Source: an uncultured Prevotellaceae bacterium (GTDB taxonomy: Bacteria; Bacteroidota; Bacteroidia; Bacteroidales; Muribaculaceae). Taken from it: a DNA stretch of 64,000 bases. The stretch is taken from NCBI GenBank assembly GCA_900316835.1, contig ONEL01000004.1, forward strand, positions 1-64,000, in the 5' to 3' direction. Positions 1 through 64,000 of this stretch are shown here, piece by piece. Numbering within the stretch: position 1 is the stretch's first letter; each line of letters starts with the position of its first letter. The notes under the pieces are model-generated. The model worked only from the letters and a program-made list of their open reading frames with translations, did no database searches and had not been told where the DNA came from. A program made the translations under genes and the position numbers.

Positions 1-1
1 C

Positions 2-1204
2 TTCCGTGAGCTGGAGGACCTGCTACTCTACGAGTTTGACATTGACCACAAGAAGGGTCATGTTTCGTGCTCGAAGACTTCTTCTAATGTGGAGTCGGCA
101 GGCACAGTGCACATCGAGAAGGTGGTGGATGAGTTCTCGGTGGAGGTTGATACCGAAGACGAGGATGACTACAAGGCAATGCTGAACCGTGGTTATGCCA
201 GCACCGGGCACCGGCTTGACAACTTCTACTCGTGTGAGTGGTACATACACAAGCTCACCCGTGAGGATGGAACGGTGAGATGCTCGGAGTATGAGACGAT
301 GAGTGCTCTGCTGAACCATAGGCTGAAGCAGGACTGCATCAGTGACAACATTGACCCTCGGGGCAGTAATCTGTACCCTGGGGGCAAGTGGGGACTGCAC
401 TATGTTAGGGACAAGGACACATACTTTGTGGTGGAGGTGATGAAGCGGGTGGAGTACCGAACCAAGGAAGGACTTGTGTTTGAGACATGGGGCAATGTGT
501 GCCGACTGGTGCCGGTGAACCGCTTCGGCAATCTGATTCTTGACAGTGAGAACCGTGACAATATCGAGGAGCTGCGCATTGTTCCTGCATGGATTGACGA
601 GGCTGACAATGAGCTGGGTGCTGTGGTGTTCCTGGAATGTGGCGACAATGGATATGAGGGGGACACTTCGCCAGCGCACCATCAGCATAACCCTGACAAT
701 CCATACACGGCTGATGATGCTGCAATCGACGAGGTGATTCAGTTTGGGGCATGCCGCACTGTGTCAAACGGAGAGCGGGACTCGAAGGACGAGATATTCA
801 GCAATCTGTTTGTGGCGTTCTGGGATGGGGCGACAGCAATGTTCCCATCACACCTGCCGCATCCATGGATTGACAGCTTTGACACAGACTATTCCTACAC
901 AGTTCAGAACAAGGACACTCCGCAGGGGACGCTGACGATAAACTGGAGGGCAATCTATGCAAACCATCCATTCTCGCTGCGCATCAACAACCGAGCCTAC
1001 GGCCAGGGAGTGGAGCGCACCTCATTCACCATCATCGACCGCAAGAAGAAATACTCTTTCTCTTTCCTGGCAAAGGAAATCCCCAACGTCCGCTCCACCT
1101 TCTTCATCGACGGCAAGAAGTATCTATGTGCCAAAATCGTAGCCACGTTTAGCGAGGATGGCCTGTCCGAACTGATGAAAGGTGAGTTCTATAAAATCAT
1201 CTAA
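2..1204 (+). CDS. C-terminal part of an unknown mobile-element protein (5' end outside the window)
   Basis: The reading frame is open from base 2 without a stop, so the gene begins left of the window; the GTG at 89 is only an internal codon. About 400 residues are visible. I do not recognise the family. The protein is soluble-looking, rich in acidic and aromatic residues, with no signal peptide or membrane segment in view. A beta-rich C-terminus and its position inside an element that ends at a tRNA-bound integrase suggest a phage tail or other structural protein, but that is inference from context. Codon choice (frequent ctg, gtg, cgg) looks different from the host genes after 3.4 kb, in keeping with transferred DNA. 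Confidence 0.5.
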   Translation, partial: FRELEDLLLYEFDIDHKKGHVSCSKTSSNVESAGTVHIEKVVDEFSVEVDTEDEDDYKAMLNRGYASTGHRLDNFYSCEWYIHKLTREDGTVRCSEYETMSALLNHRLKQDCISDNIDPRGSNLYPGGKWGLHYVRDKDTYFVVEVMKRVEYRTKEGLVFETWGNVCRLVPVNRFGNLILDSENRDNIEELRIVPAWIDEADNELGAVVFLECGDNGYEGDTSPAHHQHNPDNPYTADDAAIDEVIQFGACRTVSNGERDSKDEIFSNLFVAFWDGATAMFPSHLPHPWIDSFDTDYSYTVQNKDTPQGTLTINWRAIYANHPFSLRINNRAYGQGVERTSFTIIDRKKKYSFSFLAKEIPNVRSTFFIDGKKYLCAKIVATFSEDGLSELMKGEFYKII

Positions 1205-1224
1205 ATACGCATAGAATTGTGCAT

Positions 1225-1590
1225 GAAAGTGTAACACCTACTGTTACACCTGTGGTCACACTTTGTGTGGCCTTTTTTTGTTTGTATGGTCATCATACGG
1301 AATCACCGATGGTTGCACTGGTCAGCGCACCTTTGGTTTCACATAATGAAGCACTAAATGTAGCACTAAAAGTCATACTGAATGTTACACATTCTGTTAC
1401 ACTTATTGTCACACTTTAAAGTTTTCATTTTTGTGTGTATAGTCATCATACGGCACCACTGATGGATGCACTAGTCGGTGCACTTATGGTTTCACTAAAT
1501 GTAGCACAAAAAGTTATACTCAATGTTACGCATTTTGTTACACCTATGGTTACACCTTTTGTCACACTTATAGTCACAGAAAAGGCTGCA
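1225..1590. repeat. Array of degenerate 12-nt units in two long direct repeats
   Basis: This 432-bp gap between the left gene and the integrase is filled by units of the form NNN-GTN-(A/G)CA-CNT, repeated every 12 nt. It also contains a larger duplication: TGTATRGTCATCATACGG at 1283-1300 and again at 1436-1453, each followed by about ten units (gttacact, gcactaaat, ggtttcac and so on). The first copy carries one extra 12-nt unit. GTATG-gtcat-CATAC at 1285-1299 is an inverted repeat. Both copies stay open in one frame as xVTP/xVTL tetrapeptides, but no start signal is evident. I infer iteron-like protein-binding sites or a decayed repeat protein. Confidence 0.7.
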
Positions 1591-1616
1591 CTTCTTGTTT
1601 CAGAAAATGCAGCCTT
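1582..1616 (-). terminator. Probable terminator of the integrase gene
   Basis: AAGGCTGCA (1582-1590) pairs perfectly with TGCAGCCTT (1608-1616). Read on the - strand, the hairpin is followed by TTTTCTGTG. It lies just past the integrase stop codon, overlapping the last 12-nt units. Confidence 0.5.
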
Positions 1617-1636
1617 AATTAGATAGCCTTTAGGCT

Positions 1637-2884
1637 CTATTTCTTACCATATAACACCCAGTCGAGTACTTTACGGTTAGCTTCATCCACCTTCGTCTGG
1701 TCAAAGTCAATGTAGATGTCAGTGACTGTGTTTCCACCATGCCCGAGGGCATGGGCTATCGTGTCCTTGGGGATGTCGAGGCTTGCAGCGATGGTCGCCC
1801 AGGAATGACGAGCCCAATAACTAGTGATTTCTGGGAAAAGAGGGTGACGAATTTTCTTGCCACCACGACCTACACGCTCATAAGGTCCCATCTGCTTTAA
1901 TGCTTTGTTCATCTTGAGCATGAAATCCTTATGCTTTTTCCATCTATCCAGAATATCAATGAGATAGTCCTTGCCGCGGTAACGCTCAATAATTTCCATC
2001 GCTTCGGGCTCAACCTTAATAGAATAAAGGCGATTCGTCTTGGAACGGTAGAACTCAGCCCTACCGTCTCTAATCTCTTTAAGATTGCATAGATCAATTA
2101 CATTTATACCAATGAGCATGAACATAAGCTTGAAAATATCTAAATATTTCTGCTCACGGACATCACATTTGCAATCAAAAAAAGTGCGTAACTCGTCAAC
2201 CTTCAAATTGCGTTTTGGTGTAGCAACAGATCTAATTTTGAAGCGACGAAATGGATAGAAGTTGGTGATCTCGTCATCAATGGCCTCGTTAAACACCGCA
2301 CGGATGTTGCGTAAATGAATGTTCCTGGTGTTTTTAGATGGCGACGTCTTCGATAAGAACACATCGAAACTCGTAAGCCATTCCTTGGTGATGTCCTCGA
2401 ATGCGAGCTTTCCAAGTTTCTCCTCACTTCCAACAAATGCTACCATCCGTTTATAGGAGTGCATATAAATCTCTTTTGTGCTTTCTTTCTTACTTCCTGC
2501 AAATGAAAGATAACGATAAGCAAAGCGAGTCTTGTCCAACTTGGCCTTTTCCAACCTCTCAGCTTTTTCTGGATTCAAAGCCTTTTCTACTTCCAACTTT
2601 AATTCCTTGACATTCATGGCCGATAAAGTTCCATCATCTTTTAATCTAAAAAGGACTCTATCAGCTATTAACTTTTTGTTGGTTAGGTAGAGGTTGATTC
2701 TTTCCTTTTCTGGATGATTGATTACTTGACAAGTACCCTTGTCCCATTGATCTACATTAAGCCTTACATCTAAAGATATGTAAGACGTTTCTTTTTGATG
2801 AGCCAAGGCAATCTTTAAGTCTCCCTGGCCTTGACTGTTCTTTCCCAGTCTCCTCGTTTCGAAGTAAAATCTTGTGTTAGCCAT
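1637..2884 (-). CDS. Tyrosine-type site-specific recombinase (integrase)
   Basis: A 415-residue protein with the Bacteroidota integrase layout: N-terminal arm-binding region (about 1-100), SAM-like core-binding domain (about 105-205), C-terminal catalytic domain (about 220-410). R359 follows Y356-W-A in the box II position, LGHG holds H382, and Y391 in TDIYID is the predicted nucleophile. The usual HxxR has Tyr instead of His, and the box I Arg position reads as Asn (GINVIDLC), as I recall for many Bacteroidota relatives. The gene sits 226 bp from the 3' end of tRNA-Pro and points away from it, the usual arrangement for an element inserted in a tRNA. It should drive integration and, with a partner, excision. 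Confidence 0.9.
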   Translation of the reverse strand: MANTRFYFETRRLGKNSQGQGDLKIALAHQKETSYISLDVRLNVDQWDKGTCQVINHPEKERINLYLTNKKLIADRVLFRLKDDGTLSAMNVKELKLEVEKALNPEKAERLEKAKLDKTRFAYRYLSFAGSKKESTKEIYMHSYKRMVAFVGSEEKLGKLAFEDITKEWLTSFDVFLSKTSPSKNTRNIHLRNIRAVFNEAIDDEITNFYPFRRFKIRSVATPKRNLKVDELRTFFDCKCDVREQKYLDIFKLMFMLIGINVIDLCNLKEIRDGRAEFYRSKTNRLYSIKVEPEAMEIIERYRGKDYLIDILDRWKKHKDFMLKMNKALKQMGPYERVGRGGKKIRHPLFPEITSYWARHSWATIAASLDIPKDTIAHALGHGGNTVTDIYIDFDQTKVDEANRKVLDWVLYGKK

Positions 2885-2934
2885 AAAATCAAATGCGCAT
2901 TCGTAAGATTCTCCTGTCTTGCAGTTTTGATTTT

Positions 2935-2969
2935 TACTCTCAAGTTTACTCTCAAGTCTACTCTCAAGT
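2935..2969. repeat. Three 12-nt direct repeats upstream of the integrase
   Basis: TACTCTCAAGT occurs at 2935-2945, 2947-2957 and 2959-2969, exactly 12 nt apart. The array lies between the integrase start and the tRNA 3' end, where arm-type integrase or excisionase sites are expected. A perfect palindrome TTTTTACA-AG-TGTAAAAA follows at 3033-3050. No clear TAnnTTTG promoter for the integrase was found here. Confidence 0.6.
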
Positions 2970-3051
2970 CAAATGCTAATCAATACTAAAAAAGACGAGC
3001 AAATTCTAATGAAATGCATTTTTTTTTACAGCTTTTTACAAGTGTAAAAAC

Positions 3052-3101
3052 AAAAAAATCATTGTGAATCAAACTTCTATTCGCTTGATTTACAATGATT
3101 T
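3052..3101 (-). terminator. Terminator downstream of tRNA-Pro
   Basis: On the - strand a 17-bp stem (3085-3101 with 3056-3072, one G-T pair) has a 12-nt loop and is followed by a T tract (3052-3058). It ends tRNA-Pro transcription, and it also lies at the element-chromosome junction. Confidence 0.7.
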
Positions 3102-3110
3102 ATTGGCTTG

Positions 3111-3185
3111 TCGGGGTACCAGGATTCGAACCTGGGACTTCCTGCTCCCAAAGCAGGCGCGCTAACCGGACTGCGCTACACCCCG
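3111..3185 (-). tRNA. tRNA-Pro (anticodon UGG)
   Basis: Full cloverleaf on the - strand: acceptor CGGGGTG/TACCCCG plus discriminator A, D arm GCGC..GCGC, anticodon arm CCTGC-TTTGGGA-GCAGG (anticodon TGG), and T arm CCAGG-TTCGAAT-CCTGG. CCA is not encoded. The 3' end faces the integrase, so this gene is the likely attachment site of the element on the left. The matching att copy would lie outside the window. Confidence 0.95.
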
Positions 3186-3217
3186 AAAAAAGATGCTTCC
3201 TTTATGGAAAAGCGATG

Positions 3218-3248
3218 CAAAGGTACGACTTTTTTTTGTACTGGCAAG
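3218..3248 (-). promoter_or_regulatory. Promoter of tRNA-Pro
   Basis: The - strand -7 box TACCTTTG lies at 3225-3218, and a near-match -33 box (CTTG, 3248-3245) is 19 nt away. The transcript would start about 25 nt before the tRNA. Confidence 0.6.
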
Positions 3249-3340
3249 TATTTTGGGACATTTTTTTGAAAAAAAATTGTTTTTTTGTGTCTAGTTTATT
3301 TTTTTGGGTCATTACAAGAGTTAATGTAAACAATAATTAT

Positions 3341-3348
3341 TAATTTTG
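3341..3348 (+). promoter_or_regulatory. Promoter (-7 box) of aspS
   Basis: TAATTTTG matches the Bacteroidota TAnnTTTG element and predicts a start near 3355, giving a leader of about 80 nt. No good TTTG was found at -33. Confidence 0.5.
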
Positions 3349-3434
3349 TATGTTTTTTTTCATAGTTCAAATTTATTGAACTATTGTACTCGTTAAAACA
3401 ATTATTAAACATTACATATATACACATTAATATT

Positions 3435-5210
3435 ATGTACAGAACTAACACATGTGGAGAGTTACGTCTTGCAAATGCAGGAGGAGAAGTAACACTGTCG
3501 GGGTGGGTTCAGCGCACTCGCAAGATGGGTGGCATGACATTTGTCGACCTTCGTGACCGCTATGGCATTACCCAACTGGTATTTGATGAGTCGAAGGATG
3601 CTGAGCTGTGTGCTCGTGCCAACAAGCTAGGCCGCGAGTTTTGCATACAAGCTAAGGGCTTGGTAAGCGAGCGCCAAAGTAAGAATCCCAATATGCCCAC
3701 TGGCGACATTGAGATTATAGTAAGTGAGTTAACGATTTTGAGCGAGAGTGCTACCCCACCGTTTACTATTGAGGATAACAGTGATGGTGGTGATGACTTG
3801 CGTATGAAATACCGCTATCTTGACTTGCGTCGCCCATGTGTGCGCGCTAACTTAGAATTGCGTCACCGCATGACAATCTTAATTCGCAACTTCCTTGATA
3901 GTCGTGATTTTATTGAGGTAGAGACTCCTATACTAGTGGGTAGCACCCCCGAAGGTGCTCGCGACTTCGTTGTTCCCAGTCGCATGAATCCAGGTCAGTT
4001 TTATGCTCTACCACAGAGTCCCCAGACCTTGAAACAGCTATTGATGGTGAGTGGATTTGATCGCTATTTCCAGATTGCCAAGTGTTTCCGTGATGAAGAC
4101 CTTCGCGCCGATCGCCAACCAGAGTTTACTCAGATTGACTGCGAGATGAGTTTTGTTGACCAAGAAGATGTGATAGAAGTCTTTGAGGGTCTTGCCCGCC
4201 ACTTGTTCAAGGAAGTGCGTGGTGTAGAATTGCCAGCCAAGTTGCAACAGATGACCTGGCATGAGGCAATGCGTCTGTATGGTAGCGACAAGCCCGACTT
4301 GCGATTTGGTATGACCTTTGTTGAACTGATGGAAGAGTTGAAGGGCACAGCCGACTTTGCAGTGTTTAACGACGCTGCCTACATTGGTGGCATTTGCGCT
4401 CCCGGTTGTGCAGACTATAGCCGCAAGCAACTTGACCAGCTCACTAATTTTGTTAAGAGTCAGCAAGTGGGTGCCAAGGGTCTTGTTTACATCAAGGTTA
4501 ATACCGATGGTAGCATCAAGAGCAGTATTGACAAGTTCTATAGTACCGAGCAGTTGCAGAAGGTTGCCGACAAGATGAAAGCTAAGCCTGGTGATCTCAT
4601 TCTAATCTTGAGCGGTGACAATGCCAACAAGACTCGTATCCAGCTGTGCTCACTTCGTCTTGAGATGGGAGAGCGCCTGGGATTGCGTGACAAGAATAAA
4701 TTTGAATGCCTATGGATTGTGGATTTCCCACTCTTTGAGTGGAGTGATGAAGAACAGCGCCTCATGGCCACTCACCATCCATTTACCATGCCCAATCCCG
4801 ATGACATTCCATTGCTTGAGGAGCATCCTGAGCAGGTTCGTGCTAAGGCCTATGACTTCGTGTGCAACGGTATTGAAGTGGGCGGTGGCAGCCTTCGTAT
4901 TCACGACAGCGCGCTGCAAGAGAAGATGTTCCGCATCTTGGGCTTCACTCCCGAGCGCGCCGAGGCACAATTTGGCTTCTTGATGAATGCATTCAAATAT
5001 GGCGCTCCACCTCATGGTGGTCTTGCCTTCGGTCTTGACCGCTTCGTGTCGATCATGGCTGGTCTTGACAGCATACGCGACTGCATCGCTTTCCCCAAGA
5101 ACAATAGTGGTCGTGATGTTATGCTCGATGCTCCCAGCTCTCTTGAACCAGGTCAGCTGGAAGAGCTCTACCTCAAGATTGACGAGGCTCGCGTTAATGC
5201 AACCAAATAA
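3435..5210 (+). CDS. aspS: Aspartate--tRNA ligase
   Basis: Attaches aspartate to tRNA-Asp in the cytoplasm. The 591-residue protein has the bacterial AspRS order: N-terminal OB-fold anticodon domain (about 1-110), class II core with motif 2 ([18 protein letters not shown]), the GAD insertion in the middle, and motif 3 (GLAFGLDRF) near the C-terminus. The frame is open for 17 codons further upstream, but family members begin at MYRTxxCG, so the ATG at 3435 is chosen. The next gene starts 12 nt after the stop and is probably co-transcribed. Nothing is missing from the catalytic motifs. Confidence 0.97.
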
Positions 5211-5222
5211 TATATTATTGTA

Positions 5223-6434
5223 ATGATAATTGCTGGACATCAGGTGGATGATTCAATGTTTAATTACATTGTTCAAAATGCTGATGCCGATAGTATTAAA
5301 CTCTTGTTGAAGAGTGAGCCAGCTCTCACCTTCGACAAGAGTTTTGCTGTTTTGCAAATTGAGAGTCGCCGCAAGTGTCGAGACAAGATTCCACATCTGC
5401 TACAAAATTCTCGCTTTTTATTTCCTAAATCCATTAGTGCGGAACAATGCACTAATCAAGTAGTAGCACAGTTTCATGCCACACAGATAGGGGCATGCGA
5501 TCATGTCCTTGACATGACAATGGGCATGGGAGTTGACGCTTATTACATTGCTCAGCATAGTAATCGTGTAACAGCTATTGAGCTTGACCCTGAGATTGCT
5601 GCCGTGGGTAAATACAACTACGAGAATCTTTGTCCCGGCATAAACGTGCTGACGGGTGATTCGGTAGAATATCTTAACACCCTTGACCAGGAGAAAAATT
5701 TTGACGCTATTTTTATAGATCCCGCAAGGCGCGACAGCCACGGCAACAGAGTGTACGGGTTGGCCGATTGCCTCCCCGATATTCTATCATTGCTTCCATC
5801 TATAAAGCGACATACCACGCGATTGTTTATCAAGGCTTCGCCCATGATCGATATCAAGCAATCGGTTCGTGACCTAGGTTCTGCCCTCACCGATGTGTGG
5901 GCGATAAGTGTGGGTAACGAATGTAAAGAGTTGTTTTTCAAGCTTGATTTCAATGTTGACTCAAGCGATGTGTGCCTTCATGCTCTCAACCACGCCAACA
6001 ACAGTTGGCAGGAATTCAGCACTACCCTCCCCAATGCGTCGGCCATCACCAGCTATCGCCAGCCCCAGCCCAGCATGATTCTCTATGAGCCAAATGCCAG
6101 CATCATGAAGCTAGGATGCTATGCTGCTGTGCAATCCTATTATGGAATCAGTGCCATAGCACCCAATTCTCATCTATTTATTAATGACAATCTAATAAAC
6201 GATTTACCAGGACGTTGCTTTACTATCCTCGAAGTCATACCATTCAAGAGCAAAGAGATAAAACGTTTTGCGGGCCGTTATCAAGAGCTTAACGTCTCCA
6301 CTCGCAATTTCCGCCTCACTAGCGAGCAGTTAAAGCAGCGCCTGCGTGTGCAAGACGGAGGAAAGCTCTATCTCTTTGCCACTACCCTATCCACTAGTGA
6401 GCAAGTGATGATACTGTGCGAAAAGGCGCTGTAA
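5223..6434 (+). CDS. Class I SAM-dependent methyltransferase with THUMP-like domain
   Basis: A 403-residue protein. The middle holds a Rossmann methyltransferase core: a SAM-binding loop (DMTMGMGVDAYY, about residue 97), an acidic ribose-binding end (AIELDPE) and an IDPARRD motif near residue 166, typical of the family that carries a C-terminal THUMP-like domain. RNA is the probable substrate, but the exact target is unknown. The first ~90 residues look like the helical leader of this family. It follows aspS closely, and that neighbourhood fits a translation or RNA-modification role. Confidence 0.85.
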   Translation: MIIAGHQVDDSMFNYIVQNADADSIKLLLKSEPALTFDKSFAVLQIESRRKCRDKIPHLLQNSRFLFPKSISAEQCTNQVVAQFHATQIGACDHVLDMTMGMGVDAYYIAQHSNRVTAIELDPEIAAVGKYNYENLCPGINVLTGDSVEYLNTLDQEKNFDAIFIDPARRDSHGNRVYGLADCLPDILSLLPSIKRHTTRLFIKASPMIDIKQSVRDLGSALTDVWAISVGNECKELFFKLDFNVDSSDVCLHALNHANNSWQEFSTTLPNASAITSYRQPQPSMILYEPNASIMKLGCYAAVQSYYGISAIAPNSHLFINDNLINDLPGRCFTILEVIPFKSKEIKRFAGRYQELNVSTRNFRLTSEQLKQRLRVQDGGKLYLFATTLSTSEQVMILCEKAL

Positions 6435-6472
6435 AAAATTTATTATATAGATAAAATCAAACGACTCAACAA

Positions 6473-6853
6473 ATGATAAGAACAGGTTTAACTCACACAA
6501 GCAAGATGACTGTAGACGAAGCTTCTACAGCGCTCACTATGGGCTCTGGCGACTTGCCAGTGCTTGCCACACCTGCCATCATGGCACTAATGGAGAATGC
6601 CGCAATGCTTGCAGTCTCTCCTCACCTCCCACAAGAGTTTACTACTGTGGGAGGCCACATTGAAGCTAGTCACCTGCGCCCCTCCTTACCGGGTGACATC
6701 ATTACAGCTAGAGCCGAAGTGACAGCTGTTGAGGGTAAAAAGATACAATTTGACATCACCGCCCATTGTGGCGAAACTCTTCTTGCCAAGGGCAGCCACA
6801 CTCGCTTTGTGGTTAATCGAGAGAAATTTATCACACAAATAAATAATAAATAG
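6473..6853 (+). CDS. Hotdog-fold thioesterase (FlK-like family)
   Basis: A 126-residue single-domain protein with hotdog-fold thioesterase features: the helix segment ATPAIMALMENAA, then TTVGGHIEASHLRP, where the Thr and His correspond to conserved residues of the fluoroacetyl-CoA-thioesterase-like family. It probably hydrolyses a small acyl-CoA; the substrate cannot be read from sequence. It starts 38 nt after the methyltransferase, and Nif3 downstream has its own promoter, so it likely closes the aspS transcript. Confidence 0.8.
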   Translation: MIRTGLTHTSKMTVDEASTALTMGSGDLPVLATPAIMALMENAAMLAVSPHLPQEFTTVGGHIEASHLRPSLPGDIITARAEVTAVEGKKIQFDITAHCGETLLAKGSHTRFVVNREKFITQINNK

Positions 6854-6872
6854 GGAGATCGTATTTCCTATT

Positions 6873-6904
6873 CTTGTGTCGTACTATTTTTAGAAGTAAC
6901 TTTG
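6873..6904 (+). promoter_or_regulatory. Promoter of the nif3-like gene
   Basis: CTTG at 6873-6876 and TAACTTTG at 6897-6904 are 20 nt apart. Transcription would begin near 6911, which rules out an in-frame start at 6874 and supports the ATG at 6931. Confidence 0.65.
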
Positions 6905-6930
6905 CACAAAACCTACAATTCACAAATAAT

Positions 6931-8022
6931 ATGAAAATCAAGGAAATCACCGATGCCATTGAGAATTTTGCGCCATTATACATGCAAGAGTCTTGGGACA
7001 ATTCCGGAATGCAGGTGGGAGATGCAAGCCGAGATATTACCGGTGTGCTACTGTGCACCGATGTGCGAGAAGATATTATTGCCGAAGCTATTGAACGCGG
7101 AGCAAATCTTGTCATCTCTCATCATCCGTTACTCTTTCGTGGCCTGAAGAAAATTGTGGGGCGCACCTATCAAGAACGCATTGTAGCACTAGCCATTAAG
7201 AACGACATTGCCATCTACTGCGCCCACACCAACATGGACTGCGCCTGTGGCGGTGTAAACTTCAAGATGGCCGAAAAGCTTGGCATGAACAATGTGAAGG
7301 TTCTCTCTCCGCAGCAAAACACACTTCGCAAGCTAGTGGTAATGGTCCCACTTGAACAAGCTGCCGAAGTGGAAAAGGCCATGTGTGATGCTGGAGCAGG
7401 TCGCTTGGGAAACTACGACCACTGTAGCTATCGCATCAATGGCGAGGGCCGATATCGTGCCCTTGAAGGTGCAGAGCCCTTTGCCGGCAAGCTTGGCGAA
7501 TATCACACTGAGCCAGAGACCCGCATTGAAGTTCTGGTTCACAAGGCCCTATGCGGCAAGGTAGTAAACGCAATGATAAAGGCTCACCCCTACGAAGAGC
7601 CCGCCTTCGACATCATATCACTTGAGAATGAAGATAAGTATGCCGGATTAGGAGTAATTGGTGATATTGAGCCCGAAGATGCCCACCATTTCCTAGAACG
7701 AGTAAAAACCGCATTTGAAGTAAAAGCATTACGCTATAGCGGAAACCTTAACAAGACAGTGAGTCGCGTCGCCATGTGCGGTGGCTCGGGCGTGGAGTTT
7801 ATGGGCCAAGCCATGTCGATGGGAGCCGACGTGTATATCACCGGCGACATGAAATATCACGACTTCCAAGGCTATGAAAACCGCATTATTCTTGCTGATA
7901 TTGGTCATTATGAGAGCGAACATTACACAAAAGAGATTTTTTATGACATTATTCAGAAAAAAAATCCTACCTTTGCAGTTGATTTCGCAAGAAGCGAGAA
8001 AAACCAAATAAATTATCTATAG
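6931..8022 (+). CDS. Nif3-like dinuclear metal-centre protein
   Basis: A 363-residue Nif3/YbgI family protein of the longer type with an inserted domain (about residues 125-230). Metal-binding motifs are present: SHHPLLF near the N-terminus, the AHTNMD segment, and a C-terminal GHYESE. Family members form toroidal hexamers with a two-metal site; a GTP cyclohydrolase-like or hydrolase role is proposed, but the function is not settled. The start at 6931 is set by the promoter just upstream. The next gene follows after 9 nt, and this Nif3 plus zinc-ribbon pair is widespread in bacteria. Confidence 0.9.
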   Translation: MKIKEITDAIENFAPLYMQESWDNSGMQVGDASRDITGVLLCTDVREDIIAEAIERGANLVISHHPLLFRGLKKIVGRTYQERIVALAIKNDIAIYCAHTNMDCACGGVNFKMAEKLGMNNVKVLSPQQNTLRKLVVMVPLEQAAEVEKAMCDAGAGRLGNYDHCSYRINGEGRYRALEGAEPFAGKLGEYHTEPETRIEVLVHKALCGKVVNAMIKAHPYEEPAFDIISLENEDKYAGLGVIGDIEPEDAHHFLERVKTAFEVKALRYSGNLNKTVSRVAMCGGSGVEFMGQAMSMGADVYITGDMKYHDFQGYENRIILADIGHYESEHYTKEIFYDIIQKKNPTFAVDFARSEKNQINYL

Positions 8023-8031
8023 TTTTTATTT

Positions 8032-8811
8032 ATGGCAAAACAAGAGAAAGAACTCACAGTAGAAGAGCGTCTGAAATCGCTTTACGATTTGCAGAAGACA
8101 TTGTCGGAAGTTGACCGCATCAAGACCGAGCGTGGCGAATTACCACTTGAGGTACAAGACTTGGAAGACGAGATTGAAGGGTTACAAACTCGCATAGGCA
8201 ACTTCAAAGATGAGATTGAACAGCTGAATACTGTAATCACCAACCAGCAAAACACAATCGACCAGTCAGGGGCTCTCATTGAGAAATATGAGAAAGATCA
8301 GGACAATGTTCGCAATAACCGCGAATATGATTACCTGACCAAGGAGATTGAGTTCCAGCAGCTCAGTATTCAATCGGCACAAAAGAAAATTGATGAGGCC
8401 AGTCACAAGATTGATGCTATTAAAGCTCAAATCGACGCCGCTCAAACCCAACTCAGCGACAATGAGCAAGTACTTGCTGAGAAAAAGGGAGAACTCGACA
8501 CCATCATCGCCGATACTAAGCAAGAAGAAGAGAAGCAACGCGAGAAAGCCAAAAAACTTGAAACCAAGATTAACAATGCCGACCCACGCTTGCTGAGTGC
8601 TTTCAAACGCATCCGCAAGAATGCCCGCAATGGTCTTGGCGTGGTTTATGTTCAGCGCAATGCCTGCGGTGGTTGCTTCAATCGCATTCCCGCTCAGCGC
8701 CAGATGGAAATCAAGATGCGCAAGAAAATTATCGTGTGCGAGTACTGCGGCCGCATTCTTATTGACCCAGCTATTGCTGGCGTTTCGGACATCGAAGCCA
8801 AGAATTCATAA
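8032..8811 (+). CDS. Coiled-coil protein with C4-type zinc ribbon
   Basis: The 259 residues form a long coiled coil (about 10-190) followed by a zinc ribbon with CGGC and CEYC pairs near residues 210 and 240. This is the layout of the C4-type zinc-ribbon family (zf-RING_7) often found beside nif3. Binding to nucleic acid, RNA or the ribosome has been suggested for relatives. It is almost certainly in one operon with the Nif3-like gene. Confidence 0.88.
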   Translation: MAKQEKELTVEERLKSLYDLQKTLSEVDRIKTERGELPLEVQDLEDEIEGLQTRIGNFKDEIEQLNTVITNQQNTIDQSGALIEKYEKDQDNVRNNREYDYLTKEIEFQQLSIQSAQKKIDEASHKIDAIKAQIDAAQTQLSDNEQVLAEKKGELDTIIADTKQEEEKQREKAKKLETKINNADPRLLSAFKRIRKNARNGLGVVYVQRNACGGCFNRIPAQRQMEIKMRKKIIVCEYCGRILIDPAIAGVSDIEAKNS

Positions 8812-9046
8812 GTTCTAGTCACAGGTGGGGTGATAGAAACACATTAGTTTAGAAGACTTACCATCCTCCACCCAACTTCGATAGTCGGTTGAAACAGCCC
8901 GAGCAATAGTGTAGCGATGCTGTCAAGAGCAAGACAGTTTTGCCAGTAATTTATATACTATTATCATAGCCCCTCCCTCACTGTGTGCCTTGTTCACACC
9001 AGATGCCGGCGGGGCAAAATTTCACCATTCGCGTTCAACACACACA
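8812..9046. other. Gene-free gap, possible small RNA or leader
   Basis: No open frame of interest. GCTGTC-AAGAGCAA-GACAGT near 8918-8937, followed by TTTT, could be a weak terminator. A G-rich stretch (ggtggggtga) and a C-rich one (cctccaccc) could pair imperfectly. I see no known RNA motif and no clear promoter. Confidence 0.2.
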
Positions 9047-9529
9047 ATGAAAAAGATTCAGAAGACCAATGCCGCAAGGCTACTTGACAGGGCAAAAATT
9101 CAGTATGAGCTCATCGCCTATGAAGTTGACGAGAATGATCTCTCGGCAGGTCATTTGGCGGCAACGATTGGCGAAGATATCAATCAGGTTTTCAAGACCT
9201 TAGTGCTTTTTGGTGAGAAGACCAAGCACTTTGTGTGCGTAGTGCCTGGCAATAGCGAAGTGGACCTTAAAAAGGCTGCTAAAGTTAGTGGCAACAAGAA
9301 AGTAGATCTCATTGCAATGAAAGACCTTCTTGCCACAACAGGCTACATTAGGGGTGGTTGCTCACCCATTGGCATGAAAAAGCCATTTCCCACATTTATT
9401 CATGAAAGTTGCATGAAGTTCACGCACATTTATATAAGTGCCGGTCAGCGAGGTCTGCAACTCAAGATATCGCCTCAAGCACTTATCACCTATGTGGAAG
9501 CCACAGTGTGCGACTTGATAAAAGAATAA
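9047..9529 (+). CDS. ybaK: Cys-tRNA(Pro)/Cys-tRNA(Cys) deacylase (YbaK)
   Basis: A trans-editing enzyme that removes cysteine mis-attached to tRNA-Pro. The 160 residues show the YbaK/ProX fold, with VFKTLVL carrying the conserved lysine (about residue 47) and [10 protein letters not shown] near residue 103. The frame is open upstream, but MKKIQKTNA at 9047 is the normal N-terminus. aroC follows after 29 nt. Confidence 0.9.
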
Positions 9530-9558
9530 TTTCTCACAACCCACTCACATCCCACAAC

Positions 9559-10536
9559 ATGGCACATAAAAACCGAATAGGCAACTTATTTAGTCTCACC
9601 ACGTTTGGTGAGTCGCATGGTCCTGCGATTGGTGGCATTATTGATGGCATGCCAGCTGGAATGTCGATTGACACGCAACAACTACAACAAGAGATGGCAC
9701 GCCGCAAGCCAGGTCAAGGTTCCGGTACCTCAAGTCGCAACGAGACCGATGAAGTAGAAATATTATCAGGGCTCTTTGAAGGAGTAACACTGGGCACTCC
9801 CATTGGTTTTATAATCCGCAATCGCGATCAGCGCCCTGAAGATTATGATCATCTCAAAGATGTGTTTCGCCCTTCACATGCCGATTTCACTTATCATGCT
9901 AAGTACGGCATTCGTGACCATCGTGGAGGTGGCAGAGCCTCGGCACGCGAGACGGCATGCCGTGTTGTTGCGGGAGCTCTTGCCAAGCAAGCACTTATCA
10001 CCATGGGCATCAATATTAATGCTAAGTCATTGCCACCTAGCATTGAGAAAAACACTGCCACTGGCGACACACAAGGTGGAATTGTGGAATGCGTAATCAC
10101 CGGAGTGCCAACCGGCGTGGGAGAACCTGTTTTTGGCAAACTCTCAGCTCAACTTGCCGAAGCAATGATGAGCATTCCCGCCGCTAAAGGTTTTGAACTC
10201 GGGCTTGGATTTGATTTCGTTAATCACCCTGGTAGTGAAGTACTTGACAACTGGGTAGTAAAAGATGGCAATATAACCACTGAAACCAACTTCTCAGGAG
10301 GAATACAAGGTGGCATCAGCAATGGCAACGACATTTATTTCAAGGTCGCATTCAAGCCAGTTGCGACATTGCCTCAAACGGTAAAAGGCATTAATGCCGA
10401 CGGTAACATTGTGACTATTGAGCCACGAGGACGTCACGACACCTGTGTTGTTAAGCGGGCGATACCCGTAGTTGAAGCAATGGCTGCTATAGTAATGCTT
10501 GATAATGTGCTCATGGCAAGGGCGTCAAGATGGTAA
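9559..10536 (+). CDS. aroC: Chorismate synthase (short form)
   Basis: Last step of the shikimate pathway: converts 5-enolpyruvylshikimate 3-phosphate to chorismate using reduced FMN. Signatures are clear: [14 protein letters not shown] at the N-terminus, [13 protein letters not shown] in the middle, and RGRHDTC...[10 protein letters not shown] at the end. At 325 residues it is shorter than the usual 350-360; the lost part follows KQALITMGI (about residue 155), where relatives carry roughly 30 more residues before the GDTxGG segment. No frameshift is visible and the frame reads through cleanly, so this looks like a natural deletion. The stop overlaps the next gene by 7 nt. Confidence 0.93.
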
Positions 10537-11411
10537 CGAACAGACCCGAATATAGTGTTTTTCTGAAAGATATTTACGGCTGTCGTGTTCAGAAACTAAA
10601 TGTAAATGCCGGTTTCACTTGCCCTAATAGGGACGGCACACTAGCACATGGAGGTTGCATTTACTGCAACAACGCATCATTCACTCCAGCATTTGGCAAC
10701 GCTTCGGTTAGCATCACCCGCCAGCTCGAAGATGGCAAGAAGTTCTATGCCAATAAGTACAGCGACATGCACTACCTTGCTTACTTCCAGAGTTTCACAG
10801 GTACCTACGCGCCAATTCCCGCTCTCGAGACACTCTATGCCGAAGCCCTTGCAGTCCCCGATGTTGTAGGCTTAGTTGTCTCAACTCGCCCTGATTGCCT
10901 CAATGATGACGTATTAAACTTATTGAGTGACATTAATCTCACTCACCCTGTGATAGTGGAAATTGGTATTGAAAGTTCTCATGATCGCACCCTCCAACTC
11001 ATAAACCGCTGCCACACATGGCAGTGTGCCCACGATGCCATTGAACAAGTCGTTGAACGAGGAATAACGGCAGGCGCACATCTCATCCTGGGATTGCCCT
11101 TTGAGACACATAACGACATGCTAACAACGGCAAAGCGCATAGCCGAGCTGCCACTCAGTACAGTCAAGTTCCACCAGTTGCAAGTGATAAAGGGGACTAA
11201 ACTTGCACAACTATGGGAAAAAGGACAAGTTGATTTAACACAATGGAGCGCCAGCCAGTATGCAGCCTTTTGCAAAGAAATAATAGAATTATTGCCGCCA
11301 CACATGGTAATAGAACGAATGGTATCCACAGCACCATCGCAGCTTCTACTTCATCCCAAGTGGGGACTTAAGCCACAGCAGTTTAAAGAGATTTTTCAAA
11401 ACATTTTATAA
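10530..11411 (+). CDS. TIGR01212-family radical SAM protein (YhcC-like)
   Basis: A 293-residue radical SAM enzyme. The cluster-binding cysteines are in the spaced form typical of YhcC/Ytq[18 protein letters not shown], rather than a compact CxxxCxx[14 protein letters not shown] and [12 protein letters not shown] are the later barrel motifs. The biochemical role of this family is not established. It overlaps aroC by 7 nt, so translation is probably coupled. Confidence 0.9.
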
Positions 11412-11427
11412 AAAAGTTTGCTAAAAT

Positions 11428-11458
11428 TTTGTCACTTAAAATAATTATACTATATTTG
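11428..11458 (+). promoter_or_regulatory. Promoter of tRNA-Ala
   Basis: TTTG at 11428-11431 and TATATTTG at 11451-11458, 19 nt apart: a textbook Bacteroidota promoter. The start would fall about 8 nt before the tRNA. Confidence 0.8.
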
Positions 11459-11473
11459 CAGTCGCAAAATTAA

Positions 11474-11546
11474 GGGGTATTAGCTCATCCGGTAGAGCGC
11501 AACACTGGCAGTGTTGAGGTGAGCAGTTCGAGTCTGCTATACTCCA
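11474..11546 (+). tRNA. tRNA-Ala (anticodon GGC)
   Basis: Cloverleaf: acceptor GGGGTAT/ATACTCC plus A, D arm GCTC..GAGC, anticodon arm CAACA-CTGGCAG-TGTTG, T arm AGCAG-TTCGAGT-CTGCT. The loop gives anticodon GGC, reading GCC alanine codons. CCA is not encoded. Confidence 0.95.
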
Positions 11547-11554
11547 CAATAATA

Positions 11555-11594
11555 AACGAGTTGAGTACAATATTGCTACTTAACTCGTTTTTTT
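11555..11594 (+). terminator. Terminator after tRNA-Ala
   Basis: AACGAGTTGAGTA (11555-11567) pairs with TACTTAACTCGTT (11577-11589, one G-T pair), followed by a T run. Confidence 0.85.
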
Positions 11595-11621
11595 ATTAGG
11601 CTATTGAAAAACAACACCACA

Positions 11622-12113
11622 ATGGAATTCAGACCCATGCGCCGCATGCGGCAGCAGCTTAGCAAAGAAGTTTGCGATAACATTTTAAGAAATGCCACAT
11701 CGGGCACACTAGCGTTGCTTGGCGATGGTGACTACCCCTATGCCGTACCTTTAAGCTTTGTGTATTGTGGCACCTGTATCTACTTCCACAGCGCAAAGAG
11801 TGGACATAAGATTGATGCCATCAAGCGTGAGGACAAAGCATCGTTCTGCGTTATTTCCAAGGACGAGATACATGGTGAGGAATACACAACCTATTTTAGT
11901 AGTGTTATTGCCTTTGGACGAATAAGCATTGTGACATCGCCCGTTGAGAAACTGGAAGGAATAAAGCTCTTAGGAAGGACGTACAACCCTAACGACGAAG
12001 AAGGTCTTAATCGCGAGATTGAAAAAAGTCTTGCTCACATGGAACTACTTCGCTTTGACATCGAGCACCTTACAGGCAAGCAAGCCATTGAGCTCGTGCG
12101 CCACAATGGATGA
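11622..12113 (+). CDS. Pyridoxamine 5'-phosphate oxidase-like flavoprotein (NimA-type)
   Basis: A 163-residue FMN-binding split-barrel protein. The opening EFRPMRRMRQQLS, the YPYAVPLSFVY strand and FHSAKSGHKIDAI closely follow the Nim family of 5-nitroimidazole reductases. Nim homologues can reduce nitroimidazole drugs to amines, but many chromosomal relatives have no proven resistance role. An alternative in-frame ATG lies six codons upstream (11604); 11622 matches the family start better. No separate promoter is visible between the tRNA terminator and this gene. Confidence 0.85.
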   Translation: MEFRPMRRMRQQLSKEVCDNILRNATSGTLALLGDGDYPYAVPLSFVYCGTCIYFHSAKSGHKIDAIKREDKASFCVISKDEIHGEEYTTYFSSVIAFGRISIVTSPVEKLEGIKLLGRTYNPNDEEGLNREIEKSLAHMELLRFDIEHLTGKQAIELVRHNG

Positions 12114-12127
12114 ATAATCGTCAATAT

Positions 12128-14215
12128 TTATTTCTTGCGTTGGCGAGTAGACTTCTTTTGTTGTTGCTCTTGCAGGCGACGAGCAATGTCATGGTGGTCT
12201 TGGGCAAGGTCGTCAAGACCAATTTTCTCATAAATGCGCGCCAGGGCGACATGGGGAGCGCTTGCCTTGCGTGATGCCTTGACAGCACGTTTATAGGCCT
12301 TTATAGCTGCAGGTGCATCTTTTTCGTTCTCATGCATCTGTGCCATTGCCATTAAAGCGTCATAGCAATTCTTGTCAATCGCCAGCACTTTCTTAATCTG
12401 AGCTATGGCATCATCAATCTCCCCTATGGTGTACATGAGCCGTGCCTTGCCCAGCATTGCCGGCACATAGCCAGGACTAAGGCGCAAAGCCTTGTTATAA
12501 TTAGCCAGTGCCGATTTAATCGCAATTTCATCAAGGCGAGTGGAGGAGTTCCCATAAGTTACTTCCTCTTCTTGCGCCAGCACTCCCATTCCCATCGACT
12601 GGTCTCCCATGGCTGTAAATTCGGCAGCCAGGTCGAGAAGCATTTTGTTTTGACTGTCAATCACATCTTCCAAGTTCCTGATTTTCTCCTTGAGCTTATC
12701 AAACTTGTGAAACTTGTGCTTAATAAATCGCTTAGAAAGTGGATCGTTGATAAGATTTCTTATCTCCATGGCCTGTGCAAAGCAGTCGATAGCCCGTGAG
12801 TAGTCGTCATGGTCAAAAGCTATTGATGCCATGGTGTAGAGTCCATTAGCCTTTTCAAGCATCACGGCATCGTTGATGGCCGCCTGGTTATTGAACTGGC
12901 GACTGAAGTCCACTATAGCAGTGTTGACAATGATGTCGCGTTGTGAGAGGGGCTTGAGAAGTGTTATACCTTCGAGCGAAGTGCATCGCGACAGCGCCAC
13001 ATAGGTTTGGCCACTAGAGAATGCCCCACCGGCAAAGTCAATGACTATATTATTGAATGTGAGTCCCTGGCTCTTGTGTACCGTGAGTGCCCATGCCGGC
13101 TTTATGGGATACTGCCGGAACGTTCCCACCACATTCTCCAGCACCTTCTTCTCTTTTTCGTCGTAGGTGTACTGAACATTTTCCCACACCTCTTCCTCCA
13201 GGACGTAACAGTCGCCCGTCTCAAGTGCCACTTCTACCCCACTCTCGTCGAGTCTCGACACCTTTCCAATAGTACCGTTTACCCACCGCCCATCCTTGTC
13301 GTTGCGCAGAAATATTACCTGCGCGCCTTTTTTCAAGGTAAGCTCCTTGTTGGTGGGAAGGTCATTGTCGGGGAAAGTACCCTCCACCACCCCCATGAAA
13401 GTGTATTCAGGAGTATCAAGAGCCTGCATGTGCTCACTATTTATTGAGTCGACCGTGTCGCGCCGTGTAGCAAGTGTCATCATGAAGCTGTCCTCTTGTT
13501 CCTGATAATCAGTGTTGCAACGAGAGTTAAGCAAGTTAAGGTCGGTGGCTGTAGCATGACTCACCCTGATGCGATCGAGCATAGCCACGAAAGCCGAGTC
13601 GTTCTGGCGATAAATTTTGCGCAGCTCAATGGGTATTAGCCCCAAGCTATTAAACACCCGCGCATTAAAGAAAAAGAACTGCTGGTAGTATCGCCTCAAG
13701 ATTTCCTTCATGTCGCGAGTAACCACCGGTTCGAGCTGGAAGATGTCACCCACAAAGAGCAACTGCTTGCCCCCAAACGGCTCGCGCATGTTACCAGAAT
13801 AGACTTTCAGTACCTTGTCAATGAAATCGATGATATCACATCGCACCATCGAAATCTCATCGATGATGATAAGGTCGAGTTTGCGTATGAGCTTTACCTT
13901 TTGAGCAGAGTAACGCAGAGTCTTGCGAATGCGTCGTGGAGAGAAATCGGGGTCGTCGGGCAAGAGTGGTTTAAAGGGTATCTTGAAAAACGAGTGCAAC
14001 GTCTGTCCTCCCACATTAACGGCGGCAATACCTGTAGGAGCCAGCACCACGTGTTCCTTCTTGGTGTGGGCACAGATATACTTGAGAAAAGTGCTTTTTC
14101 CTGTGCCTGCTTTTCCCGTTAGGAACACTGAGCGATGCGTGTTTTGTATCATCTTCCACGCATTCTGGAACTCAATGTTGTCAAGGTCGATATTTTCAAT
14201 GCTTACTCCAGCCAC
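12128..14215 (-). CDS. PIF1/RecD-like helicase fused to tetratricopeptide repeats
   Basis: Superfamily 1 DNA helicase. Walker A LTGKAGTGKST is near residue 35, Walker B LIIIDEISM near 110, and the C-terminal 2B-type motif WALTVHKSQGLTF near 370. Residues ~430-690 are a coiled-coil linker and TPR units (ALANYNKALRLSPG, AAIKAYKRAVK). It probably unwinds DNA or remodels nucleoprotein, with the TPR part binding partners. The frame extends to a TTG at 14275, but that codon lies inside a good -7 promoter box (14273-14280), so the GTG at 14215 is the likely start. The ATG 21 codons further in is another option. Confidence 0.88.
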   Translation of the reverse strand: MAGVSIENIDLDNIEFQNAWKMIQNTHRSVFLTGKAGTGKSTFLKYICAHTKKEHVVLAPTGIAAVNVGGQTLHSFFKIPFKPLLPDDPDFSPRRIRKTLRYSAQKVKLIRKLDLIIIDEISMVRCDIIDFIDKVLKVYSGNMREPFGGKQLLFVGDIFQLEPVVTRDMKEILRRYYQQFFFFNARVFNSLGLIPIELRKIYRQNDSAFVAMLDRIRVSHATATDLNLLNSRCNTDYQEQEDSFMMTLATRRDTVDSINSEHMQALDTPEYTFMGVVEGTFPDNDLPTNKELTLKKGAQVIFLRNDKDGRWVNGTIGKVSRLDESGVEVALETGDCYVLEEEVWENVQYTYDEKEKKVLENVVGTFRQYPIKPAWALTVHKSQGLTFNNIVIDFAGGAFSSGQTYVALSRCTSLEGITLLKPLSQRDIIVNTAIVDFSRQFNNQAAINDAVMLEKANGLYTMASIAFDHDDYSRAIDCFAQAMEIRNLINDPLSKRFIKHKFHKFDKLKEKIRNLEDVIDSQNKMLLDLAAEFTAMGDQSMGMGVLAQEEEVTYGNSSTRLDEIAIKSALANYNKALRLSPGYVPAMLGKARLMYTIGEIDDAIAQIKKVLAIDKNCYDALMAMAQMHENEKDAPAAIKAYKRAVKASRKASAPHVALARIYEKIGLDDLAQDHHDIARRLQEQQQKKSTRQRKK

Positions 14216-14275
14216 AGTAGTTGTCTGTTGCCAGTTGCCAGTTGTCAGTTGTCGGTTATCGTTGTGAGTTGTCAA
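14216..14275. repeat. Tandem CAGTTGYC octamer repeat
   Basis: Successive cagttgcc / cagttgtc / cggttatc octamers fill the stretch between the helicase promoter and its probable start. Close relatives of the same octamer occur at about 21405-21424 and 46941-46996. Confidence 0.7.
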
Positions 14276-14280
14276 AGGTA
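14273..14280 (-). promoter_or_regulatory. -7 promoter box of the helicase gene
   Basis: Read on the - strand the sequence is TACCTTTG, a TAnnTTTG match. The start of transcription would be near 14266, inside the octamer repeat. Confidence 0.55.
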
Positions 14281-14368
14281 GTGTTTTTTCCTAAGATGGC
14301 AAAAAAGCAGAGGGAGCATTTATTAACAAAGGCTCCCTCGCACGATAATATATATTGTATTCCTTTTT

Positions 14369-15949
14369 TTAGAAGCGGAAACCAATGGTTAGCGCCACTT
14401 TATTGTTATTGTCCTTGATTTCCTCACCTTGTTCGCCAGGATAAGCATGATACTGGCTGGTGCGAGTGCGATGCACATAGGCGGCATCGGCATAGAAATG
14501 CTTGTAACGATAGCCCAGACCGCAAGTAATGTACTGGTTGCTCTTGTCGTACTGGTACATATAGTTGCTCGAAACAACATCTACATCACCATTAGCGACA
14601 CCCTTCACTGCGTCCTTAACCGGTGAGGTTTGATAAGAATAACCGGCACGCAAGCTCACACTTGGAGAGACGCGATATTCGGCACCCACGCGCAAAGTGT
14701 GCTGTGGCTGGAGTTGCTCTTTAATCTTATACTCAGTGTCGCCATAGTTGCGACCACCCTCATCGCCACAACGCAAAGTGTTAGCTCCAGTGTACTCATA
14801 GTCGAAGCTTATCAAGCCCTTGCTAGTGGGAACCACTGCTAGACTACCAATGAAACGCCATGGTGTTTTGATAGTGTAGCGATACTCGTCGTAATAGCCT
14901 TCAACTCCGGTCTCGGTGTTGTCGCTGAACATGTCTTTCTCGTCAAATCCATCAATGAGCAGGTCTACTCCACTCTGCACCTTATAAAAGTCTTTCATGT
15001 CATAGTAGGTGGGAGTGTGGAATGCGGCACCAATGCGCAACTCATTAATGGGCTTAACAATCACACCCATCTTGAAGTTGTAGCCAGTACCCTTTGTTTC
15101 CTGATAGGTTTGGAAATCATATCCCGCATAGCCTGTAGTGACCGACCCATTGTTGTAGTCATAGTCGTAAATAAAGGCATTATTCAGGTCCTCGCCATAG
15201 TACTGATAGCTGTCAAAACGCAGGTCGGTAATGCCAAAGTTGATACCCCAGTACACTTTGTTGCTGAAGTTACCGCCCAAGGTAATGTTATACTCATCGG
15301 TGTGTCCTTTCTCGTCAACAAGGAAGTTAGCTTTGCCTGTGGTTCCTACACCAGCCAGCCCCTGGAAACGTCCATCGCTAGTTCCATTGACCAAAAAAGA
15401 CTGATAGGCCAAAATTCCCAACCAAGGCGCATTGCAATCATAATAGATGTTATCATATTTGTCGGCCGAGAGGTCTTGCTCAGTCCAGTTACCTGCATTG
15501 AGGTCATCGGCGATGCGGTTAGTGAGCGAGTGCTCTACAGCATACCCACCCTGATAACGACGGTTGAACGAGTTGACGCGATTGAACGAGAATCCCCAGT
15601 TAAAATATTTGAAGAAATCGCTATTAATCTTCATCGAACCCACGTAACCTACATGATTGAAGTTAAACTTAGTGTCGGTGAGTTTGTCGCCACTTGCACT
15701 CTTGGTAGAGAGGAAATTGAGGTTCATAGTTGCGGCAATGTCGCTACTACGATAGATACCTATACCACCAGGATTTTGAGAGATGGCTGAAATATCACCA
15801 CCCACAGCGCCGTAGGCACCTGCCATCGACATGTAGCGTGAAGTTCCATTAAGTTCAGTTTCCGACAATTTAAGCACATCGAATGTTGCTTGCGCGCTCG
15901 CCATGAGCGATGCACCACACATTAGCAATGATATATATAGCTTATTCAT
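14369..15949 (-). CDS. OmpP1/FadL-family outer-membrane protein
   Basis: A 526-residue exported beta-barrel: signal peptide (MNKLYISLLMCGASLMASAQ), an N-terminal hatch-like segment with GAYGAVGGDISAISQNPGGI typical of OmpP1/FadL proteins, many alternating aromatic strands, and a C-terminal VALTIGFRF ending in Phe as outer-membrane proteins do. Family members pass hydrophobic compounds across the outer membrane; the substrate here is unknown. The Gly/Trp-rich exported protein gene lies 78 nt upstream on the same strand and may share its transcript. Confidence 0.85.
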   Translation of the reverse strand: MNKLYISLLMCGASLMASAQATFDVLKLSETELNGTSRYMSMAGAYGAVGGDISAISQNPGGIGIYRSSDIAATMNLNFLSTKSASGDKLTDTKFNFNHVGYVGSMKINSDFFKYFNWGFSFNRVNSFNRRYQGGYAVEHSLTNRIADDLNAGNWTEQDLSADKYDNIYYDCNAPWLGILAYQSFLVNGTSDGRFQGLAGVGTTGKANFLVDEKGHTDEYNITLGGNFSNKVYWGINFGITDLRFDSYQYYGEDLNNAFIYDYDYNNGSVTTGYAGYDFQTYQETKGTGYNFKMGVIVKPINELRIGAAFHTPTYYDMKDFYKVQSGVDLLIDGFDEKDMFSDNTETGVEGYYDEYRYTIKTPWRFIGSLAVVPTSKGLISFDYEYTGANTLRCGDEGGRNYGDTEYKIKEQLQPQHTLRVGAEYRVSPSVSLRAGYSYQTSPVKDAVKGVANGDVDVVSSNYMYQYDKSNQYITCGLGYRYKHFYADAAYVHRTRTSQYHAYPGEQGEEIKDNNNKVALTIGFRF

Positions 15950-16027
15950 AGCTTTCTAAAAAAATAAGATAATTATATTTATTTTTGTTTTAATTGGTTT
16001 TTAATTTTCTACACTTCATGCGTGTGA

Positions 16028-17203
16028 TTAACGACGACCTCCGTGACCTCCGCCACCGCCGCGGCTACCGCCACCGCCCGAGAAGCCACCGCCACCACCG
16101 TGACTGCCTCCCGAGAAGCCACCGCCCGAGTAGCCACCGCTGCGTGAACCACCTGAGTAGCCACCGCTGCGTGAGCCACCTGAGTAGCCACTGCTGCGTG
16201 AACCACCTGAGTAACTACGGCTTGGGCCACTGCTAGAAGGCGTGTAACTGCGACCAGCGCTACTCCGCGAAGGTGTGTAGGTGCGACCACCAGTTCCTGA
16301 AGGAGTGTAGGTGCGACCTGCTGTACCGCGACCAGAGCTGTAGCCACCGCCAGTGTAAGAGCGGTTACCAGCTTTTACAGTAGAGCGTCCGCCAGCATAG
16401 CCACCATTGATACCCGATGTTCCCAGGTTGCCACGATTCATACCTGTAGTGCCTCGACGTGGAGTTCCCGCATAACCATTGTAGCGGTTTCCATGATTTG
16501 CCAAGCCGGGACGGCGTCCGTTGTAGCCACTATTGTAGCGTCCGTGATTTCCCCAATGGTGGTCTCCATACCAGCCACCAGGACGATGCCATCCTCCACC
16601 CCAGTGGTGATGGTTCCATCCCCAACCAGTGTACCAAGGACGTGACCAGCCATACCAGCCACCATACCAACCCCAGCCCCAGTTGTACCAGCCGGTGTAA
16701 TACCAAGGACGATTCCATCCCCAGCCCCAATTCCAGCTGTACCATGGGTCATAGTAGCGATATCCCCATCCCCAGTAGGGTCCCCAACCCCAGTCGGTGC
16801 CAACGATGAGATTAACAGTGGGAGTGCTGTCGAAGTAATACTCAATGAGATCAGGGTCGTTGCTTCTAATCACAATAGTGGGATTGTGGAAACGCTCAAT
16901 GCGACGAGTGTTGGCAAAAGTGTCGTCATCGATGTAGGTTGTGTCATTCTCGGTATATACATCTACACGACGGTTGTATTCATCCACATCGCGACCATTT
17001 ACCACTCCACTAATGGGAGTAACCTGAGTTTGTAGTGTGCCATAGTAACCACTCGAGGCCGGTGCTTGCTTAACAACAACCTTAGTGGTCTTGTTGACCT
17101 CAGAACTGCCATCATAATAGATGTCATCTTCATAAACTTGCGCCATCAATCCGCCACAGCCAATCAATAAAGCGCCAATCAAAGACAAAAATTTGTAGTT
17201 CAT
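16028..17203 (-). CDS. Exported low-complexity protein rich in Gly, Trp, Tyr and Ser
   Basis: 391 residues. Signal peptide (about 1-21, ending LMAQ), then an acidic unit (about 22-150) that mentions no known enzyme motif, then a stretch crowded with Trp, Gly and Tyr (about 150-230), then Gly/Ser/Arg repeats of the type GGSRSGGYS (about 250-391). Similar proteins occur across Bacteroidales next to envelope genes, with no assigned function. The tail may be disordered or sticky. The - strand box TAGCTTTG at 17293-17286 is a plausible promoter with a leader of about 75 nt. Confidence 0.75.
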   Translation of the reverse strand: MNYKFLSLIGALLIGCGGLMAQVYEDDIYYDGSSEVNKTTKVVVKQAPASSGYYGTLQTQVTPISGVVNGRDVDEYNRRVDVYTENDTTYIDDDTFANTRRIERFHNPTIVIRSNDPDLIEYYFDSTPTVNLIVGTDWGWGPYWGWGYRYYDPWYSWNWGWGWNRPWYYTGWYNWGWGWYGGWYGWSRPWYTGWGWNHHHWGGGWHRPGGWYGDHHWGNHGRYNSGYNGRRPGLANHGNRYNGYAGTPRRGTTGMNRGNLGTSGINGGYAGGRSTVKAGNRSYTGGGYSSGRGTAGRTYTPSGTGGRTYTPSRSSAGRSYTPSSSGPSRSYSGGSRSSGYSGGSRSGGYSGGSRSGGYSGGGFSGGSHGGGGGFSGGGGSRGGGGGHGGRR

Positions 17204-17285
17204 ATCAATTTAGTTTTTAATTTATTTCTTAACTAGTTGCTACTTAGACTAAATTGCATTGTAAAAGTTTAGTCACAATCACGTG

Positions 17286-17293
17286 CAAAGCTA
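17286..17293 (-). promoter_or_regulatory. -7 promoter box of the Gly/Trp-rich protein gene
   Basis: TAGCTTTG on the - strand, about 83 nt before the start codon. The -33 region has no clean TTTG. Confidence 0.4.
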
Positions 17294-17489
17294 CATAAAG
17301 TTTTCAACAAGTGGATTATAAACGTTGCCAAAAATGGTAAAACACCTTGATTTTCCTCTTGTTTTCACACCTTAAACACGGCAAAAGTGAATTTACTGCA
17401 TCACAAATTGCTTTTCTTAATGTTATTTAACAAATGTGCTATACAATTATTTTGTTACTTTGCAAAAAAATTATTGTCTATTATCCCCA

Positions 17490-18317
17490 ATGAAAATAGG
17501 AGAATACAACACACTGCGAGTAAACCGATTTGTTGACTTTGGAGCATACCTTATCGACAATGACGCTAATGAAGTGCTATTGCCACTGCGTTACCTCACT
17601 GGCGATGAAGAACTTGACGACATGATGGAGGTCTTTGTCTACAACGATTCTGAGAATCGTCCTGTCGCCACCACCGAGCGTCCTCATGCCACAGTGGGGC
17701 AGTTTTGTCTCATGAGGGTGAAAGCGGTCAATGCCATTGGCGCTTTCATGGACTGGGGACTTGTGGCTAAAGACCTTCTTGTCCCCTTCCGTGAGCAACG
17801 CGTGAGGATGCAGGCGGGTCGCAGCTACATTGTCTACGTTTATCTTGACAAGAATAGTGGTCGCATAGTAGCTAGCGCAAAGCTCGACAAGTTCCTTGAT
17901 AAAACCTTCCCACAGTTTTATCACCGCCAGCGTGTAGACGTTCTCATAGCTCAACAACTGGAGATTGGCTACCGTGTGATTGTCAACAGCCAGTTCTGGG
18001 GCATGATTTACAACAATGAGCTCTACCAGCAAGTTAACATAGGTGAGCATCACATGGGCTTCATCAAGCAAGTGCGCGATGACGGTAAGATCGACGTCAC
18101 TCTAACCAAGATTGAGAAGATGCGCGTTGATGATCTCGCCGGTAGCATTCTCGACTATCTTGAGAGACATGGAGGCTCAATGACATTAAATGACAAGTCT
18201 TCGCCTGATGTCATCACCCGCACCTTCAACTGCAGCAAGAAAGATTTCAAGAAGGCATTAGGACTACTTTACAAGCAACATCGTGTTGTACTGGGCGATG
18301 TGGTGAAACTCTTGTAA
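17490..18317 (+). CDS. cvfB: CvfB-family S1-like RNA-binding protein
   Basis: A 275-residue protein with two or three S1-type beta-barrels (about 5-60, 65-130, 140-210) and a C-terminal winged-helix domain (about 215-275, SPDVITRTFNCSKKDFKKALG), the arrangement of CvfB/YitL. Relatives bind RNA and affect virulence gene expression in staphylococci; the role in Bacteroidota is unknown. An open frame continues upstream to 17436, but a TTACTTTG box at 17455-17462 places the transcript start near 17469, so the ATG at 17490 is right. Confidence 0.88.
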   Translation: MKIGEYNTLRVNRFVDFGAYLIDNDANEVLLPLRYLTGDEELDDMMEVFVYNDSENRPVATTERPHATVGQFCLMRVKAVNAIGAFMDWGLVAKDLLVPFREQRVRMQAGRSYIVYVYLDKNSGRIVASAKLDKFLDKTFPQFYHRQRVDVLIAQQLEIGYRVIVNSQFWGMIYNNELYQQVNIGEHHMGFIKQVRDDGKIDVTLTKIEKMRVDDLAGSILDYLERHGGSMTLNDKSSPDVITRTFNCSKKDFKKALGLLYKQHRVVLGDVVKLL

Positions 18318-18349
18318 CAACCTGCACCTTTATTTTATCTATAAACAAA

Positions 18350-18379
18350 GATTAGGAGGCCTCATTAGACCCCCTAATC
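18350..18379 (+). terminator. Hairpin after cvfB
   Basis: GATTAGGAGG (18350-18359) pairs with CCCCCTAATC (18370-18379) with one mismatch. No T tract follows, so termination is uncertain. Confidence 0.45.
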
Positions 18380-18761
18380 ATCACGTGCCTTTTCAAGGAA
18401 TTAATAAAAGATGCTTAATAGCTGCGATGGAGAATCGTACCACGATTCCACCATAGCATTAACACCATTAAAAAGGATTAGAACTTTCTCAACACCAAAA
18501 GCGTAGTTGCATTTTATGGTAAAAAAAGCCGCTAAAAATTATGTCACCACAATAAATAAAAATGCGGCTCATAAATAAAAGCACACAAAATTAGCATTTT
18601 TTAGGCAAACAAGCAAAAATAATAGCATTTTTCTAAGAAAAAAGTTTTTCACAATCGCAAATTACCCAAGCAACATTATCTTACCGTTTCCCACCAAGGT
18701 AATGTAGTAATGCCAAATTAAATCTTTAATATAAAGATGTTGCTGTTTAAACTATTTTCAT

Positions 18762-18769
18762 TATCTTTG
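18762..18769 (+). promoter_or_regulatory. -7 promoter box of trpS
   Basis: TATCTTTG, with TTTA at 18745-18748 as the nearest -33 candidate. The predicted leader is about 33 nt. Confidence 0.6.
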
Positions 18770-18808
18770 CATTAGAATTGAAAAATATAATCGTAATAAA
18801 AGAATAAA

Positions 18809-19897
18809 ATGGGAAAAATTATACTTACTGGCGACCGCCCCACCGGCAAGCTCCACTTGGGGCACTATGTGGGCTCGTTGCGACGTCGAGTGGAACTGCA
18901 AAATGCGGGTGAATATGAAAAGATGTTTGTTTTCATGGCCGATGTGCAAGCACTGACCGACAATGCCGACAACCCCGAGAAAATTAGACAAAACATTATA
19001 GAGGTGGCTCTAGACTACCTCTCGGCTGGTCTTGACCCCGAGAAGTGCACAATCTTTATCCAGAGCCACATTCCTGAGCTGGCTGAACTCACCACCTACT
19101 TGATGAACCTCATCACCGTGAGCCGTGTGGAACGTAACCCAACGGTGAAGACCGAAATCAAAATGCGCAACTTTGAGGCAAACATACCACTAGGCTTCTT
19201 CTGCTACCCAGTGAGCCAAGCTGCCGACATCACGCTCTTTAAGTCCAACATCGTTCCCGCAGGTGAGGACCAGAAGCCCATGATTGAAATCACCCGCGAG
19301 CTGGTGCGTCGCTTCAACGGTACCTATGGTGATGTGCTTGTGGAGCCCGATATCATGCTTCCCGAGAACGAGACATCTCGTCGCTTGCCTGGTACCGATG
19401 GCAAGGAAAAGATGAGCAAGAGCCTTGGCAACTGTATCTACCTTAGCGACGATGCCGACACCGTTTGGCAGAAGGTACGCTCAATGTTCACCGACCCCAA
19501 CCACCTGAATGTTAGCGACCCTGGTACCGTGGAAGGCAATGCCGTGTTCACCTATCTTGACGCATTCTCTAATGATGAGGACTTTGCTAAATACTTGCCC
19601 GACTATCAGAACCTTGACGAGATGAAGGACCACTACCGCCGTGGTGGCTTGGGCGACATGAAGTGCAAGAAATTACTAAACAGCATTCTCAACGAGATGC
19701 TTGAGCCTATTCGCCAGCGTCGTCATGAGCTCGAACAGGACATTCCCGAGATTTATAATATCTTGCGCAAGGGTACTGAGAAGGCACGCGAGACAGCGGT
19801 CAAAACTATGGATGAGGTGCGCAACGCAATGAAGATTAACTACTTTGACGACATTGAGCTCATTCGCCAGCAAGCTGAGCGCTTTAGCTCGAAATAA
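18809..19897 (+). CDS. trpS: Tryptophan--tRNA ligase
   Basis: A 362-residue class I synthetase that charges tRNA-Trp. [15 protein letters not shown] near the N-terminus carries the HIGH-type motif (HLGH), and [11 protein letters not shown] near residue 201 is the KMSKS loop. Length and order match bacterial TrpRS. It is transcribed alone from its own promoter and followed by a strong terminator. No leader peptide rich in Trp codons was seen. Confidence 0.96.
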
Positions 19898-19916
19898 AGC
19901 TCTGATTTTTCAAGAC

Positions 19917-19955
19917 AATCCCCTCTAATGTCGTGTGCATTAGAGGGGATTTATT
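19917..19955 (+). terminator. Terminator of trpS
   Basis: A 14-bp perfect stem, AATCCCCTCTAATG (19917-19930) with its complement at 19938-19951, 7-nt loop, followed by TTATTA. Confidence 0.8.
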
Positions 19956-20039
19956 ACAGATAATTGCTAACAATTAATTATTTTCCTTCATCGTGTTAAA
20001 ACTTTGTGCAATAGAGTTTTATAAAGGACTATTTAAAGG

Positions 20040-20630
20040 TTAGTCTTTCATGTACTGCTTGATGTAGAGCTCGCAGTTGGCAACAAGCTCGTCGTACCAT
20101 TCTTGCCCAAAGCGACGAATAAGAGGTTCTTTCAAGAACTGATATACTCTGATGCCCTTGCTCCGCCCCATCACCTCGGCACTCTTACAAATTTTCCACC
20201 GATGATAATTAACCGCTACACTACCGTTACTGAGTGTCTTGAGTCGCAACGGATAGAGAGCACAAGAGATAGGTTTCATGAAATCAATTTTTCCTTCGCG
20301 ATAGGCCTTCTCAATGGCACAAATGCACATTCCTCCAGGAGCGTAGCAGGAAAACACACAGTTGCTATTGTCTAAGATCTGTGTCACCAGCTCCCCTTCA
20401 GGGTCAAGATAGGAAATACCATTTTGCTCAATTTCTTGCTTGGCACGAGGTAAAAGGTCATCCCAAATCAAGGGCAATATTTCCTTGATTTTTTCTTCCT
20501 CAGTGCTAGTGAGAGGAGCCCCCGCATCGCCATCTATGCAGCATTGTCCTAGGCAAGAATCAAGATCGCAACTGAAAAATCGCTCCACAACATCGAGCGT
20601 AACAAGCGTGTTATCGTTAATTAAAAACAT
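20040..20630 (-). CDS. DUF3109 family protein
   Basis: 196 residues, cytoplasmic, no membrane segment. Cysteines cluster as CDLDSCLGQCC near residue 20, CVFSCYAPGGMCIC near residue 95 and SCALYPL near residue 122, suggesting a metal or iron-sulfur site. The family has no known function. It begins 3 nt after cdaA on the same strand and is surely co-transcribed with it. Confidence 0.85.
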   Translation of the reverse strand: MFLINDNTLVTLDVVERFFSCDLDSCLGQCCIDGDAGAPLTSTEEEKIKEILPLIWDDLLPRAKQEIEQNGISYLDPEGELVTQILDNSNCVFSCYAPGGMCICAIEKAYREGKIDFMKPISCALYPLRLKTLSNGSVAVNYHRWKICKSAEVMGRSKGIRVYQFLKEPLIRRFGQEWYDELVANCELYIKQYMKD

Positions 20631-20633
20631 GAG

Positions 20634-21398
20634 TTAGTCTATGAGTTTTGAGAGAGCGTGCTCGAGGTCGGTACTTGAGAGTTTTAGATGCATCTCGCCA
20701 CGATAAGCATAAGAGATGTTTCCTGTCTCTTCGCTCACCACGACAGCAATGGCATCGGTGGCTTGCGAGATACCCAGCGCCGAACGGTGACGAAGTCCCA
20801 GGTACTTGGGCAAATTAGTGTCATGCGACACTGGCAGGATGCATCCGGCAGCCATTATCTTGCCATTATCAATTATCACAGCTCCATCGTGAAGAGGACT
20901 ATTCTTGAAGAATATGTTCTCGAGCAAGCGGTTGTTAACCTCGGCCTTAATCATGTCGCCCGAGTGCTCATAGTCTTCGAGTGGCATCTTGTTCTTAATA
21001 ACAATTAGAGCACCGGTCTTTGATTTTGAGAGGCTCATGCAAGCATATACAATGGGCATAACCCACTTCTTGCGCACCTTTTCACCATCACCACTATGCC
21101 ACAACTTTGCTATCGACTTCCAGCCTTTTTTTGAACCCAGCTCGGTGAGGAAGCGTTTTATCTGGTCTTGGAAAATGATGATGAGGATGAAAATGCCACT
21201 GTCGATAATGCGGTCCATGATAGTACCCAGTAGCTTCATGTCGAGCAACTTGTCGACCACCACCCAAGCCACAATGAAAGCGAATACACCCACAAAGATG
21301 TTGAGTGCCCCACTCTCTTTCATCGTGCGATAGATGTAGAAAAGCAGTGCCGCCACGAGCAAGATGTCGATTATGTCTTTTATGCCAAATGATATCAT
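20634..21398 (-). CDS. cdaA: Diadenylate cyclase CdaA
   Basis: Makes cyclic di-AMP from two ATP at the membrane. Three N-terminal membrane helices (about 7-24, 33-50, 66-77) precede the DAC domain with DGA (171-173) and RHR (203-205), the two diagnostic motifs. 254 residues is a normal length. It lies 28 nt after folP and 3 nt before the DUF3109 gene. No cdaR-like regulator gene is nearby, as is usual outside Firmicutes. Confidence 0.94.
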   Translation of the reverse strand: MISFGIKDIIDILLVAALLFYIYRTMKESGALNIFVGVFAFIVAWVVVDKLLDMKLLGTIMDRIIDSGIFILIIIFQDQIKRFLTELGSKKGWKSIAKLWHSGDGEKVRKKWVMPIVYACMSLSKSKTGALIVIKNKMPLEDYEHSGDMIKAEVNNRLLENIFFKNSPLHDGAVIIDNGKIMAAGCILPVSHDTNLPKYLGLRHRSALGISQATDAIAVVVSEETGNISYAYRGEMHLKLSSTDLEHALSKLID

Positions 21399-21426
21399 TG
21401 TCAGTATTCAGTTGTCAGTTGCAAAG

Positions 21427-22281
21427 TTATTTATTATTTGTGAAAGTTACAAGCGTTCGAGCTTCGACAGCAGCTTTCACATCATGAACGCGCAGGATGT
21501 GAGCACCCTTCATCAGCGCAATGGTGTTAAGCACGGTTGTTCCATTAAGGGCATGAGCGGCGTCGCAGTTGAGAACTCGTTGTATCATCGATTTGCGAGA
21601 AATACCCACTAGCAGTGGCACGTCAAGCGAATGAAAGACCTCAAGCTGTGACATGATGCGATAGTTCTGCTCCACAGTTTTAGCAAAGCCAAATCCTGGG
21701 TCGGCAATCACATCATTGATTCCACACTGATGCAATGCATCCACCTTGCGAGCCAGTTCTTCAAGCACCACAGCCGCGACATCGTCATCATAGTTAGTGA
21801 ACCGTTGCATTGTGGCTGGAGTGCCTCGCATGTGCATCACAACGTAAGGCACCTGCAGTTGTGCCACTGTTGAGTGCATAAGCTGATCAAGGTCACCACC
21901 CGAGATATCGTTAATAATATCAATACCCAGTTCCTCCACACAATGCCGTGCCACGCTTGCACGAAAAGTGTCGACCGAGAGAAGCATCTCGTTGCCCACA
22001 GCTTGACGCACAACCTTAACAGCAACATTGAGTCGCATTATTTCCTCACTCGCATCAACCACTTGAGCACCAGGTCTTGTGGAACATGCTCCCAAGTCAA
22101 TGATGTCGGCACCTTGTTGAGCCATCTCGTTAGCCTTGCATGCAATATCATGTGCATCAAGCATCCTACTATCGCTATAGAACGAGTCGGGCGTGGCATT
22201 GATAATGCCCATGACGAGAGGTTTGTCGATCTCTACTAACCTTCCGCGCAAATTAAGGCTATATTTCTTGAAATCAATCAT
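21427..22281 (-). CDS. folP: Dihydropteroate synthase
   Basis: Joins p-aminobenzoate to dihydropterin pyrophosphate in folate synthesis; the sulfonamide target. 284 residues with both family signatures: MGIINATPDSFYSD near residue 24 and DLGACSTRPGA near residue 62, then the TIM-barrel strands ending in RVHDVKAAVEA. It sits 9 nt after the NSS transporter and 28 nt before cdaA. Confidence 0.95.
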   Translation of the reverse strand: MIDFKKYSLNLRGRLVEIDKPLVMGIINATPDSFYSDSRMLDAHDIACKANEMAQQGADIIDLGACSTRPGAQVVDASEEIMRLNVAVKVVRQAVGNEMLLSVDTFRASVARHCVEELGIDIINDISGGDLDQLMHSTVAQLQVPYVVMHMRGTPATMQRFTNYDDDVAAVVLEELARKVDALHQCGINDVIADPGFGFAKTVEQNYRIMSQLEVFHSLDVPLLVGISRKSMIQRVLNCDAAHALNGTTVLNTIALMKGAHILRVHDVKAAVEARTLVTFTNNK

Positions 22282-22290
22282 TGTGAAACT

Positions 22291-23640
22291 TTAGATTATG
22301 CCCACATAATACAGGAATATAATCACGATTGCCACGGGAGCGATATATCGCAGGCTGAAAATAATGTAAGGTTGTACAAATCGGGAGCGATGCATGCCAC
22401 CGTTGGTTAGCTGTTCGTGAATGACATCTTTCTTGAGCACCCACCCCACATAGATGGCTGTTACCAGTCCACCAAGCAGCATGAAGAAGTTAGGTCCCAC
22501 AAAATCGAGGAAATCAAACAGATTGCGTCCAAGGAGCTTCACATCACTCAATGTACTGAACGACAAGGCGCTCAGGACAGCAATGATCGTCATCAAAACC
22601 GCTGTAATGGCAATCGCTTTTCCTCGAGAGATTTTGTACTCATCAATCATGAAAGTAATGGGGATTTCGCTCAACGAGATTGTGGAAGTTATTGAAGCAA
22701 AGAATAGCAGAAGGAAAAATAACGTTGCCCAAATTGTACCTCCAGGCATCTGCTGGAAGATGGTGGGCAATATCTCAAATATTAGTTTGGGACCTGCATT
22801 GGGCTCAAGACCGAATGAGAAGACCGCAGGAAAAATCACTATTCCAGCAAGAATTGCCACTAGCGTGTCAAGTCCCGAGATTGTCACCGCGTCCTTCATG
22901 AGGTTGCTATCGTCCTTGAAATAGGAAGAATAGGTAATGAGGCATGTCACCCCTAGCGAGAGCGACATGAAGGCTTGTCCCATGGCATCGACAACGCCTT
23001 TCCAGCCTAAATCATCAAAGTCTACGTCAAAGAGAAATTCCATTCCCTCGTCTGAGTCAGGCAACAACAACGAGTTAACACAAAACACGATGAGCAACAG
23101 GAAGAGCAATGGCATCATGAAACTGGCTATGCGCTCAATACCTTTTTCCACACCACGGTTAAGCACGAGGAAATTAAGAATCAAGAAAAGCAAAGTCCAC
23201 ATCACGCAGCGCCAGGGAGAGCTCACAAAGGTAGAGAAGATGTTGCTATATTCCTCGGGCGTGTGTCCCAACAAGTTACCACTTGCCGAGCTCCACAAGT
23301 ATTCTATCACCCATCCGCACACCACGCAATAGTAGCCACAAATGAGAAGTCCACCAAGCACACCAATGTAGGCAAACAACTTGAAAGGCGAACCAGGCGT
23401 GAGCTCCTCAACAGCGCCTTTCATACTCTTGTGAGTAGAACGTCCTATCACAAACTCCGACATCATGATAGGGATTCCCAGTAGCAGGACACATATCAGG
23501 TAGACAAGAATATAAGCCCCGCCTCCATTTTCACCAGCTTGATAAGGAAAGCGCCAAATGTTTCCCAAGCCCACGGCACTTCCCACAGTGGCGGCTATAG
23601 CCCCCATGCGAGTCGCAAAACCTATTCTTTTTTGTTTCAT
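22291..23640 (-). CDS. Sodium-dependent transporter of the NSS (LeuT-like) family
   Basis: 449 residues with about eleven membrane helices. The first helix motif, GSAVGLGNIWRFPYQAGENGGG, forms the Na+ and substrate site in LeuT relatives. Such carriers import amino acids or related compounds by Na+ symport; the substrate is not readable. It appears to head the transcript NSS-folP-cdaA-DUF3109, since the gap to folP is 9 nt. No link to lysine use can be claimed. Confidence 0.9.
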   Translation of the reverse strand: MKQKRIGFATRMGAIAATVGSAVGLGNIWRFPYQAGENGGGAYILVYLICVLLLGIPIMMSEFVIGRSTHKSMKGAVEELTPGSPFKLFAYIGVLGGLLICGYYCVVCGWVIEYLWSSASGNLLGHTPEEYSNIFSTFVSSPWRCVMWTLLFLILNFLVLNRGVEKGIERIASFMMPLLFLLLIVFCVNSLLLPDSDEGMEFLFDVDFDDLGWKGVVDAMGQAFMSLSLGVTCLITYSSYFKDDSNLMKDAVTISGLDTLVAILAGIVIFPAVFSFGLEPNAGPKLIFEILPTIFQQMPGGTIWATLFFLLLFFASITSTISLSEIPITFMIDEYKISRGKAIAITAVLMTIIAVLSALSFSTLSDVKLLGRNLFDFLDFVGPNFFMLLGGLVTAIYVGWVLKKDVIHEQLTNGGMHRSRFVQPYIIFSLRYIAPVAIVIIFLYYVGII

Positions 23641-23749
23641 AATATATTAAACAAGTATTAGTTTCGTAATGAAGATGTTTAGAATTTAGTGATAGTAATA
23701 CACAATATCAAGGTAATGTTTATACCTTTTAGCATTTCACAGTGGCAAC

Positions 23750-24547
23750 TTATTTCTTAACCAGCCAGGCACTCATCTCATAGAGTAAATAGATGGGCAG
23801 GAACACAATGGTGAGTGTGAACGGGTCGCCTGTGGGTGTGATAAAAGCCGCCAAAATAAGAAGTGCCACAATAGCATGACGGCGATATTTCTTGAAAAAG
23901 CCTCGATGTAACACCCCAATGTTTCCCAGCAACCATGCCAGCAACGGTAGCTCAAAGATAATGCCCATCACAAAAATAAGCATCAGGAACGTGTCCATGT
24001 AGCTATCGAGCGAAATTTGGTTTGGGACCATAGCACTCACGTGATAGTCGGCAAGAAAGCGCAAAGTGACGGGAAAGACCACAAAATAACCCACCGAGAC
24101 ACCAAGGAAAAACATGAGGTTACCAAAGGCAAAGGCACGCTTGATACCCCGTTTCTCATTGTCATAAAGAGCAGGAGCCACAAAGGTCCACAGCAGGTAA
24201 ATCACCACAGGAAACGAGAACACAAGCGCGAGCCAAAACGACGTGCTCATGTGGATAAAGAACTGTGAGGCAAGCTGGATGTTAATCAAGTCGACATGAA
24301 ATCCCTGAGTTGTGAACTGAGGCAATCCCGGCACACCAGTTGTTATCTTCTCAAAGATGCGATATAGCACAAAGTCGCCCTTGCAAGGCGCCAGGATAAT
24401 GTTGTCGAAGATACCGGGCATGAAGATAAAAAAGATAATTGCCATAGACATTAGCACCACGGCAATCTTTACCAGGACACCACGCAACGCGTCAAGGTGG
24501 TCCCAGAACGACATCTCCTGCAACTGCTCCTTATTATCCTCGGGCAT
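23750..24547 (-). CDS. tatC: Sec-independent protein translocase TatC
   Basis: The core receptor of the twin-arginine pathway, which exports folded proteins. 265 residues, six predicted membrane helices, and the N-terminal SFWDHLDALR segment carrying the signal-binding acidic residues. The insertion between helices 1 and 2 is long, as in other Bacteroidota. It is 17 nt downstream of tatA. Confidence 0.94.
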   Translation of the reverse strand: MPEDNKEQLQEMSFWDHLDALRGVLVKIAVVLMSMAIIFFIFMPGIFDNIILAPCKGDFVLYRIFEKITTGVPGLPQFTTQGFHVDLINIQLASQFFIHMSTSFWLALVFSFPVVIYLLWTFVAPALYDNEKRGIKRAFAFGNLMFFLGVSVGYFVVFPVTLRFLADYHVSAMVPNQISLDSYMDTFLMLIFVMGIIFELPLLAWLLGNIGVLHRGFFKKYRRHAIVALLILAAFITPTGDPFTLTIVFLPIYLLYEMSAWLVKK

Positions 24548-24564
24548 AAAAGAAGAAAGAGCGT

Positions 24565-24822
24565 TTACTCCCCGTTCGATTTAGTTCCAGTATCCTTGGT
24601 CTCAGCCACATTTTTCACCTCACGGGCAGTGTCTTCAAGAGGCTTTTCTATCTCCTCTTTCACCTCGTTCATGCCTTCCTTGAAGCTCTTTACACCTTTT
24701 CCCAATCCCTTCATGAGCTCAGGAATCTTCTTGCCACCAAAGAGTAGCAAAATAATAACAAGGATAATAATCCCCTCGGGGACGCCTAACGAGCCCAAAA
24801 ACAATAATATTGAATTCAACAT
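24565..24822 (-). CDS. tatA: Twin-arginine translocase subunit TatA/TatE
   Basis: 85 residues: one membrane helix (about 14-28), the [16 protein letters not shown] hinge and amphipathic helix, then a charged tail. Together with TatC it forms the Tat pore. There is no tatB beside it, so a TatAC system is likely. Confidence 0.93.
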
Positions 24823-24855
24823 AGCTATATTATTTTTTATCTAGTTTATAACTTG

Positions 24856-24863
24856 CAAAATTA
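24856..24863 (-). promoter_or_regulatory. -7 promoter box of tatA-tatC
   Basis: TAATTTTG on the - strand, with a leader of about 27 nt. Confidence 0.55.
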
Positions 24864-25005
24864 TAAAAAAAACACAAGACCGCAAAGGCAAGTGATAAAC
24901 TTTTAACTAAAAACGATTTTTTTTGTTTATTTACTCAAGTTTCATAAATAACCGGAACTTAACCGGAACTTGAATAAAACAACATTTAAATTTAAACGTT
25001 TTAAG

Positions 25006-25036
25006 TTTGTCACTTTAGAAAAAAGTGTTAATTTTG
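25006..25036 (+). promoter_or_regulatory. Promoter of fabD
   Basis: TTTG at 25006-25009 and TAATTTTG at 25029-25036, 19 nt apart. The leader would be about 50 nt. Confidence 0.8.
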
Positions 25037-25093
25037 CGCCGGATTTTAGTTATTAGAGAAATTTTTCGACAATTTTAAAGATATTTATTTAGT

Positions 25094-25972
25094 ATGAAAG
25101 CATTTGTTTTTCCTGGACAAGGCGCGCAATTCGTTGGCATGGGCAAAGACCTGTATGACAACAACGCCGAGGCTCGCGAGATGTTTGAGAAAGCCAACGA
25201 AGTGCTAGGCTTCCGCATCACCGACCTGATGTTCAATGGTACTGAAGACGACTTAAAACAGACTAAAGTTACTCAACCCGCTGTATTCCTGCACAGTGTT
25301 ATTCTTGCCAAGACCCTTGGCGAGGAGTTTAAGCCCGACATGGTGGCTGGTCACTCACTGGGTGAATTCTCAGCTCTTGTAGCAGCCGGTGTTCTGCCCT
25401 TTGAACAGGGCTTAAAGCTAGTTGAGACCCGTGCTCTTGCCATGCAAAAAGCTTGCGAGGCAACACCATCGACCATGGCGGCGATCATTGGTTTGGACGA
25501 CGAGAAGGTTGAGGAGATATGCGCATCAATCGATGGTGTGTGTGTTCCTGCCAATTACAACAGCCCAGGTCAAGTAGTGATTAGCGGTTCGTTTGAGGCT
25601 ATTGATGCTGCTTGCGCCAAGTTTAAAGAGGCTGGTGCCCGCCGTGCATTGCCACTGAAAGTTGGCGGAGCGTTCCACTCGCCACTCATGGAGCCAGCAC
25701 GTGAGGAGCTTGCCAAGGCTATCCACGAGGCATGCTTCAGCGAGCCCATTTGCCCCATCTATCAGGATGTTGACGCAAAACCTCACACTAACCCTGAGGA
25801 GATTAAAGAAAACCTCATTAAGCAACTAACCGCTCCCGTGCGCTGGAGTCACATCGCCCGCAACATGGCTGCCGACGGCATGACCGAGGCCGTAGAGCTA
25901 GGTCCCGGCAAGGTGCTTCAAGGCTTGATTGGTCGCACCTGCAAGGAAGTTGCGGTGAGCGGAATGCAATAA
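25094..25972 (+). CDS. fabD: Malonyl-CoA:ACP transacylase
   Basis: Moves malonate from CoA to acyl carrier protein to supply fatty-acid elongation. 292 residues; FPGQGAQ at the N-terminus, GHSLGE with nucleophile Ser88, and the catalytic-His segment GGAFHSPLM near residue 196. It is transcribed alone, without other fab genes nearby. A strong terminator follows. Confidence 0.95.
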   Translation: MKAFVFPGQGAQFVGMGKDLYDNNAEAREMFEKANEVLGFRITDLMFNGTEDDLKQTKVTQPAVFLHSVILAKTLGEEFKPDMVAGHSLGEFSALVAAGVLPFEQGLKLVETRALAMQKACEATPSTMAAIIGLDDEKVEEICASIDGVCVPANYNSPGQVVISGSFEAIDAACAKFKEAGARRALPLKVGGAFHSPLMEPAREELAKAIHEACFSEPICPIYQDVDAKPHTNPEEIKENLIKQLTAPVRWSHIARNMAADGMTEAVELGPGKVLQGLIGRTCKEVAVSGMQ

Positions 25973-26003
25973 AATCAAAGCATAGTTTTCACATCTAGCT
26001 AAC

Positions 26004-26043
26004 AAGGGAGGCGCGCCATGGCACATTGGCACGCCTCCCTTTG
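26004..26043. terminator. Bidirectional terminator between fabD and the C10 peptidase
   Basis: Stem 26004-26017 with 26028-26041 (14 bp, one mismatch), GC-rich, with T tail on + . Both converging genes end close to it. Confidence 0.75.
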
Positions 26044-26077
26044 TTGTGTGAATCACGCGTTAAAAGTAGCGTATTAT

Positions 26078-28852
26078 CTAAATTCCAAGGATGATGTTGT
26101 AGACTGCGGTCACATCGGAGCCGGTTACTTCACCATCGCCATTTTGGTCACCGTTAAATGTAGGAGTATCCTCGTTAAAAAGGATGTGATTATAAAGTGC
26201 CGTCACATCACTGCCGGTAACTTCTCCATCGCCATTAACGTCGCCTGCCACCACAACAACCGGTGGCTCAGTAACCACGTCGATGAGTTTGTAGCAATTA
26301 ACATAATTGCCTATTGTCCCCTCGGTTGTGCCACGCTTAGCCTCAACCATTATCAGGTATCGCCCTGGCTCAAAATTGATGCGGTTAGAGATACTGATTG
26401 TGCGCTCCTCGCCTTCGGCAATCTGCTGGTTACCCATGTAGACAATTCCCCCATTAGTGAGGGTATACTGTCGCATGCGCACATATACATATCCATTGTG
26501 GTCAGATGGCGCACTGAGCGTGATAGACCCTTCAAGTATCTCTCCTTTAACCACATAGTCGGGCAAGTCGAGTGAAACAGCATTTAGATAGATGTTGCTA
26601 GCCTCTCCCACGTTAATTTCGAGCGGATAGTTATCATTGTAAATGTCGTCGGTAATATTCCCATCGTCGGTAACATAACTTACCACCACACGATAAATAC
26701 CAGGGTCAACCGGCAACTTGCGGTAGAAGGTGAACGTCTTAGCCTCGCCACGCTCTACCGTAGCATTGCTTTGTTGATAAATGTAGCGCTTGGTGGGGTC
26801 GTTGACATCAACAAGGTTTAGAATCACACCCACATTGCCGGCACTACCATAGTTGCGAGTATTGAGCGCGAAATAGATATTGTCGCCCTGGTTGATAATC
26901 TCTTGAGAGTCGGCACGCCTCCATTGCACAGCTGTAGTAAGACGCATGACCGGAACTGTGGCTCGAGGCAGCACATTAACAATGCCGCCGCCATTAGACA
27001 ACTCAAAGGGATATTGTTCAAAGCCCTTCTCAAACACAGTGAGCCTATACTCGCCCTGAGGCATCTCATCATCGAGATTGACAAGCAAAGAAACATCCTC
27101 ATTGACCGCGTCATAGACATTGACCGTGTTTTCATAGTCAAACGAAACGCTCTCACTAGCTGTGCTTGTGAAACGCACAACAATGTTGCGCAAGCGCACG
27201 TTGTCACTATTGTTTCGCAAGCGCAAGTTAAAGAGTGCCGAGCCACCCTCATAGACTTCGCCCTGTGGCTCTAGAGTAGAGAGAATCGTGACATCGGGAT
27301 GCGAGCCACTATCGTCGAGAGTGGTGATAGTGCCACCAGCTACCGAAGTATTGAAAAATCCCACATAGGGCTTGTTGCGACTATCACGCCCACGGCAATA
27401 TCGCATTAGTTGCCACCGAGAGCCAGCATCCTCGCGGAAAGCCATCCACACGGTGGCATCACCCTCGGGGACATCATCGCCCACTTGCTTAGGAATGTCA
27501 TAGATTGATGCCATAGCCAGGATGCCGGTGCGCCCATTAGCAAAACCATCGATGTTGCGTTGCTCGGACTTGAGCACCTTAATAATCTCTCCATCGCGTA
27601 CAAGAACAACTCCCAGTTCACCTGTGAAAGGCTTGGTATCAAAATTCTCGACAGTGATCATCACATTAAAAGAATTGGCGTCTTGAGTGATGAGACGCAT
27701 ACTGAGCGCATTGTAGATAGGTCGCTCATAGAATGTGCTATCAGCAGGTGGCTGAATTCCGGTTATTATTTCCTGGTCAAGATTGTAGCCTCCAGCACCA
27801 CCACCGATGCCCAGATCGTCGGGGTCGAGATGACTCACAAGGAAATAGCCGTCACTAGTCCCATACCAGCCCCAGTTGATGTGCACGAATCCCTCAGAGT
27901 CATAGCCATCACACACAAAGGCATGCCCGCTACTCCCGGTTTCGCTAGTTGCGGCATAGTATACCGGTCGCCCGACATCCAGTTCACTCTTTATGAGCTG
28001 TAGCCACTCTTCGCTACTATAATAATCACGCTTGCGCAAGGTGAGCGCTTGATCATAATTAAAATAGTCCCTTAAAGCCTGTGGCACCACCATGGAGTGC
28101 GCCCCACTGCCAGCAGGCTGATACTCCATGTCGACGGCAACGCCAAAGTGAGCAGCCAGTGTCGCAACAGCCATGCCTTGCTCGGTGGTGTAATCCACGC
28201 CATCATAGCTGGGCAGCATACGGTCCCAATAGTAAGTCGTGCTACCAAAGTCGGCACTCACATCCTTGCCGTCGACAGTGATAGTTTTGCTACCAGTTCC
28301 ATGCTCAGGATAACTATGAAAGCGCATGATTTGAGTTGCCGCCGTTGCCACGCATCCCACATAGTAGTGGGTGCCAGTGCCATAGGTGGGGCATAAATTG
28401 TTGAATGGGCTACCCTGCCCCCAGTGTATATCGCCCAGTAACGGACTAACAACCGGAACACCTTGCGATGCTCCACGTGGCAATGCTTGATTGCCAGCAC
28501 AAGCCTGAACATAGCGCTCGTTGAGCGCCAGCCACTGACGCAAGTTCTCGGGCATATTGTCGTAGCTGAAAGCACCCTGTGTGGAATAGCCCAGCACAGG
28601 AGTAGCCGCATCATCGCCCGCAACAATGACAAAACCATTGCCACCGGCACGATTAAACACATATAATGGCGCTCCGGCATCACTAGCAGCAGTGCCCTTG
28701 CGAACTACTCGTTGCAATTTTGCACTAGGCGCTAGTGTTACTGCCGATTGGGTAAAACGCTCAGCAACCATTTCGGCTTGAGCCCAGTCGATAGGACTGC
28801 CCCAAGCCGAAGTAGTTGTTAAAACGATTACCGCAGTAATCAGTTTTTTCAT
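26078..28852 (-). CDS. Secreted C10 (streptopain-type) cysteine peptidase with dockerin-like tail
   Basis: 924 residues. Signal peptide (1-18), Spi-type propeptide (about 20-128), then a papain-like C10 domain with nucleophile Cys167 in YYVGCVATAATQ and His310 in SSGHAFVCDGY, plus the INWGWYG motif near 327. A large beta-sandwich region (about 365-865) follows. The C-terminal ~55 residues hold two calcium-loop repeats, GDVNGDGEVTGSDV and GDQNGDGEVTGSDV, like a type I dockerin. It degrades extracellular protein or peptides, probably after proteolytic activation. The neighbouring secreted gene lies 14 nt upstream, so both share a transcript. Confidence 0.9.
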   Translation of the reverse strand: MKKLITAVIVLTTTSAWGSPIDWAQAEMVAERFTQSAVTLAPSAKLQRVVRKGTAASDAGAPLYVFNRAGGNGFVIVAGDDAATPVLGYSTQGAFSYDNMPENLRQWLALNERYVQACAGNQALPRGASQGVPVVSPLLGDIHWGQGSPFNNLCPTYGTGTHYYVGCVATAATQIMRFHSYPEHGTGSKTITVDGKDVSADFGSTTYYWDRMLPSYDGVDYTTEQGMAVATLAAHFGVAVDMEYQPAGSGAHSMVVPQALRDYFNYDQALTLRKRDYYSSEEWLQLIKSELDVGRPVYYAATSETGSSGHAFVCDGYDSEGFVHINWGWYGTSDGYFLVSHLDPDDLGIGGGAGGYNLDQEIITGIQPPADSTFYERPIYNALSMRLITQDANSFNVMITVENFDTKPFTGELGVVLVRDGEIIKVLKSEQRNIDGFANGRTGILAMASIYDIPKQVGDDVPEGDATVWMAFREDAGSRWQLMRYCRGRDSRNKPYVGFFNTSVAGGTITTLDDSGSHPDVTILSTLEPQGEVYEGGSALFNLRLRNNSDNVRLRNIVVRFTSTASESVSFDYENTVNVYDAVNEDVSLLVNLDDEMPQGEYRLTVFEKGFEQYPFELSNGGGIVNVLPRATVPVMRLTTAVQWRRADSQEIINQGDNIYFALNTRNYGSAGNVGVILNLVDVNDPTKRYIYQQSNATVERGEAKTFTFYRKLPVDPGIYRVVVSYVTDDGNITDDIYNDNYPLEINVGEASNIYLNAVSLDLPDYVVKGEILEGSITLSAPSDHNGYVYVRMRQYTLTNGGIVYMGNQQIAEGEERTISISNRINFEPGRYLIMVEAKRGTTEGTIGNYVNCYKLIDVVTEPPVVVVAGDVNGDGEVTGSDVTALYNHILFNEDTPTFNGDQNGDGEVTGSDVTAVYNIILGI

Positions 28853-28866
28853 AACAAAATATTCAA

Positions 28867-30699
28867 TTATTTAATACTAACTTTCTTCACCTCATTGCCA
28901 ACCTTAACAATATAGATACCTGGCTGAAGGCTGATGGTAGTGTTTCCAGCCGATGCCACGCCATTGCTAACCACTTGGCCATTGATATTGCACACCATCA
29001 TGGGCACCTCAACGCTTGTCTCTATCATGAGCTTGCCGGGCATTGCGACAATGCTACTTGATGATGTAATTCGAGAGATTGCCGTGTTGCTAAGCTTAAC
29101 TTCGATATCGTTAGAAGGAGCCGATGCAATTTCATCAACATAGTTACCGAAGTAGGATACCACAACAGTGGGAGCATAGGCCACCACATTGTAAGAGTAG
29201 CTGAGACGGTCGCTAAGTGGCAAATTGACAGCAAGCTCAGTAGCATCTCCGTCGGCTTCATATACACCTACTGGTTGGCAAACCTCATCACCCGCTTTAA
29301 GCTGCTGTGAAACAACGAAGTAGTCAATAAAGAGCTTATCACTACTATTGAGGTAAGAAAGCTGGATATATGTATTCTCACTACCATTGTCGCTAGTCAC
29401 AGTGTAGTCGGCAAAGTCACCGTTGAGAGTAACCTTGGTACTTTCAACCAGTTCATCACCATTGTAGATATGCACCATGACGGTATCACCATCAACCGGT
29501 CCACTATAGTTGCGCGAAACCATGTTGACTTTGATTTCAAAGTTACCATTATTATTGCTAAGGTTGAGCGCAGGAGTTGTGATAGTGGCAGCCGAGCCAA
29601 ATGGCGCTAACCCCATATATCCACTTGCCAAGCAATGTGCGTAGCCATACCAGCCAGGTTGCTGAGTGTAGGCATCGAGATATTCTTGAGTGCTGGGATA
29701 GGAAACCGAAGTGATAGAGCCACTTGTCACCTTGGAGAAGTCTTCATCAATAATGTTCACAACAGCGTCCCCGGCAAGAATCTCGCGCTTGGTTACATTT
29801 ACTTCATAGCGAGTGGCATCGGGCACAGCTTGCCAGTGGGCAGTAAATCCATTCTCGGTAACAGCAGTTGCATCAAGAGCCACAGGAGCATCGAGTGATG
29901 TGATGTTCTTAACTACTTGAACTTCCTCCGACTCAGCCGAGATTATATCGTCCTTGACAGCACGCACGGTGTAGAAATAGGTCTTAGTAGCATCAAGATT
30001 TGTAACAGCATAGGATGTACCGGTAACACTGTGGTCTTGTAGAGTGTAGATGCGAGTGTCACCATCTTTAGTGTACACATTGAGCAAATAGCCGGTTGCT
30101 CCGGTTACCGACTTCCACAATGCGGTAAACGAAACGCCATCGGCTTGAGTGGGTTGATTAACCTCAGGTGCCGCAAGGAACGACTCGCTAGTTTCCACCT
30201 TCAGGTCATCAATCAAGATACCATTGACCACGAAATTAGGCTTAAATGTGAGATAAGATGTGCTACGACCACCGGTTGTGATATATTCAATTTCAGTCCA
30301 CTGGTCGTCATAGAGATAGAACGTCTTAGCCGAATTGTAGCCCAGTTGCACGTCGATAGCGCCTACATCATCAAGGGTTTTAACCTTGAATGTAATGCGC
30401 AAGTTTCCACCGTTAGACGACATGTCGGTGTTGGCAGTGCGCAGGTTTCCACTAGCGCCAATCTTGAGGCATCCTCCAGCCTCGTAGACATATTGCCCTG
30501 TCCATCCAGGCAATGTTGTGCGTAACTTTCCCGACGAATAACTACTGATGTCGACCGTAGCAGGCGCTTGCTCACTCCCCTCAGTAAACGCATCAAAATT
30601 TTGGTCTAAAACTACAGTAATGTCAGCGCTAGCCGCTTGCAACGAAAATGCGGTAGCCATCATGGCAAAAGCCATAAATAGATGATTAATTTTCCTCAT
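28867..30699 (-). CDS. Secreted fibronectin-III protein with type IX-like C-terminal tail
   Basis: 610 residues. Signal peptide (about 1-25), a jelly-roll-like domain (about 30-175), fibronectin type III domains (about 180-265 and 270-310), a second beta domain interrupting, and a C-terminal sorting-type domain ending GIYIVKVGNEVKKVSIK, as seen in substrates of the type IX secretion system. No catalytic motif was recognised. It may bind carbohydrate or protein at the cell surface. It is first in the pair with the C10 peptidase. Confidence 0.8.
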   Translation of the reverse strand: MRKINHLFMAFAMMATAFSLQAASADITVVLDQNFDAFTEGSEQAPATVDISSYSSGKLRTTLPGWTGQYVYEAGGCLKIGASGNLRTANTDMSSNGGNLRITFKVKTLDDVGAIDVQLGYNSAKTFYLYDDQWTEIEYITTGGRSTSYLTFKPNFVVNGILIDDLKVETSESFLAAPEVNQPTQADGVSFTALWKSVTGATGYLLNVYTKDGDTRIYTLQDHSVTGTSYAVTNLDATKTYFYTVRAVKDDIISAESEEVQVVKNITSLDAPVALDATAVTENGFTAHWQAVPDATRYEVNVTKREILAGDAVVNIIDEDFSKVTSGSITSVSYPSTQEYLDAYTQQPGWYGYAHCLASGYMGLAPFGSAATITTPALNLSNNNGNFEIKVNMVSRNYSGPVDGDTVMVHIYNGDELVESTKVTLNGDFADYTVTSDNGSENTYIQLSYLNSSDKLFIDYFVVSQQLKAGDEVCQPVGVYEADGDATELAVNLPLSDRLSYSYNVVAYAPTVVVSYFGNYVDEIASAPSNDIEVKLSNTAISRITSSSSIVAMPGKLMIETSVEVPMMVCNINGQVVSNGVASAGNTTISLQPGIYIVKVGNEVKKVSIK

Positions 30700-31024
30700 A
30701 GTAGTTTGTATTAAGATAATAAATTCATCAACTGTGCAAAATTAATAAATATTTACAAAAAAGCAATCATTATTCAATAAGTTTTATCTTATCAACAAAA
30801 GTTAAAGACATGATGAGCGAAGCTGTTGCACTGACCATGAGGATGGTTATTAAAGAAATTCACCTTTTCTTTGAGATAATAGCGATACTCTATTAAAAAG
30901 TGTGACAAAATGATTAAAGTAATTGTATTTATTTGTCACCACTCCATATTATCACTATATTTGCACAACGTTTAAGTGAGGGGAAGATAGTAAAATCCTC
31001 TCGTTTTTAAAAAATATCTAAATA
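30700..31024. promoter_or_regulatory. Divergent promoter region between the fibronectin-III gene and the antiporter
   Basis: On the - strand TAATTTTG at 30744-30737 serves the secreted gene. On + TTTG (30932-30935) and TATATTTG (30956-30963), 20 nt apart, serve the antiporter. GTGACAAA (30902-30909) and TTTGTCAC (30932-30939) form an inverted repeat that covers the + strand -33 box. No gene was seen in these 325 nt. Confidence 0.65.
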
Positions 31025-31999
31025 ATGGATTATCTATTTCTTATTTTGGGACTCGCAATGCTACTGTTGGGAGCCAACTACTTGGTGGACGCCAGTGTAG
31101 CTATTGCACAGCGTGCAAAAATATCTAATTTCATCATAGGACTCACTATAGTGGGCATTGGTACTTCGGCTCCCGAACTCTTTGTGTCGATACAGAGTGC
31201 GGTGACAGGTCATGGCGACATTGCCATGGGTAACGTGCTTGGGTCGAATATCGCTAACGTGTTCTTGATACTGGGCGTGACGGCTATTATTTTACCCTTT
31301 GAGATAAGCCGTCAACAAACTCGACGCGACATCCCCATTGGCATCATTGCCGCTCTACTCATATTCCTGCTAGCTAACGACTCACTCATTCCAGGCATCA
31401 GCGAGAATAGCCTCTCACGACTGGATGGAATAATGCTACTGGTGTTCTTTATCGTCTACATGGCAGTAGTAATTCTCAAGAAAGGCGACAACCCCACTCA
31501 GGCACTAGCCGAAGCCGACGAGGAGGCCTCATCTAGCCTCACGGGCAAGAACGTGTGGTTGCTGTGGGGAATTGCTGTTGTATCGCTAGCCGCGCTGCTG
31601 TGGGGTGGCCAGATGTTCCTCGACAGCGCCAAGAGCCTTGCCGCGGCATGGGGCATGAGCGAGGCAGTGATTTCTATCACTATAGTCGCCGTGGGCACAT
31701 CACTTCCTGAACTTATTACAGCCATAATCGCCGCTTGCAAGAAGAACCCACAACTGGCATTGGGCAATGTGATAGGGTCAAATGTGTTTAACATGCTCAT
31801 GATACTGGGTGTGGCATCCACCATTCACCCATTTGCACTGACCACTATCAACATCGTTGACTACCTGGTGGCAATCCTTGCCGCAGTGCTCACATTCATG
31901 GTTGTGTTCACCTTTGGCAAGCACCGTTTCGACCGCATTGAGGGCGTGTTATTCGTGCTTATTTACGTGGGTTACACAGTTTATTTGCTCATGAGATAA
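31025..31999 (+). CDS. Calcium/sodium antiporter (CaCA family, YrbG-like)
   Basis: 324 residues, ten predicted membrane helices in two inverted halves. The two ion-binding alpha repeats are plain: GIGTSAPELFVS near residue 42 and VAVGTSLPELIT near residue 225, with GNVLGSNIANVF and GNVIGSNVFNML following. It exports Ca2+ in exchange for Na+ or H+ at the inner membrane. It has its own promoter and is convergent with the next gene. Confidence 0.92.
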   Translation: MDYLFLILGLAMLLLGANYLVDASVAIAQRAKISNFIIGLTIVGIGTSAPELFVSIQSAVTGHGDIAMGNVLGSNIANVFLILGVTAIILPFEISRQQTRRDIPIGIIAALLIFLLANDSLIPGISENSLSRLDGIMLLVFFIVYMAVVILKKGDNPTQALAEADEEASSSLTGKNVWLLWGIAVVSLAALLWGGQMFLDSAKSLAAAWGMSEAVISITIVAVGTSLPELITAIIAACKKNPQLALGNVIGSNVFNMLMILGVASTIHPFALTTINIVDYLVAILAAVLTFMVVFTFGKHRFDRIEGVLFVLIYVGYTVYLLMR

Positions 32000-32031
32000 A
32001 CAAAATTGTTCTATTGCAAGAATACAAGTTT

Positions 32032-32511
32032 CTATTCCCTTAGTGGCTTTATCTCATGTTTCACTTTAATGACAAAGTCACGCAACTGTTGCTGTGTCGT
32101 GAAGGCACTGAGAGGGATTGCCAAGAAAGTGTAGCGATTTTTTTTCAGCCTAATAATAAGGCACTCGTTTAATGCTGTAGTGCTATCCATCTCGTTCCAC
32201 CCGATAACATGCTCACGCATCTTATCATCGGTAAATGAGAGTTGAAGCCCACCCGCGGTAATTGTGATAGTTTTCTCAAGTATTGACCAGCGTGATTCTT
32301 GAGTGAGAGCGTAGTAGTAGACCAGCGGCATGGCAATCATTACCATCCCCATGGCAACAATGAGCGCCACAAAGGCGAAACGCATGTCGACAAACGTGAG
32401 AGCCAAACACACCACCACCGGCAACACAAGCCACCACCAGCGGTGCCTCAAGAAGATGCGCCACAGGATGCGCATGTAGGTCCCCGATGTTATGGAACAA
32501 GTTTTTACCAA
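32032..32511 (-). CDS. Small membrane protein with YcxB-like C-terminal domain
   Basis: 159 residues: two adjacent membrane helices (about 25-42 and 45-67) followed by a beta-rich cytoplasmic domain with WNEMDSTTALNECLIIRLKKNRYTFLAIP, the pattern of the YcxB-like family. The function is unknown. It lies 24 nt downstream of the Ntn hydrolase gene on the same strand. Confidence 0.65.
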   Translation of the reverse strand: MVKTCSITSGTYMRILWRIFLRHRWWWLVLPVVVCLALTFVDMRFAFVALIVAMGMVMIAMPLVYYYALTQESRWSILEKTITITAGGLQLSFTDDKMREHVIGWNEMDSTTALNECLIIRLKKNRYTFLAIPLSAFTTQQQLRDFVIKVKHEIKPLRE

Positions 32512-32535
32512 TTCACATTCCTCCTGATTAAATAA

Positions 32536-33627
32536 TTACTTGCGCCATAACTTGCGATACATTTCCATGTTGCGTGGCACTAACTGCTGGCAATAGCCAG
32601 TGCCGTCAGCATTATAGAGCTTGCTGAGATTGAGATAATGTTTTCCGTTTCCACGCTCAATGCTGAAAACCTGCGCCCAGCGCTGCTTCACCTTGTCGCA
32701 CTGCGGACTGTGACGGTCGGTGCCTGTGCCGTTGAGTTCAGCCGGCACCCCACCCTCGCCGGTGTGCACCGCAAAAGTCTCAGCGCATGGTGGATACCCC
32801 AGCGCTATCCACATGGTAGTATTAGAAACCATCTCACCCGGTTTCACACCTTCAATCACAATCGACGCGGTTGAGATGCGCCGTGGAATGAAATCCTGAT
32901 CCACAAGCCACTGCTCACCACTATGCGTGAAGTCCTTGCCTAGGAGGCTATGGTAGAAAGTGCGGGAAACATGCTCGGTAAAAATCCATGGAGCAAAGTC
33001 GCCTGCGGCGATGTGTGGAGCAAGCAGATGCTCGGCATTGCCCTCGCGCACATAGCCCATGCCATCATCGGCGCGACCACTATGAGAATAGTTAGTGCGA
33101 ATCAGCACTCCGTCTACCGCCGAGGCGAGGTCATATTTCTTGTAAGTGTAGTTGCCGGTCTCAAAATATGCTCCGTGCCCTTGAGCATCTATAACACCAA
33201 AGTTGGCCTCCACTCCCAGTGGCTTAGGCAAAGATTGCAACAGTCGCTCAAAGTCATCAACGGTGACACAATGCTCAAGAGCCAGTTTCATCACCACTCC
33301 CTCACGGTCCATGTGGCTAGGTGGCACATCGTCGGCGTTGAGATTATAGGACGCGGTGTTCATGATGGCAAATCCTTTCTCGTTAAATCCAGTCCAAGCG
33401 GCGGTGTCGAGCGGATCGGTAGCATCAAAAATCGCCACAAACTCATAGCAGTTGTCGTGAGCTTTAATGCGCTCCACACGGTTGTCGAGACACCCCGTGT
33501 CGCGATGCTTCCACAACATGGGACGCCCATTCAGTGTTTTATAGCCCGCGATAATTGCCGATGTGCAAGCCATAGCCCCCATGGCGCAAGCTAGCAACAA
33601 AACAATAGTTAATGCCTGTTTTTTCAT
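32536..33627 (-). CDS. Exported Ntn hydrolase, C45/acyltransferase-like
   Basis: 363 residues. The signal peptide ends AMGAMA, directly followed by CTSAIIAG; signal cleavage would expose Cys as the N-terminal nucleophile, as in Ntn amidases of the C45 and C69/bile-salt-hydrolase type. WTGFNEKGFAIMNTAS and ANFGVIDAQGHGAYFE are the characteristic strands. It should hydrolyse an amide bond in the periplasm; the substrate is open. An open frame extends to 33669, but a promoter at 33657-33650 lies between, so the ATG at 33627 is chosen. A lipoprotein reading of the Cys is less likely because the lipobox is poor. Confidence 0.75.
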   Translation of the reverse strand: MKKQALTIVLLLACAMGAMACTSAIIAGYKTLNGRPMLWKHRDTGCLDNRVERIKAHDNCYEFVAIFDATDPLDTAAWTGFNEKGFAIMNTASYNLNADDVPPSHMDREGVVMKLALEHCVTVDDFERLLQSLPKPLGVEANFGVIDAQGHGAYFETGNYTYKKYDLASAVDGVLIRTNYSHSGRADDGMGYVREGNAEHLLAPHIAAGDFAPWIFTEHVSRTFYHSLLGKDFTHSGEQWLVDQDFIPRRISTASIVIEGVKPGEMVSNTTMWIALGYPPCAETFAVHTGEGGVPAELNGTGTDRHSPQCDKVKQRWAQVFSIERGNGKHYLNLSKLYNADGTGYCQQLVPRNMEMYRKLWRK

Positions 33628-33966
33628 GATTTCGTTGAATATTAATGCCCAAAGGTAATACAAAATCATTATGTTAGCAAAAAAATTTGCTAATTAAAAT
33701 ATATTTACTACCTTTGCCGATGAAATCAGCACACACCCTTAAAAGCCTCATCATGGCTAGTATATCAATTATGTGAAAATCATGTGTGCAAAATTCCTTT
33801 AAATATAATTTTTTCGAACTTATCTCGACAATCTTTTTCACCGAGTAATTGCCCGTATTTCTCAACGTGTGCTAAGTGTGCGCATGCGTGTTGTCTTAAG
33901 TAAATGAAGTGTAAGGGTGGGCAATTCACAAAACAGTGAAGATTATCATGAATATTTTTAAACATT
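33628..33966. promoter_or_regulatory. Divergent promoters of the Ntn hydrolase and rho, plus long rho leader
   Basis: For rho: TTTG (33686-33689) and TACCTTTG (33709-33716), 19 nt apart, start near 33723. For the hydrolase: TTTG (33681-33678) and TACCTTTG (33657-33650) on the - strand. Both -33 boxes lie in one perfect palindrome, TTAGCAAA-AAAA-TTTGCTAA (33674-33693). The rho leader is about 245 nt. AATTGCCC (33847-33854) can pair with GGGCAATT (33919-33926). An 18-codon open frame starts at 33720. Confidence 0.7.
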
Positions 33967-36303
33967 ATGTATAACATCAACGAACTTAGTTCTATGAACG
34001 AAGCCGAGTTGAAAGACTTGGCCAAATCAATGGGGTTGAAAAAGGTAGACAATGCCGACAAAGACGACCTCGTGTATCAAATCATTGACCAACAAGCTAT
34101 TGAGGCATCGAAAAACGCACCCGAGCAGCCTAAGCGCAGGCGTGGACGCGCTAAGAAAGATGCTACCGACACAGCTAGCGCAACAGTCCAAGCCGAGCCT
34201 GAAGAGAAGAAAAGAAAAACAGCCAGTTCGAAGGCGAAGGCTAGCAGTGATGAAAAAAACAGTGACGATGCTCAAGCAACCAGCGATATCACAGCAATAG
34301 ATGAAAATCAAGCAGCAGAAGCGGCAGTTACTGAATCACCAGCAAAGCGCAAGCGTGGACGCCCACGCAAGAATGAGCTCAAAGCTACACAGCAAGAGCA
34401 ACTTCCTGGTCTAGAAACCACAGCAAACGAGAATATAATTTCTCAAGACGGAGATAAACAAAACGCTCAAGCCTCTGAGGTGGAGCCAGAGAAGAAGTCA
34501 CCCGCCAAGAGGGCACGCCGCGAGCGCATAGAGCGATTGCACGTAGAGCAAGATAATGCCACCAGTGTGCAAGCCAGTGCCGATGACGTTGCAATCATGG
34601 CACCAGTGGCTGATGAACCCAAACCTCAAGATGAGGATTTCCAACCTAACAGGAATTCGTTCGCAGGTAATCAAATGGATTATATGCCTAGCCAGGAGGA
34701 GATACTACCACAGGAAGGCATGATGGGCCAGCCTTATGGCGATGAGATGGACGGTTTTGACATGATGGACGAGAGTGAAGGCTTTGTGATGGGAAGCGAC
34801 TTGCCAAGCGCTTCGCGTTTTGACCCGGAGAATGACGACTTCATGAGCTTGTTCAACACTAATCCTAACGCGACAATCGGGAAAAAGCAAAAGCGCAACG
34901 CCGGCAATGACAAGGAGGACAATTTCGCTCCCGCGAAGTTTGGTGGCACAATGACCTTCAAGCCCCGCACTCCCGAGGAGCGTGAGGAGGCCGCCCGCCG
35001 TGCCGAAGAGCAACGTCGCATCGCGGCCGAGGAAGCCGCCAAGGCTCCTATTATCATTCAAGAGCCACAGGCAGTGAAAGAGCAACCCGCCAACAAGCAA
35101 AGCAAAAAGAAAAAAGGCAAAAATCAACAGCAACAGCAGCAACAACCCGAGTCGGCACTACCCTACTCTAATGTGAGCTACAACTTCGACGGCATTCTCA
35201 ATGGCATGGGCGTGCTGGAAGTGATGCCCGACGGCTATGGTTTCTTGCGCTCAAGCGACTATAACTACCTGACATCACCCGACGACATATATGTGCCTCA
35301 AGCGCAAATCAAGAACTATGGTCTCAAGACTGGCGACGTAGTGGAATGCACAATTCGTCCTCCCAAGGAAGGAGAAAAGTACTTCCCGCTTGTAGATGTG
35401 CGCCTCATCAACGGTCGCACTCCAGCCTTTGTTCGTGACCGCATACCATTTGAGCACTTAGTGCCCTTGTTCCCTAACGAGAAGTTTGACCTGGTGAACC
35501 ACACTCACCCCAACATCTCTACCCGCATCGTGGATATGTTCTCGCCCATAGGCAAGGGTCAGCGTGGACTCATCGTGGCACCTCCCAAGACTGGTAAAAC
35601 CGTGCTCTTGAAAGATATTGCCAATGCAATATCTGAAAATCACCCTGATACCTACATGATAATCCTGCTCATTGATGAGCGCCCCGAGGAAGTTACCGAC
35701 ATGGCTCGCAGTGTGAATGCCGAGGTGATTGCGTCGACATTTGACGAACCGGCCGACCGCCACGTGAAGATCGCCGACCTGGTGCTTCAGAAGGCTAAAC
35801 GCATGGTGGAATGCGGGCATGACGTTGTAATCCTGCTCGACTCTATCACACGCCTTGCCCGTGCCTACAACACCATAGCCCCTGCTAGTGGCAAAATATT
35901 GAGTGGTGGTGTAGACGCCAACGCATTGCAACGCCCCAAGCGCTTCTTTGGCGCCGCACGCAACATTGAGAACGGTGGCAGTTTGACCATTATCGCTACC
36001 GCACTCATCGAGACCGGCAGCAAGATGGACGAGGTGATTTTCGAGGAATTCAAGGGCACTGGTAACATGGAGCTCCAGCTCGACCGCAAGCTCAGCAACA
36101 AGCGCGTGTTCCCGGCTGTCGACATCATGGCATCGAGCACTCGCCGCGACGACCTGCTGCTCAAGCAAGACACGCTCAACCGCATGTGGATTTTGCGCCG
36201 CTTCTTGAGCGACCGCAACTCAATTGAGGCTATGGAATTCATCAAGGACCGCATGGAGCGCACCCGCAGCAACGAGGAACTGCTGCTCACAATGAACGAT
36301 TAA
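33967..36303 (+). CDS. rho: Transcription termination factor Rho with long disordered insert
   Basis: An RNA-dependent ATPase/translocase that ends transcription. 778 residues against about 420 in E. coli. Rho-N helical domain at 1-45, then a low-complexity charged and Gln-rich insert (about 50-395), then the cold-shock-like RNA-binding domain ([19 protein letters not shown], about 415) and the RecA-like motor with Walker [10 protein letters not shown] (about 538), [11 protein letters not shown] and [13 protein letters not shown]. Such inserts are typical of Bacteroidota; in B. thetaiotaomicron the insert is reported to drive phase separation. The long leader suggests autoregulation. Confidence 0.96.
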
Positions 36304-36334
36304 AATTCATCACGCTCTTTTTTTACGAGAAATA

Positions 36335-36376
36335 AACAATGGGGATGAACCTTGAGTGGCTCATCCCCATTGTTAT
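36335..36376 (+). terminator. Terminator of rho
   Basis: A 14-bp perfect stem, 36335-36348 with 36361-36374. It lies between converging genes and may act both ways; the T tract is short. Confidence 0.65.
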
Positions 36377-36403
36377 ATAGTCATATAAAAAAAATACCTT
36401 TAA

Positions 36404-36985
36404 TTATGCGTCAATCATGATGCCGCCTTGCTTGCCACAGATGTAGTTGATGGGATGGTCAATGCCCTGATGCAGCACGCCATTAAGGACCAATGGCTGG
36501 CCTGGCACGAAACCTTGGCACTTGAACGTATCGCCCACTGATAGCTTGGCATTATGAGAGTCCACCACCACATACTCGTTGCTCCCACGGTACTCAATTG
36601 TCACCACTCGCCCTGGATGCCACCGCAGGGTGAGGCGGGCTCCAGGTTGCAAGGTGTCGCTGTCGATATAGTGAGAGTCAAAGATTTGCGATGCGGCAGT
36701 ATTACTCATGTTACGGCAAAAGTCATCCCAGTCGCGGTGCCCAGCATAGCGCGCCAGCACGTTGAGCGTGAAGCGGCGGCTCGTGCGATAGCCGTCGATG
36801 TAGCCCCACAGACGCTTAAGGGTGTTGGTGGAGATATGTTCGCCAGTAGCGTCGGCGACAGCCTGTGCCAGCATGTCAAAATCGCTGGGCAACCGCATGG
36901 TGCGCCCCGCCACCTCTTCCACTTGCTTCTTGAGGGCATTAAGCACCTCTTCCACCTCGGCTACAATTATAGTTTCTTTTACCAT
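36404..36985 (-). CDS. Unknown protein with helical, HTH-like N-terminal half
   Basis: 193 residues. The N-terminal ~100 residues are helical and contain SDFDMLAQAVADAT followed by ISTNTLKRLWGY and FTLNVLARYAGHRDWDDFC, a pattern I associate with small Bacteroidales proteins of presumed DNA-binding type. The C-terminal half is a beta-barrel-like unit (about 115-190). No enzyme motif was seen. A - strand TAACTTTG box at 37047-37040 is a likely promoter. The role is unknown. Confidence 0.65.
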   Translation of the reverse strand: MVKETIIVAEVEEVLNALKKQVEEVAGRTMRLPSDFDMLAQAVADATGEHISTNTLKRLWGYIDGYRTSRRFTLNVLARYAGHRDWDDFCRNMSNTAASQIFDSHYIDSDTLQPGARLTLRWHPGRVVTIEYRGSNEYVVVDSHNAKLSVGDTFKCQGFVPGQPLVLNGVLHQGIDHPINYICGKQGGIMIDA

Positions 36986-37637
36986 ATTTCACCTATCAAT
37001 TAAGAGTTATTAGATTAGAACTTGACCTTTTCTCAACTGCAAAGTTACAACAATTCTCTCACTTCACAATCATTCACTGAATAAGGACTTGAAAGGATAA
37101 GGTTTTCTCAGAGAAAAAACATTATTTTGCATCAGTGACCACGAGATGCTGCTGCAGGCAACCATAATTAATAATGATTAATAATGATGAGTGGCAGCTC
37201 ACACTATAGGGCAAAATGTTTGTAAGTTTAGAAATCTTTTCTTAACTTTGTAGCGGTGGATAATACCATGAGTGCCAGGAGTGGCACCACCCACCATCCT
37301 TACATTTTCCCAAGAAGCGTTTAGCTCCGTTCCACGGCTTGTGAATCTGGACAATTCATTAGGTGACACGGAATGAGAAACTAACGCCACTCTTTCTTGC
37401 ATGGCAAGTCATCCCAGCGATGACTCAACCATAGCATAGAGGTGTGAGCTGTTTTTTCTCGTGGTCACCAGGCAGTCCAGAGCCCCAAGCCCACGACGCA
37501 AAAACCAGAACTCGCACCTTTATTTTGTGCATTGTCGTGAAAAGAGGACATGGGAAACCAAATGACTCCAGAGAAAAACAAAGAGACCGCCGAAACGCTT
37601 GAAAGGGAGTAGGTGAAAATTTATAATATTTATCACT
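36986..37637 (+). other. Promoter and long leader of the accessory island
   Basis: Apart from the - strand promoter box at 37040-37047, this 652-nt gap holds a + promoter: TTTG 37219-37222 and TAACTTTG 37243-37250, 20 nt apart, start near 37257. The transcript begins with nested stems GGTGG/CCACC (37256-37260 with 37290-37294) around GTGCCA-GGAG-TGGCAC (37272-37287). The leader runs about 380 nt to the ATG at 37638 and ends in the first copy of the 34-nt repeat. No convincing gene lies inside, so I treat it as a candidate structured RNA leader. Confidence 0.5.
37580..37613 (+). repeat. 34-nt leader repeat, copy 1
   Basis: Begins AAAGAGACCGCCGAAACGCT and ends AAAGGGAGTAGG. Copies 2 and 3 are at 39371-39404 and 40411-40444. 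The distance to the following ATG is exactly 24 nt. Confidence 0.9.
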
Positions 37638-38222
37638 ATGACAATTGAAGATTATGACTTATTAACGGGAGCAATCGATTTTCATGATATTGATAAGTCA
37701 CAAGACAAAAGACTTGAAGAGATTGAAACTGGTTCTATAAGTTTTGAAAAAGACGGTTTTAAGTTTGATATTTTTGAAGACGAGGCAATAATAACAGGAA
37801 TATCACACCCCATGTCAGACATCATTATTCCAGATTTTGTGGAATATAATGATATTAAATACAAAGTAACTTGTATTAGTTGCAATTTTCATGGCGATGA
37901 TTACAGGACTTTGGCATTAGGTGCAAATGTAAAATACATAGGAAGAGATTGTTTTAGTGGTTGTAAAAAGCTTCATGAAGTCAAACTAAATAATTGTCTT
38001 GAAGTTATAGGTGAAAATGCATTTTATAGGACTCCAATCGATGAGGTGGTAATTCCTGATAGTATAAAACGACTTGATGATAATGCGTTTTTCGATTGTG
38101 AATATTTGACTGTTTACTTGCCAAAAAGATTGCAGGCCGGTGCAAATGTCTCATTTGGTGGCACACCTCTTCTTGAACGAGTATTTCATCATGTTTTAAT
38201 AAAATTCTATGACGAGACTTAA
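37638..38222 (+). CDS. BspA-type leucine-rich repeat protein
   Basis: 194 residues, no signal peptide. An N-terminal acidic part (about 1-45) is followed by a beta strand unit and LRR_5-type repeats: YIGRDCFSGCKKLHEVKL, VIGENAFYRTPIDEVVIP and RLDDNAFFDCEYLTVYLP. Such repeats bind proteins; BspA relatives are usually surface proteins, but without an export signal this one is probably cytoplasmic. The gene is AT-rich compared with rho. It is first in the island transcript and has copy 1 of the 34-nt repeat in its leader. Confidence 0.8.
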   Translation: MTIEDYDLLTGAIDFHDIDKSQDKRLEEIETGSISFEKDGFKFDIFEDEAIITGISHPMSDIIIPDFVEYNDIKYKVTCISCNFHGDDYRTLALGANVKYIGRDCFSGCKKLHEVKLNNCLEVIGENAFYRTPIDEVVIPDSIKRLDDNAFFDCEYLTVYLPKRLQAGANVSFGGTPLLERVFHHVLIKFYDET

Positions 38223-38248
38223 AATGCAATTCATAAAATGACAAAGCT

Positions 38249-38392
38249 ATGTTCTCGGCAATATTTTGGTTCTTAGTGGGTTTTGTAGTCACCCTTATTG
38301 TTGGTGGCGTAGTTGTGCTTGTAATAGCCGGCATAGGTTTTCTGCTGGTGAAGCTGCTGGAATGGTTCTTCTTTGACTATCTTAATATCTGA
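38249..38392 (+). CDS. Small single-helix membrane protein
   Basis: 47 codons starting ATGTTCTCG. The product is almost one long hydrophobic segment (FWFLVGFVVTLIVGGVVVLV and on) ending LEWFFFDYLNI. It fits tightly between the LRR gene (26 nt) and the next gene (23 nt) on the same strand, and codon use looks coding. No homologue is known to me; a small toxin, a membrane anchor or a partner of a neighbour are possibilities only. Confidence 0.5.
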   Translation: MFSAIFWFLVGFVVTLIVGGVVVLVIAGIGFLLVKLLEWFFFDYLNI

Positions 38393-38415
38393 AAAATATT
38401 TATATAGAGAGACGT

Positions 38416-39348
38416 ATGACACTAAAAGAATTAAAAGAGATAATTAAAGGTAAGCACATTGACCGCGTTGCCGGATTTTGCAACAGCTATGAGCAGATGT
38501 TTGACCGCTGCTGCATTGATGAGTCTAGAAGCGATTCAGTTGTGATTGACACATTCGAATTCGAGGATGAGCATGACCAACGCTTCATTCCTGTTTCAGA
38601 GGCAATGGCCAAATTGCTGGAAATGAGCGCCAAGCATGACGATGACCGTGTCATGATGACGGGCTTAGACAATAATGTTTCCAACGAAGTACTCTTTCGC
38701 AACGTGAGTTGCACCAAGCTCATACCATCGGCTGAAGGTAATGCTGGCTTGTGCCTGCTAGGTCGCGAGCCTTTGAGATTTATCGATGATGTTGATGACG
38801 ATGAATTTCTCGATTATGAACGTGTGTATCATGTAAAATTTATCATTGAAGACCCCAGGGCCCAGAATCTGAATGAGAAGTTCATGGATTTTATCTCTGC
38901 CAACTGCAATTGGCCTCCTTCTTGCGAGCGATCCAGCGATGATGCGATGTATTTCACCTATTACGATGATGCCACATTCTTGTCATTTGTCACCGATGAG
39001 GGCACTAGTGCCAATCTTATTGCTCTGATTGCGGGGGCTTTTGATGGTGCCTATTTCACCTGCACGCCACTAACACGTGATTCCGAGGTGGAGCGCTTGA
39101 GCAACGACCGTCATGGCAAGTGCTTTGGCCCTTGCCAGGCTGTGGTCTATCCGGCATATCGCCCCGATGATTATAATGTTCCACACTTGAGGGAGATTGC
39201 ATCCTCCATTTGCTACGCCAAGGAGTGCGCCAGCAAGGATGAGATGGAACAGTTTATTGCCAGCCACAACCCCGATGAGGCTGTGGGCGACCTGGTGCGC
39301 CGCGTCACAACACGCTACATCGACCCGCTAACCCTTATCCTTGAATAA
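38416..39348 (+). CDS. Unknown 310-residue cytoplasmic protein
   Basis: No recognised domain, signal peptide or membrane helix. It is very acidic in the middle (FIDDVDDDEFLDYE near residue 125) and has scattered cysteines. The start ATG follows the small membrane protein by 23 nt, so it belongs to the same transcript. Base composition is less AT-rich than the LRR gene and the later nuclease-like gene, closer to the chromosome average. I cannot name a function. Confidence 0.7.
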   Translation: MTLKELKEIIKGKHIDRVAGFCNSYEQMFDRCCIDESRSDSVVIDTFEFEDEHDQRFIPVSEAMAKLLEMSAKHDDDRVMMTGLDNNVSNEVLFRNVSCTKLIPSAEGNAGLCLLGREPLRFIDDVDDDEFLDYERVYHVKFIIEDPRAQNLNEKFMDFISANCNWPPSCERSSDDAMYFTYYDDATFLSFVTDEGTSANLIALIAGAFDGAYFTCTPLTRDSEVERLSNDRHGKCFGPCQAVVYPAYRPDDYNVPHLREIASSICYAKECASKDEMEQFIASHNPDEAVGDLVRRVTTRYIDPLTLILE

Positions 39349-39370
39349 GGTTATTATATTGAACACTTAT

Positions 39371-39404
39371 AAAGAGACCGCCGAAACGCTTTAAAGGGAG
39401 TAGG
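39371..39404 (+). repeat. 34-nt leader repeat, copy 2
   Basis: Differs from copy 1 only at two adjacent positions in the middle (TTAAAGGG for TGAAAGGG after the CGCT, counting the frame of the repeat). It lies 22 nt after the preceding stop and 24 nt before the next ATG. Confidence 0.9.
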
Positions 39405-39428
39405 CATAATTTCAAAAACAATACTATT

Positions 39429-40385
39429 ATGACACAAGAAATGGGTGAATCCCTTATGTATTCCTGGCTACGCCATGTGAAAGGATGCCAAATCGCGCAA
39501 ACGAACTGGAAAGCCTCTCCCACATGGGACATGAAATACTTTATGGAAGCTCAAGACCTCTATTCTCGTTTTCTCGAAGATGCTAAAACCCAGGGGCCTG
39601 TTGAAGATGAATGCAAAATATCTTTCAAGCAATCTTTATATCAAACAGAGATTGATGTAATAGGCTTAAACAAGACAAGTCTTAGTCACAATGGGAAAAT
39701 TTATGCTGCTGAAGTGGCTTACCACAGTGATGGACTACATTACAATAAGAACGGCAAGAACAACTCTACTGGAAAAGTGATATCTAAGCTTATTAAGAAT
39801 GCCGTTGCAGTTTATGCTATTTGGGGTAACATAGAAGCTGAAATATTATTCGTAACGCCAGTTATCTCAAATACACTGAATGTTCAAATTCAGTCTACCA
39901 TAAAAATCTTAAATGGACTTGCATCTAGTTACGGCTTAAATTACAACTTCAGGTTTATCGCTAACGATGACTTCAAGTTGAGAATCATCGACCCTGTTTA
40001 TATCATGAGTCAGGGCGTGAACGACTCTTCTGAAATGTTTTTAAGAGCCCAAAAGTTACTAGATATTTCAGGTGTCCTTTCCGTGAAAAACAATCTGAAA
40101 AATCCTGATTCGTTTGATGAGTTTGGAGCAGTTGGTGAAATTGCCAACAAAGCTTTAAGAGCTGTCTTATCCAACAAAGACATTAACAAGAAGATTATTG
40201 ACGGATTACAACCTTTAATAAGTTCCTCTACACTTACCCCTCTTGTAAATACGGTTCCTCATGGCTTGTCAAATAGATATTATAAGACACCTATAATGGC
40301 CAAGAATGGTGATTTTTATCTTTGTAATAACTGGTTTATGAATAAAAAGACTGATTTAATCGATTATATTATTGGCTTATTGTAG
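39429..40385 (+). CDS. Unknown protein with a possible PD-(D/E)XK nuclease-like core
   Basis: 318 residues, no export signal. TEIDVIGLN (E74, D76) followed by KIYAAEVAYHSDGLHY (E95) resembles the D...ExK strands of PD-(D/E)XK enzymes, but the Lys position is Ala, so activity is uncertain. KVISKLIKNAVAVYAIWG and AEILFVTPVIS complete a plausible alpha/beta core. The family seems to occur in scattered bacteria without known function. The gene is AT-rich. Copy 2 of the 34-nt repeat precedes it and copy 3 follows, so it forms a repeat-bounded unit. Confidence 0.65.
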   Translation: MTQEMGESLMYSWLRHVKGCQIAQTNWKASPTWDMKYFMEAQDLYSRFLEDAKTQGPVEDECKISFKQSLYQTEIDVIGLNKTSLSHNGKIYAAEVAYHSDGLHYNKNGKNNSTGKVISKLIKNAVAVYAIWGNIEAEILFVTPVISNTLNVQIQSTIKILNGLASSYGLNYNFRFIANDDFKLRIIDPVYIMSQGVNDSSEMFLRAQKLLDISGVLSVKNNLKNPDSFDEFGAVGEIANKALRAVLSNKDINKKIIDGLQPLISSSTLTPLVNTVPHGLSNRYYKTPIMAKNGDFYLCNNWFMNKKTDLIDYIIGLL

Positions 40386-40410
40386 TCAACAGTTCTTCAC
40401 ACTGGCAAAA

Positions 40411-40444
40411 AAAGAGACCGCCGAAACGCTTGAAAGGGAGTAAG
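40411..40444 (+). repeat. 34-nt leader repeat, copy 3
   Basis: Same as copy 1 except GTAAG for GTAGG at the end. The next ATG (40469) is again exactly 24 nt away, although the frame opened there is only 19 codons long. Confidence 0.9.
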
Positions 40445-40467
40445 CAATGGAAATTTAAAATTAACAC

Positions 40468-40587
40468 AATGAAGAAATCTTTAATGATTGCAGCCGTATT
40501 GCAAAATATAAAAAAGCAGGAAAACTAACTCCTGAACAACAACGCATCGATCGATTGTTTAGGGGGTGGGAAAATTCAAATTTTTAG
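40468..40587 (+). pseudogene. Frameshifted or decayed mini-gene behind leader copy 3
   Basis: The ATG at 40469 opens a 19-codon frame. The neighbouring frame from 40468 reads NEEIFNDCSRIAKYKKAG and on to DRLFRGWENSNF before a stop at 40585, without an ATG. One extra base after the ATG would join start and long frame into about 40 codons. I infer a small gene damaged by a one-base loss, or the truncated start of a larger one. A terminator-like hairpin follows at 40624. Confidence 0.4.
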
Positions 40588-40623
40588 TAGGTAATTTGCT
40601 TTTTATCAAGACGCGAAACTAAG

Positions 40624-40656
40624 GATGCCGTTGCAGTTGCAGTAACGGCATCTTTG
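40624..40656 (+). terminator. Probable terminator of the repeat-led genes
   Basis: GATGCCGTT (40624-40632) pairs perfectly with AACGGCATC (40644-40652), followed by TTTG. Confidence 0.55.
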
Positions 40657-40864
40657 TACATATCTAAACAGTTCCCAAGAATATGTATATGTCGGGTAAT
40701 AATTTGTTTGATATAGGAAAATAAATTCACTCTTTCCTTGTTATTTTTTCAATATGTATACCTATATTTGCTGTGGATTTTGGTTTAAAATCACAAGTGT
40801 CACTTTTTATTTTCAATGAAAATCGCAAGTGGCAAAATGATAAACTGCTTTAATACAGACCTCT
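40657..40864 (+). promoter_or_regulatory. Promoter region of the kinase pair
   Basis: TATATTTG at 40763-40770 is the -7 box; the -33 region (CTTG near 40737-40740) is weak. The predicted leader is about 88 nt. No other feature was seen. Confidence 0.55.
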
Positions 40865-42307
40865 ATGCAGGAAACTAACATTTATAACTCGTCGAGCTTT
40901 TTTGAGACCGAGGAGGGAGAGATTGACGCTCGGTTTACCGATTTCAGCGACCTGCCGTGCCAGCGGCCATGGCTGTGCTTGAAGCGCGTAAAACGTTTTG
41001 GGCAGTGGTGGATTGTCAAGGGCGTGAACCCACAATTTGAGCCGCGTGATAAGGCACAAGCACTGCTCGACCGCGAGTTTGAGCGCTGCATGACGCTGTG
41101 GCATCCGAGCATTGTGCGCATAATAGCTCAGCAGGAGGTGCCCACTATGCAGGGCCGCTGCATCATCGAGGAGTGGGTCGACGGCATCAGCTTCGACAAG
41201 TTTCTCGCTACCGAGCCATCGCTGCAAGTGCGTCAGGACATTGCCAGCCAACTGGTGGAGGCTGTGCGATACTATGTGAGTAAGGGCGTGACACATGGCA
41301 ATCTAAAGCCCAGTAATGTGCTTGTCACTCACAATGGCGCTCACGTCAAGCTCATCGATTTCGAGCCCGATGCATCTAGTGTTCAGAGCGACATTGCCGC
41401 TCTGGGCAAGTTACTGCGCATGCTCAACCTGCCCGGCAAGTTCAACAAGCTAATAAAACGCTGTGAAAAAGGCAAATACAGCTCTGCCGAGAAACTGCAA
41501 CAAGACTTTTCCGTAGCAAAAAAGAAAAAACGCTGGCGGTGGCTGTTGCCTGCGTTAGCGGCTGCGGTGGCTGTTGCCGCTGTGGTGGCAACATTCTCAT
41601 GGGGCAGCAACCAGCGTCAAGCCGACGAGAAAAAGCTGCCAGCTGGCTATGTTGTGGATAGCATCGCTCCGGCTGGCACTTCACAAGTTTACTCAATTGT
41701 GTCGAATGCCGATATTTATTGGCTACCATTTGATTCGATAACACCTGGTAATATTTCTGAAACCATCGCTGTAGATCTAGGATTGAGTGTGAAATGGAGC
41801 AAGATGAACATGGGTGCCGATCACCCATCGGTAAATTTTGTGGGAAGCTACTATGCTTGGGGCGACACCACCGACCTAAGAAAGTGGGGTGGAATTGACA
41901 AATATTGGCCTGAGAGCAAGCCAATGCCAAAGCAGTCGATAAGCGGCACCAGCATCGACTTTGCTCACTTGCGTTGGGGTGGTAAATGGCGCATACCCAC
42001 ACTTGATGAGTGGCAAGAACTGATTGACCGTTGCGACTGGAAATACCGCAACGCGGGCGACGGAGCGGCAGGATATGTGGTGACGGGCCCCAACGGCAAC
42101 AGCATCTTCCTGCCTTTTGCCGGCTTGAGCGTTGACGGCATCAATATGCTAAACGTGGGAAGATATGGGTACTACTGGACTGCAACGCCTGCAGGGAACG
42201 GCAAGCGCATGGCACATCATGTGCTTCTCGAAGAAGGAAGAATCCTCGCCGACCAGACCGAGACTCTCGACTGTTTCATGTCTATTAGACCGATCATTGA
42301 TAAGTGA
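40865..42307 (+). CDS. Membrane pseudokinase with FISUMP-like extracytoplasmic domain
   Basis: 480 residues. The N-terminal domain (about 30-210) follows the Ser/Thr-kinase fold: WWIVKGV carries the ATP-site Lys and CIIEEWVDG the hinge, but the catalytic loop reads HGNLKPSNV (about 143) instead of HRDLKPSN, and DFG is DFE (about 164). It is therefore probably inactive. A Lys/Arg-rich stretch and one membrane helix (about 223-246) follow. The outer part ends in a module (about 300-480; AVDLGLSVKWSKMNMGA, WGGKWRIPTLDEWQELI, GYYWTAT) of the Fibrobacter-major-paralogous type. It is followed 7 nt later by an active-looking paralogue. Confidence 0.82.
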   Translation: MQETNIYNSSSFFETEEGEIDARFTDFSDLPCQRPWLCLKRVKRFGQWWIVKGVNPQFEPRDKAQALLDREFERCMTLWHPSIVRIIAQQEVPTMQGRCIIEEWVDGISFDKFLATEPSLQVRQDIASQLVEAVRYYVSKGVTHGNLKPSNVLVTHNGAHVKLIDFEPDASSVQSDIAALGKLLRMLNLPGKFNKLIKRCEKGKYSSAEKLQQDFSVAKKKKRWRWLLPALAAAVAVAAVVATFSWGSNQRQADEKKLPAGYVVDSIAPAGTSQVYSIVSNADIYWLPFDSITPGNISETIAVDLGLSVKWSKMNMGADHPSVNFVGSYYAWGDTTDLRKWGGIDKYWPESKPMPKQSISGTSIDFAHLRWGGKWRIPTLDEWQELIDRCDWKYRNAGDGAAGYVVTGPNGNSIFLPFAGLSVDGINMLNVGRYGYYWTATPAGNGKRMAHHVLLEEGRILADQTETLDCFMSIRPIIDK

Positions 42308-42314
42308 CAACATT

Positions 42315-43874
42315 ATGAATCACGATTTCCACAACATCAAGATTCTTGAGCACCAGGGAACATTCAACCTGCTGGCGAGAGGTGAGCGCTATGGGCAGTT
42401 ATGGCTCCTGAAAGGGTTGAAGCCAGAGTTTGCCCAAAAGAAGCTTTATCGCGACTTGCTGCGCAAGGAATTTGATATCGCCATTCAGTTACATCATCCA
42501 AACATTGTGGGCATGGTGAGCATGGAGAGAATTGAGGCACTTGGCTCACTGTGCATAGTGGAGGAATGGATAGATGGCGAAACATTGCTTCAGTGGCTCA
42601 GCAGCAATCACACAGTGGAGGAAAAACTGAATGTTTTGCGACAATTGCTCACAGCTATCGCACATTGTCACAACCATGATGTGATTCATCGTGACCTCAA
42701 GCCATCTAACATCATGATAACACGCGAGGACAATCAGGTGAAAATCATCGATTTCGGGCTTAGCGACACCGACCGCTACTCGTCGCTCAAGGCTGCAGCT
42801 GGCACCATTAACTATGTGGCTCCCGAAGTTCTCGAAAAAGATGGCGAGACAACCGTCCAAGCCGATATATTCTCGCTGGGCATGATCATGAAAGACATGC
42901 ACTTGCCCAAGCGCTATAATGCTGTAATTGATAAGGCTGTGGCTACCCTCCGCAATGAGCGTTTTGGCAGCGTGGGGCAGCTGCAGGAGGCGATAGAAAT
43001 GAATGGTTATCGCAGCTGGCAGAAAAAGTGGCTGGCAGTAGCTGCCGGTGCCGCTTTGCTGCTTTGCTTGGCAGCGTTTTGGGGAGGATATAAACTAAAT
43101 ATCAGGCTGCCTCTAGGGCAGCAATCATCTACAAGTTATCAGGATGTTGATTATGGGCAACATAGTGCCGACAGTCTTGCGCTTGCCACCGACACTGCGC
43201 TCACCACAATAATTATTGCTGATAAGGGCCTGTCGCTGTACTATCCCAAGCCTGGCGTCGCAGTGGCGGTGTCGCCAATTTCCGAGAGCGACGCCGTGGA
43301 CCTTGGTCTCAGCGTATTGTGGGCACCATGCAACGTGGGTGCCGAGCGCACCATGGGACGGCTCATGCCAGGAGCATTCCTCAGGAACTTGGCTCATAAT
43401 CCATATCAAACATTGAATGATGAATCTGATTATTTTAGAGACTATTTCTATAATACAACGCTGAGTTTTGAGGGCACCATTCACGATGCAGCTCACATGT
43501 TGTGGAGAGGAAAATGGCGTTTACCCCTCAAGAGTGAATTTCAAGAGTTGATTGATAAGTGCAAGTGGGAATATGTGGAACCACCAGGCGACCTGCCAGG
43601 GTTTCTCATCATTGGCCCGAGTGGCAAGAGCATGTTCCTGCCTATGGGGGGCTTCAGATATGACACGCACTATTTCTCGGTGGGCACTAAAGGTTTTTAT
43701 TGGACAGCATCGCGTGCTAAAGCAGGAGAAGATCCTAATGACTGGGCGATTACTTTTGATAACTACATGATTAGTATAAACGTGTTTAGCAATCTCAACG
43801 CTTTCCTTGTGCGCCCGGTTCTTGACAAGAAACCACACAAAATCAATGAGTTTTACAACCATCTTCCAGAGTAA
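42315..43874 (+). CDS. Membrane Ser/Thr protein kinase with FISUMP-like extracytoplasmic domain
   Basis: 519 residues. The kinase domain (about 15-230) is intact: WLLKGL with the ATP-site Lys, CIVEEWIDGE hinge, HRDLKPSNIMI (about 125), IDFGLSD (about 146) and APEVLEKDGE as the APE motif. One membrane helix (about 239-258) leads to an outer domain (about 310-515; AVDLGLSVLWAPCNVGAE, WRGKWRLPLKSEFQELI, GFYWTAS) like that of the neighbour. It could sense an outside signal and phosphorylate the pseudokinase or other targets. The start at 42315 matches the paralogue; a longer open frame upstream overlaps the first gene. Confidence 0.85.
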   Translation: MNHDFHNIKILEHQGTFNLLARGERYGQLWLLKGLKPEFAQKKLYRDLLRKEFDIAIQLHHPNIVGMVSMERIEALGSLCIVEEWIDGETLLQWLSSNHTVEEKLNVLRQLLTAIAHCHNHDVIHRDLKPSNIMITREDNQVKIIDFGLSDTDRYSSLKAAAGTINYVAPEVLEKDGETTVQADIFSLGMIMKDMHLPKRYNAVIDKAVATLRNERFGSVGQLQEAIEMNGYRSWQKKWLAVAAGAALLLCLAAFWGGYKLNIRLPLGQQSSTSYQDVDYGQHSADSLALATDTALTTIIIADKGLSLYYPKPGVAVAVSPISESDAVDLGLSVLWAPCNVGAERTMGRLMPGAFLRNLAHNPYQTLNDESDYFRDYFYNTTLSFEGTIHDAAHMLWRGKWRLPLKSEFQELIDKCKWEYVEPPGDLPGFLIIGPSGKSMFLPMGGFRYDTHYFSVGTKGFYWTASRAKAGEDPNDWAITFDNYMISINVFSNLNAFLVRPVLDKKPHKINEFYNHLPE

Positions 43875-43899
43875 ACTTTGAGTTCTCGCAACGAGAAAA

Positions 43900-43936
43900 A
43901 ATAGAGAGTGGCCCAAATCAATTTAGACCACTCTCC
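43900..43936 (-). terminator. Terminator of the lysine-fermentation operon
   Basis: GAGAGTGG (43904-43911) with CCACTCTC (43928-43935); on the - strand a T run follows. It also lies 30 nt behind the kinase gene. Confidence 0.65.
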
Positions 43937-43963
43937 TTCATTATGAGAACAAAATCTATTTGT

Positions 43964-44980
43964 TTATTTCTCCAGCTCTTTCTTGAGTCTTTCGGTGAGC
44001 ATGGGGACAATCTTGTGGAGGTCGCCCACGATACCGAGGTCGGCAACGCTGAAGATGGGAGCAAACTTGTCCTTATTGATGGCGATGATGAAATCGCTCT
44101 CTTCCATACCTGCAAGGTGCTGAATGGCACCGCTGATGCCACATGCCATGTAGAGCTGTGGACGCACGGTCTTGCCGGTTTGACCCACCTGGCACTCGTG
44201 TGGCATAACTCCATTGTCGACCATAGCACGAGAAGAAGCTACTTGCCCACCAAGCACATCGGCAAGTGCCTGCAGCTTGTTGAAGCCCTCCTTGTCGTGA
44301 ACGCCACGTCCACCCGAAACCAGAATCTTAGCCTCGGCAATGTCGGCCATCTCCTTGTCGGCCTTAATGGTCTCAACAACTTTAACCTTAAACTTCGAGG
44401 TGTCAAACTTGGGAGCAAACTCGGTGATGATACCCATGCGGCTAGCGTCGCGCTCCATCTTCTGCATCACACCGGGACGCACTGTCGACATTTGTGGACG
44501 GTTATTGGGGCACACGATGGTAGCCATGAGGTTTCCACCAAATGCAGGACGAGTCATGCAGAACTCTTTCTCCTCATCCTTAACTGGAAGAATCTCGAGC
44601 TTGGTGCAGTCGGCAGTAAGACCAGTCTTGAGTCGTGAAGCCAAGCGTGGAGCCAGGTCACGACCAATGGTGGTGGCACCGTAGAGCACGATGTGAGGCT
44701 TGCGGTCGAGAATAATCTGCGACACAGCCTGCGAATATTGCTCACTGAGGAAGTCCTTGAGTTCGGGAGTGTCGACTACGATAACCTCGTCGGCACCATA
44801 TTCAATAAGAGCTTGAGCCTGGTCCTTAATGCCACAACCCAGCAGCATAGCCACAACCTTCTCTTCAAGCACATCGGCGAGGTCACGAGCCTTGCCCAAA
44901 AGTTCGAATGCAACGGACTGGATTACACCTTCACGTTGTTCAGCAAAAACAAATACGTTTTTATAATCGTTCTTTTCCAT
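43964..44980 (-). CDS. etfA: Electron transfer flavoprotein, alpha subunit
   Basis: 338 residues: N-terminal domain I (about 1-190) and the C-terminal FAD-binding domain with SGGRGVHDKEGF and GQTGKTVRPQLYMACGISGAIQH. With EtfB it passes electrons to or from the acyl-CoA dehydrogenase two genes upstream. In crotonyl-CoA reduction such complexes often bifurcate electrons from NADH to ferredoxin; this is likely but not shown by sequence alone. Last gene of the long operon. Confidence 0.94.
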   Translation of the reverse strand: MEKNDYKNVFVFAEQREGVIQSVAFELLGKARDLADVLEEKVVAMLLGCGIKDQAQALIEYGADEVIVVDTPELKDFLSEQYSQAVSQIILDRKPHIVLYGATTIGRDLAPRLASRLKTGLTADCTKLEILPVKDEEKEFCMTRPAFGGNLMATIVCPNNRPQMSTVRPGVMQKMERDASRMGIITEFAPKFDTSKFKVKVVETIKADKEMADIAEAKILVSGGRGVHDKEGFNKLQALADVLGGQVASSRAMVDNGVMPHECQVGQTGKTVRPQLYMACGISGAIQHLAGMEESDFIIAINKDKFAPIFSVADLGIVGDLHKIVPMLTERLKKELEK

Positions 44981-44993
44981 AGCTTCTTTACTT

Positions 44994-45776
44994 TTAGATG
45001 ATGTGTTTCTCTTTCAGTTTATTGATAATAAGCTCAACAGCTTCTTCCTCACTCACTTCATGAACCTCACCGGGCTCCTTCATAGCCTTGGGGAACGAAC
45101 GGAACACCTTAGTTGGTGAACCGGCAAGACCAAGCTTGCCCTCGTCAACGTCGATCTTGTCGGCGCCCCACACTTCCACTTCCTTGTCGTAGGCTTCCAT
45201 GATGCCACTCACGCTCATGTAGCGAGGCTCGAAAGCCGATGCAAGAACTGTGAGCAAGCACTTGCCTTCAACCTCCAGCACCTGAACGCTGTCCTCGTTC
45301 TCTTTGTGAACAAGGAGATTGCCATTGTCGAGACGCTTAGCGTCGGCAACGTAGGTGATTTGAGGCAGGTCGAGATGCTCGGCGAGCTCGGGTCCCACTT
45401 GTGCGGTATCGCCATCGATAGCCTGACGGCCGGCGATGATGAGGTCATAGTCGAGAGTGCGACACAGCCCCGACAGGGCGTAGCTGGTTGCCAAAGTGTC
45501 GGCACCAGCAAACTTGCGGTCGCTGAGCAGGATAGCACGGTCGGCTCCCATGGCGAAAGCCTCGCGCAAAATAACGTCGGCCTGTGGAGGACCCATCGAG
45601 ATTACAGTAATGTGTGCTCCACACTGATCCTTGAGTCGAAGAGCGAGTTCGAGACCGCCCTTATCGTCGGGGTTCATGATGCTAGGCACACCGTCACGAA
45701 TCAAAGTACCTTTTACGGGATCAATCTTGATTTCGGTGGTATCGGGAACTTGTTTTACGCAAACTATAATATTCAT
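44994..45776 (-). CDS. etfB: Electron transfer flavoprotein, beta subunit
   Basis: 260 residues starting MNIIVCVKQVPDTTEIKID, the standard EtfB opening, with DYDLIIAGRQAIDGDTAQVGPELAE in the middle, a nucleotide-binding motif seen in bifurcating forms. It pairs with EtfA 13 nt downstream and with the dehydrogenase 18 nt upstream. Confidence 0.94.
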   Translation of the reverse strand: MNIIVCVKQVPDTTEIKIDPVKGTLIRDGVPSIMNPDDKGGLELALRLKDQCGAHITVISMGPPQADVILREAFAMGADRAILLSDRKFAGADTLATSYALSGLCRTLDYDLIIAGRQAIDGDTAQVGPELAEHLDLPQITYVADAKRLDNGNLLVHKENEDSVQVLEVEGKCLLTVLASAFEPRYMSVSGIMEAYDKEVEVWGADKIDVDEGKLGLAGSPTKVFRSFPKAMKEPGEVHEVSEEEAVELIINKLKEKHII

Positions 45777-45794
45777 ATCTGTTGTCCTCCTTGA

Positions 45795-46934
45795 TTATTT
45801 AAATAAATGACCAGCGATGACCATGCGCTGTACCTCGGATGTACCTTCGTAAATCTCGGTAATCTTAGCATCACGCATCATGCGCTCCACAGGATATTCA
45901 CGAGTGTAGCCATAACCACCATGGAACTGAACAGCCTTGGTGGTGACTTCCATAGCAGTCTCGGCGGCAAAGAGCTTCGCCATAGCGGCATCGGCACTGT
46001 AAGGAATGCCGTTGTCCTTTTTCCAAGCCGCGCTGCGCACGAGCAAGCGAGCCGCCTCAACCTTAGTCTTGAGGTCGGCCATTTGGAACTGAGTGTTCTG
46101 GAACTTGGCGATAGCACGTCCAAATTGCTTGCGCTCCTTGGTATACTTAACAGTCTCGTCCATAGCACCTTGGGCAATACCCAGCGCCTGTGAAGCGATA
46201 CCAATGCGACCACCATCAAGAGTCTTCATAGCAATGCTAAATCCCTTGCCTAGCTGTCCGAGCAAGTTTTCCTTTGGCACCTCGCAGTTTTCAAAAATCA
46301 ACTCGCAAGTAGCGCTACCACGAATACCCATCTTCAACTCCTTCTTACCGATTGAGAAACCTGGCATCCCCTTCTCAACAATGAATGCCGAGATGCCCTT
46401 GGTACCCTTCGACTTGTCAGTCATCGCCATAACGATGAACACGTTAGCATAAGATGCGTTAGTGATAAAAATCTTAGAGCCATTGAGGATCCACTTGTCG
46501 CCGGCATCGACGGCTGTGGTTTGCTGCATAGCAGCATCGGTTCCGGCATTAGGCTCAGTGAGTCCAAAAGCACCAATCCACTCGCCAGAAGCAAGCTTGG
46601 GCAAGTATTTCATTTTTTGTTCCTCGGTGCCGTGCTCCAAGATTGGAGCCATGCACAGCGATGTGTGAGCCGAGAGAACCACACCAGTTGTGGCACACAC
46701 TCTCGAAAGCTCCTCGACTGCCATGATGTACATTTGCACAGTGCCACCTGCTCCACCATATTGCTTGGGAACAGGAATACCCATGATACCGAGCTTACCC
46801 ATCTTCTCAACAGTCTCAAGAGGGAAACGCTCTTGCTCATCGACCTCGGCAGCCAAAGGCTTTACTTCATTCTCAGCAAATGAGCGAATCATTTGCAGAA
46901 AAAGTTGTTCTGTCTTTGAATAGCTAAAATCCAT
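45795..46934 (-). CDS. bcd: Short-chain (butyryl-) acyl-CoA dehydrogenase
   Basis: 379-residue flavoprotein. The two ACAD signatures are present: FGLTEPNAGTDA near residue 127 and QFHGGYGYTREYPVERMMRDAKI near residue 340; the catalytic base is the Glu in IYEGTSEVQ near residue 366. By context it reduces crotonyl-CoA to butyryl-CoA with EtfAB. It lies directly before etfB. Confidence 0.92.
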   Translation of the reverse strand: MDFSYSKTEQLFLQMIRSFAENEVKPLAAEVDEQERFPLETVEKMGKLGIMGIPVPKQYGGAGGTVQMYIMAVEELSRVCATTGVVLSAHTSLCMAPILEHGTEEQKMKYLPKLASGEWIGAFGLTEPNAGTDAAMQQTTAVDAGDKWILNGSKIFITNASYANVFIVMAMTDKSKGTKGISAFIVEKGMPGFSIGKKELKMGIRGSATCELIFENCEVPKENLLGQLGKGFSIAMKTLDGGRIGIASQALGIAQGAMDETVKYTKERKQFGRAIAKFQNTQFQMADLKTKVEAARLLVRSAAWKKDNGIPYSADAAMAKLFAAETAMEVTTKAVQFHGGYGYTREYPVERMMRDAKITEIYEGTSEVQRMVIAGHLFK

Positions 46935-46937
46935 ATA

Positions 46938-46998
46938 ATGTATAAGTTATCAGTTGTCAGTTATCAGTTGTCAGTTATCAGTTGTCAGTTTTCAGTTT
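46938..46998. repeat. Tandem AGTTRTC octamer repeat between hbd and bcd
   Basis: About seven octamers alternating cagttatc and cagttgtc, followed by T9 and G6 runs near 46997-47011. It lies in the 141-nt gap between hbd and bcd, and matches the octamers at 14216 and about 21405. Confidence 0.85.
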
Positions 46999-47075
46999 TT
47001 TTTTGGGGGGAAAGTTAGTCCACCTAAGCTGAAAGTAGATATTGAAACCTGAATGAATAATTTATTAAATGTAAA

Positions 47076-47912
47076 TTAATATTTATAGAAACCTTCACCA
47101 GTCTTGCGACCCAGCAAACCAGCACGTACCATCTTGCGCAGCAATGGATGAGGACGATACTTGGGATCGCCAAACTCGTTATAGAGCACTTCCATGATAG
47201 CAAGGTTCACGTCGTTGCCAATGAGGTCGGCAAGTGCCAAGGGTCCCATGGGATGGTTAGCACCCAGCATCATGCACTTATCGATATCCTCGGCGCTAGC
47301 GATACCATCGGCAAGGATACCCACAGCCTCGTTAATCATTGGGATAAGGATGCGGTTTACTACAAAGCCAGGAGCCTCGTTCACGGGAACTGGAGTCTTA
47401 CCAATCTCGGTAGCGAGGTCGATGATGCACTTAGCAGTCTCATCACTGGTGAGCTGGCCACGAATTACCTCAACAAGCGCCATGCGGTCGGCAGGATTAA
47501 AGAAGTGACAACCAATGAACTGAGCTGGGCGACTTGTGCAAGCAGCAATCTCAGTGATAGAAAGTGATGACGAGTTGGTTGCAAAGATAGTCTCGGGCTT
47601 GCAAATCTTGTCAAGCTCCATGAACACATCTTTCTTGAGCTGCATGTTCTCAACAGCAGCTTCGATCACGAGGTCGGCATCGGCAAAGGTCGCATAGTCG
47701 GTAGTAGTGGTAATATTAGCAAGGATAGCATCCATAGCCTCCTTAGTAATTTTACCTTTCTCCACGAGTTTGTTATATCCCTTAGAGATAGAAGCCATAG
47801 CCTTTTCGAGGCTTGCGTCGGTGCGGCTCTTCATAACCACAGGCATCTTGGCGGCAAAAGCCTTAACGATACCTTTAGCCATTGTGCCTGTTCCAATTAC
47901 ACAAATTTTCAT
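47076..47912 (-). CDS. hbd: 3-hydroxybutyryl-CoA dehydrogenase
   Basis: 278 residues. NAD-binding [15 protein letters not shown] at the N-terminus; [14 protein letters not shown] and [17 protein letters not shown] carry the catalytic Ser and His; [15 protein letters not shown] is the family signature. It reduces acetoacetyl-CoA to 3-hydroxybutyryl-CoA, feeding the acetyl-CoA branch to butyrate. This step is not needed for the lysine branch itself, so the operon seems to serve both. Confidence 0.94.
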
Positions 47913-47946
47913 GATTTCTTAATTATTTTAATATTAATGATTTAGT

Positions 47947-48723
47947 TTATTCACCTGTAAAATTGGCGTGTCGCTTTTCAAGGAAAGCCGCCATGCCTTC
48001 TTTTTGATCTCGAGTAGCAAAGCACTTGCCGAAGAGCTTATTCTCGAGTTCCAAACTAGCCTCGGCATCGAGGTCATAGTTCTCGTTAATGCTCTGCTTA
48101 GCAAGACTAATGGCAACAGGAGCGTTAGCAAGCATCTTTTGTGCCATCTCCATAGCGGCAGGCATGAGTTGCTCAGGCTCATAGGTCGCGTTCACTAGTC
48201 CAATGCGCAAAGCCTCGTCGGCACGAATCACCTTGCCTGTGTAGATCATTTCCTTAGCATAGCCCTGACCAATGAGTTTAGCAAGTCGATAAGTTCCTGA
48301 GAAGCCAGGAATTATACCCAAGCCAACCTCGGGCTGTCCAAATTTAGCCTTGACTGATGCGATGCGAATGTCGCAAGCCATAGCCAGCTCACATCCACCG
48401 CCTAGCGCAAAGCCATTAACTGCAGCAATCACAGGAATGGGTAACACCTCAATAGCACGGAACACCTGTGCACCAAGTTTACCAAACTCGTAGCCTTGCT
48501 GCTCATTGAGGTTAGCCATCTCGCTAATATCAGCCCCCGCGACAAAAGATTTCTCTCCATCGCCAGTGATGATTAACACTCGTGTGGAAATGTCAAGATT
48601 GTCGACAAAGTGCGCCAGTTCCTTCAGAATAGTGGAATTGAGCGCATTAAGCGACTTGGGCGCCGAAATTTTCAAGATGGTTATACCACCTTCTTTCTCA
48701 ACTTTCAGGAAATTGTAATCCAT
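47947..48723 (-). CDS. crt: Enoyl-CoA hydratase/crotonase
   Basis: 258-residue crotonase-fold protein; the oxyanion hole is in AGADISEM and NGFALGGGCELAMACDIRIAS (about 95-118), and the two catalytic Glu positions are present (GGCELA and GQPEVGLG). It interconverts 3-hydroxybutyryl-CoA and crotonyl-CoA. It stands between the CoA-transferase B gene and hbd. Confidence 0.93.
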   Translation of the reverse strand: MDYNFLKVEKEGGITILKISAPKSLNALNSTILKELAHFVDNLDISTRVLIITGDGEKSFVAGADISEMANLNEQQGYEFGKLGAQVFRAIEVLPIPVIAAVNGFALGGGCELAMACDIRIASVKAKFGQPEVGLGIIPGFSGTYRLAKLIGQGYAKEMIYTGKVIRADEALRIGLVNATYEPEQLMPAAMEMAQKMLANAPVAISLAKQSINENYDLDAEASLELENKLFGKCFATRDQKEGMAAFLEKRHANFTGE

Positions 48724-48739
48724 GACAATAAACTGTGGA

Positions 48740-49399
48740 TTAAATATCCATTGGTTTCAGGTTAGGATCGATGATGAGCGTGGCTCCAGTGGCTTCCTGA
48801 ACTTGCTCGACAGTGAACTCGGGATGAATCTCGCGAAGGACAATACCCTCGGGAGTGATGTCCATCACACCCATCTCGGTTATAATCATGTTCACTTGTC
48901 CTGCGGCAGTGAGTGGCAGAGTGCACTCTTTCAAAATCTTGTGATTGCCCTTCTGAGTGTGCTCCATAGTGAGGATTACACGCTTAGCGCCCACCACGAG
49001 GTCCATGGCGCCACCCATACCTGGAGCCATCTTGCCAGGGATTATCCAGTTAGCCAGATTACCTTTCTCGTCAACTTGCAGAGCCCCCAGGAACGACACG
49101 TTCACGTGTCCGCCACGGATGATAGCAAACGAAGTTGCAGAGTCGAAAGTGCAAGCACCTGGTTCTAGAGTAATAAAACCACCACCGGCGTTGATGAGGT
49201 TCTTGTCTTGCTCGCCCTCGGCAGGAGTTGGTCCCATGCCCATAGCTCCATTCTCGGTTTGCAAAGTTACCTCTACCCCATCGGGCAGATAGTTAGGAAT
49301 CAAAGTTGGAATTCCAATTCCCAGGTTTACTACGTCACCATCGTGCAGCTCTTTAGCGGCACGCTTTGCGATGACTTTTCTCATTTCATTTTTGTCCAT
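48740..49399 (-). CDS. atoA: Acetate/butyrate--acetoacetate CoA-transferase, beta subunit
   Basis: 219 residues. NLGIGIPTLIPNYL and TENGAMGMG hold the family I CoA-transferase motifs; the Glu of ENG is the residue that forms the CoA thioester. The alpha subunit is the first gene of the operon, about 8.7 kb upstream, so the two halves are split. By context it moves CoA from butyryl-CoA to acetoacetate. Confidence 0.92.
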   Translation of the reverse strand: MDKNEMRKVIAKRAAKELHDGDVVNLGIGIPTLIPNYLPDGVEVTLQTENGAMGMGPTPAEGEQDKNLINAGGGFITLEPGACTFDSATSFAIIRGGHVNVSFLGALQVDEKGNLANWIIPGKMAPGMGGAMDLVVGAKRVILTMEHTQKGNHKILKECTLPLTAAGQVNMIITEMGVMDITPEGIVLREIHPEFTVEQVQEATGATLIIDPNLKPMDI

Positions 49400-49454
49400 A
49401 GTAGAAATTGTATTTTATGAGATTAATTATATTGTATTATAAATGGTTTAAGTT

Positions 49455-50243
49455 TTATTTCATTCCACGTTTCACCATCTCTTGAACAACGAACGAAGCC
49501 ACATCGTCGGCATAGGTATTCATACCAAAGCCAGCGTCAAATCCCAGCTCCTTGGCAAGCTCATGAGTGATGCGAGCGCCACCACAACAGCAAATCATCT
49601 TGTCGCGCAAGCCCTCGGCTTCCATAAGCTCAATGAAGTTGGTCAGGTTCTTGATGTGAACATCCTTTTGAGTCACAGTTTGCGAGATGATGAGCGCATC
49701 GGCTTTGAGTTCAATACCCCTGGCAATGAACTCCTCGTTGGGAACTTGCGAGCCCAAGTTATAAGCCTCGATCATGTCATAGCGCTCTAGCCCGTAGTGT
49801 CCAGCGTACCCCTTCATGTTCATGATGGCATCGATTCCCACAGTGTGAGCATCGGTACCTGTTGAAGCTCCCACAATTACAATCTTTCGACCGATGTTTT
49901 CCTTGATATACTCGTCGGTCTCATACATGTCCATAGTAGTAGATTCCACCTTGGGCACATAGATTGAAGTATAATCCACGGTGTGAGAGCAACTACCGTA
50001 GCAGTTAAAAAAGGTAAAGCCAGGAGTTAATTCCTTGTAAAACACCACGCTGGGATTTTCAAGTCCCATCTTGCGCAGCATCTGCTTAGCAGCTTCTACA
50101 GCTTCGGCGCCACATGGCACTGGCAAAGTAAAGCTAAGCTGTACTTTACCATCATTCATTGTGTCGCCATAGGGTTTTATCTTCGATAAGTCTAAGGTTT
50201 TGTCAAAATCCTTAGCTTCCATTGAATATAATCCTTCACTCAT
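49455..50243 (-). CDS. kamE: Lysine 5,6-aminomutase, beta (cobalamin-binding) subunit
   Basis: 262 residues. The Rossmann-type B12 domain shows IVIVGASTGTDAHTVGID, with His133 as lower cobalt ligand in the DxHxxG motif. Lys144 in NMKGYAGHYG matches the PLP Schiff-base lysine known from the clostridial enzyme. With KamD it moves the terminal amino group of beta-lysine (or D-lysine) from C6 to C5. It follows kamD by 21 nt. Confidence 0.95.
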   Translation of the reverse strand: MSEGLYSMEAKDFDKTLDLSKIKPYGDTMNDGKVQLSFTLPVPCGAEAVEAAKQMLRKMGLENPSVVFYKELTPGFTFFNCYGSCSHTVDYTSIYVPKVESTTMDMYETDEYIKENIGRKIVIVGASTGTDAHTVGIDAIMNMKGYAGHYGLERYDMIEAYNLGSQVPNEEFIARGIELKADALIISQTVTQKDVHIKNLTNFIELMEAEGLRDKMICCCGGARITHELAKELGFDAGFGMNTYADDVASFVVQEMVKRGMK

Positions 50244-50264
50244 AGTTTTTCCTCCTAATTTTTT

Positions 50265-51821
50265 TTAACGTTTACCTTTCATTAACTCAATAAATGGGTT
50301 GAGGTAATTCTCACCCTTCATGGTAACACCGGCAAGGCCTTTACCGCCATTCTTGGGACGCTTCACGTCGCCAAAAATACCCTTTTCGAGGGCAGTGAAT
50401 AGTCCTTCCTTAGTAATGTCCTCAAGCAACTTGATGGTGTTGCCCAGCACTTCTTTCACGCGGTTGCGGCAGATGCCACCCTCTTTAAACTCCATTTCAT
50501 CGCCAATGCTCTTCATGTTGTTGAAGATATACTTGGCGTTTTCAATCGACAGATAACGGTCGCTCATGAATGGCGTGTGAATGGCCTCGGTGGGCATACC
50601 CAGCAGTTGAATACCCTGGTGTGTCCAGATGCCAATCATGTTAAACAAAGCATCTTGAATGTGACCACGGAAAATATTACCAGTCATGAATTTAGTGGGA
50701 GGCATGTATTTTAATGTTGCCTTAGGGAATATTTCGCGAGTCATTTGCGCTTGCGCCAGCTCTAGGAGGAAACCATTCTCAAGCATGGGATCCATCTCAA
50801 ACGCGTGACCAAGACCCATTTGCTCCTCGGGCAGACCAGCCATGAGTGCTAGTTGCTCGTTGATGAGGTCACTAGCCAGCACAGTGTGAGCAGCCTCAAC
50901 AGCATCGGCAGTGGTGAGGTAATTGTCCTCACCTGTGTTGATAATAACACCAGCAAACCCGTTGATAATTCGGCTCATATACTGGTCAATGAGTGTGCGT
51001 TGCATGTTGATGTCGCGGAACAAGATGCCATAGAGTGCATCGTTGAGCATCACATCTAGTCCCTCAAAGGCACCCATAATAGCAATCTCAGGCATGCACA
51101 ATCCCGAGCAATAGTTACACAGGCGAATATAACGTCCTTGCTCCTCGCCCACCTCATCAAGCGCTTTGCGCATGATGCGGAAATTCTCTTGTGTGGCAAA
51201 AGTTCCACCAAATCCCTCGGTCGTAGCGCCATAGGGCACATAGTCGAGCAAGCTCTGTCCAGTGGTGCGAATCACGGCAATCACATCGGCGCCCTGTCGA
51301 GCACCAGCTTGAGCTTGCACCACGTCTTCATAGATATTACCAGTGGCAACGATTATGTAGAGGTAAGGTTTAGGTCCCTCACCAATGGTTTCGAGATAAT
51401 GTTCACGACGAGCGCGACGAGCACGGATGCGTGCCATGCTCTCATCAATAACAGGTTGCAGAGCAAGAGCAATCTGCTTTTGGTCGGTAGTCACAACCTT
51501 AGTAATGTCCAGCTCACCTGTAGCCACTTTCTCAGCAATCTGTTGTGGTTTCAGCCCGGTAGCGATCATTGCGTTAGCGATAAAGAACAGAGCTCCCTCG
51601 CTCAGGACACCTTTGTCCTTGAGCGCTTCGACCACCACATTAGGCAGAGGCACATCATTGTCGTCAACACCATCAATACCCATCAATCGGCACAAAGTGC
51701 GCTCAACAGCCACAGTAGTGTATTGTTCAACGAAGGTCTGCACGTCCTGGGCAATGCCTTTGGCCAACCCTCTAGCATATTCCACCTTTTCAAAGTCTAA
51801 TCCTAATTTGCTTTTTTGCAT
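50265..51821 (-). CDS. kamD: Lysine 5,6-aminomutase, alpha subunit
   Basis: 518 residues, TIM-barrel large subunit that holds adenosylcobalamin and PLP against KamE. Long conserved blocks such as GATTEGFGGTFATQENFRIM and MGLGHAFEMDP are the family's. Its product is 3,5-diaminohexanoate, the substrate of Kdd. It lies between kamE and the reactivase genes. Confidence 0.95.
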   Translation of the reverse strand: MQKSKLGLDFEKVEYARGLAKGIAQDVQTFVEQYTTVAVERTLCRLMGIDGVDDNDVPLPNVVVEALKDKGVLSEGALFFIANAMIATGLKPQQIAEKVATGELDITKVVTTDQKQIALALQPVIDESMARIRARRARREHYLETIGEGPKPYLYIIVATGNIYEDVVQAQAGARQGADVIAVIRTTGQSLLDYVPYGATTEGFGGTFATQENFRIMRKALDEVGEEQGRYIRLCNYCSGLCMPEIAIMGAFEGLDVMLNDALYGILFRDINMQRTLIDQYMSRIINGFAGVIINTGEDNYLTTADAVEAAHTVLASDLINEQLALMAGLPEEQMGLGHAFEMDPMLENGFLLELAQAQMTREIFPKATLKYMPPTKFMTGNIFRGHIQDALFNMIGIWTHQGIQLLGMPTEAIHTPFMSDRYLSIENAKYIFNNMKSIGDEMEFKEGGICRNRVKEVLGNTIKLLEDITKEGLFTALEKGIFGDVKRPKNGGKGLAGVTMKGENYLNPFIELMKGKR

Positions 51822-51831
51822 ATCACATTAT

Positions 51832-53211
51832 TTATATAGTAACATTATTGGGTTTACTTTCTTCACAAGATGAGCCATCGCCAAGCAAGCGACGGGCCTC
51901 GTTGAGCCACTCGCTATCGATATTTAGACTTTGAGCAATGTTCAAAGCCTCGTGAGGCACATCACCATCATGCACCTCCACAAGCGAGTAGTCCATCAAT
52001 CCATTGACAAGCCCTTTCACCCTAAGGCAGTGAGCTTTGCCTGGTTCAATATCATAGTGCGTGGTCATTACCAGTCTCACATTATTCCCGTTAATCACCT
52101 TGAGCAAAGCCTGCACAAGTGCGGTACCCTCGGTGGGGTTAGTGGTGCGTGCCGGTTCATCAATCAACGCGAGTATTATATTATCTGTTCGTGATGCTTT
52201 TATCACAGCATCAATCTTTTTCATCTCGGCGGCAAACGATGACAAACCCTTCTCAATCGACTGCTCGTCGCCAATGCAGAAGAAAATTTCATCACATGGG
52301 ACAATAGTAGCACTCGACGCTGGAATTCCAAATCCAAACTGGAACAACATCTGGCACAAAGCAAGAGTCTTCAGCACCACTGTCTTGCCACCCATATTAG
52401 CACCTGTGATGAGGCTTGGGCTAGAACCAAAATCTATATTCACCGGTTGAAATTCTCTTCCTTGTTTCTCGAGAGAAGCTTTCACTTGTGGGTTAAACAT
52501 TGCCTGATAGCGACACTCTCCCGTTGCTGCCACGTTGGGGAAAGAGAGTGCCATGCTGCTAATTTGCAATGCCTTAGCCACATTTATATCAATCAATGCC
52601 AGTGAGATAAGCGCTTGGCTCAAGTTTTCAACAAATGGATAGAGTTTCTCACTCAAGCTAGCTCGCACACTATCTTCAAGCTCAGTAGCCTCGATTAATA
52701 GTTGCTCTTGCTGATCGGGGTTCTTGCGCATGTCGCTACGCAGTTGCTTGAGTTCTTCACAATAGGAATCGTAAATATAGAACGAAGCTATTTTTAGCCC
52801 ATCAGGGTCAAGAATGTCTATCACATTGTTGAGTTCGGGAATCTCAATCACTTGATTGAGATTATATTCTTGCATAATTTTCTTTACCTCGCCCGCAAGA
52901 ATTGCGAGGTGTTTAATTTCAAACAGTTCAATGTCATCAAGAACTGCTTTACGAGAGAGGTTATTGATAGTTGTGTTAATGTCTTTGACACCTTGTAGCC
53001 TAAAGAGCAAGGTGTTGAGACGCGACTTGTCGATACTGTTGACAAATGCCGAAAACTGTTTTAGCACCTCATAGGAAACACGAAGCTGCTCGCTACTGGT
53101 CATCATGTGCGAGTCGAGAAGAAAACGCCGTGCATAGCCCGATTGCAACTGCAACTCATCGAGCATGAATCGCAGTCCACATGGCATATCTATTACGTTT
53201 TTCAGTTGCAT
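51832..53211 (-). CDS. kamC: MutS-like ATPase, lysine 5,6-aminomutase reactivase subunit KamC
   Basis: 459 residues. The C-terminal half is a MutS ABC ATPase: Walker A ITGANMGGKTVV near residue 270, ABC signature region KGLSSFAAEM, Walker B ILALIDEPART, and MTTHYD. The N-terminal half is the helical clamp/core part; mismatch-binding domains are absent. Genes of this type beside kamDE are described as reactivases that replace damaged cobalamin in the mutase. It overlaps kamB by 10 nt. Confidence 0.85.
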   Translation of the reverse strand: MQLKNVIDMPCGLRFMLDELQLQSGYARRFLLDSHMMTSSEQLRVSYEVLKQFSAFVNSIDKSRLNTLLFRLQGVKDINTTINNLSRKAVLDDIELFEIKHLAILAGEVKKIMQEYNLNQVIEIPELNNVIDILDPDGLKIASFYIYDSYCEELKQLRSDMRKNPDQQEQLLIEATELEDSVRASLSEKLYPFVENLSQALISLALIDINVAKALQISSMALSFPNVAATGECRYQAMFNPQVKASLEKQGREFQPVNIDFGSSPSLITGANMGGKTVVLKTLALCQMLFQFGFGIPASSATIVPCDEIFFCIGDEQSIEKGLSSFAAEMKKIDAVIKASRTDNIILALIDEPARTTNPTEGTALVQALLKVINGNNVRLVMTTHYDIEPGKAHCLRVKGLVNGLMDYSLVEVHDGDVPHEALNIAQSLNIDSEWLNEARRLLGDGSSCEESKPNNVTI

Positions 53212-54281
53212 TCTATGTTTTTTAAAAGGTCGTAAACAGGTAAGTTAATAGTTTCGCTAAGTTTCTGGCACAACATTGATGAGTCGAGCACATATCCCGT
53301 GGGTGAAGTGGGATTAACAGTAACTGCAATGAGTTTACTCTTTTGTAACACCCTGATGCGCCCACCCATTTTCTCAAAGAGATTAAATTGCTGTGGCGAG
53401 ACAAAAATCTTGGTAAAATCACGCACCACCACTTCCACATGCCTCAGGAACTTGTCTTGTCGCAGTTTTTCAAGGAAACTGTCAACTAGTGCTCCGGCGA
53501 CAAATAGTGTTGAGCATTGTTCAGCACCGTCGATGTTTAACTCCTTAGACAGCGAAGTCACAGCATTGAGGTAGTGTAACTCTCCATCCTTATCCACCAT
53601 CCACAATCCCTTGTCAAGTGGCGAGAGCAATGCTATATTTCTCTCACTGGTGAGGTCGAGATTGATGAGATTGACCACAAAGGCAGTCTTGTGAATCAAG
53701 GTGTTCACATTGGCCGAGAAAGCTGCCCCGGTAGCAAGAATCATCGACTGGCTAACCGCCGGCGATGCCAAGCTCAATCGCGATAGCGCACCATCAATTA
53801 TTGCCAAGCTGATATCAAACCGCTTGATGTCACGCATCCAGCGCCGCAATCCACTACTCGACGATGGTCCCGAGAGCAAGATTTTGCCTTGTGTCAAGGC
53901 TTTAGCAGTTACTACTCGCCCCAGGCTAGTAGACTCATCACTCACATCCACCAGTTCCGAGAGCAACCTCCGTTGCCTGTAATGCGCTTCGCTCGTAGCG
54001 AAAAACATTCCTGGCTTGAGAACAATCTCGGGTTTTTGAGTGCGTGTTACTTGGTCGGTAGTTTCTCCATCAATTCCTATTGAAGTAACAGCAATGTTGC
54101 GCTCGTTAATGGGCAGGCGGCTGAGCACATATTTTAGGCACTCGGTCTTACCTGTATTTTTTTCTAGCCCCACTATCGACAGGCTTTCATATTTCAATAT
54201 TTCATTGATGAATGGCACTCGGCGAGTGTTTTTAATCACCTGTGAAGGCGCTAGTGTAGAGACATGAGAAAACGCCTTCAC
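53202..54281 (-). CDS. kamB: Lysine 5,6-aminomutase reactivase subunit KamB
   Basis: 359 residues with an N-terminal P-loop, SIVGLEKNTGKTECLKYVL (about 35-52), and no membrane segment. It is always found with KamC in lysine-fermentation clusters and is the presumed partner in repairing the B12 mutase. The overlap with kamC suggests coupled translation and a complex. Function is by family and position. Confidence 0.8.
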   Translation of the reverse strand: MKAFSHVSTLAPSQVIKNTRRVPFINEILKYESLSIVGLEKNTGKTECLKYVLSRLPINERNIAVTSIGIDGETTDQVTRTQKPEIVLKPGMFFATSEAHYRQRRLLSELVDVSDESTSLGRVVTAKALTQGKILLSGPSSSSGLRRWMRDIKRFDISLAIIDGALSRLSLASPAVSQSMILATGAAFSANVNTLIHKTAFVVNLINLDLTSERNIALLSPLDKGLWMVDKDGELHYLNAVTSLSKELNIDGAEQCSTLFVAGALVDSFLEKLRQDKFLRHVEVVVRDFTKIFVSPQQFNLFEKMGGRIRVLQKSKLIAVTVNPTSPTGYVLDSSMLCQKLSETINLPVYDLLKNIECN

Positions 54282-54301
54282 AGGATGTTAATAACTTGAC
54301 T

Positions 54302-55582
<1,281 letters not shown>

Positions 55583-55667
55583 GTTAATTATTATTGTATT
55601 TGCAGGCAAGAGGATGTGTCAATCTAAAGTAGTAGATTTTGACACATCCACTCCCCACAAAACATTA

Positions 55668-56741
55668 TTAAGCGTAAAGTTCTTCAAAAATCTTGCGAAG
55701 CTCAGGGCTCTCGCGAAGCTCTTGCAGCGTGAACTCGGCATGTCCCTTAGTGTAGCCATTACCGATAATCATGTTCACGTCGGCACCAATACCCTCAGCA
55801 CCGAGAGCTGCCTTGGTGAAGCTGGTTGCCATAGAGAAGAAGTAAACGATACCATCGTCCTTAGTGCAGAGCACCGCTGTCATCTCGCAATCGGGAACAT
55901 TAACGCAGTTGATAGTAACATCGGCCATCTTGCCATCGGTGAGCTTGCTCACGAGTTCGTTGATTTGAACAGGAGTCATGCCGGCAACGCTCTCTACCAC
56001 GTCGCAGAAGCCCAGGTCCTTGATGCGCTGAGTAGACTTGGGACTATTGGCAAGACCAATAACCTTACCAGTAACGCCTACACGCTTCTTAGCCTCGTAG
56101 CAGCACAGCATACCGCTCTTGCCGCCAGCACCCAGGATAACCACATTTTGTCCGTACTGACAAAGTTTAGCAGTTTGTGCGGGAGCACCAGCCACGTCGA
56201 GTGCACTCAAAGCTAGTTTCTCGGGCATGTCGTTAGGAATCTTGGCATAAATTCCACTCTCGAAGAGAATAGCCTTACCCTTGATGTCCACTTGATCAAC
56301 ATCGGCCTTGATGTTTACAATTTCATCAATGCGCAGTGGTGTGAGTGAGAGCGATACTAGAGTAGCGATGCGGTCGCCTTCCTTGAGATCGATCTTTCCC
56401 TTGAGTGCATCACCAATCTTCTCAACAGTACCGAGCAGCATACCACCCGAACCAGTGCGACGGTTGCGGTGCTTACCTTGGAGTTCAACATTGAGGAACA
56501 TTTCCTTCTTGATTTCCTCCATTACCTCGGCCTCGTCGTTTGGGTTCTTGGCCTGACTCTTGGCATAGTTGTGGATGTCGGTAAACGAAGCAGAGTCGAT
56601 ATTCAAAGTTTGAACATCGATCAAAATCTCGTTGTCGTAGATTTCATCCATGTTGTTATCAAGCTTATTAGCTGGCTGTGGAAGAACACCTACAGGCTCA
56701 ATTACACGGTGAGTTCCGTATTTATTACCATGTTTTTGCAT
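55668..56741 (-). CDS. kdd: L-erythro-3,5-diaminohexanoate dehydrogenase
   Basis: 357 residues. Oxidatively deaminates 3,5-diaminohexanoate to 5-amino-3-oxohexanoate. A zinc-free alcohol-dehydrogenase-like fold with the nucleotide loop VVILGAGGKSGMLCCYEAKK near residue 197. The start HGNKYGTHRVIEPVGVLPQPA matches the family. The gap to kce is 65 nt and holds no gene. Confidence 0.94.
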   Translation of the reverse strand: MQKHGNKYGTHRVIEPVGVLPQPANKLDNNMDEIYDNEILIDVQTLNIDSASFTDIHNYAKSQAKNPNDEAEVMEEIKKEMFLNVELQGKHRNRRTGSGGMLLGTVEKIGDALKGKIDLKEGDRIATLVSLSLTPLRIDEIVNIKADVDQVDIKGKAILFESGIYAKIPNDMPEKLALSALDVAGAPAQTAKLCQYGQNVVILGAGGKSGMLCCYEAKKRVGVTGKVIGLANSPKSTQRIKDLGFCDVVESVAGMTPVQINELVSKLTDGKMADVTINCVNVPDCEMTAVLCTKDDGIVYFFSMATSFTKAALGAEGIGADVNMIIGNGYTKGHAEFTLQELRESPELRKIFEELYA

Positions 56742-56806
56742 TGTTGTTTTACAGTTTTTATTGTTAATATTTCTTTTACTCTTTTTTCAAAAAAATTTGC
56801 TTCTTT

Positions 56807-57640
56807 TTATTTGCGAGGTTTGAGGCCAAGGATTTCGCGAGCTTCGTCGCTGGTGGCGATGGGTCGTCCCAGTTCCTTAGCTATGCGCACTACCTTCTCC
56901 ACGAGTTCGCCATTGCTCTTGGCAAGGACGCCCTTCTCAAGATAGAGGTTATCCTCGAATCCCACGCGCACGTTACCACCCATAGCAATGGCAGCTGCCG
57001 CCATGGGGAAAGCGTGACGCCCAACACCTGTTACAGTCCAAGTGCTGCCAGCGGGAATTCCGTTCACGAGCCAGCACAGGTTGGCTACAGTGGCGGGAGT
57101 ACAGCCAGGCACGCCAAGCACGAAGTTGAACTGCATGGGAGCTCCAGGAGCTTCACCCTTGCGAGCCATCTTGAGGATGGTGTCGAGGTGTCCCATCTCA
57201 AAGCACTCATACTCGGGCTTGATGCCACGCTCCATCATGCGCTTGCCAAAGGCACGCATAGTGGGCATAGTGTTATCGAAAATCTCGTCACCAAAGTTGC
57301 AAGTGCCACAATCGAGAGTTGCCATCTCGGGCAGTGGTGTAGTGTCGGTCGACTGCAAGCGCTCATCGGGGCTCATACCCACAGCGCCACCAGTGGATGG
57401 AATCAAAATCACGTCGGGGCAAACCTTGAGGATAGCTTCCTCACATTCCTGGAAACGAGCGCGGTCTTGAGTGGGAGTACCATCGTCCCAGCGCACGTGC
57501 AGGTGCACGATAGCGGCACCAGCATCGACAGCCGACTTAGCTTCGCGAACAATCTCTTCGACAGTGTAAGGCACATTAGGATTTTGCTCCTTTGTCACCT
57601 CGGCGCCACAAATGGCAGCGGTAATAATGAGTTTATCCAT
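56807..57640 (-). CDS. kce: 3-keto-5-aminohexanoate cleavage enzyme
   Basis: 277-residue member of the BKACE (DUF849) family. Zinc ligands are visible in VHLHVRW (HxH, about 45) and EYECFEMGH. It cleaves 5-amino-3-oxohexanoate with acetyl-CoA to acetoacetate and 3-aminobutyryl-CoA. kal lies 6 nt upstream. Confidence 0.95.
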   Translation of the reverse strand: MDKLIITAAICGAEVTKEQNPNVPYTVEEIVREAKSAVDAGAAIVHLHVRWDDGTPTQDRARFQECEEAILKVCPDVILIPSTGGAVGMSPDERLQSTDTTPLPEMATLDCGTCNFGDEIFDNTMPTMRAFGKRMMERGIKPEYECFEMGHLDTILKMARKGEAPGAPMQFNFVLGVPGCTPATVANLCWLVNGIPAGSTWTVTGVGRHAFPMAAAAIAMGGNVRVGFEDNLYLEKGVLAKSNGELVEKVVRIAKELGRPIATSDEAREILGLKPRK

Positions 57641-57646
57641 ATCGTT

Positions 57647-58036
57647 TTATCCTTTCCTTTGGCAATCTTTAGGTGTTACACAAGTTCCTGACGCGCGGCA
57701 AACCACAATGGGCTCGTCAAGCTCGTCGGCAGCCGAAGCCGAGATGTCGGGTCGAGACACCGCTACTTTGCGAGCTTCAAATTGCATGTGACGCGAGGTG
57801 TTACCTTCCTTGTCGATCCACCCCTCGGCCTCAATGAAGTCGCCGGCATAAACAGGAGCGAGGAAGTCGATGCTATCATAGGCACGGAAGAGTCCCTCGT
57901 CGCCATCGCGCATAATCAAGAGTTCGGTAGCCACGTCACCAAAGAGGTGAACCATGTGAGCTCCATCAACTAAGTTTCCACCATAGTGTGCATCCTTTGC
58001 GCTCATGCGCAGTCTAATCTTTGTTCTGTACTCCAT
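57647..58036 (-). CDS. kal: 3-aminobutyryl-CoA ammonia-lyase
   Basis: 129-residue hotdog-fold protein. It removes ammonia from 3-aminobutyryl-CoA to give crotonyl-CoA. Assignment rests on family resemblance ([20 protein letters not shown] start, [16 protein letters not shown]) and on its place between kce and atoD. Confidence 0.92.
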
Positions 58037-58057
58037 AGGAAAAATTTAAACGAATTA

Positions 58058-58708
58058 TTATTTTTCAACATAAATTGCATCGACATAGATTCCTGATGCG
58101 TGAACTTGCTCAGGCTTAATCTCGCCAACCTTCACCAGTTTCTCGGCTTCAACCACAACATAGTCGGCAGCGGTAGCCATGAGCGGGTTGAAATTGTTGG
58201 TTGTGCCTAGGAAGACCATGTTACCAAACTCGTCGACAATGTTAGCACGCAAGAAGGCGATGTCGGCTTTCAGAGGCTTTTCCAGCAAGTAGTCCTTACC
58301 ATCAACAGTTACCACGTCCTTACCGTCGGCCATGATAGTTCCCATGCCAGTGGGAGTGAGTACACCACCCAGTCCAGCGCCAGCAGCACGGATGCGCTCA
58401 GCCAGTGTGCCTTGAGGAACATACTCCACGATGAGAGTTCCTTCGTTCTTTTGAAGAGCGGTTTGCTTGTTAGTACCAGTGTGTGAAACGATAGCCTTCT
58501 TCACCTGATGGTTAGTCACTAGTTTGCCGTGAGCCACCTCGTCGTAGGCGGTGTCGTTAGCAATGATTGTTAAGTCCTTGACGCCTTTTTCAACGATGGC
58601 GTCGATAATTTGAGTGGCACTTCCCACGCCGAGGAATCCACCAAACATAATTGTCATGCCGTCATGTACTTTTTCAACGGCCTGTTCCAATGAAATTTGT
58701 TTATTCAT
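58058..58708 (-). CDS. atoD: Acetate/butyrate--acetoacetate CoA-transferase, alpha subunit
   Basis: 216 residues with DGMTIMFGGFLGVGSATQII, the glycine-rich family I signature, and AGAGLGGVLTPTGMG. First gene of the operon; partner of the atoA product. Its leader is about 40 nt. Confidence 0.92.
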   Translation of the reverse strand: MNKQISLEQAVEKVHDGMTIMFGGFLGVGSATQIIDAIVEKGVKDLTIIANDTAYDEVAHGKLVTNHQVKKAIVSHTGTNKQTALQKNEGTLIVEYVPQGTLAERIRAAGAGLGGVLTPTGMGTIMADGKDVVTVDGKDYLLEKPLKADIAFLRANIVDEFGNMVFLGTTNNFNPLMATAADYVVVEAEKLVKVGEIKPEQVHASGIYVDAIYVEK

Positions 58709-58754
58709 AAAGGTTATGCTTTGGAATTTGTTAATTATAGTCTCTTATTGACTG

Positions 58755-58827
58755 CAAAGATAATAAAAATAAATGATTAAAAGGGTGTTTTACACCTTAT
58801 TTTTTATTAACACCCATTTTAATCATT
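58755..58827 (-). promoter_or_regulatory. Promoter and putative operator of the lysine-fermentation operon
   Basis: The - strand -7 box TATCTTTG is at 58762-58755. A long inverted repeat (58772-58789 with 58809-58827, one bulged base) and the inner palindrome GGTGT-TTT-ACACC (58784-58796) cover the place of the -33 box. The large repeat could also act as terminator of the gene to the right. Confidence 0.55.
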
Positions 58828-58867
58828 GCCAGTCAGGTTATTGCGTGTAATAGCCAGATGTTTCAAA

Positions 58868-59884
58868 TCATTGTTTTGAGTGGGTCAAAGAGCTTTTTTT
58901 ACGATGTTCTAAAGCCGCATTCACCAGAGCTTTGAAATAATTAACACCCTGGTAAAGTTGCATGAACGATTTTGCGTCATTATCCTCGTCGAGATGCTTG
59001 CGGATGGCCTCCTCAGGGTGAAACTGCACGCCAAGTGCGAACGCCTTGTCGGTGCGTTCTATCGCCTCAATAACCTTCACGCCATCGGTTAGCGTGATGG
59101 CAGTAACCTTGAGCCGTGTATCATCAACATTCTCCACTGCCTGATGATGCCATGAAGGGACACCAGTGATGACTGAGTCGCGCACAATCTCCCACAAGAG
59201 CGAATGAGTGTCAATAATTCGCACATCATGAGGAGTGTAGTGGCGATTTCCTTGCTCGTCACGGATTGAGCGATGCACTGCCCCCTCGTCCTTCCCGAGC
59301 AAGTCAAAATAAGTTTTTAAATCCTGAATGAGTGGCGCCCCCGACACGATGCCCAGCAACTGCATGCCACGGCACAGTCCCAGCACGGGAATATCGTTGT
59401 CTAAACAATAAGCCATAGTGAGATACTCCGACAGGTCGCGTGTGGTATCGTAGTTGCGTTCAGCCTCAATACCATGCCATGGTTGCGGCACACGCATGAG
59501 AGTGGGACTAAAATCACCTCCTCCCAGAAAAACCACAGCGTCAATGCCATCCATCACCTGCTCAATATTGCTGCCATGATAGGTAAGTTTCTTAACAATC
59601 GTGGCATATTGTTGCAATAGTATCCCGTTTTCATCAAGATAAATGGTAGATAAATTCTCACCATCGTAGTCGAATCCCGCCGGGCGCGTTTGCTCTAGAA
59701 TAACAGGCACGCCACCAGCCGCAATGATCGAACGCGCCACACGGTCGTAATTATAAGCCTGGCGTTGCCACGCCATGCCCACTCTCACTATTCCATCGCC
59801 AGCGCAAGCACATGACCACCACAGTAATAAGCCTTGCATTAGCAGAACAATCTTCAAACAAGTATTTTTCGAGTCACAAATCAT
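58868..59884 (-). CDS. Exported class I glutamine amidotransferase-like hydrolase (peptidase C26)
   Basis: 338 residues. Hydrophobic N-terminus (KIVLLMQGLLLWWSCACA) suggests a signal peptide. VVFLGGGDFSP, the nucleophile elbow GLCRGMQLLG and GVQFHPEE complete a PuuD-type gamma-glutamyl hydrolase site. It may split gamma-glutamyl amides such as gamma-glutamyl-GABA, here outside the cytoplasm. The frame runs back to 59992, but a TATTTTTG box on the - strand (59915-59908) puts the transcript start near 59900, so the ATG at 59884 is preferred. It is not an obvious part of the lysine pathway. Confidence 0.82.
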   Translation of the reverse strand: MICDSKNTCLKIVLLMQGLLLWWSCACAGDGIVRVGMAWQRQAYNYDRVARSIIAAGGVPVILEQTRPAGFDYDGENLSTIYLDENGILLQQYATIVKKLTYHGSNIEQVMDGIDAVVFLGGGDFSPTLMRVPQPWHGIEAERNYDTTRDLSEYLTMAYCLDNDIPVLGLCRGMQLLGIVSGAPLIQDLKTYFDLLGKDEGAVHRSIRDEQGNRHYTPHDVRIIDTHSLLWEIVRDSVITGVPSWHHQAVENVDDTRLKVTAITLTDGVKVIEAIERTDKAFALGVQFHPEEAIRKHLDEDNDAKSFMQLYQGVNYFKALVNAALEHRKKSSLTHSKQ

Positions 59885-59907
59885 AGTAATTTCCATCATT
59901 TCAAATG

Positions 59908-59978
59908 CAAAAATACTAATAAATAATAACATTAACCAAAAAAAATCTTTGACCATAAATGATAATTGTGTATTTTTG
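59908..59978. promoter_or_regulatory. Back-to-back promoters for the C26 hydrolase and the PKD protein
   Basis: - strand: TATTTTTG 59915-59908 with TTTG 59940-59937. + strand: TTTG 59948-59951 and TATTTTTG 59971-59978, 19 nt apart. The two -33 boxes are only 7 nt apart. Confidence 0.7.
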
Positions 59979-60019
59979 CAAAAAATATTCACATAATAAC
60001 AAAAAAACGTAACACGCTT

Positions 60020-61849
60020 ATGAAAAAAATTACTTTATTTTTTATTGTCATGGCACTTGTAGGCATGAATGCAGCCGCTCAGGCTCTGAATGCCTCCTTC
60101 GGTGCACAAGAGGCCATGGTTGCCTACTATGAACAAGGATGGGATAGCCAAGACCAATTTAACACCTGGACCTATACCGCCACAAGCTCAAGCACCTGGA
60201 AGCTCGGCAATCTTTCAAAGTCGTTCTCCACTATCGACCCCAGTAGTAGCTCATCAATGATATTGAACTATAACAGCGGTCAGAACGAGGTAGCGACATC
60301 ACCAGCTATTGAAATCCTGCCAGGCAGCCAACTAGAGTTCTACTGCTATGCCAGTGGCATCTATCTAGTATACGGAGCTTGGAAGCTCTATGCCATTGTT
60401 GACGGAAGTTCTACCCTCTTGATTGACCAGTTCTTGTGGGCTCAAGACAAGGGCTATGATGGTCCCAGCTGGGAGAAATTCACTGTCGACCTATCAGCCT
60501 ACGCTGGCAAGCAAGTGCAATTCTCATTTGTTTATCAAGGCGACTATGGTGAGGACGAAGCTATCGACGGATTCAAAGTTAAGCAAGCTAACACTGGTGA
60601 CGACGCTGTCATCAACATCAAGGAGGGTGAGAGCGTTCATTTCATGGACAACAGCACCGGCAACATTACAAGCTGGAACTGGACCTTTGAGGGCGGAAAT
60701 CCAAGTAGCAGCACAGAGCAAAATCCTGTTGTCACCTACGACAAAGCAGGCAGTTACACCGTGTCGCTCACCGTGGGCGATGGCACTACCACAAGCACTG
60801 TCACTCGCGAAGCCTATGTAAACGTTGAAGGCGAAGCCCCCATCGCTCAGGTGGGTCTGCCCCAGGGCGCTTATCTCTCGCCATGGGTGATGATGTTTGT
60901 TCCCACTAATGTTCCCCTCACCTTCACCGACGAATCGACCGGCAACCCCAGTCAGTGGGCATGGACCTTCCAGGGTACCGATGTACTTAGCAGCAGCGAG
61001 CAAAATCCCACTGTCACTTATCTTGAACCAGGCAACTATGGTTTGAAACTAGAAGTAACCAATGACATGGGCTCAAATGTGTTTGAAGTTGTGAACACAG
61101 CCATTCAGGCTGGCGGCGAACAGGAAATCTGGAATATTGCACCCGAGGAGAACGGTGACTTATCGATGATTGAAATGGGCTGGTATGGCAACTATGGCGG
61201 CACTAACTGGCTTGGCATGGGCGAATTTGCCGAGCACTTTGACGCCCCTCTAGCCGACGCCACCATTAGCCAGGTTAATGTATACTTTGGCAAGACCACC
61301 GCCGCAAGTGCCGACTATGATATTGAGATGAAGATAATGGCAGCTGGTGCCGATGGCATGCCAGGCGAGGTGCTGGGAACGACCAGCCTCAAAGCCAGTG
61401 AGCTGGCTTATGATCCCACCACTGTAAACGCTACCGAGTTTGTTTTTGACAATCCTGTAAGTATTAAGGCTGGTACTGAGTTCTTTGCCGTTGTGGGTTC
61501 TTTCCCCAATGACAATGGTGATGACATTGCCATCTTGCTCGTGCGCCGTGGCGAGGGCGAGAAATGTACCGCTTACCACTTTGTGTATGACGAGGATGAG
61601 AATTATAACTATCTTGAGACTGGAACATGGTATAAAAACGTTGACGACCCCATCTCGCTAGCAGTCGCACCTAAGCTAAAGTACAACGTGAATACCGCAA
61701 TCTCCACAATCAGCACTAACAAGCAAGTGACTGGTGTGACCTACTACAACGTAGCTGGCGTGGCAAGTGTAACACCATTTGATGGTATCAACATTGTCGT
61801 TACCCGTTACAGCGATGGTTCACAAACGGCGACCAAGATTTTGCGATAA
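60020..61849 (+). CDS. Secreted PKD-domain protein with type IX-like C-terminal tail
   Basis: 609 residues. Signal peptide (about 1-21), a jelly-roll domain of the choice-of-anchor type (about 45-195), two PKD domains (about 210-280, SWNWTFEGGNPSSS; and about 295-375, QWAWTFQGTD), a further beta domain, and a short tail ending FDGINIVVTRYSDGSQTATKILR in two parts, a form common at the ends of Bacteroidales secreted proteins. No catalytic residues seen. The ATG at 60020 follows the promoter at 59971 by about 35 nt. Confidence 0.82.
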   Translation: MKKITLFFIVMALVGMNAAAQALNASFGAQEAMVAYYEQGWDSQDQFNTWTYTATSSSTWKLGNLSKSFSTIDPSSSSSMILNYNSGQNEVATSPAIEILPGSQLEFYCYASGIYLVYGAWKLYAIVDGSSTLLIDQFLWAQDKGYDGPSWEKFTVDLSAYAGKQVQFSFVYQGDYGEDEAIDGFKVKQANTGDDAVINIKEGESVHFMDNSTGNITSWNWTFEGGNPSSSTEQNPVVTYDKAGSYTVSLTVGDGTTTSTVTREAYVNVEGEAPIAQVGLPQGAYLSPWVMMFVPTNVPLTFTDESTGNPSQWAWTFQGTDVLSSSEQNPTVTYLEPGNYGLKLEVTNDMGSNVFEVVNTAIQAGGEQEIWNIAPEENGDLSMIEMGWYGNYGGTNWLGMGEFAEHFDAPLADATISQVNVYFGKTTAASADYDIEMKIMAAGADGMPGEVLGTTSLKASELAYDPTTVNATEFVFDNPVSIKAGTEFFAVVGSFPNDNGDDIAILLVRRGEGEKCTAYHFVYDEDENYNYLETGTWYKNVDDPISLAVAPKLKYNVNTAISTISTNKQVTGVTYYNVAGVASVTPFDGINIVVTRYSDGSQTATKILR

Positions 61850-61870
61850 TCGACATTCCCATCAAGATAA

Positions 61871-61912
61871 AAAAATGAAGCATTTGGCTGGTGCCAAAAT
61901 GCTTCATTTTTT
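61871..61912 (+). terminator. Terminator of the PKD protein gene
   Basis: A 17-bp stem (61872-61888 with 61893-61910, one bulge) followed by TT. Confidence 0.75.
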
Positions 61913-61967
61913 GTAAACTTGTTAATAACTTTCTCAAAAAATGTGTTGTAATTGCGATTTTAATCTT

Positions 61968-61975
61968 TAACTTTG
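61968..61975 (+). promoter_or_regulatory. -7 promoter box of the thymidine kinase gene
   Basis: TAACTTTG. The expected start, about 7 nt on, is 61982, one base before the ATG. Confidence 0.65.
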
Positions 61976-61982
61976 CAATGCT

Positions 61983-62612
61983 ATGAACGGACGTGGAAAA
62001 TTATATTTCAGATATGGCACGATGGGATCGGCAAAGACCGCATTGCTGCTCACTCAGGCCTATAACTTTGAGGAACGAGGTCTCAAGTACTTGTGCATGA
62101 AACCCATTATTGACAATCGCGAGAAAGAAAACGTGATTCGCTCACGAATTGGCATTGAACGAGAGTGCACATGGATATATCCTGAGATGAACATCTACGA
62201 CTACGTTACCGAGCTCTACGATAGTAGCTTGGTGGTTAAAGACTGGATTTTAATTGATGAGTCGCAGTTTCTTACCGGGGACCAGATTGACCAACTGGCG
62301 CGCATCGTTGACGACTATGGGACCAATGTGGTGTGCTACGGCCTGCGAACCGACTTCCAGTCGCATCTGTTTGATGGTTCCCGCCGATTGTTTGAGATTG
62401 CCGACTCAATAGAGGAAATAAAATCGACCTGCGCTTGTGGACGCAAGACCAGCATCAACGCTCGCATTGACGCGCAGGGCAATATTGTCACCGACGGTAA
62501 TCAGGTAGAGATAGGTGGCGATGACCGTTATGTGGCACTATGCCGCAGTTGCTGGCGCAACAAGCGCATAGAAAGCGCCGAACGCAACTCACTAAAGTTC
62601 AAGAGCGAGTAA
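61983..62612 (+). CDS. tdk: Thymidine kinase
   Basis: 209 residues. Phosphorylates thymidine to dTMP. LYFRYGTMGSAKTALL is the N-terminal strand and P-loop; ILIDESQFL the Walker B; the lasso zinc site has CACG and CRSC pairs. No in-frame start exists upstream of 61983 after the promoter, and the next Met falls inside the P-loop, so translation must start within a base or two of the mRNA end. Confidence 0.92.
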   Translation: MNGRGKLYFRYGTMGSAKTALLLTQAYNFEERGLKYLCMKPIIDNREKENVIRSRIGIERECTWIYPEMNIYDYVTELYDSSLVVKDWILIDESQFLTGDQIDQLARIVDDYGTNVVCYGLRTDFQSHLFDGSRRLFEIADSIEEIKSTCACGRKTSINARIDAQGNIVTDGNQVEIGGDDRYVALCRSCWRNKRIESAERNSLKFKSE

Positions 62613-62629
62613 ATTATTAATCATAGACC

Positions 62630-62684
62630 AAGGAGGCGTTTCTTCCCAAAGCAATCACTTGTTGAAGAAACGTCTCCTTTTATT
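62630..62684 (+). terminator. Terminator of tdk
   Basis: A 16-bp stem, 62630-62645 with 62664-62679 (one mismatch), then TATTTTT. Confidence 0.8.
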
Positions 62685-62723
62685 TTTCACAGTCGGTTGA
62701 GGGGGGGGCGGAGAGATTAGGAA

Positions 62724-63062
62724 TTAATCATCCTTTCCAAACATGAGATTCAGAACCCAGTTTACACATGCCAAAATAATGCTGAACAGAATTGCCGCCC
62801 ACAAGTCCTCAACAATAAATCCTTTAATCAGCCAGGCACACAAGAGTACCATCAATCCATTGATAACAAAGGTGAACAACCCAAGTGTCAGGACATTTAT
62901 AGGGAAGGAGAAAAATTTAACCACAGGGCGAACAACAGAGTTGATGGCACCAAGTACCACCGCAACAATTACAGCCACCCACCATGGTTCAATTGTTACA
63001 CTATCCATGAAATAGGCTGTGATTGCCACAGCAACTGTCGAAAGTATTAAACGAGCTATCAT
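62724..63062 (-). CDS. Phage-holin-family (YvlD-like) membrane protein
   Basis: 112 residues with four membrane helices; the conserved NSVVRPVVKFFSFPINVLTLGLF loop is typical of the YvlD/phage holin 4 family of chromosomal membrane proteins. Despite the family name no phage link is implied. The role is unknown. It lies 30 nt after the asparaginase gene. Confidence 0.85.
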   Translation of the reverse strand: MIARLILSTVAVAITAYFMDSVTIEPWWVAVIVAVVLGAINSVVRPVVKFFSFPINVLTLGLFTFVINGLMVLLCAWLIKGFIVEDLWAAILFSIILACVNWVLNLMFGKDD

Positions 63063-63092
63063 TTTTGTATAAGATTAAGTTATATCCAAAAT

Positions 63093-64000
63093 TCAATTTT
63101 TCTCGGTCATCTCGCCACAAATGCTATGTTGCAAGTATTTTTCCACCTGGTTGCGTGGCAGATTCATTCCAAAGAGGTACATCATCTTTGTGATAGCAGC
63201 TTCGGTAGTAATATCGTGACCGCTGATAACCCCAGCCTTAGCGAGGGTGTTACCCGTGTCATAAAGATTGCTATTAACCGAGCCATTGCCACACTGCGTG
63301 ACATTGAGAATCACCACTCCCCTATTGATGGCATCGATAATGGGCTGTGTGAACCACTCGTTGCTTGGGCTATTGCCTGCGCCATAGGTCTTGAGCACAA
63401 CGCCTTTAACACCCGGCGTGTGCAGCAAGTATTCTAAAGTTTCCCGAGTCATTCCCGGATGCAACACTATAATCATCACATTAGGGTCCATGTGGTTGTG
63501 TACCATGAGCGGCCTGCTGTGAACAGTGCGATATAGCACATCCTCGTTAAAGGAGATATCAAGTCCTATGTGTGCCAAGTCGGGATAGTTATTGCTCATG
63601 AAAGCATTAAAATTGTCGGCACTAACTTTAGAGCTTCGATTACCCCTTATCAAGTGATTCTCAAATAGAATAGCCACCTCACGCACCATAGCCCCACCAT
63701 GGTCATCGGTAGCTGCCGCCACTTGCAAAGCAGTGATTAGGTTCTCCTCGCCGTCGGTACGCACCTCACCTATGGGCAGTTGCGAACCAGTGATAATCAC
63801 TGGTTTATCTAAGTTTTCAAGCATGAAGCTCAATGCCGATGCAGTATAAGCCATGGTGTCGGTGCCATGCAATATCACAAACCCGTCATAGTCGTCATAG
63901 TTTTTCTCCACCGCATTGGCAATGTTGCTCCAGTGACTGGGGTTCATGTTGCTACTGTCGATTGGAGGTTCAAACTGCAAGTTGTCGATGTGGTAGTCAA
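63093..64000 (-). CDS. ansA: L-asparaginase, type I (N-terminus outside the window)
   Basis: About 302 residues are visible; the frame is open to the right edge, so the first ~40 residues with the first catalytic Thr (TGGTIG) are missing here. HGTDTMAYTASALSFM holds the second Thr-Asp pair, ITGSQLPIGEVRTD and TYGAGNSP are further family motifs. It converts asparagine to aspartate and ammonia, probably in the cytoplasm. Confidence 0.92.
   Translation of the reverse strand, partial: DYHIDNLQFEPPIDSSNMNPSHWSNIANAVEKNYDDYDGFVILHGTDTMAYTASALSFMLENLDKPVIITGSQLPIGEVRTDGEENLITALQVAAATDDHGGAMVREVAILFENHLIRGNRSSKVSADNFNAFMSNNYPDLAHIGLDISFNEDVLYRTVHSRPLMVHNHMDPNVMIIVLHPGMTRETLEYLLHTPGVKGVVLKTYGAGNSPSNEWFTQPIIDAINRGVVILNVTQCGNGSVNSNLYDTGNTLAKAGVISGHDITTEAAITKMMYLFGMNLPRNQVEKYLQHSICGEMTEKN

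Follow-up and report, generated by a model that had tools for sequence, protein, structure and literature searches.

Bacterial pseudokinases are already known, and one of them, MviN (Rv3910, ActPs3) of Mycobacterium tuberculosis, acts together with the active kinase PknB (PMC12599244). MviN is membrane-anchored, and its activation loop is deleted. EssB/YukC, from the type VII secretion system, is another membrane pseudokinase; its activation loop is reduced and its role non-catalytic (PMC12599244). For most bacterial pseudokinases no function is known, and a 2025 review of their families does not mention Bacteroidetes (PMC12599244). Kinases of the PknB/Stk1 type, with PASTA domains, combine a cytoplasmic kinase, one transmembrane helix and an extracytoplasmic sensor. 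A dead kinase-fold partner that works with a closely related live one is found in HER3/HER2, where both are receptors, and in JAK JH2/JH1.

In the window, which is the whole stretch of 64,000 nucleotides analysed here, two genes on the + strand encode a receptor pseudokinase (PK; 40865..42307, 480 aa) and a receptor kinase (AK; 42315..43874, 519 aa), with 7 nt between the PK stop and the AK ATG. Each protein has a kinase domain, a single membrane helix and an outer C-lectin-like domain, preceded in PK by an N-terminal tail. The initial annotation had described two neighbouring genes of the same architecture, and this is borne out: PK and AK are full-length paralogues, with 28% identity across nearly their full length (BLASTP, E=9e-64). 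Both belong to the protein kinase superfamily, with Pfam Pkinase matches above the curated cut-off (PK E=9.4e-13, AK E=6.6e-38), and their AlphaFold models are confident across the folded parts (mean pLDDT 85.6 for PK and 80.3 for AK). The membrane helix of PK (41543..41602, + strand) comes just after the motif KKKKRWRW. By the positive-inside rule, the kinase part would be cytoplasmic and the C-terminus outside. A role of the pair in anti-phage defence was rejected, as the PADLOC matches of PK and AK are restricted to the generic kinase domain.

The lesions of PK had been recorded as HGN in place of HRD and a lost glycine in DFG. Both are present, the catalytic Asp being replaced by Asn (41294..41302, + strand; H144-G145-N146) and DFG by DFE (41357..41365, + strand; D165-F166-E167). 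What had been overlooked is a deletion immediately behind DFE, which removes the activation segment through APE; the Pfam Pkinase match to PK also stops at DFE. Retained are K52, E71, N151 and D165. Under the sequence definition of a pseudokinase, at least one loss among the VAIK Lys, the HRD Asp and the DFG Asp, PK is one. Its model shows a kinase fold without the activation loop, with a pLDDT of about 86–97 across the domain. AK had rightly been called intact: it has K33, E52, H125-R126-D127 (42687..42695, + strand), N132, D146-F147-G148 (42750..42758, + strand) and APE, which together with one transmembrane helix make it an intact receptor Ser/Thr kinase. Judged by these motifs, PK would be catalytically dead, and AK the sole subunit able to phosphorylate.

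A Foldseek search of the kinase part of PK against the PDB retrieved PknB and the MviN/Rv3910 pseudokinase domain (3otv, 3uqc), and among the best 50 structure matches of PK, MviN was the only pseudokinase. The best 50 matches of the AK model to viral models were essentially protein kinases. Unlike PK, the MviN pseudokinase domain belongs to a larger actinobacterial membrane protein for peptidoglycan synthesis, and is not a paralogue beside its kinase. Furthermore, it has no ATP-site motifs, whereas PK proteins of the window type (PK1) retain the four residues named above and have a lectin-like outer domain. The MviN/ActPs3 family is defined by the degradation of all catalytic motifs together with the loop deletion (PMC12599244); PK shares the loop deletion, and not the whole set. 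EssB/YukC also differs from PK, being part of a secretion machine, without an active-kinase sister gene and from another phylum. The PknB/Stk1-type kinases gave the top structural matches, and also the top NCBIfam match for the kinase part, far below the cut-off. In contrast to them, no PASTA domains were found in PK and AK, which have an Lcl_C/FISUMP-like outer domain and belong to a kinase family linked to a small gene, f1. HER3/HER2 and JAK JH2/JH1 are eukaryotic and share no common history of pairing with PK/AK, in which the partners are two adjacent genes and the dead one holds a tail lost by the live one.

The initial annotation considered such a pair to be rare in Bacteroidota and seemingly undescribed, and no description was found in the literature searched. 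In the open-licence literature, where silence is weak evidence of absence, nothing was found on FISUMP kinases, on a Bacteroidota pseudokinase pair or on such a bacterial receptor pair. We also found no described target for Bacteroidales kinases of the f1-linked family.

The outer domains are located at 41750..42304 in PK and at 43290..43829 in AK (both + strand). Their assignment to the Fibrobacter-paralogous type stands as a resemblance to Lcl_C and Fib_succ_major, and not as a membership. The PK domain scores 22.3 and 21.6 bits against Pfam FISUMP (Fib_succ_major) and Lcl_C, below the curated cut-offs of 33.9 and 34.9, and an Lcl_C match at E<=0.01 was obtained for nine of the 12 members. 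On these profile scores, the outer domains of PK and AK are related to Lcl_C/Fib_succ_major, without being members by the Pfam cut-off rule. A profile search of the outer domain against the PDB gave no match. Fib_succ_major and DUF1566 (Lcl_C) both occur in targets of diversity-generating retroelements (PMC4159848). Diversification of the PK and AK outer domains by such an element was rejected: a target is expected to have a cognate reverse transcriptase in its genome, and the 98%-complete genome has no RVT_1 match.

The window comes from a Bacteroidales genome, and the pair was surveyed in 101 genomes of its rumen-associated genus. The nearest named records to the window are metagenome assemblies from the rumen or other ruminant foregut, several of them labelled Muribaculaceae. 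Three kinds of pair are present, patchily, in about 17 of the 101 genomes. The PK1 type was found in nine genomes, with a PK 62–100% identical to that of the window. HGN, which is fixed in the PK1 clade, DFE and the deleted activation segment are common to all eight complete PK1 genes; the ninth copy (G093) runs off its contig. In the PK2 type (a deeper clade of five genomes, 33–38% identity to the window PK), the first gene is more degraded, with HGH, HCN or HGN, and with the Lys and the DFG, including its Asp, replaced in addition to the PK1 losses; an intact AK always adjoins it. The PK1 proteins could still bind ATP. Since the PK2 proteins lack the required residues, nucleotide binding is unlikely to be the conserved function of PK. 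The third type consists of two kinases, K1 and K2. Its first kinase is intact in G089 (HCD, DFG, APE), G090 is alike except for an in-frame stop after the kinase part of the first gene, and in G087 a contig end cuts the first gene.

Searching other genomes for the gene pair, as the initial annotation had proposed, revealed a strict co-occurrence: each of the 16 AK/K2 genes is immediately preceded by a PK/K1 gene. Full-length pairs of kinase, transmembrane helix and outer domain were observed in this genus alone, in a sample of 397 genomes of the family from which the best three candidates per genome were scored. G076 has a single, unpaired gene of the same architecture as the pair members. In G034, a truncated PK2 gene (locus L041, 9749-10768) was detected; the locus lacks its outer domain as well as AK and f1.

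The mechanical open reading frame of AK begins at 42165; 42315 is the likely start, because most relatives have an in-frame stop just 5' of the kinase domain. While the window has ATG here, TTG or CTG is found at the equivalent position in L037, L058, L062, L057, L059, L060 and L038. These start codons in the other PK1-clade relatives suggest a weak translation of AK relative to PK.

The kinase-domain tree groups PK with K1 in one clade (100/98) and PK1 with PK2 in another (97/94), which fits a single loss of catalysis inside an existing pair. Grouping AK with K2 (p-AU 0.18), or all paired kinases together (p-AU 0.24), was not rejected in tree tests. Relatives in which both kinases are intact, taken beforehand as a sign of recent decay, do exist, namely G089 and, with its in-frame stop, G090. 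They are placed outside the pseudokinase clade, though, and look ancestral. Because these two deeper relatives retain the pair with an intact first kinase, the pair is older than the loss of catalysis, which apparently happened once. The simplest reading of the tree and the motifs would be one duplication with both copies live, after which the first gene lost catalysis and activation segment once, and then the further loss in PK2. The dN/dS values (NG86) are mostly 0.15–0.25 for the kinase part of PK, in pairs with unsaturated dS, and about 0.10–0.16 for AK, which indicates that PK is maintained under somewhat more relaxed selection than AK. Recent decay of PK was rejected on these values and on the lesions common to its relatives.

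One PK1 locus (L057 in G111) is a mosaic. Its upstream region and the kinase part of PK are 97–100% like G001. The AK kinase part, along with most of the outer part of PK, resembles the window at 92–99%, and the AK outer part is near neither. By this pattern of identities, G111 is a recombinant from lineages that exchange segments, and PK and AK halves can at least be swapped within the clade.

The distribution of the N-terminal tail, which the initial annotation had overlooked, separates the two members of the pair. Such tails, of 15–40 residues, Ser-rich, acidic and often with an S-G-F/Y/I core, are found in nearly all other kinases of the family, the unpaired ones included, as well as in PK and K1, and in no AK or K2, which begin a few residues ahead of the first strand. 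The tail of the window PK (MQETNIYNSSSFFETEEGEIDARF; 40865..40936, + strand) is Ser/Tyr-rich and acidic, and mostly disordered in the model. As PK retains the tail and AK is without it, catalysis and tail are located on separate chains in each PK/AK pair. The tail may serve as a docking or phosphoacceptor element. Being short and disordered, it could also be conserved for a cause unrelated to phosphorylation. Counts were also made with a stricter version of the tail motif, S-[GSDE]-hydrophobic; since such a regular expression also matches by chance, the presence or absence of a tail is the safer statement.

The f1 gene of the window (36404..36985, - strand, 193 aa), likewise overlooked by the initial annotation, lies about 4 kb (3.9 kb) upstream of the pair, on the opposite strand. 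It encodes a helical N-terminal region with the motif TLKRLWGY, which by eye has a helix-turn-helix look, and a probable beta C-terminal region. Searches of Pfam, NCBIfam and the PDB gave no convincing family for f1, the Pfam and PDB matches being at chance level only. At loci picked by the kinase alone, f1 was near 32 of the 34 unpaired kinases, and the two loci without it have a flank of only about 1.5 kb. It is likewise present in all 13 PK1/PK2 loci having enough flank, and beside the kinase gene of G076; in PK2 and in G030 it is convergent with and adjacent to the kinase genes. In other Bacteroidales families, a kinase of the family is located within 1.5 kb at 16 of 22 full-length f1 loci, over 14 families. 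As none of the ten genomes searched has more than six copies of f1, chance is not a credible explanation for this linkage. Kinase and f1 together look like an undescribed, order-wide Bacteroidales kinase–partner module. No f1 was found near the three K1/K2 pairs, or anywhere in the G089 genome, therefore f1 is not required for every form of the pair.

Taken together, PK and AK may be an obligate heteromeric membrane receptor in which AK phosphorylates, PK supplies the tail and a second sensor, and f1 is the likeliest client, a reading to which we give an about even chance of being right. Since selection kept the dead copy in many species, PK is probably an obligatory partner of the live AK. 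Both subunits would span the inner membrane once, with their related lectin-like domains facing the periplasm. AK would phosphorylate, and the dead PK would contribute its second sensor domain and the acidic, Ser/Tyr-rich tail, which in unpaired kinases is part of the same chain and is gone from AK. When a ligand binds, or the receptors pair, the AK active site could then come to the PK tail, or to a client recruited by the tail, most likely the small f1 protein, whose gene accompanies kinases of the family. While the architecture, the motif loss, its conservation, the co-occurrence, the complementary loss of catalysis and tail and the f1 linkage are shown by the data, we infer complex formation, on which co-occurrence and complementary losses bear indirectly, the direction of regulation, the function of the tail, f1 as the client and the ligand. 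Weighing against this reading are the recombinant locus of G111, the absence of f1 near the K1/K2 pairs and the shortness and disorder of the tail. More tentatively, and as a possibility to which we would give clearly less weight, the pair might be a split receptor kinase, in which one ancestral kinase function is shared out between two paralogues, one keeping catalysis and the other, a dedicated pseudokinase, bearing a tail that accepts the client or the phosphate, and as such a specialised branch of a seemingly undescribed, order-wide Bacteroidales module of Ser/Thr kinase and f1.

Instead of its tail, the kinase fold of PK could be what matters, if PK activates AK allosterically or acts as a scaffold through N-lobe or C-lobe contacts, like HER3/HER2 or ROP5/ROP18, with the tail being incidental. 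The purifying selection on the kinase-homology domain and its confident fold agree with this, as do the need of ROP18 activity for ROP5 (PMC3493473) and the back-to-back dimerisation of the MviN pseudokinase domain (PMC12599244). We consider it rather unlikely nevertheless, as it leaves unexplained why AK lost the tail and PK retained it in every pair. Regulation of the active partner by the inactive one, as put forward in the initial annotation, is thus a candidate role, and a scaffold or substrate role of PK is just as conceivable as an allosteric one. The phosphorylated tail of MviN offers a different model, in which AK phosphorylates PK and a phospho-binding protein is recruited to this docking platform. 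In MviN, PknB phosphorylates the tail, which recruits the FHA domain of FhaA (PMC12599244), and the position of MviN among the structure matches and the composition of the PK tail point the same way. However, the phosphorylated tail of MviN is C-terminal to the pseudokinase domain, and the surroundings of the pair yielded no phospho-binding gene, so that we regard this model as doubtful.

Similarly doubtful is that PK is a dominant-negative brake, which by occupying the ligand or AK would hold AK inactive until the two are parted by a signal. As PK is the first gene of the pair, and the AK start reads TTG or CTG in every other PK1-clade relative, PK may be made in excess, but in the window AK starts with ATG. 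Moreover, output would survive the loss of a pure brake, yet no AK was found that lacks a PK/K1 gene upstream. Finally, PK could be a functionless, decaying duplicate, as the truncated G034 copy with its lost AK neighbour and the patchy distribution of the pair might suggest. The low dN/dS, the same lesions across 62–82% identity, the long open frames in all complete copies and the strict pairing with AK contradict this, and make it highly improbable. The receptor reading, with PK as the tail-bearing partner of AK, remains the one we prefer.

The locus provides a natural evolutionary series, from an unpaired kinase with a tail to a pair of two live kinases, then a pair in which one kinase is dead, and finally one in which it is more degraded, therefore the role of a pseudokinase once catalysis is gone becomes directly testable. 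With the linked f1, an entire Bacteroidales kinase family also gains a specific candidate client.

A hypothetical protein of 310 aa (window 38416-39348, + strand), without a Pfam or NCBIfam match, adjoins the pair in members of the PK1 clade (G111, G095, G109, G001) as well as of the PK2 clade (G015, G065). The N-terminal region of f1 is fused to large P-loop-like proteins, NACHT/STAND-like by eye, in other Bacteroidales families (L146, L148). The window genome has an orphan f1 on another contig (C19; locus L113, 5904-6587), with no kinase of the family within the 12 kb examined. In G091 (locus L082, 5289-8979), the whole module is tandemly duplicated, two motif-intact kinases alternating with two f1 genes.
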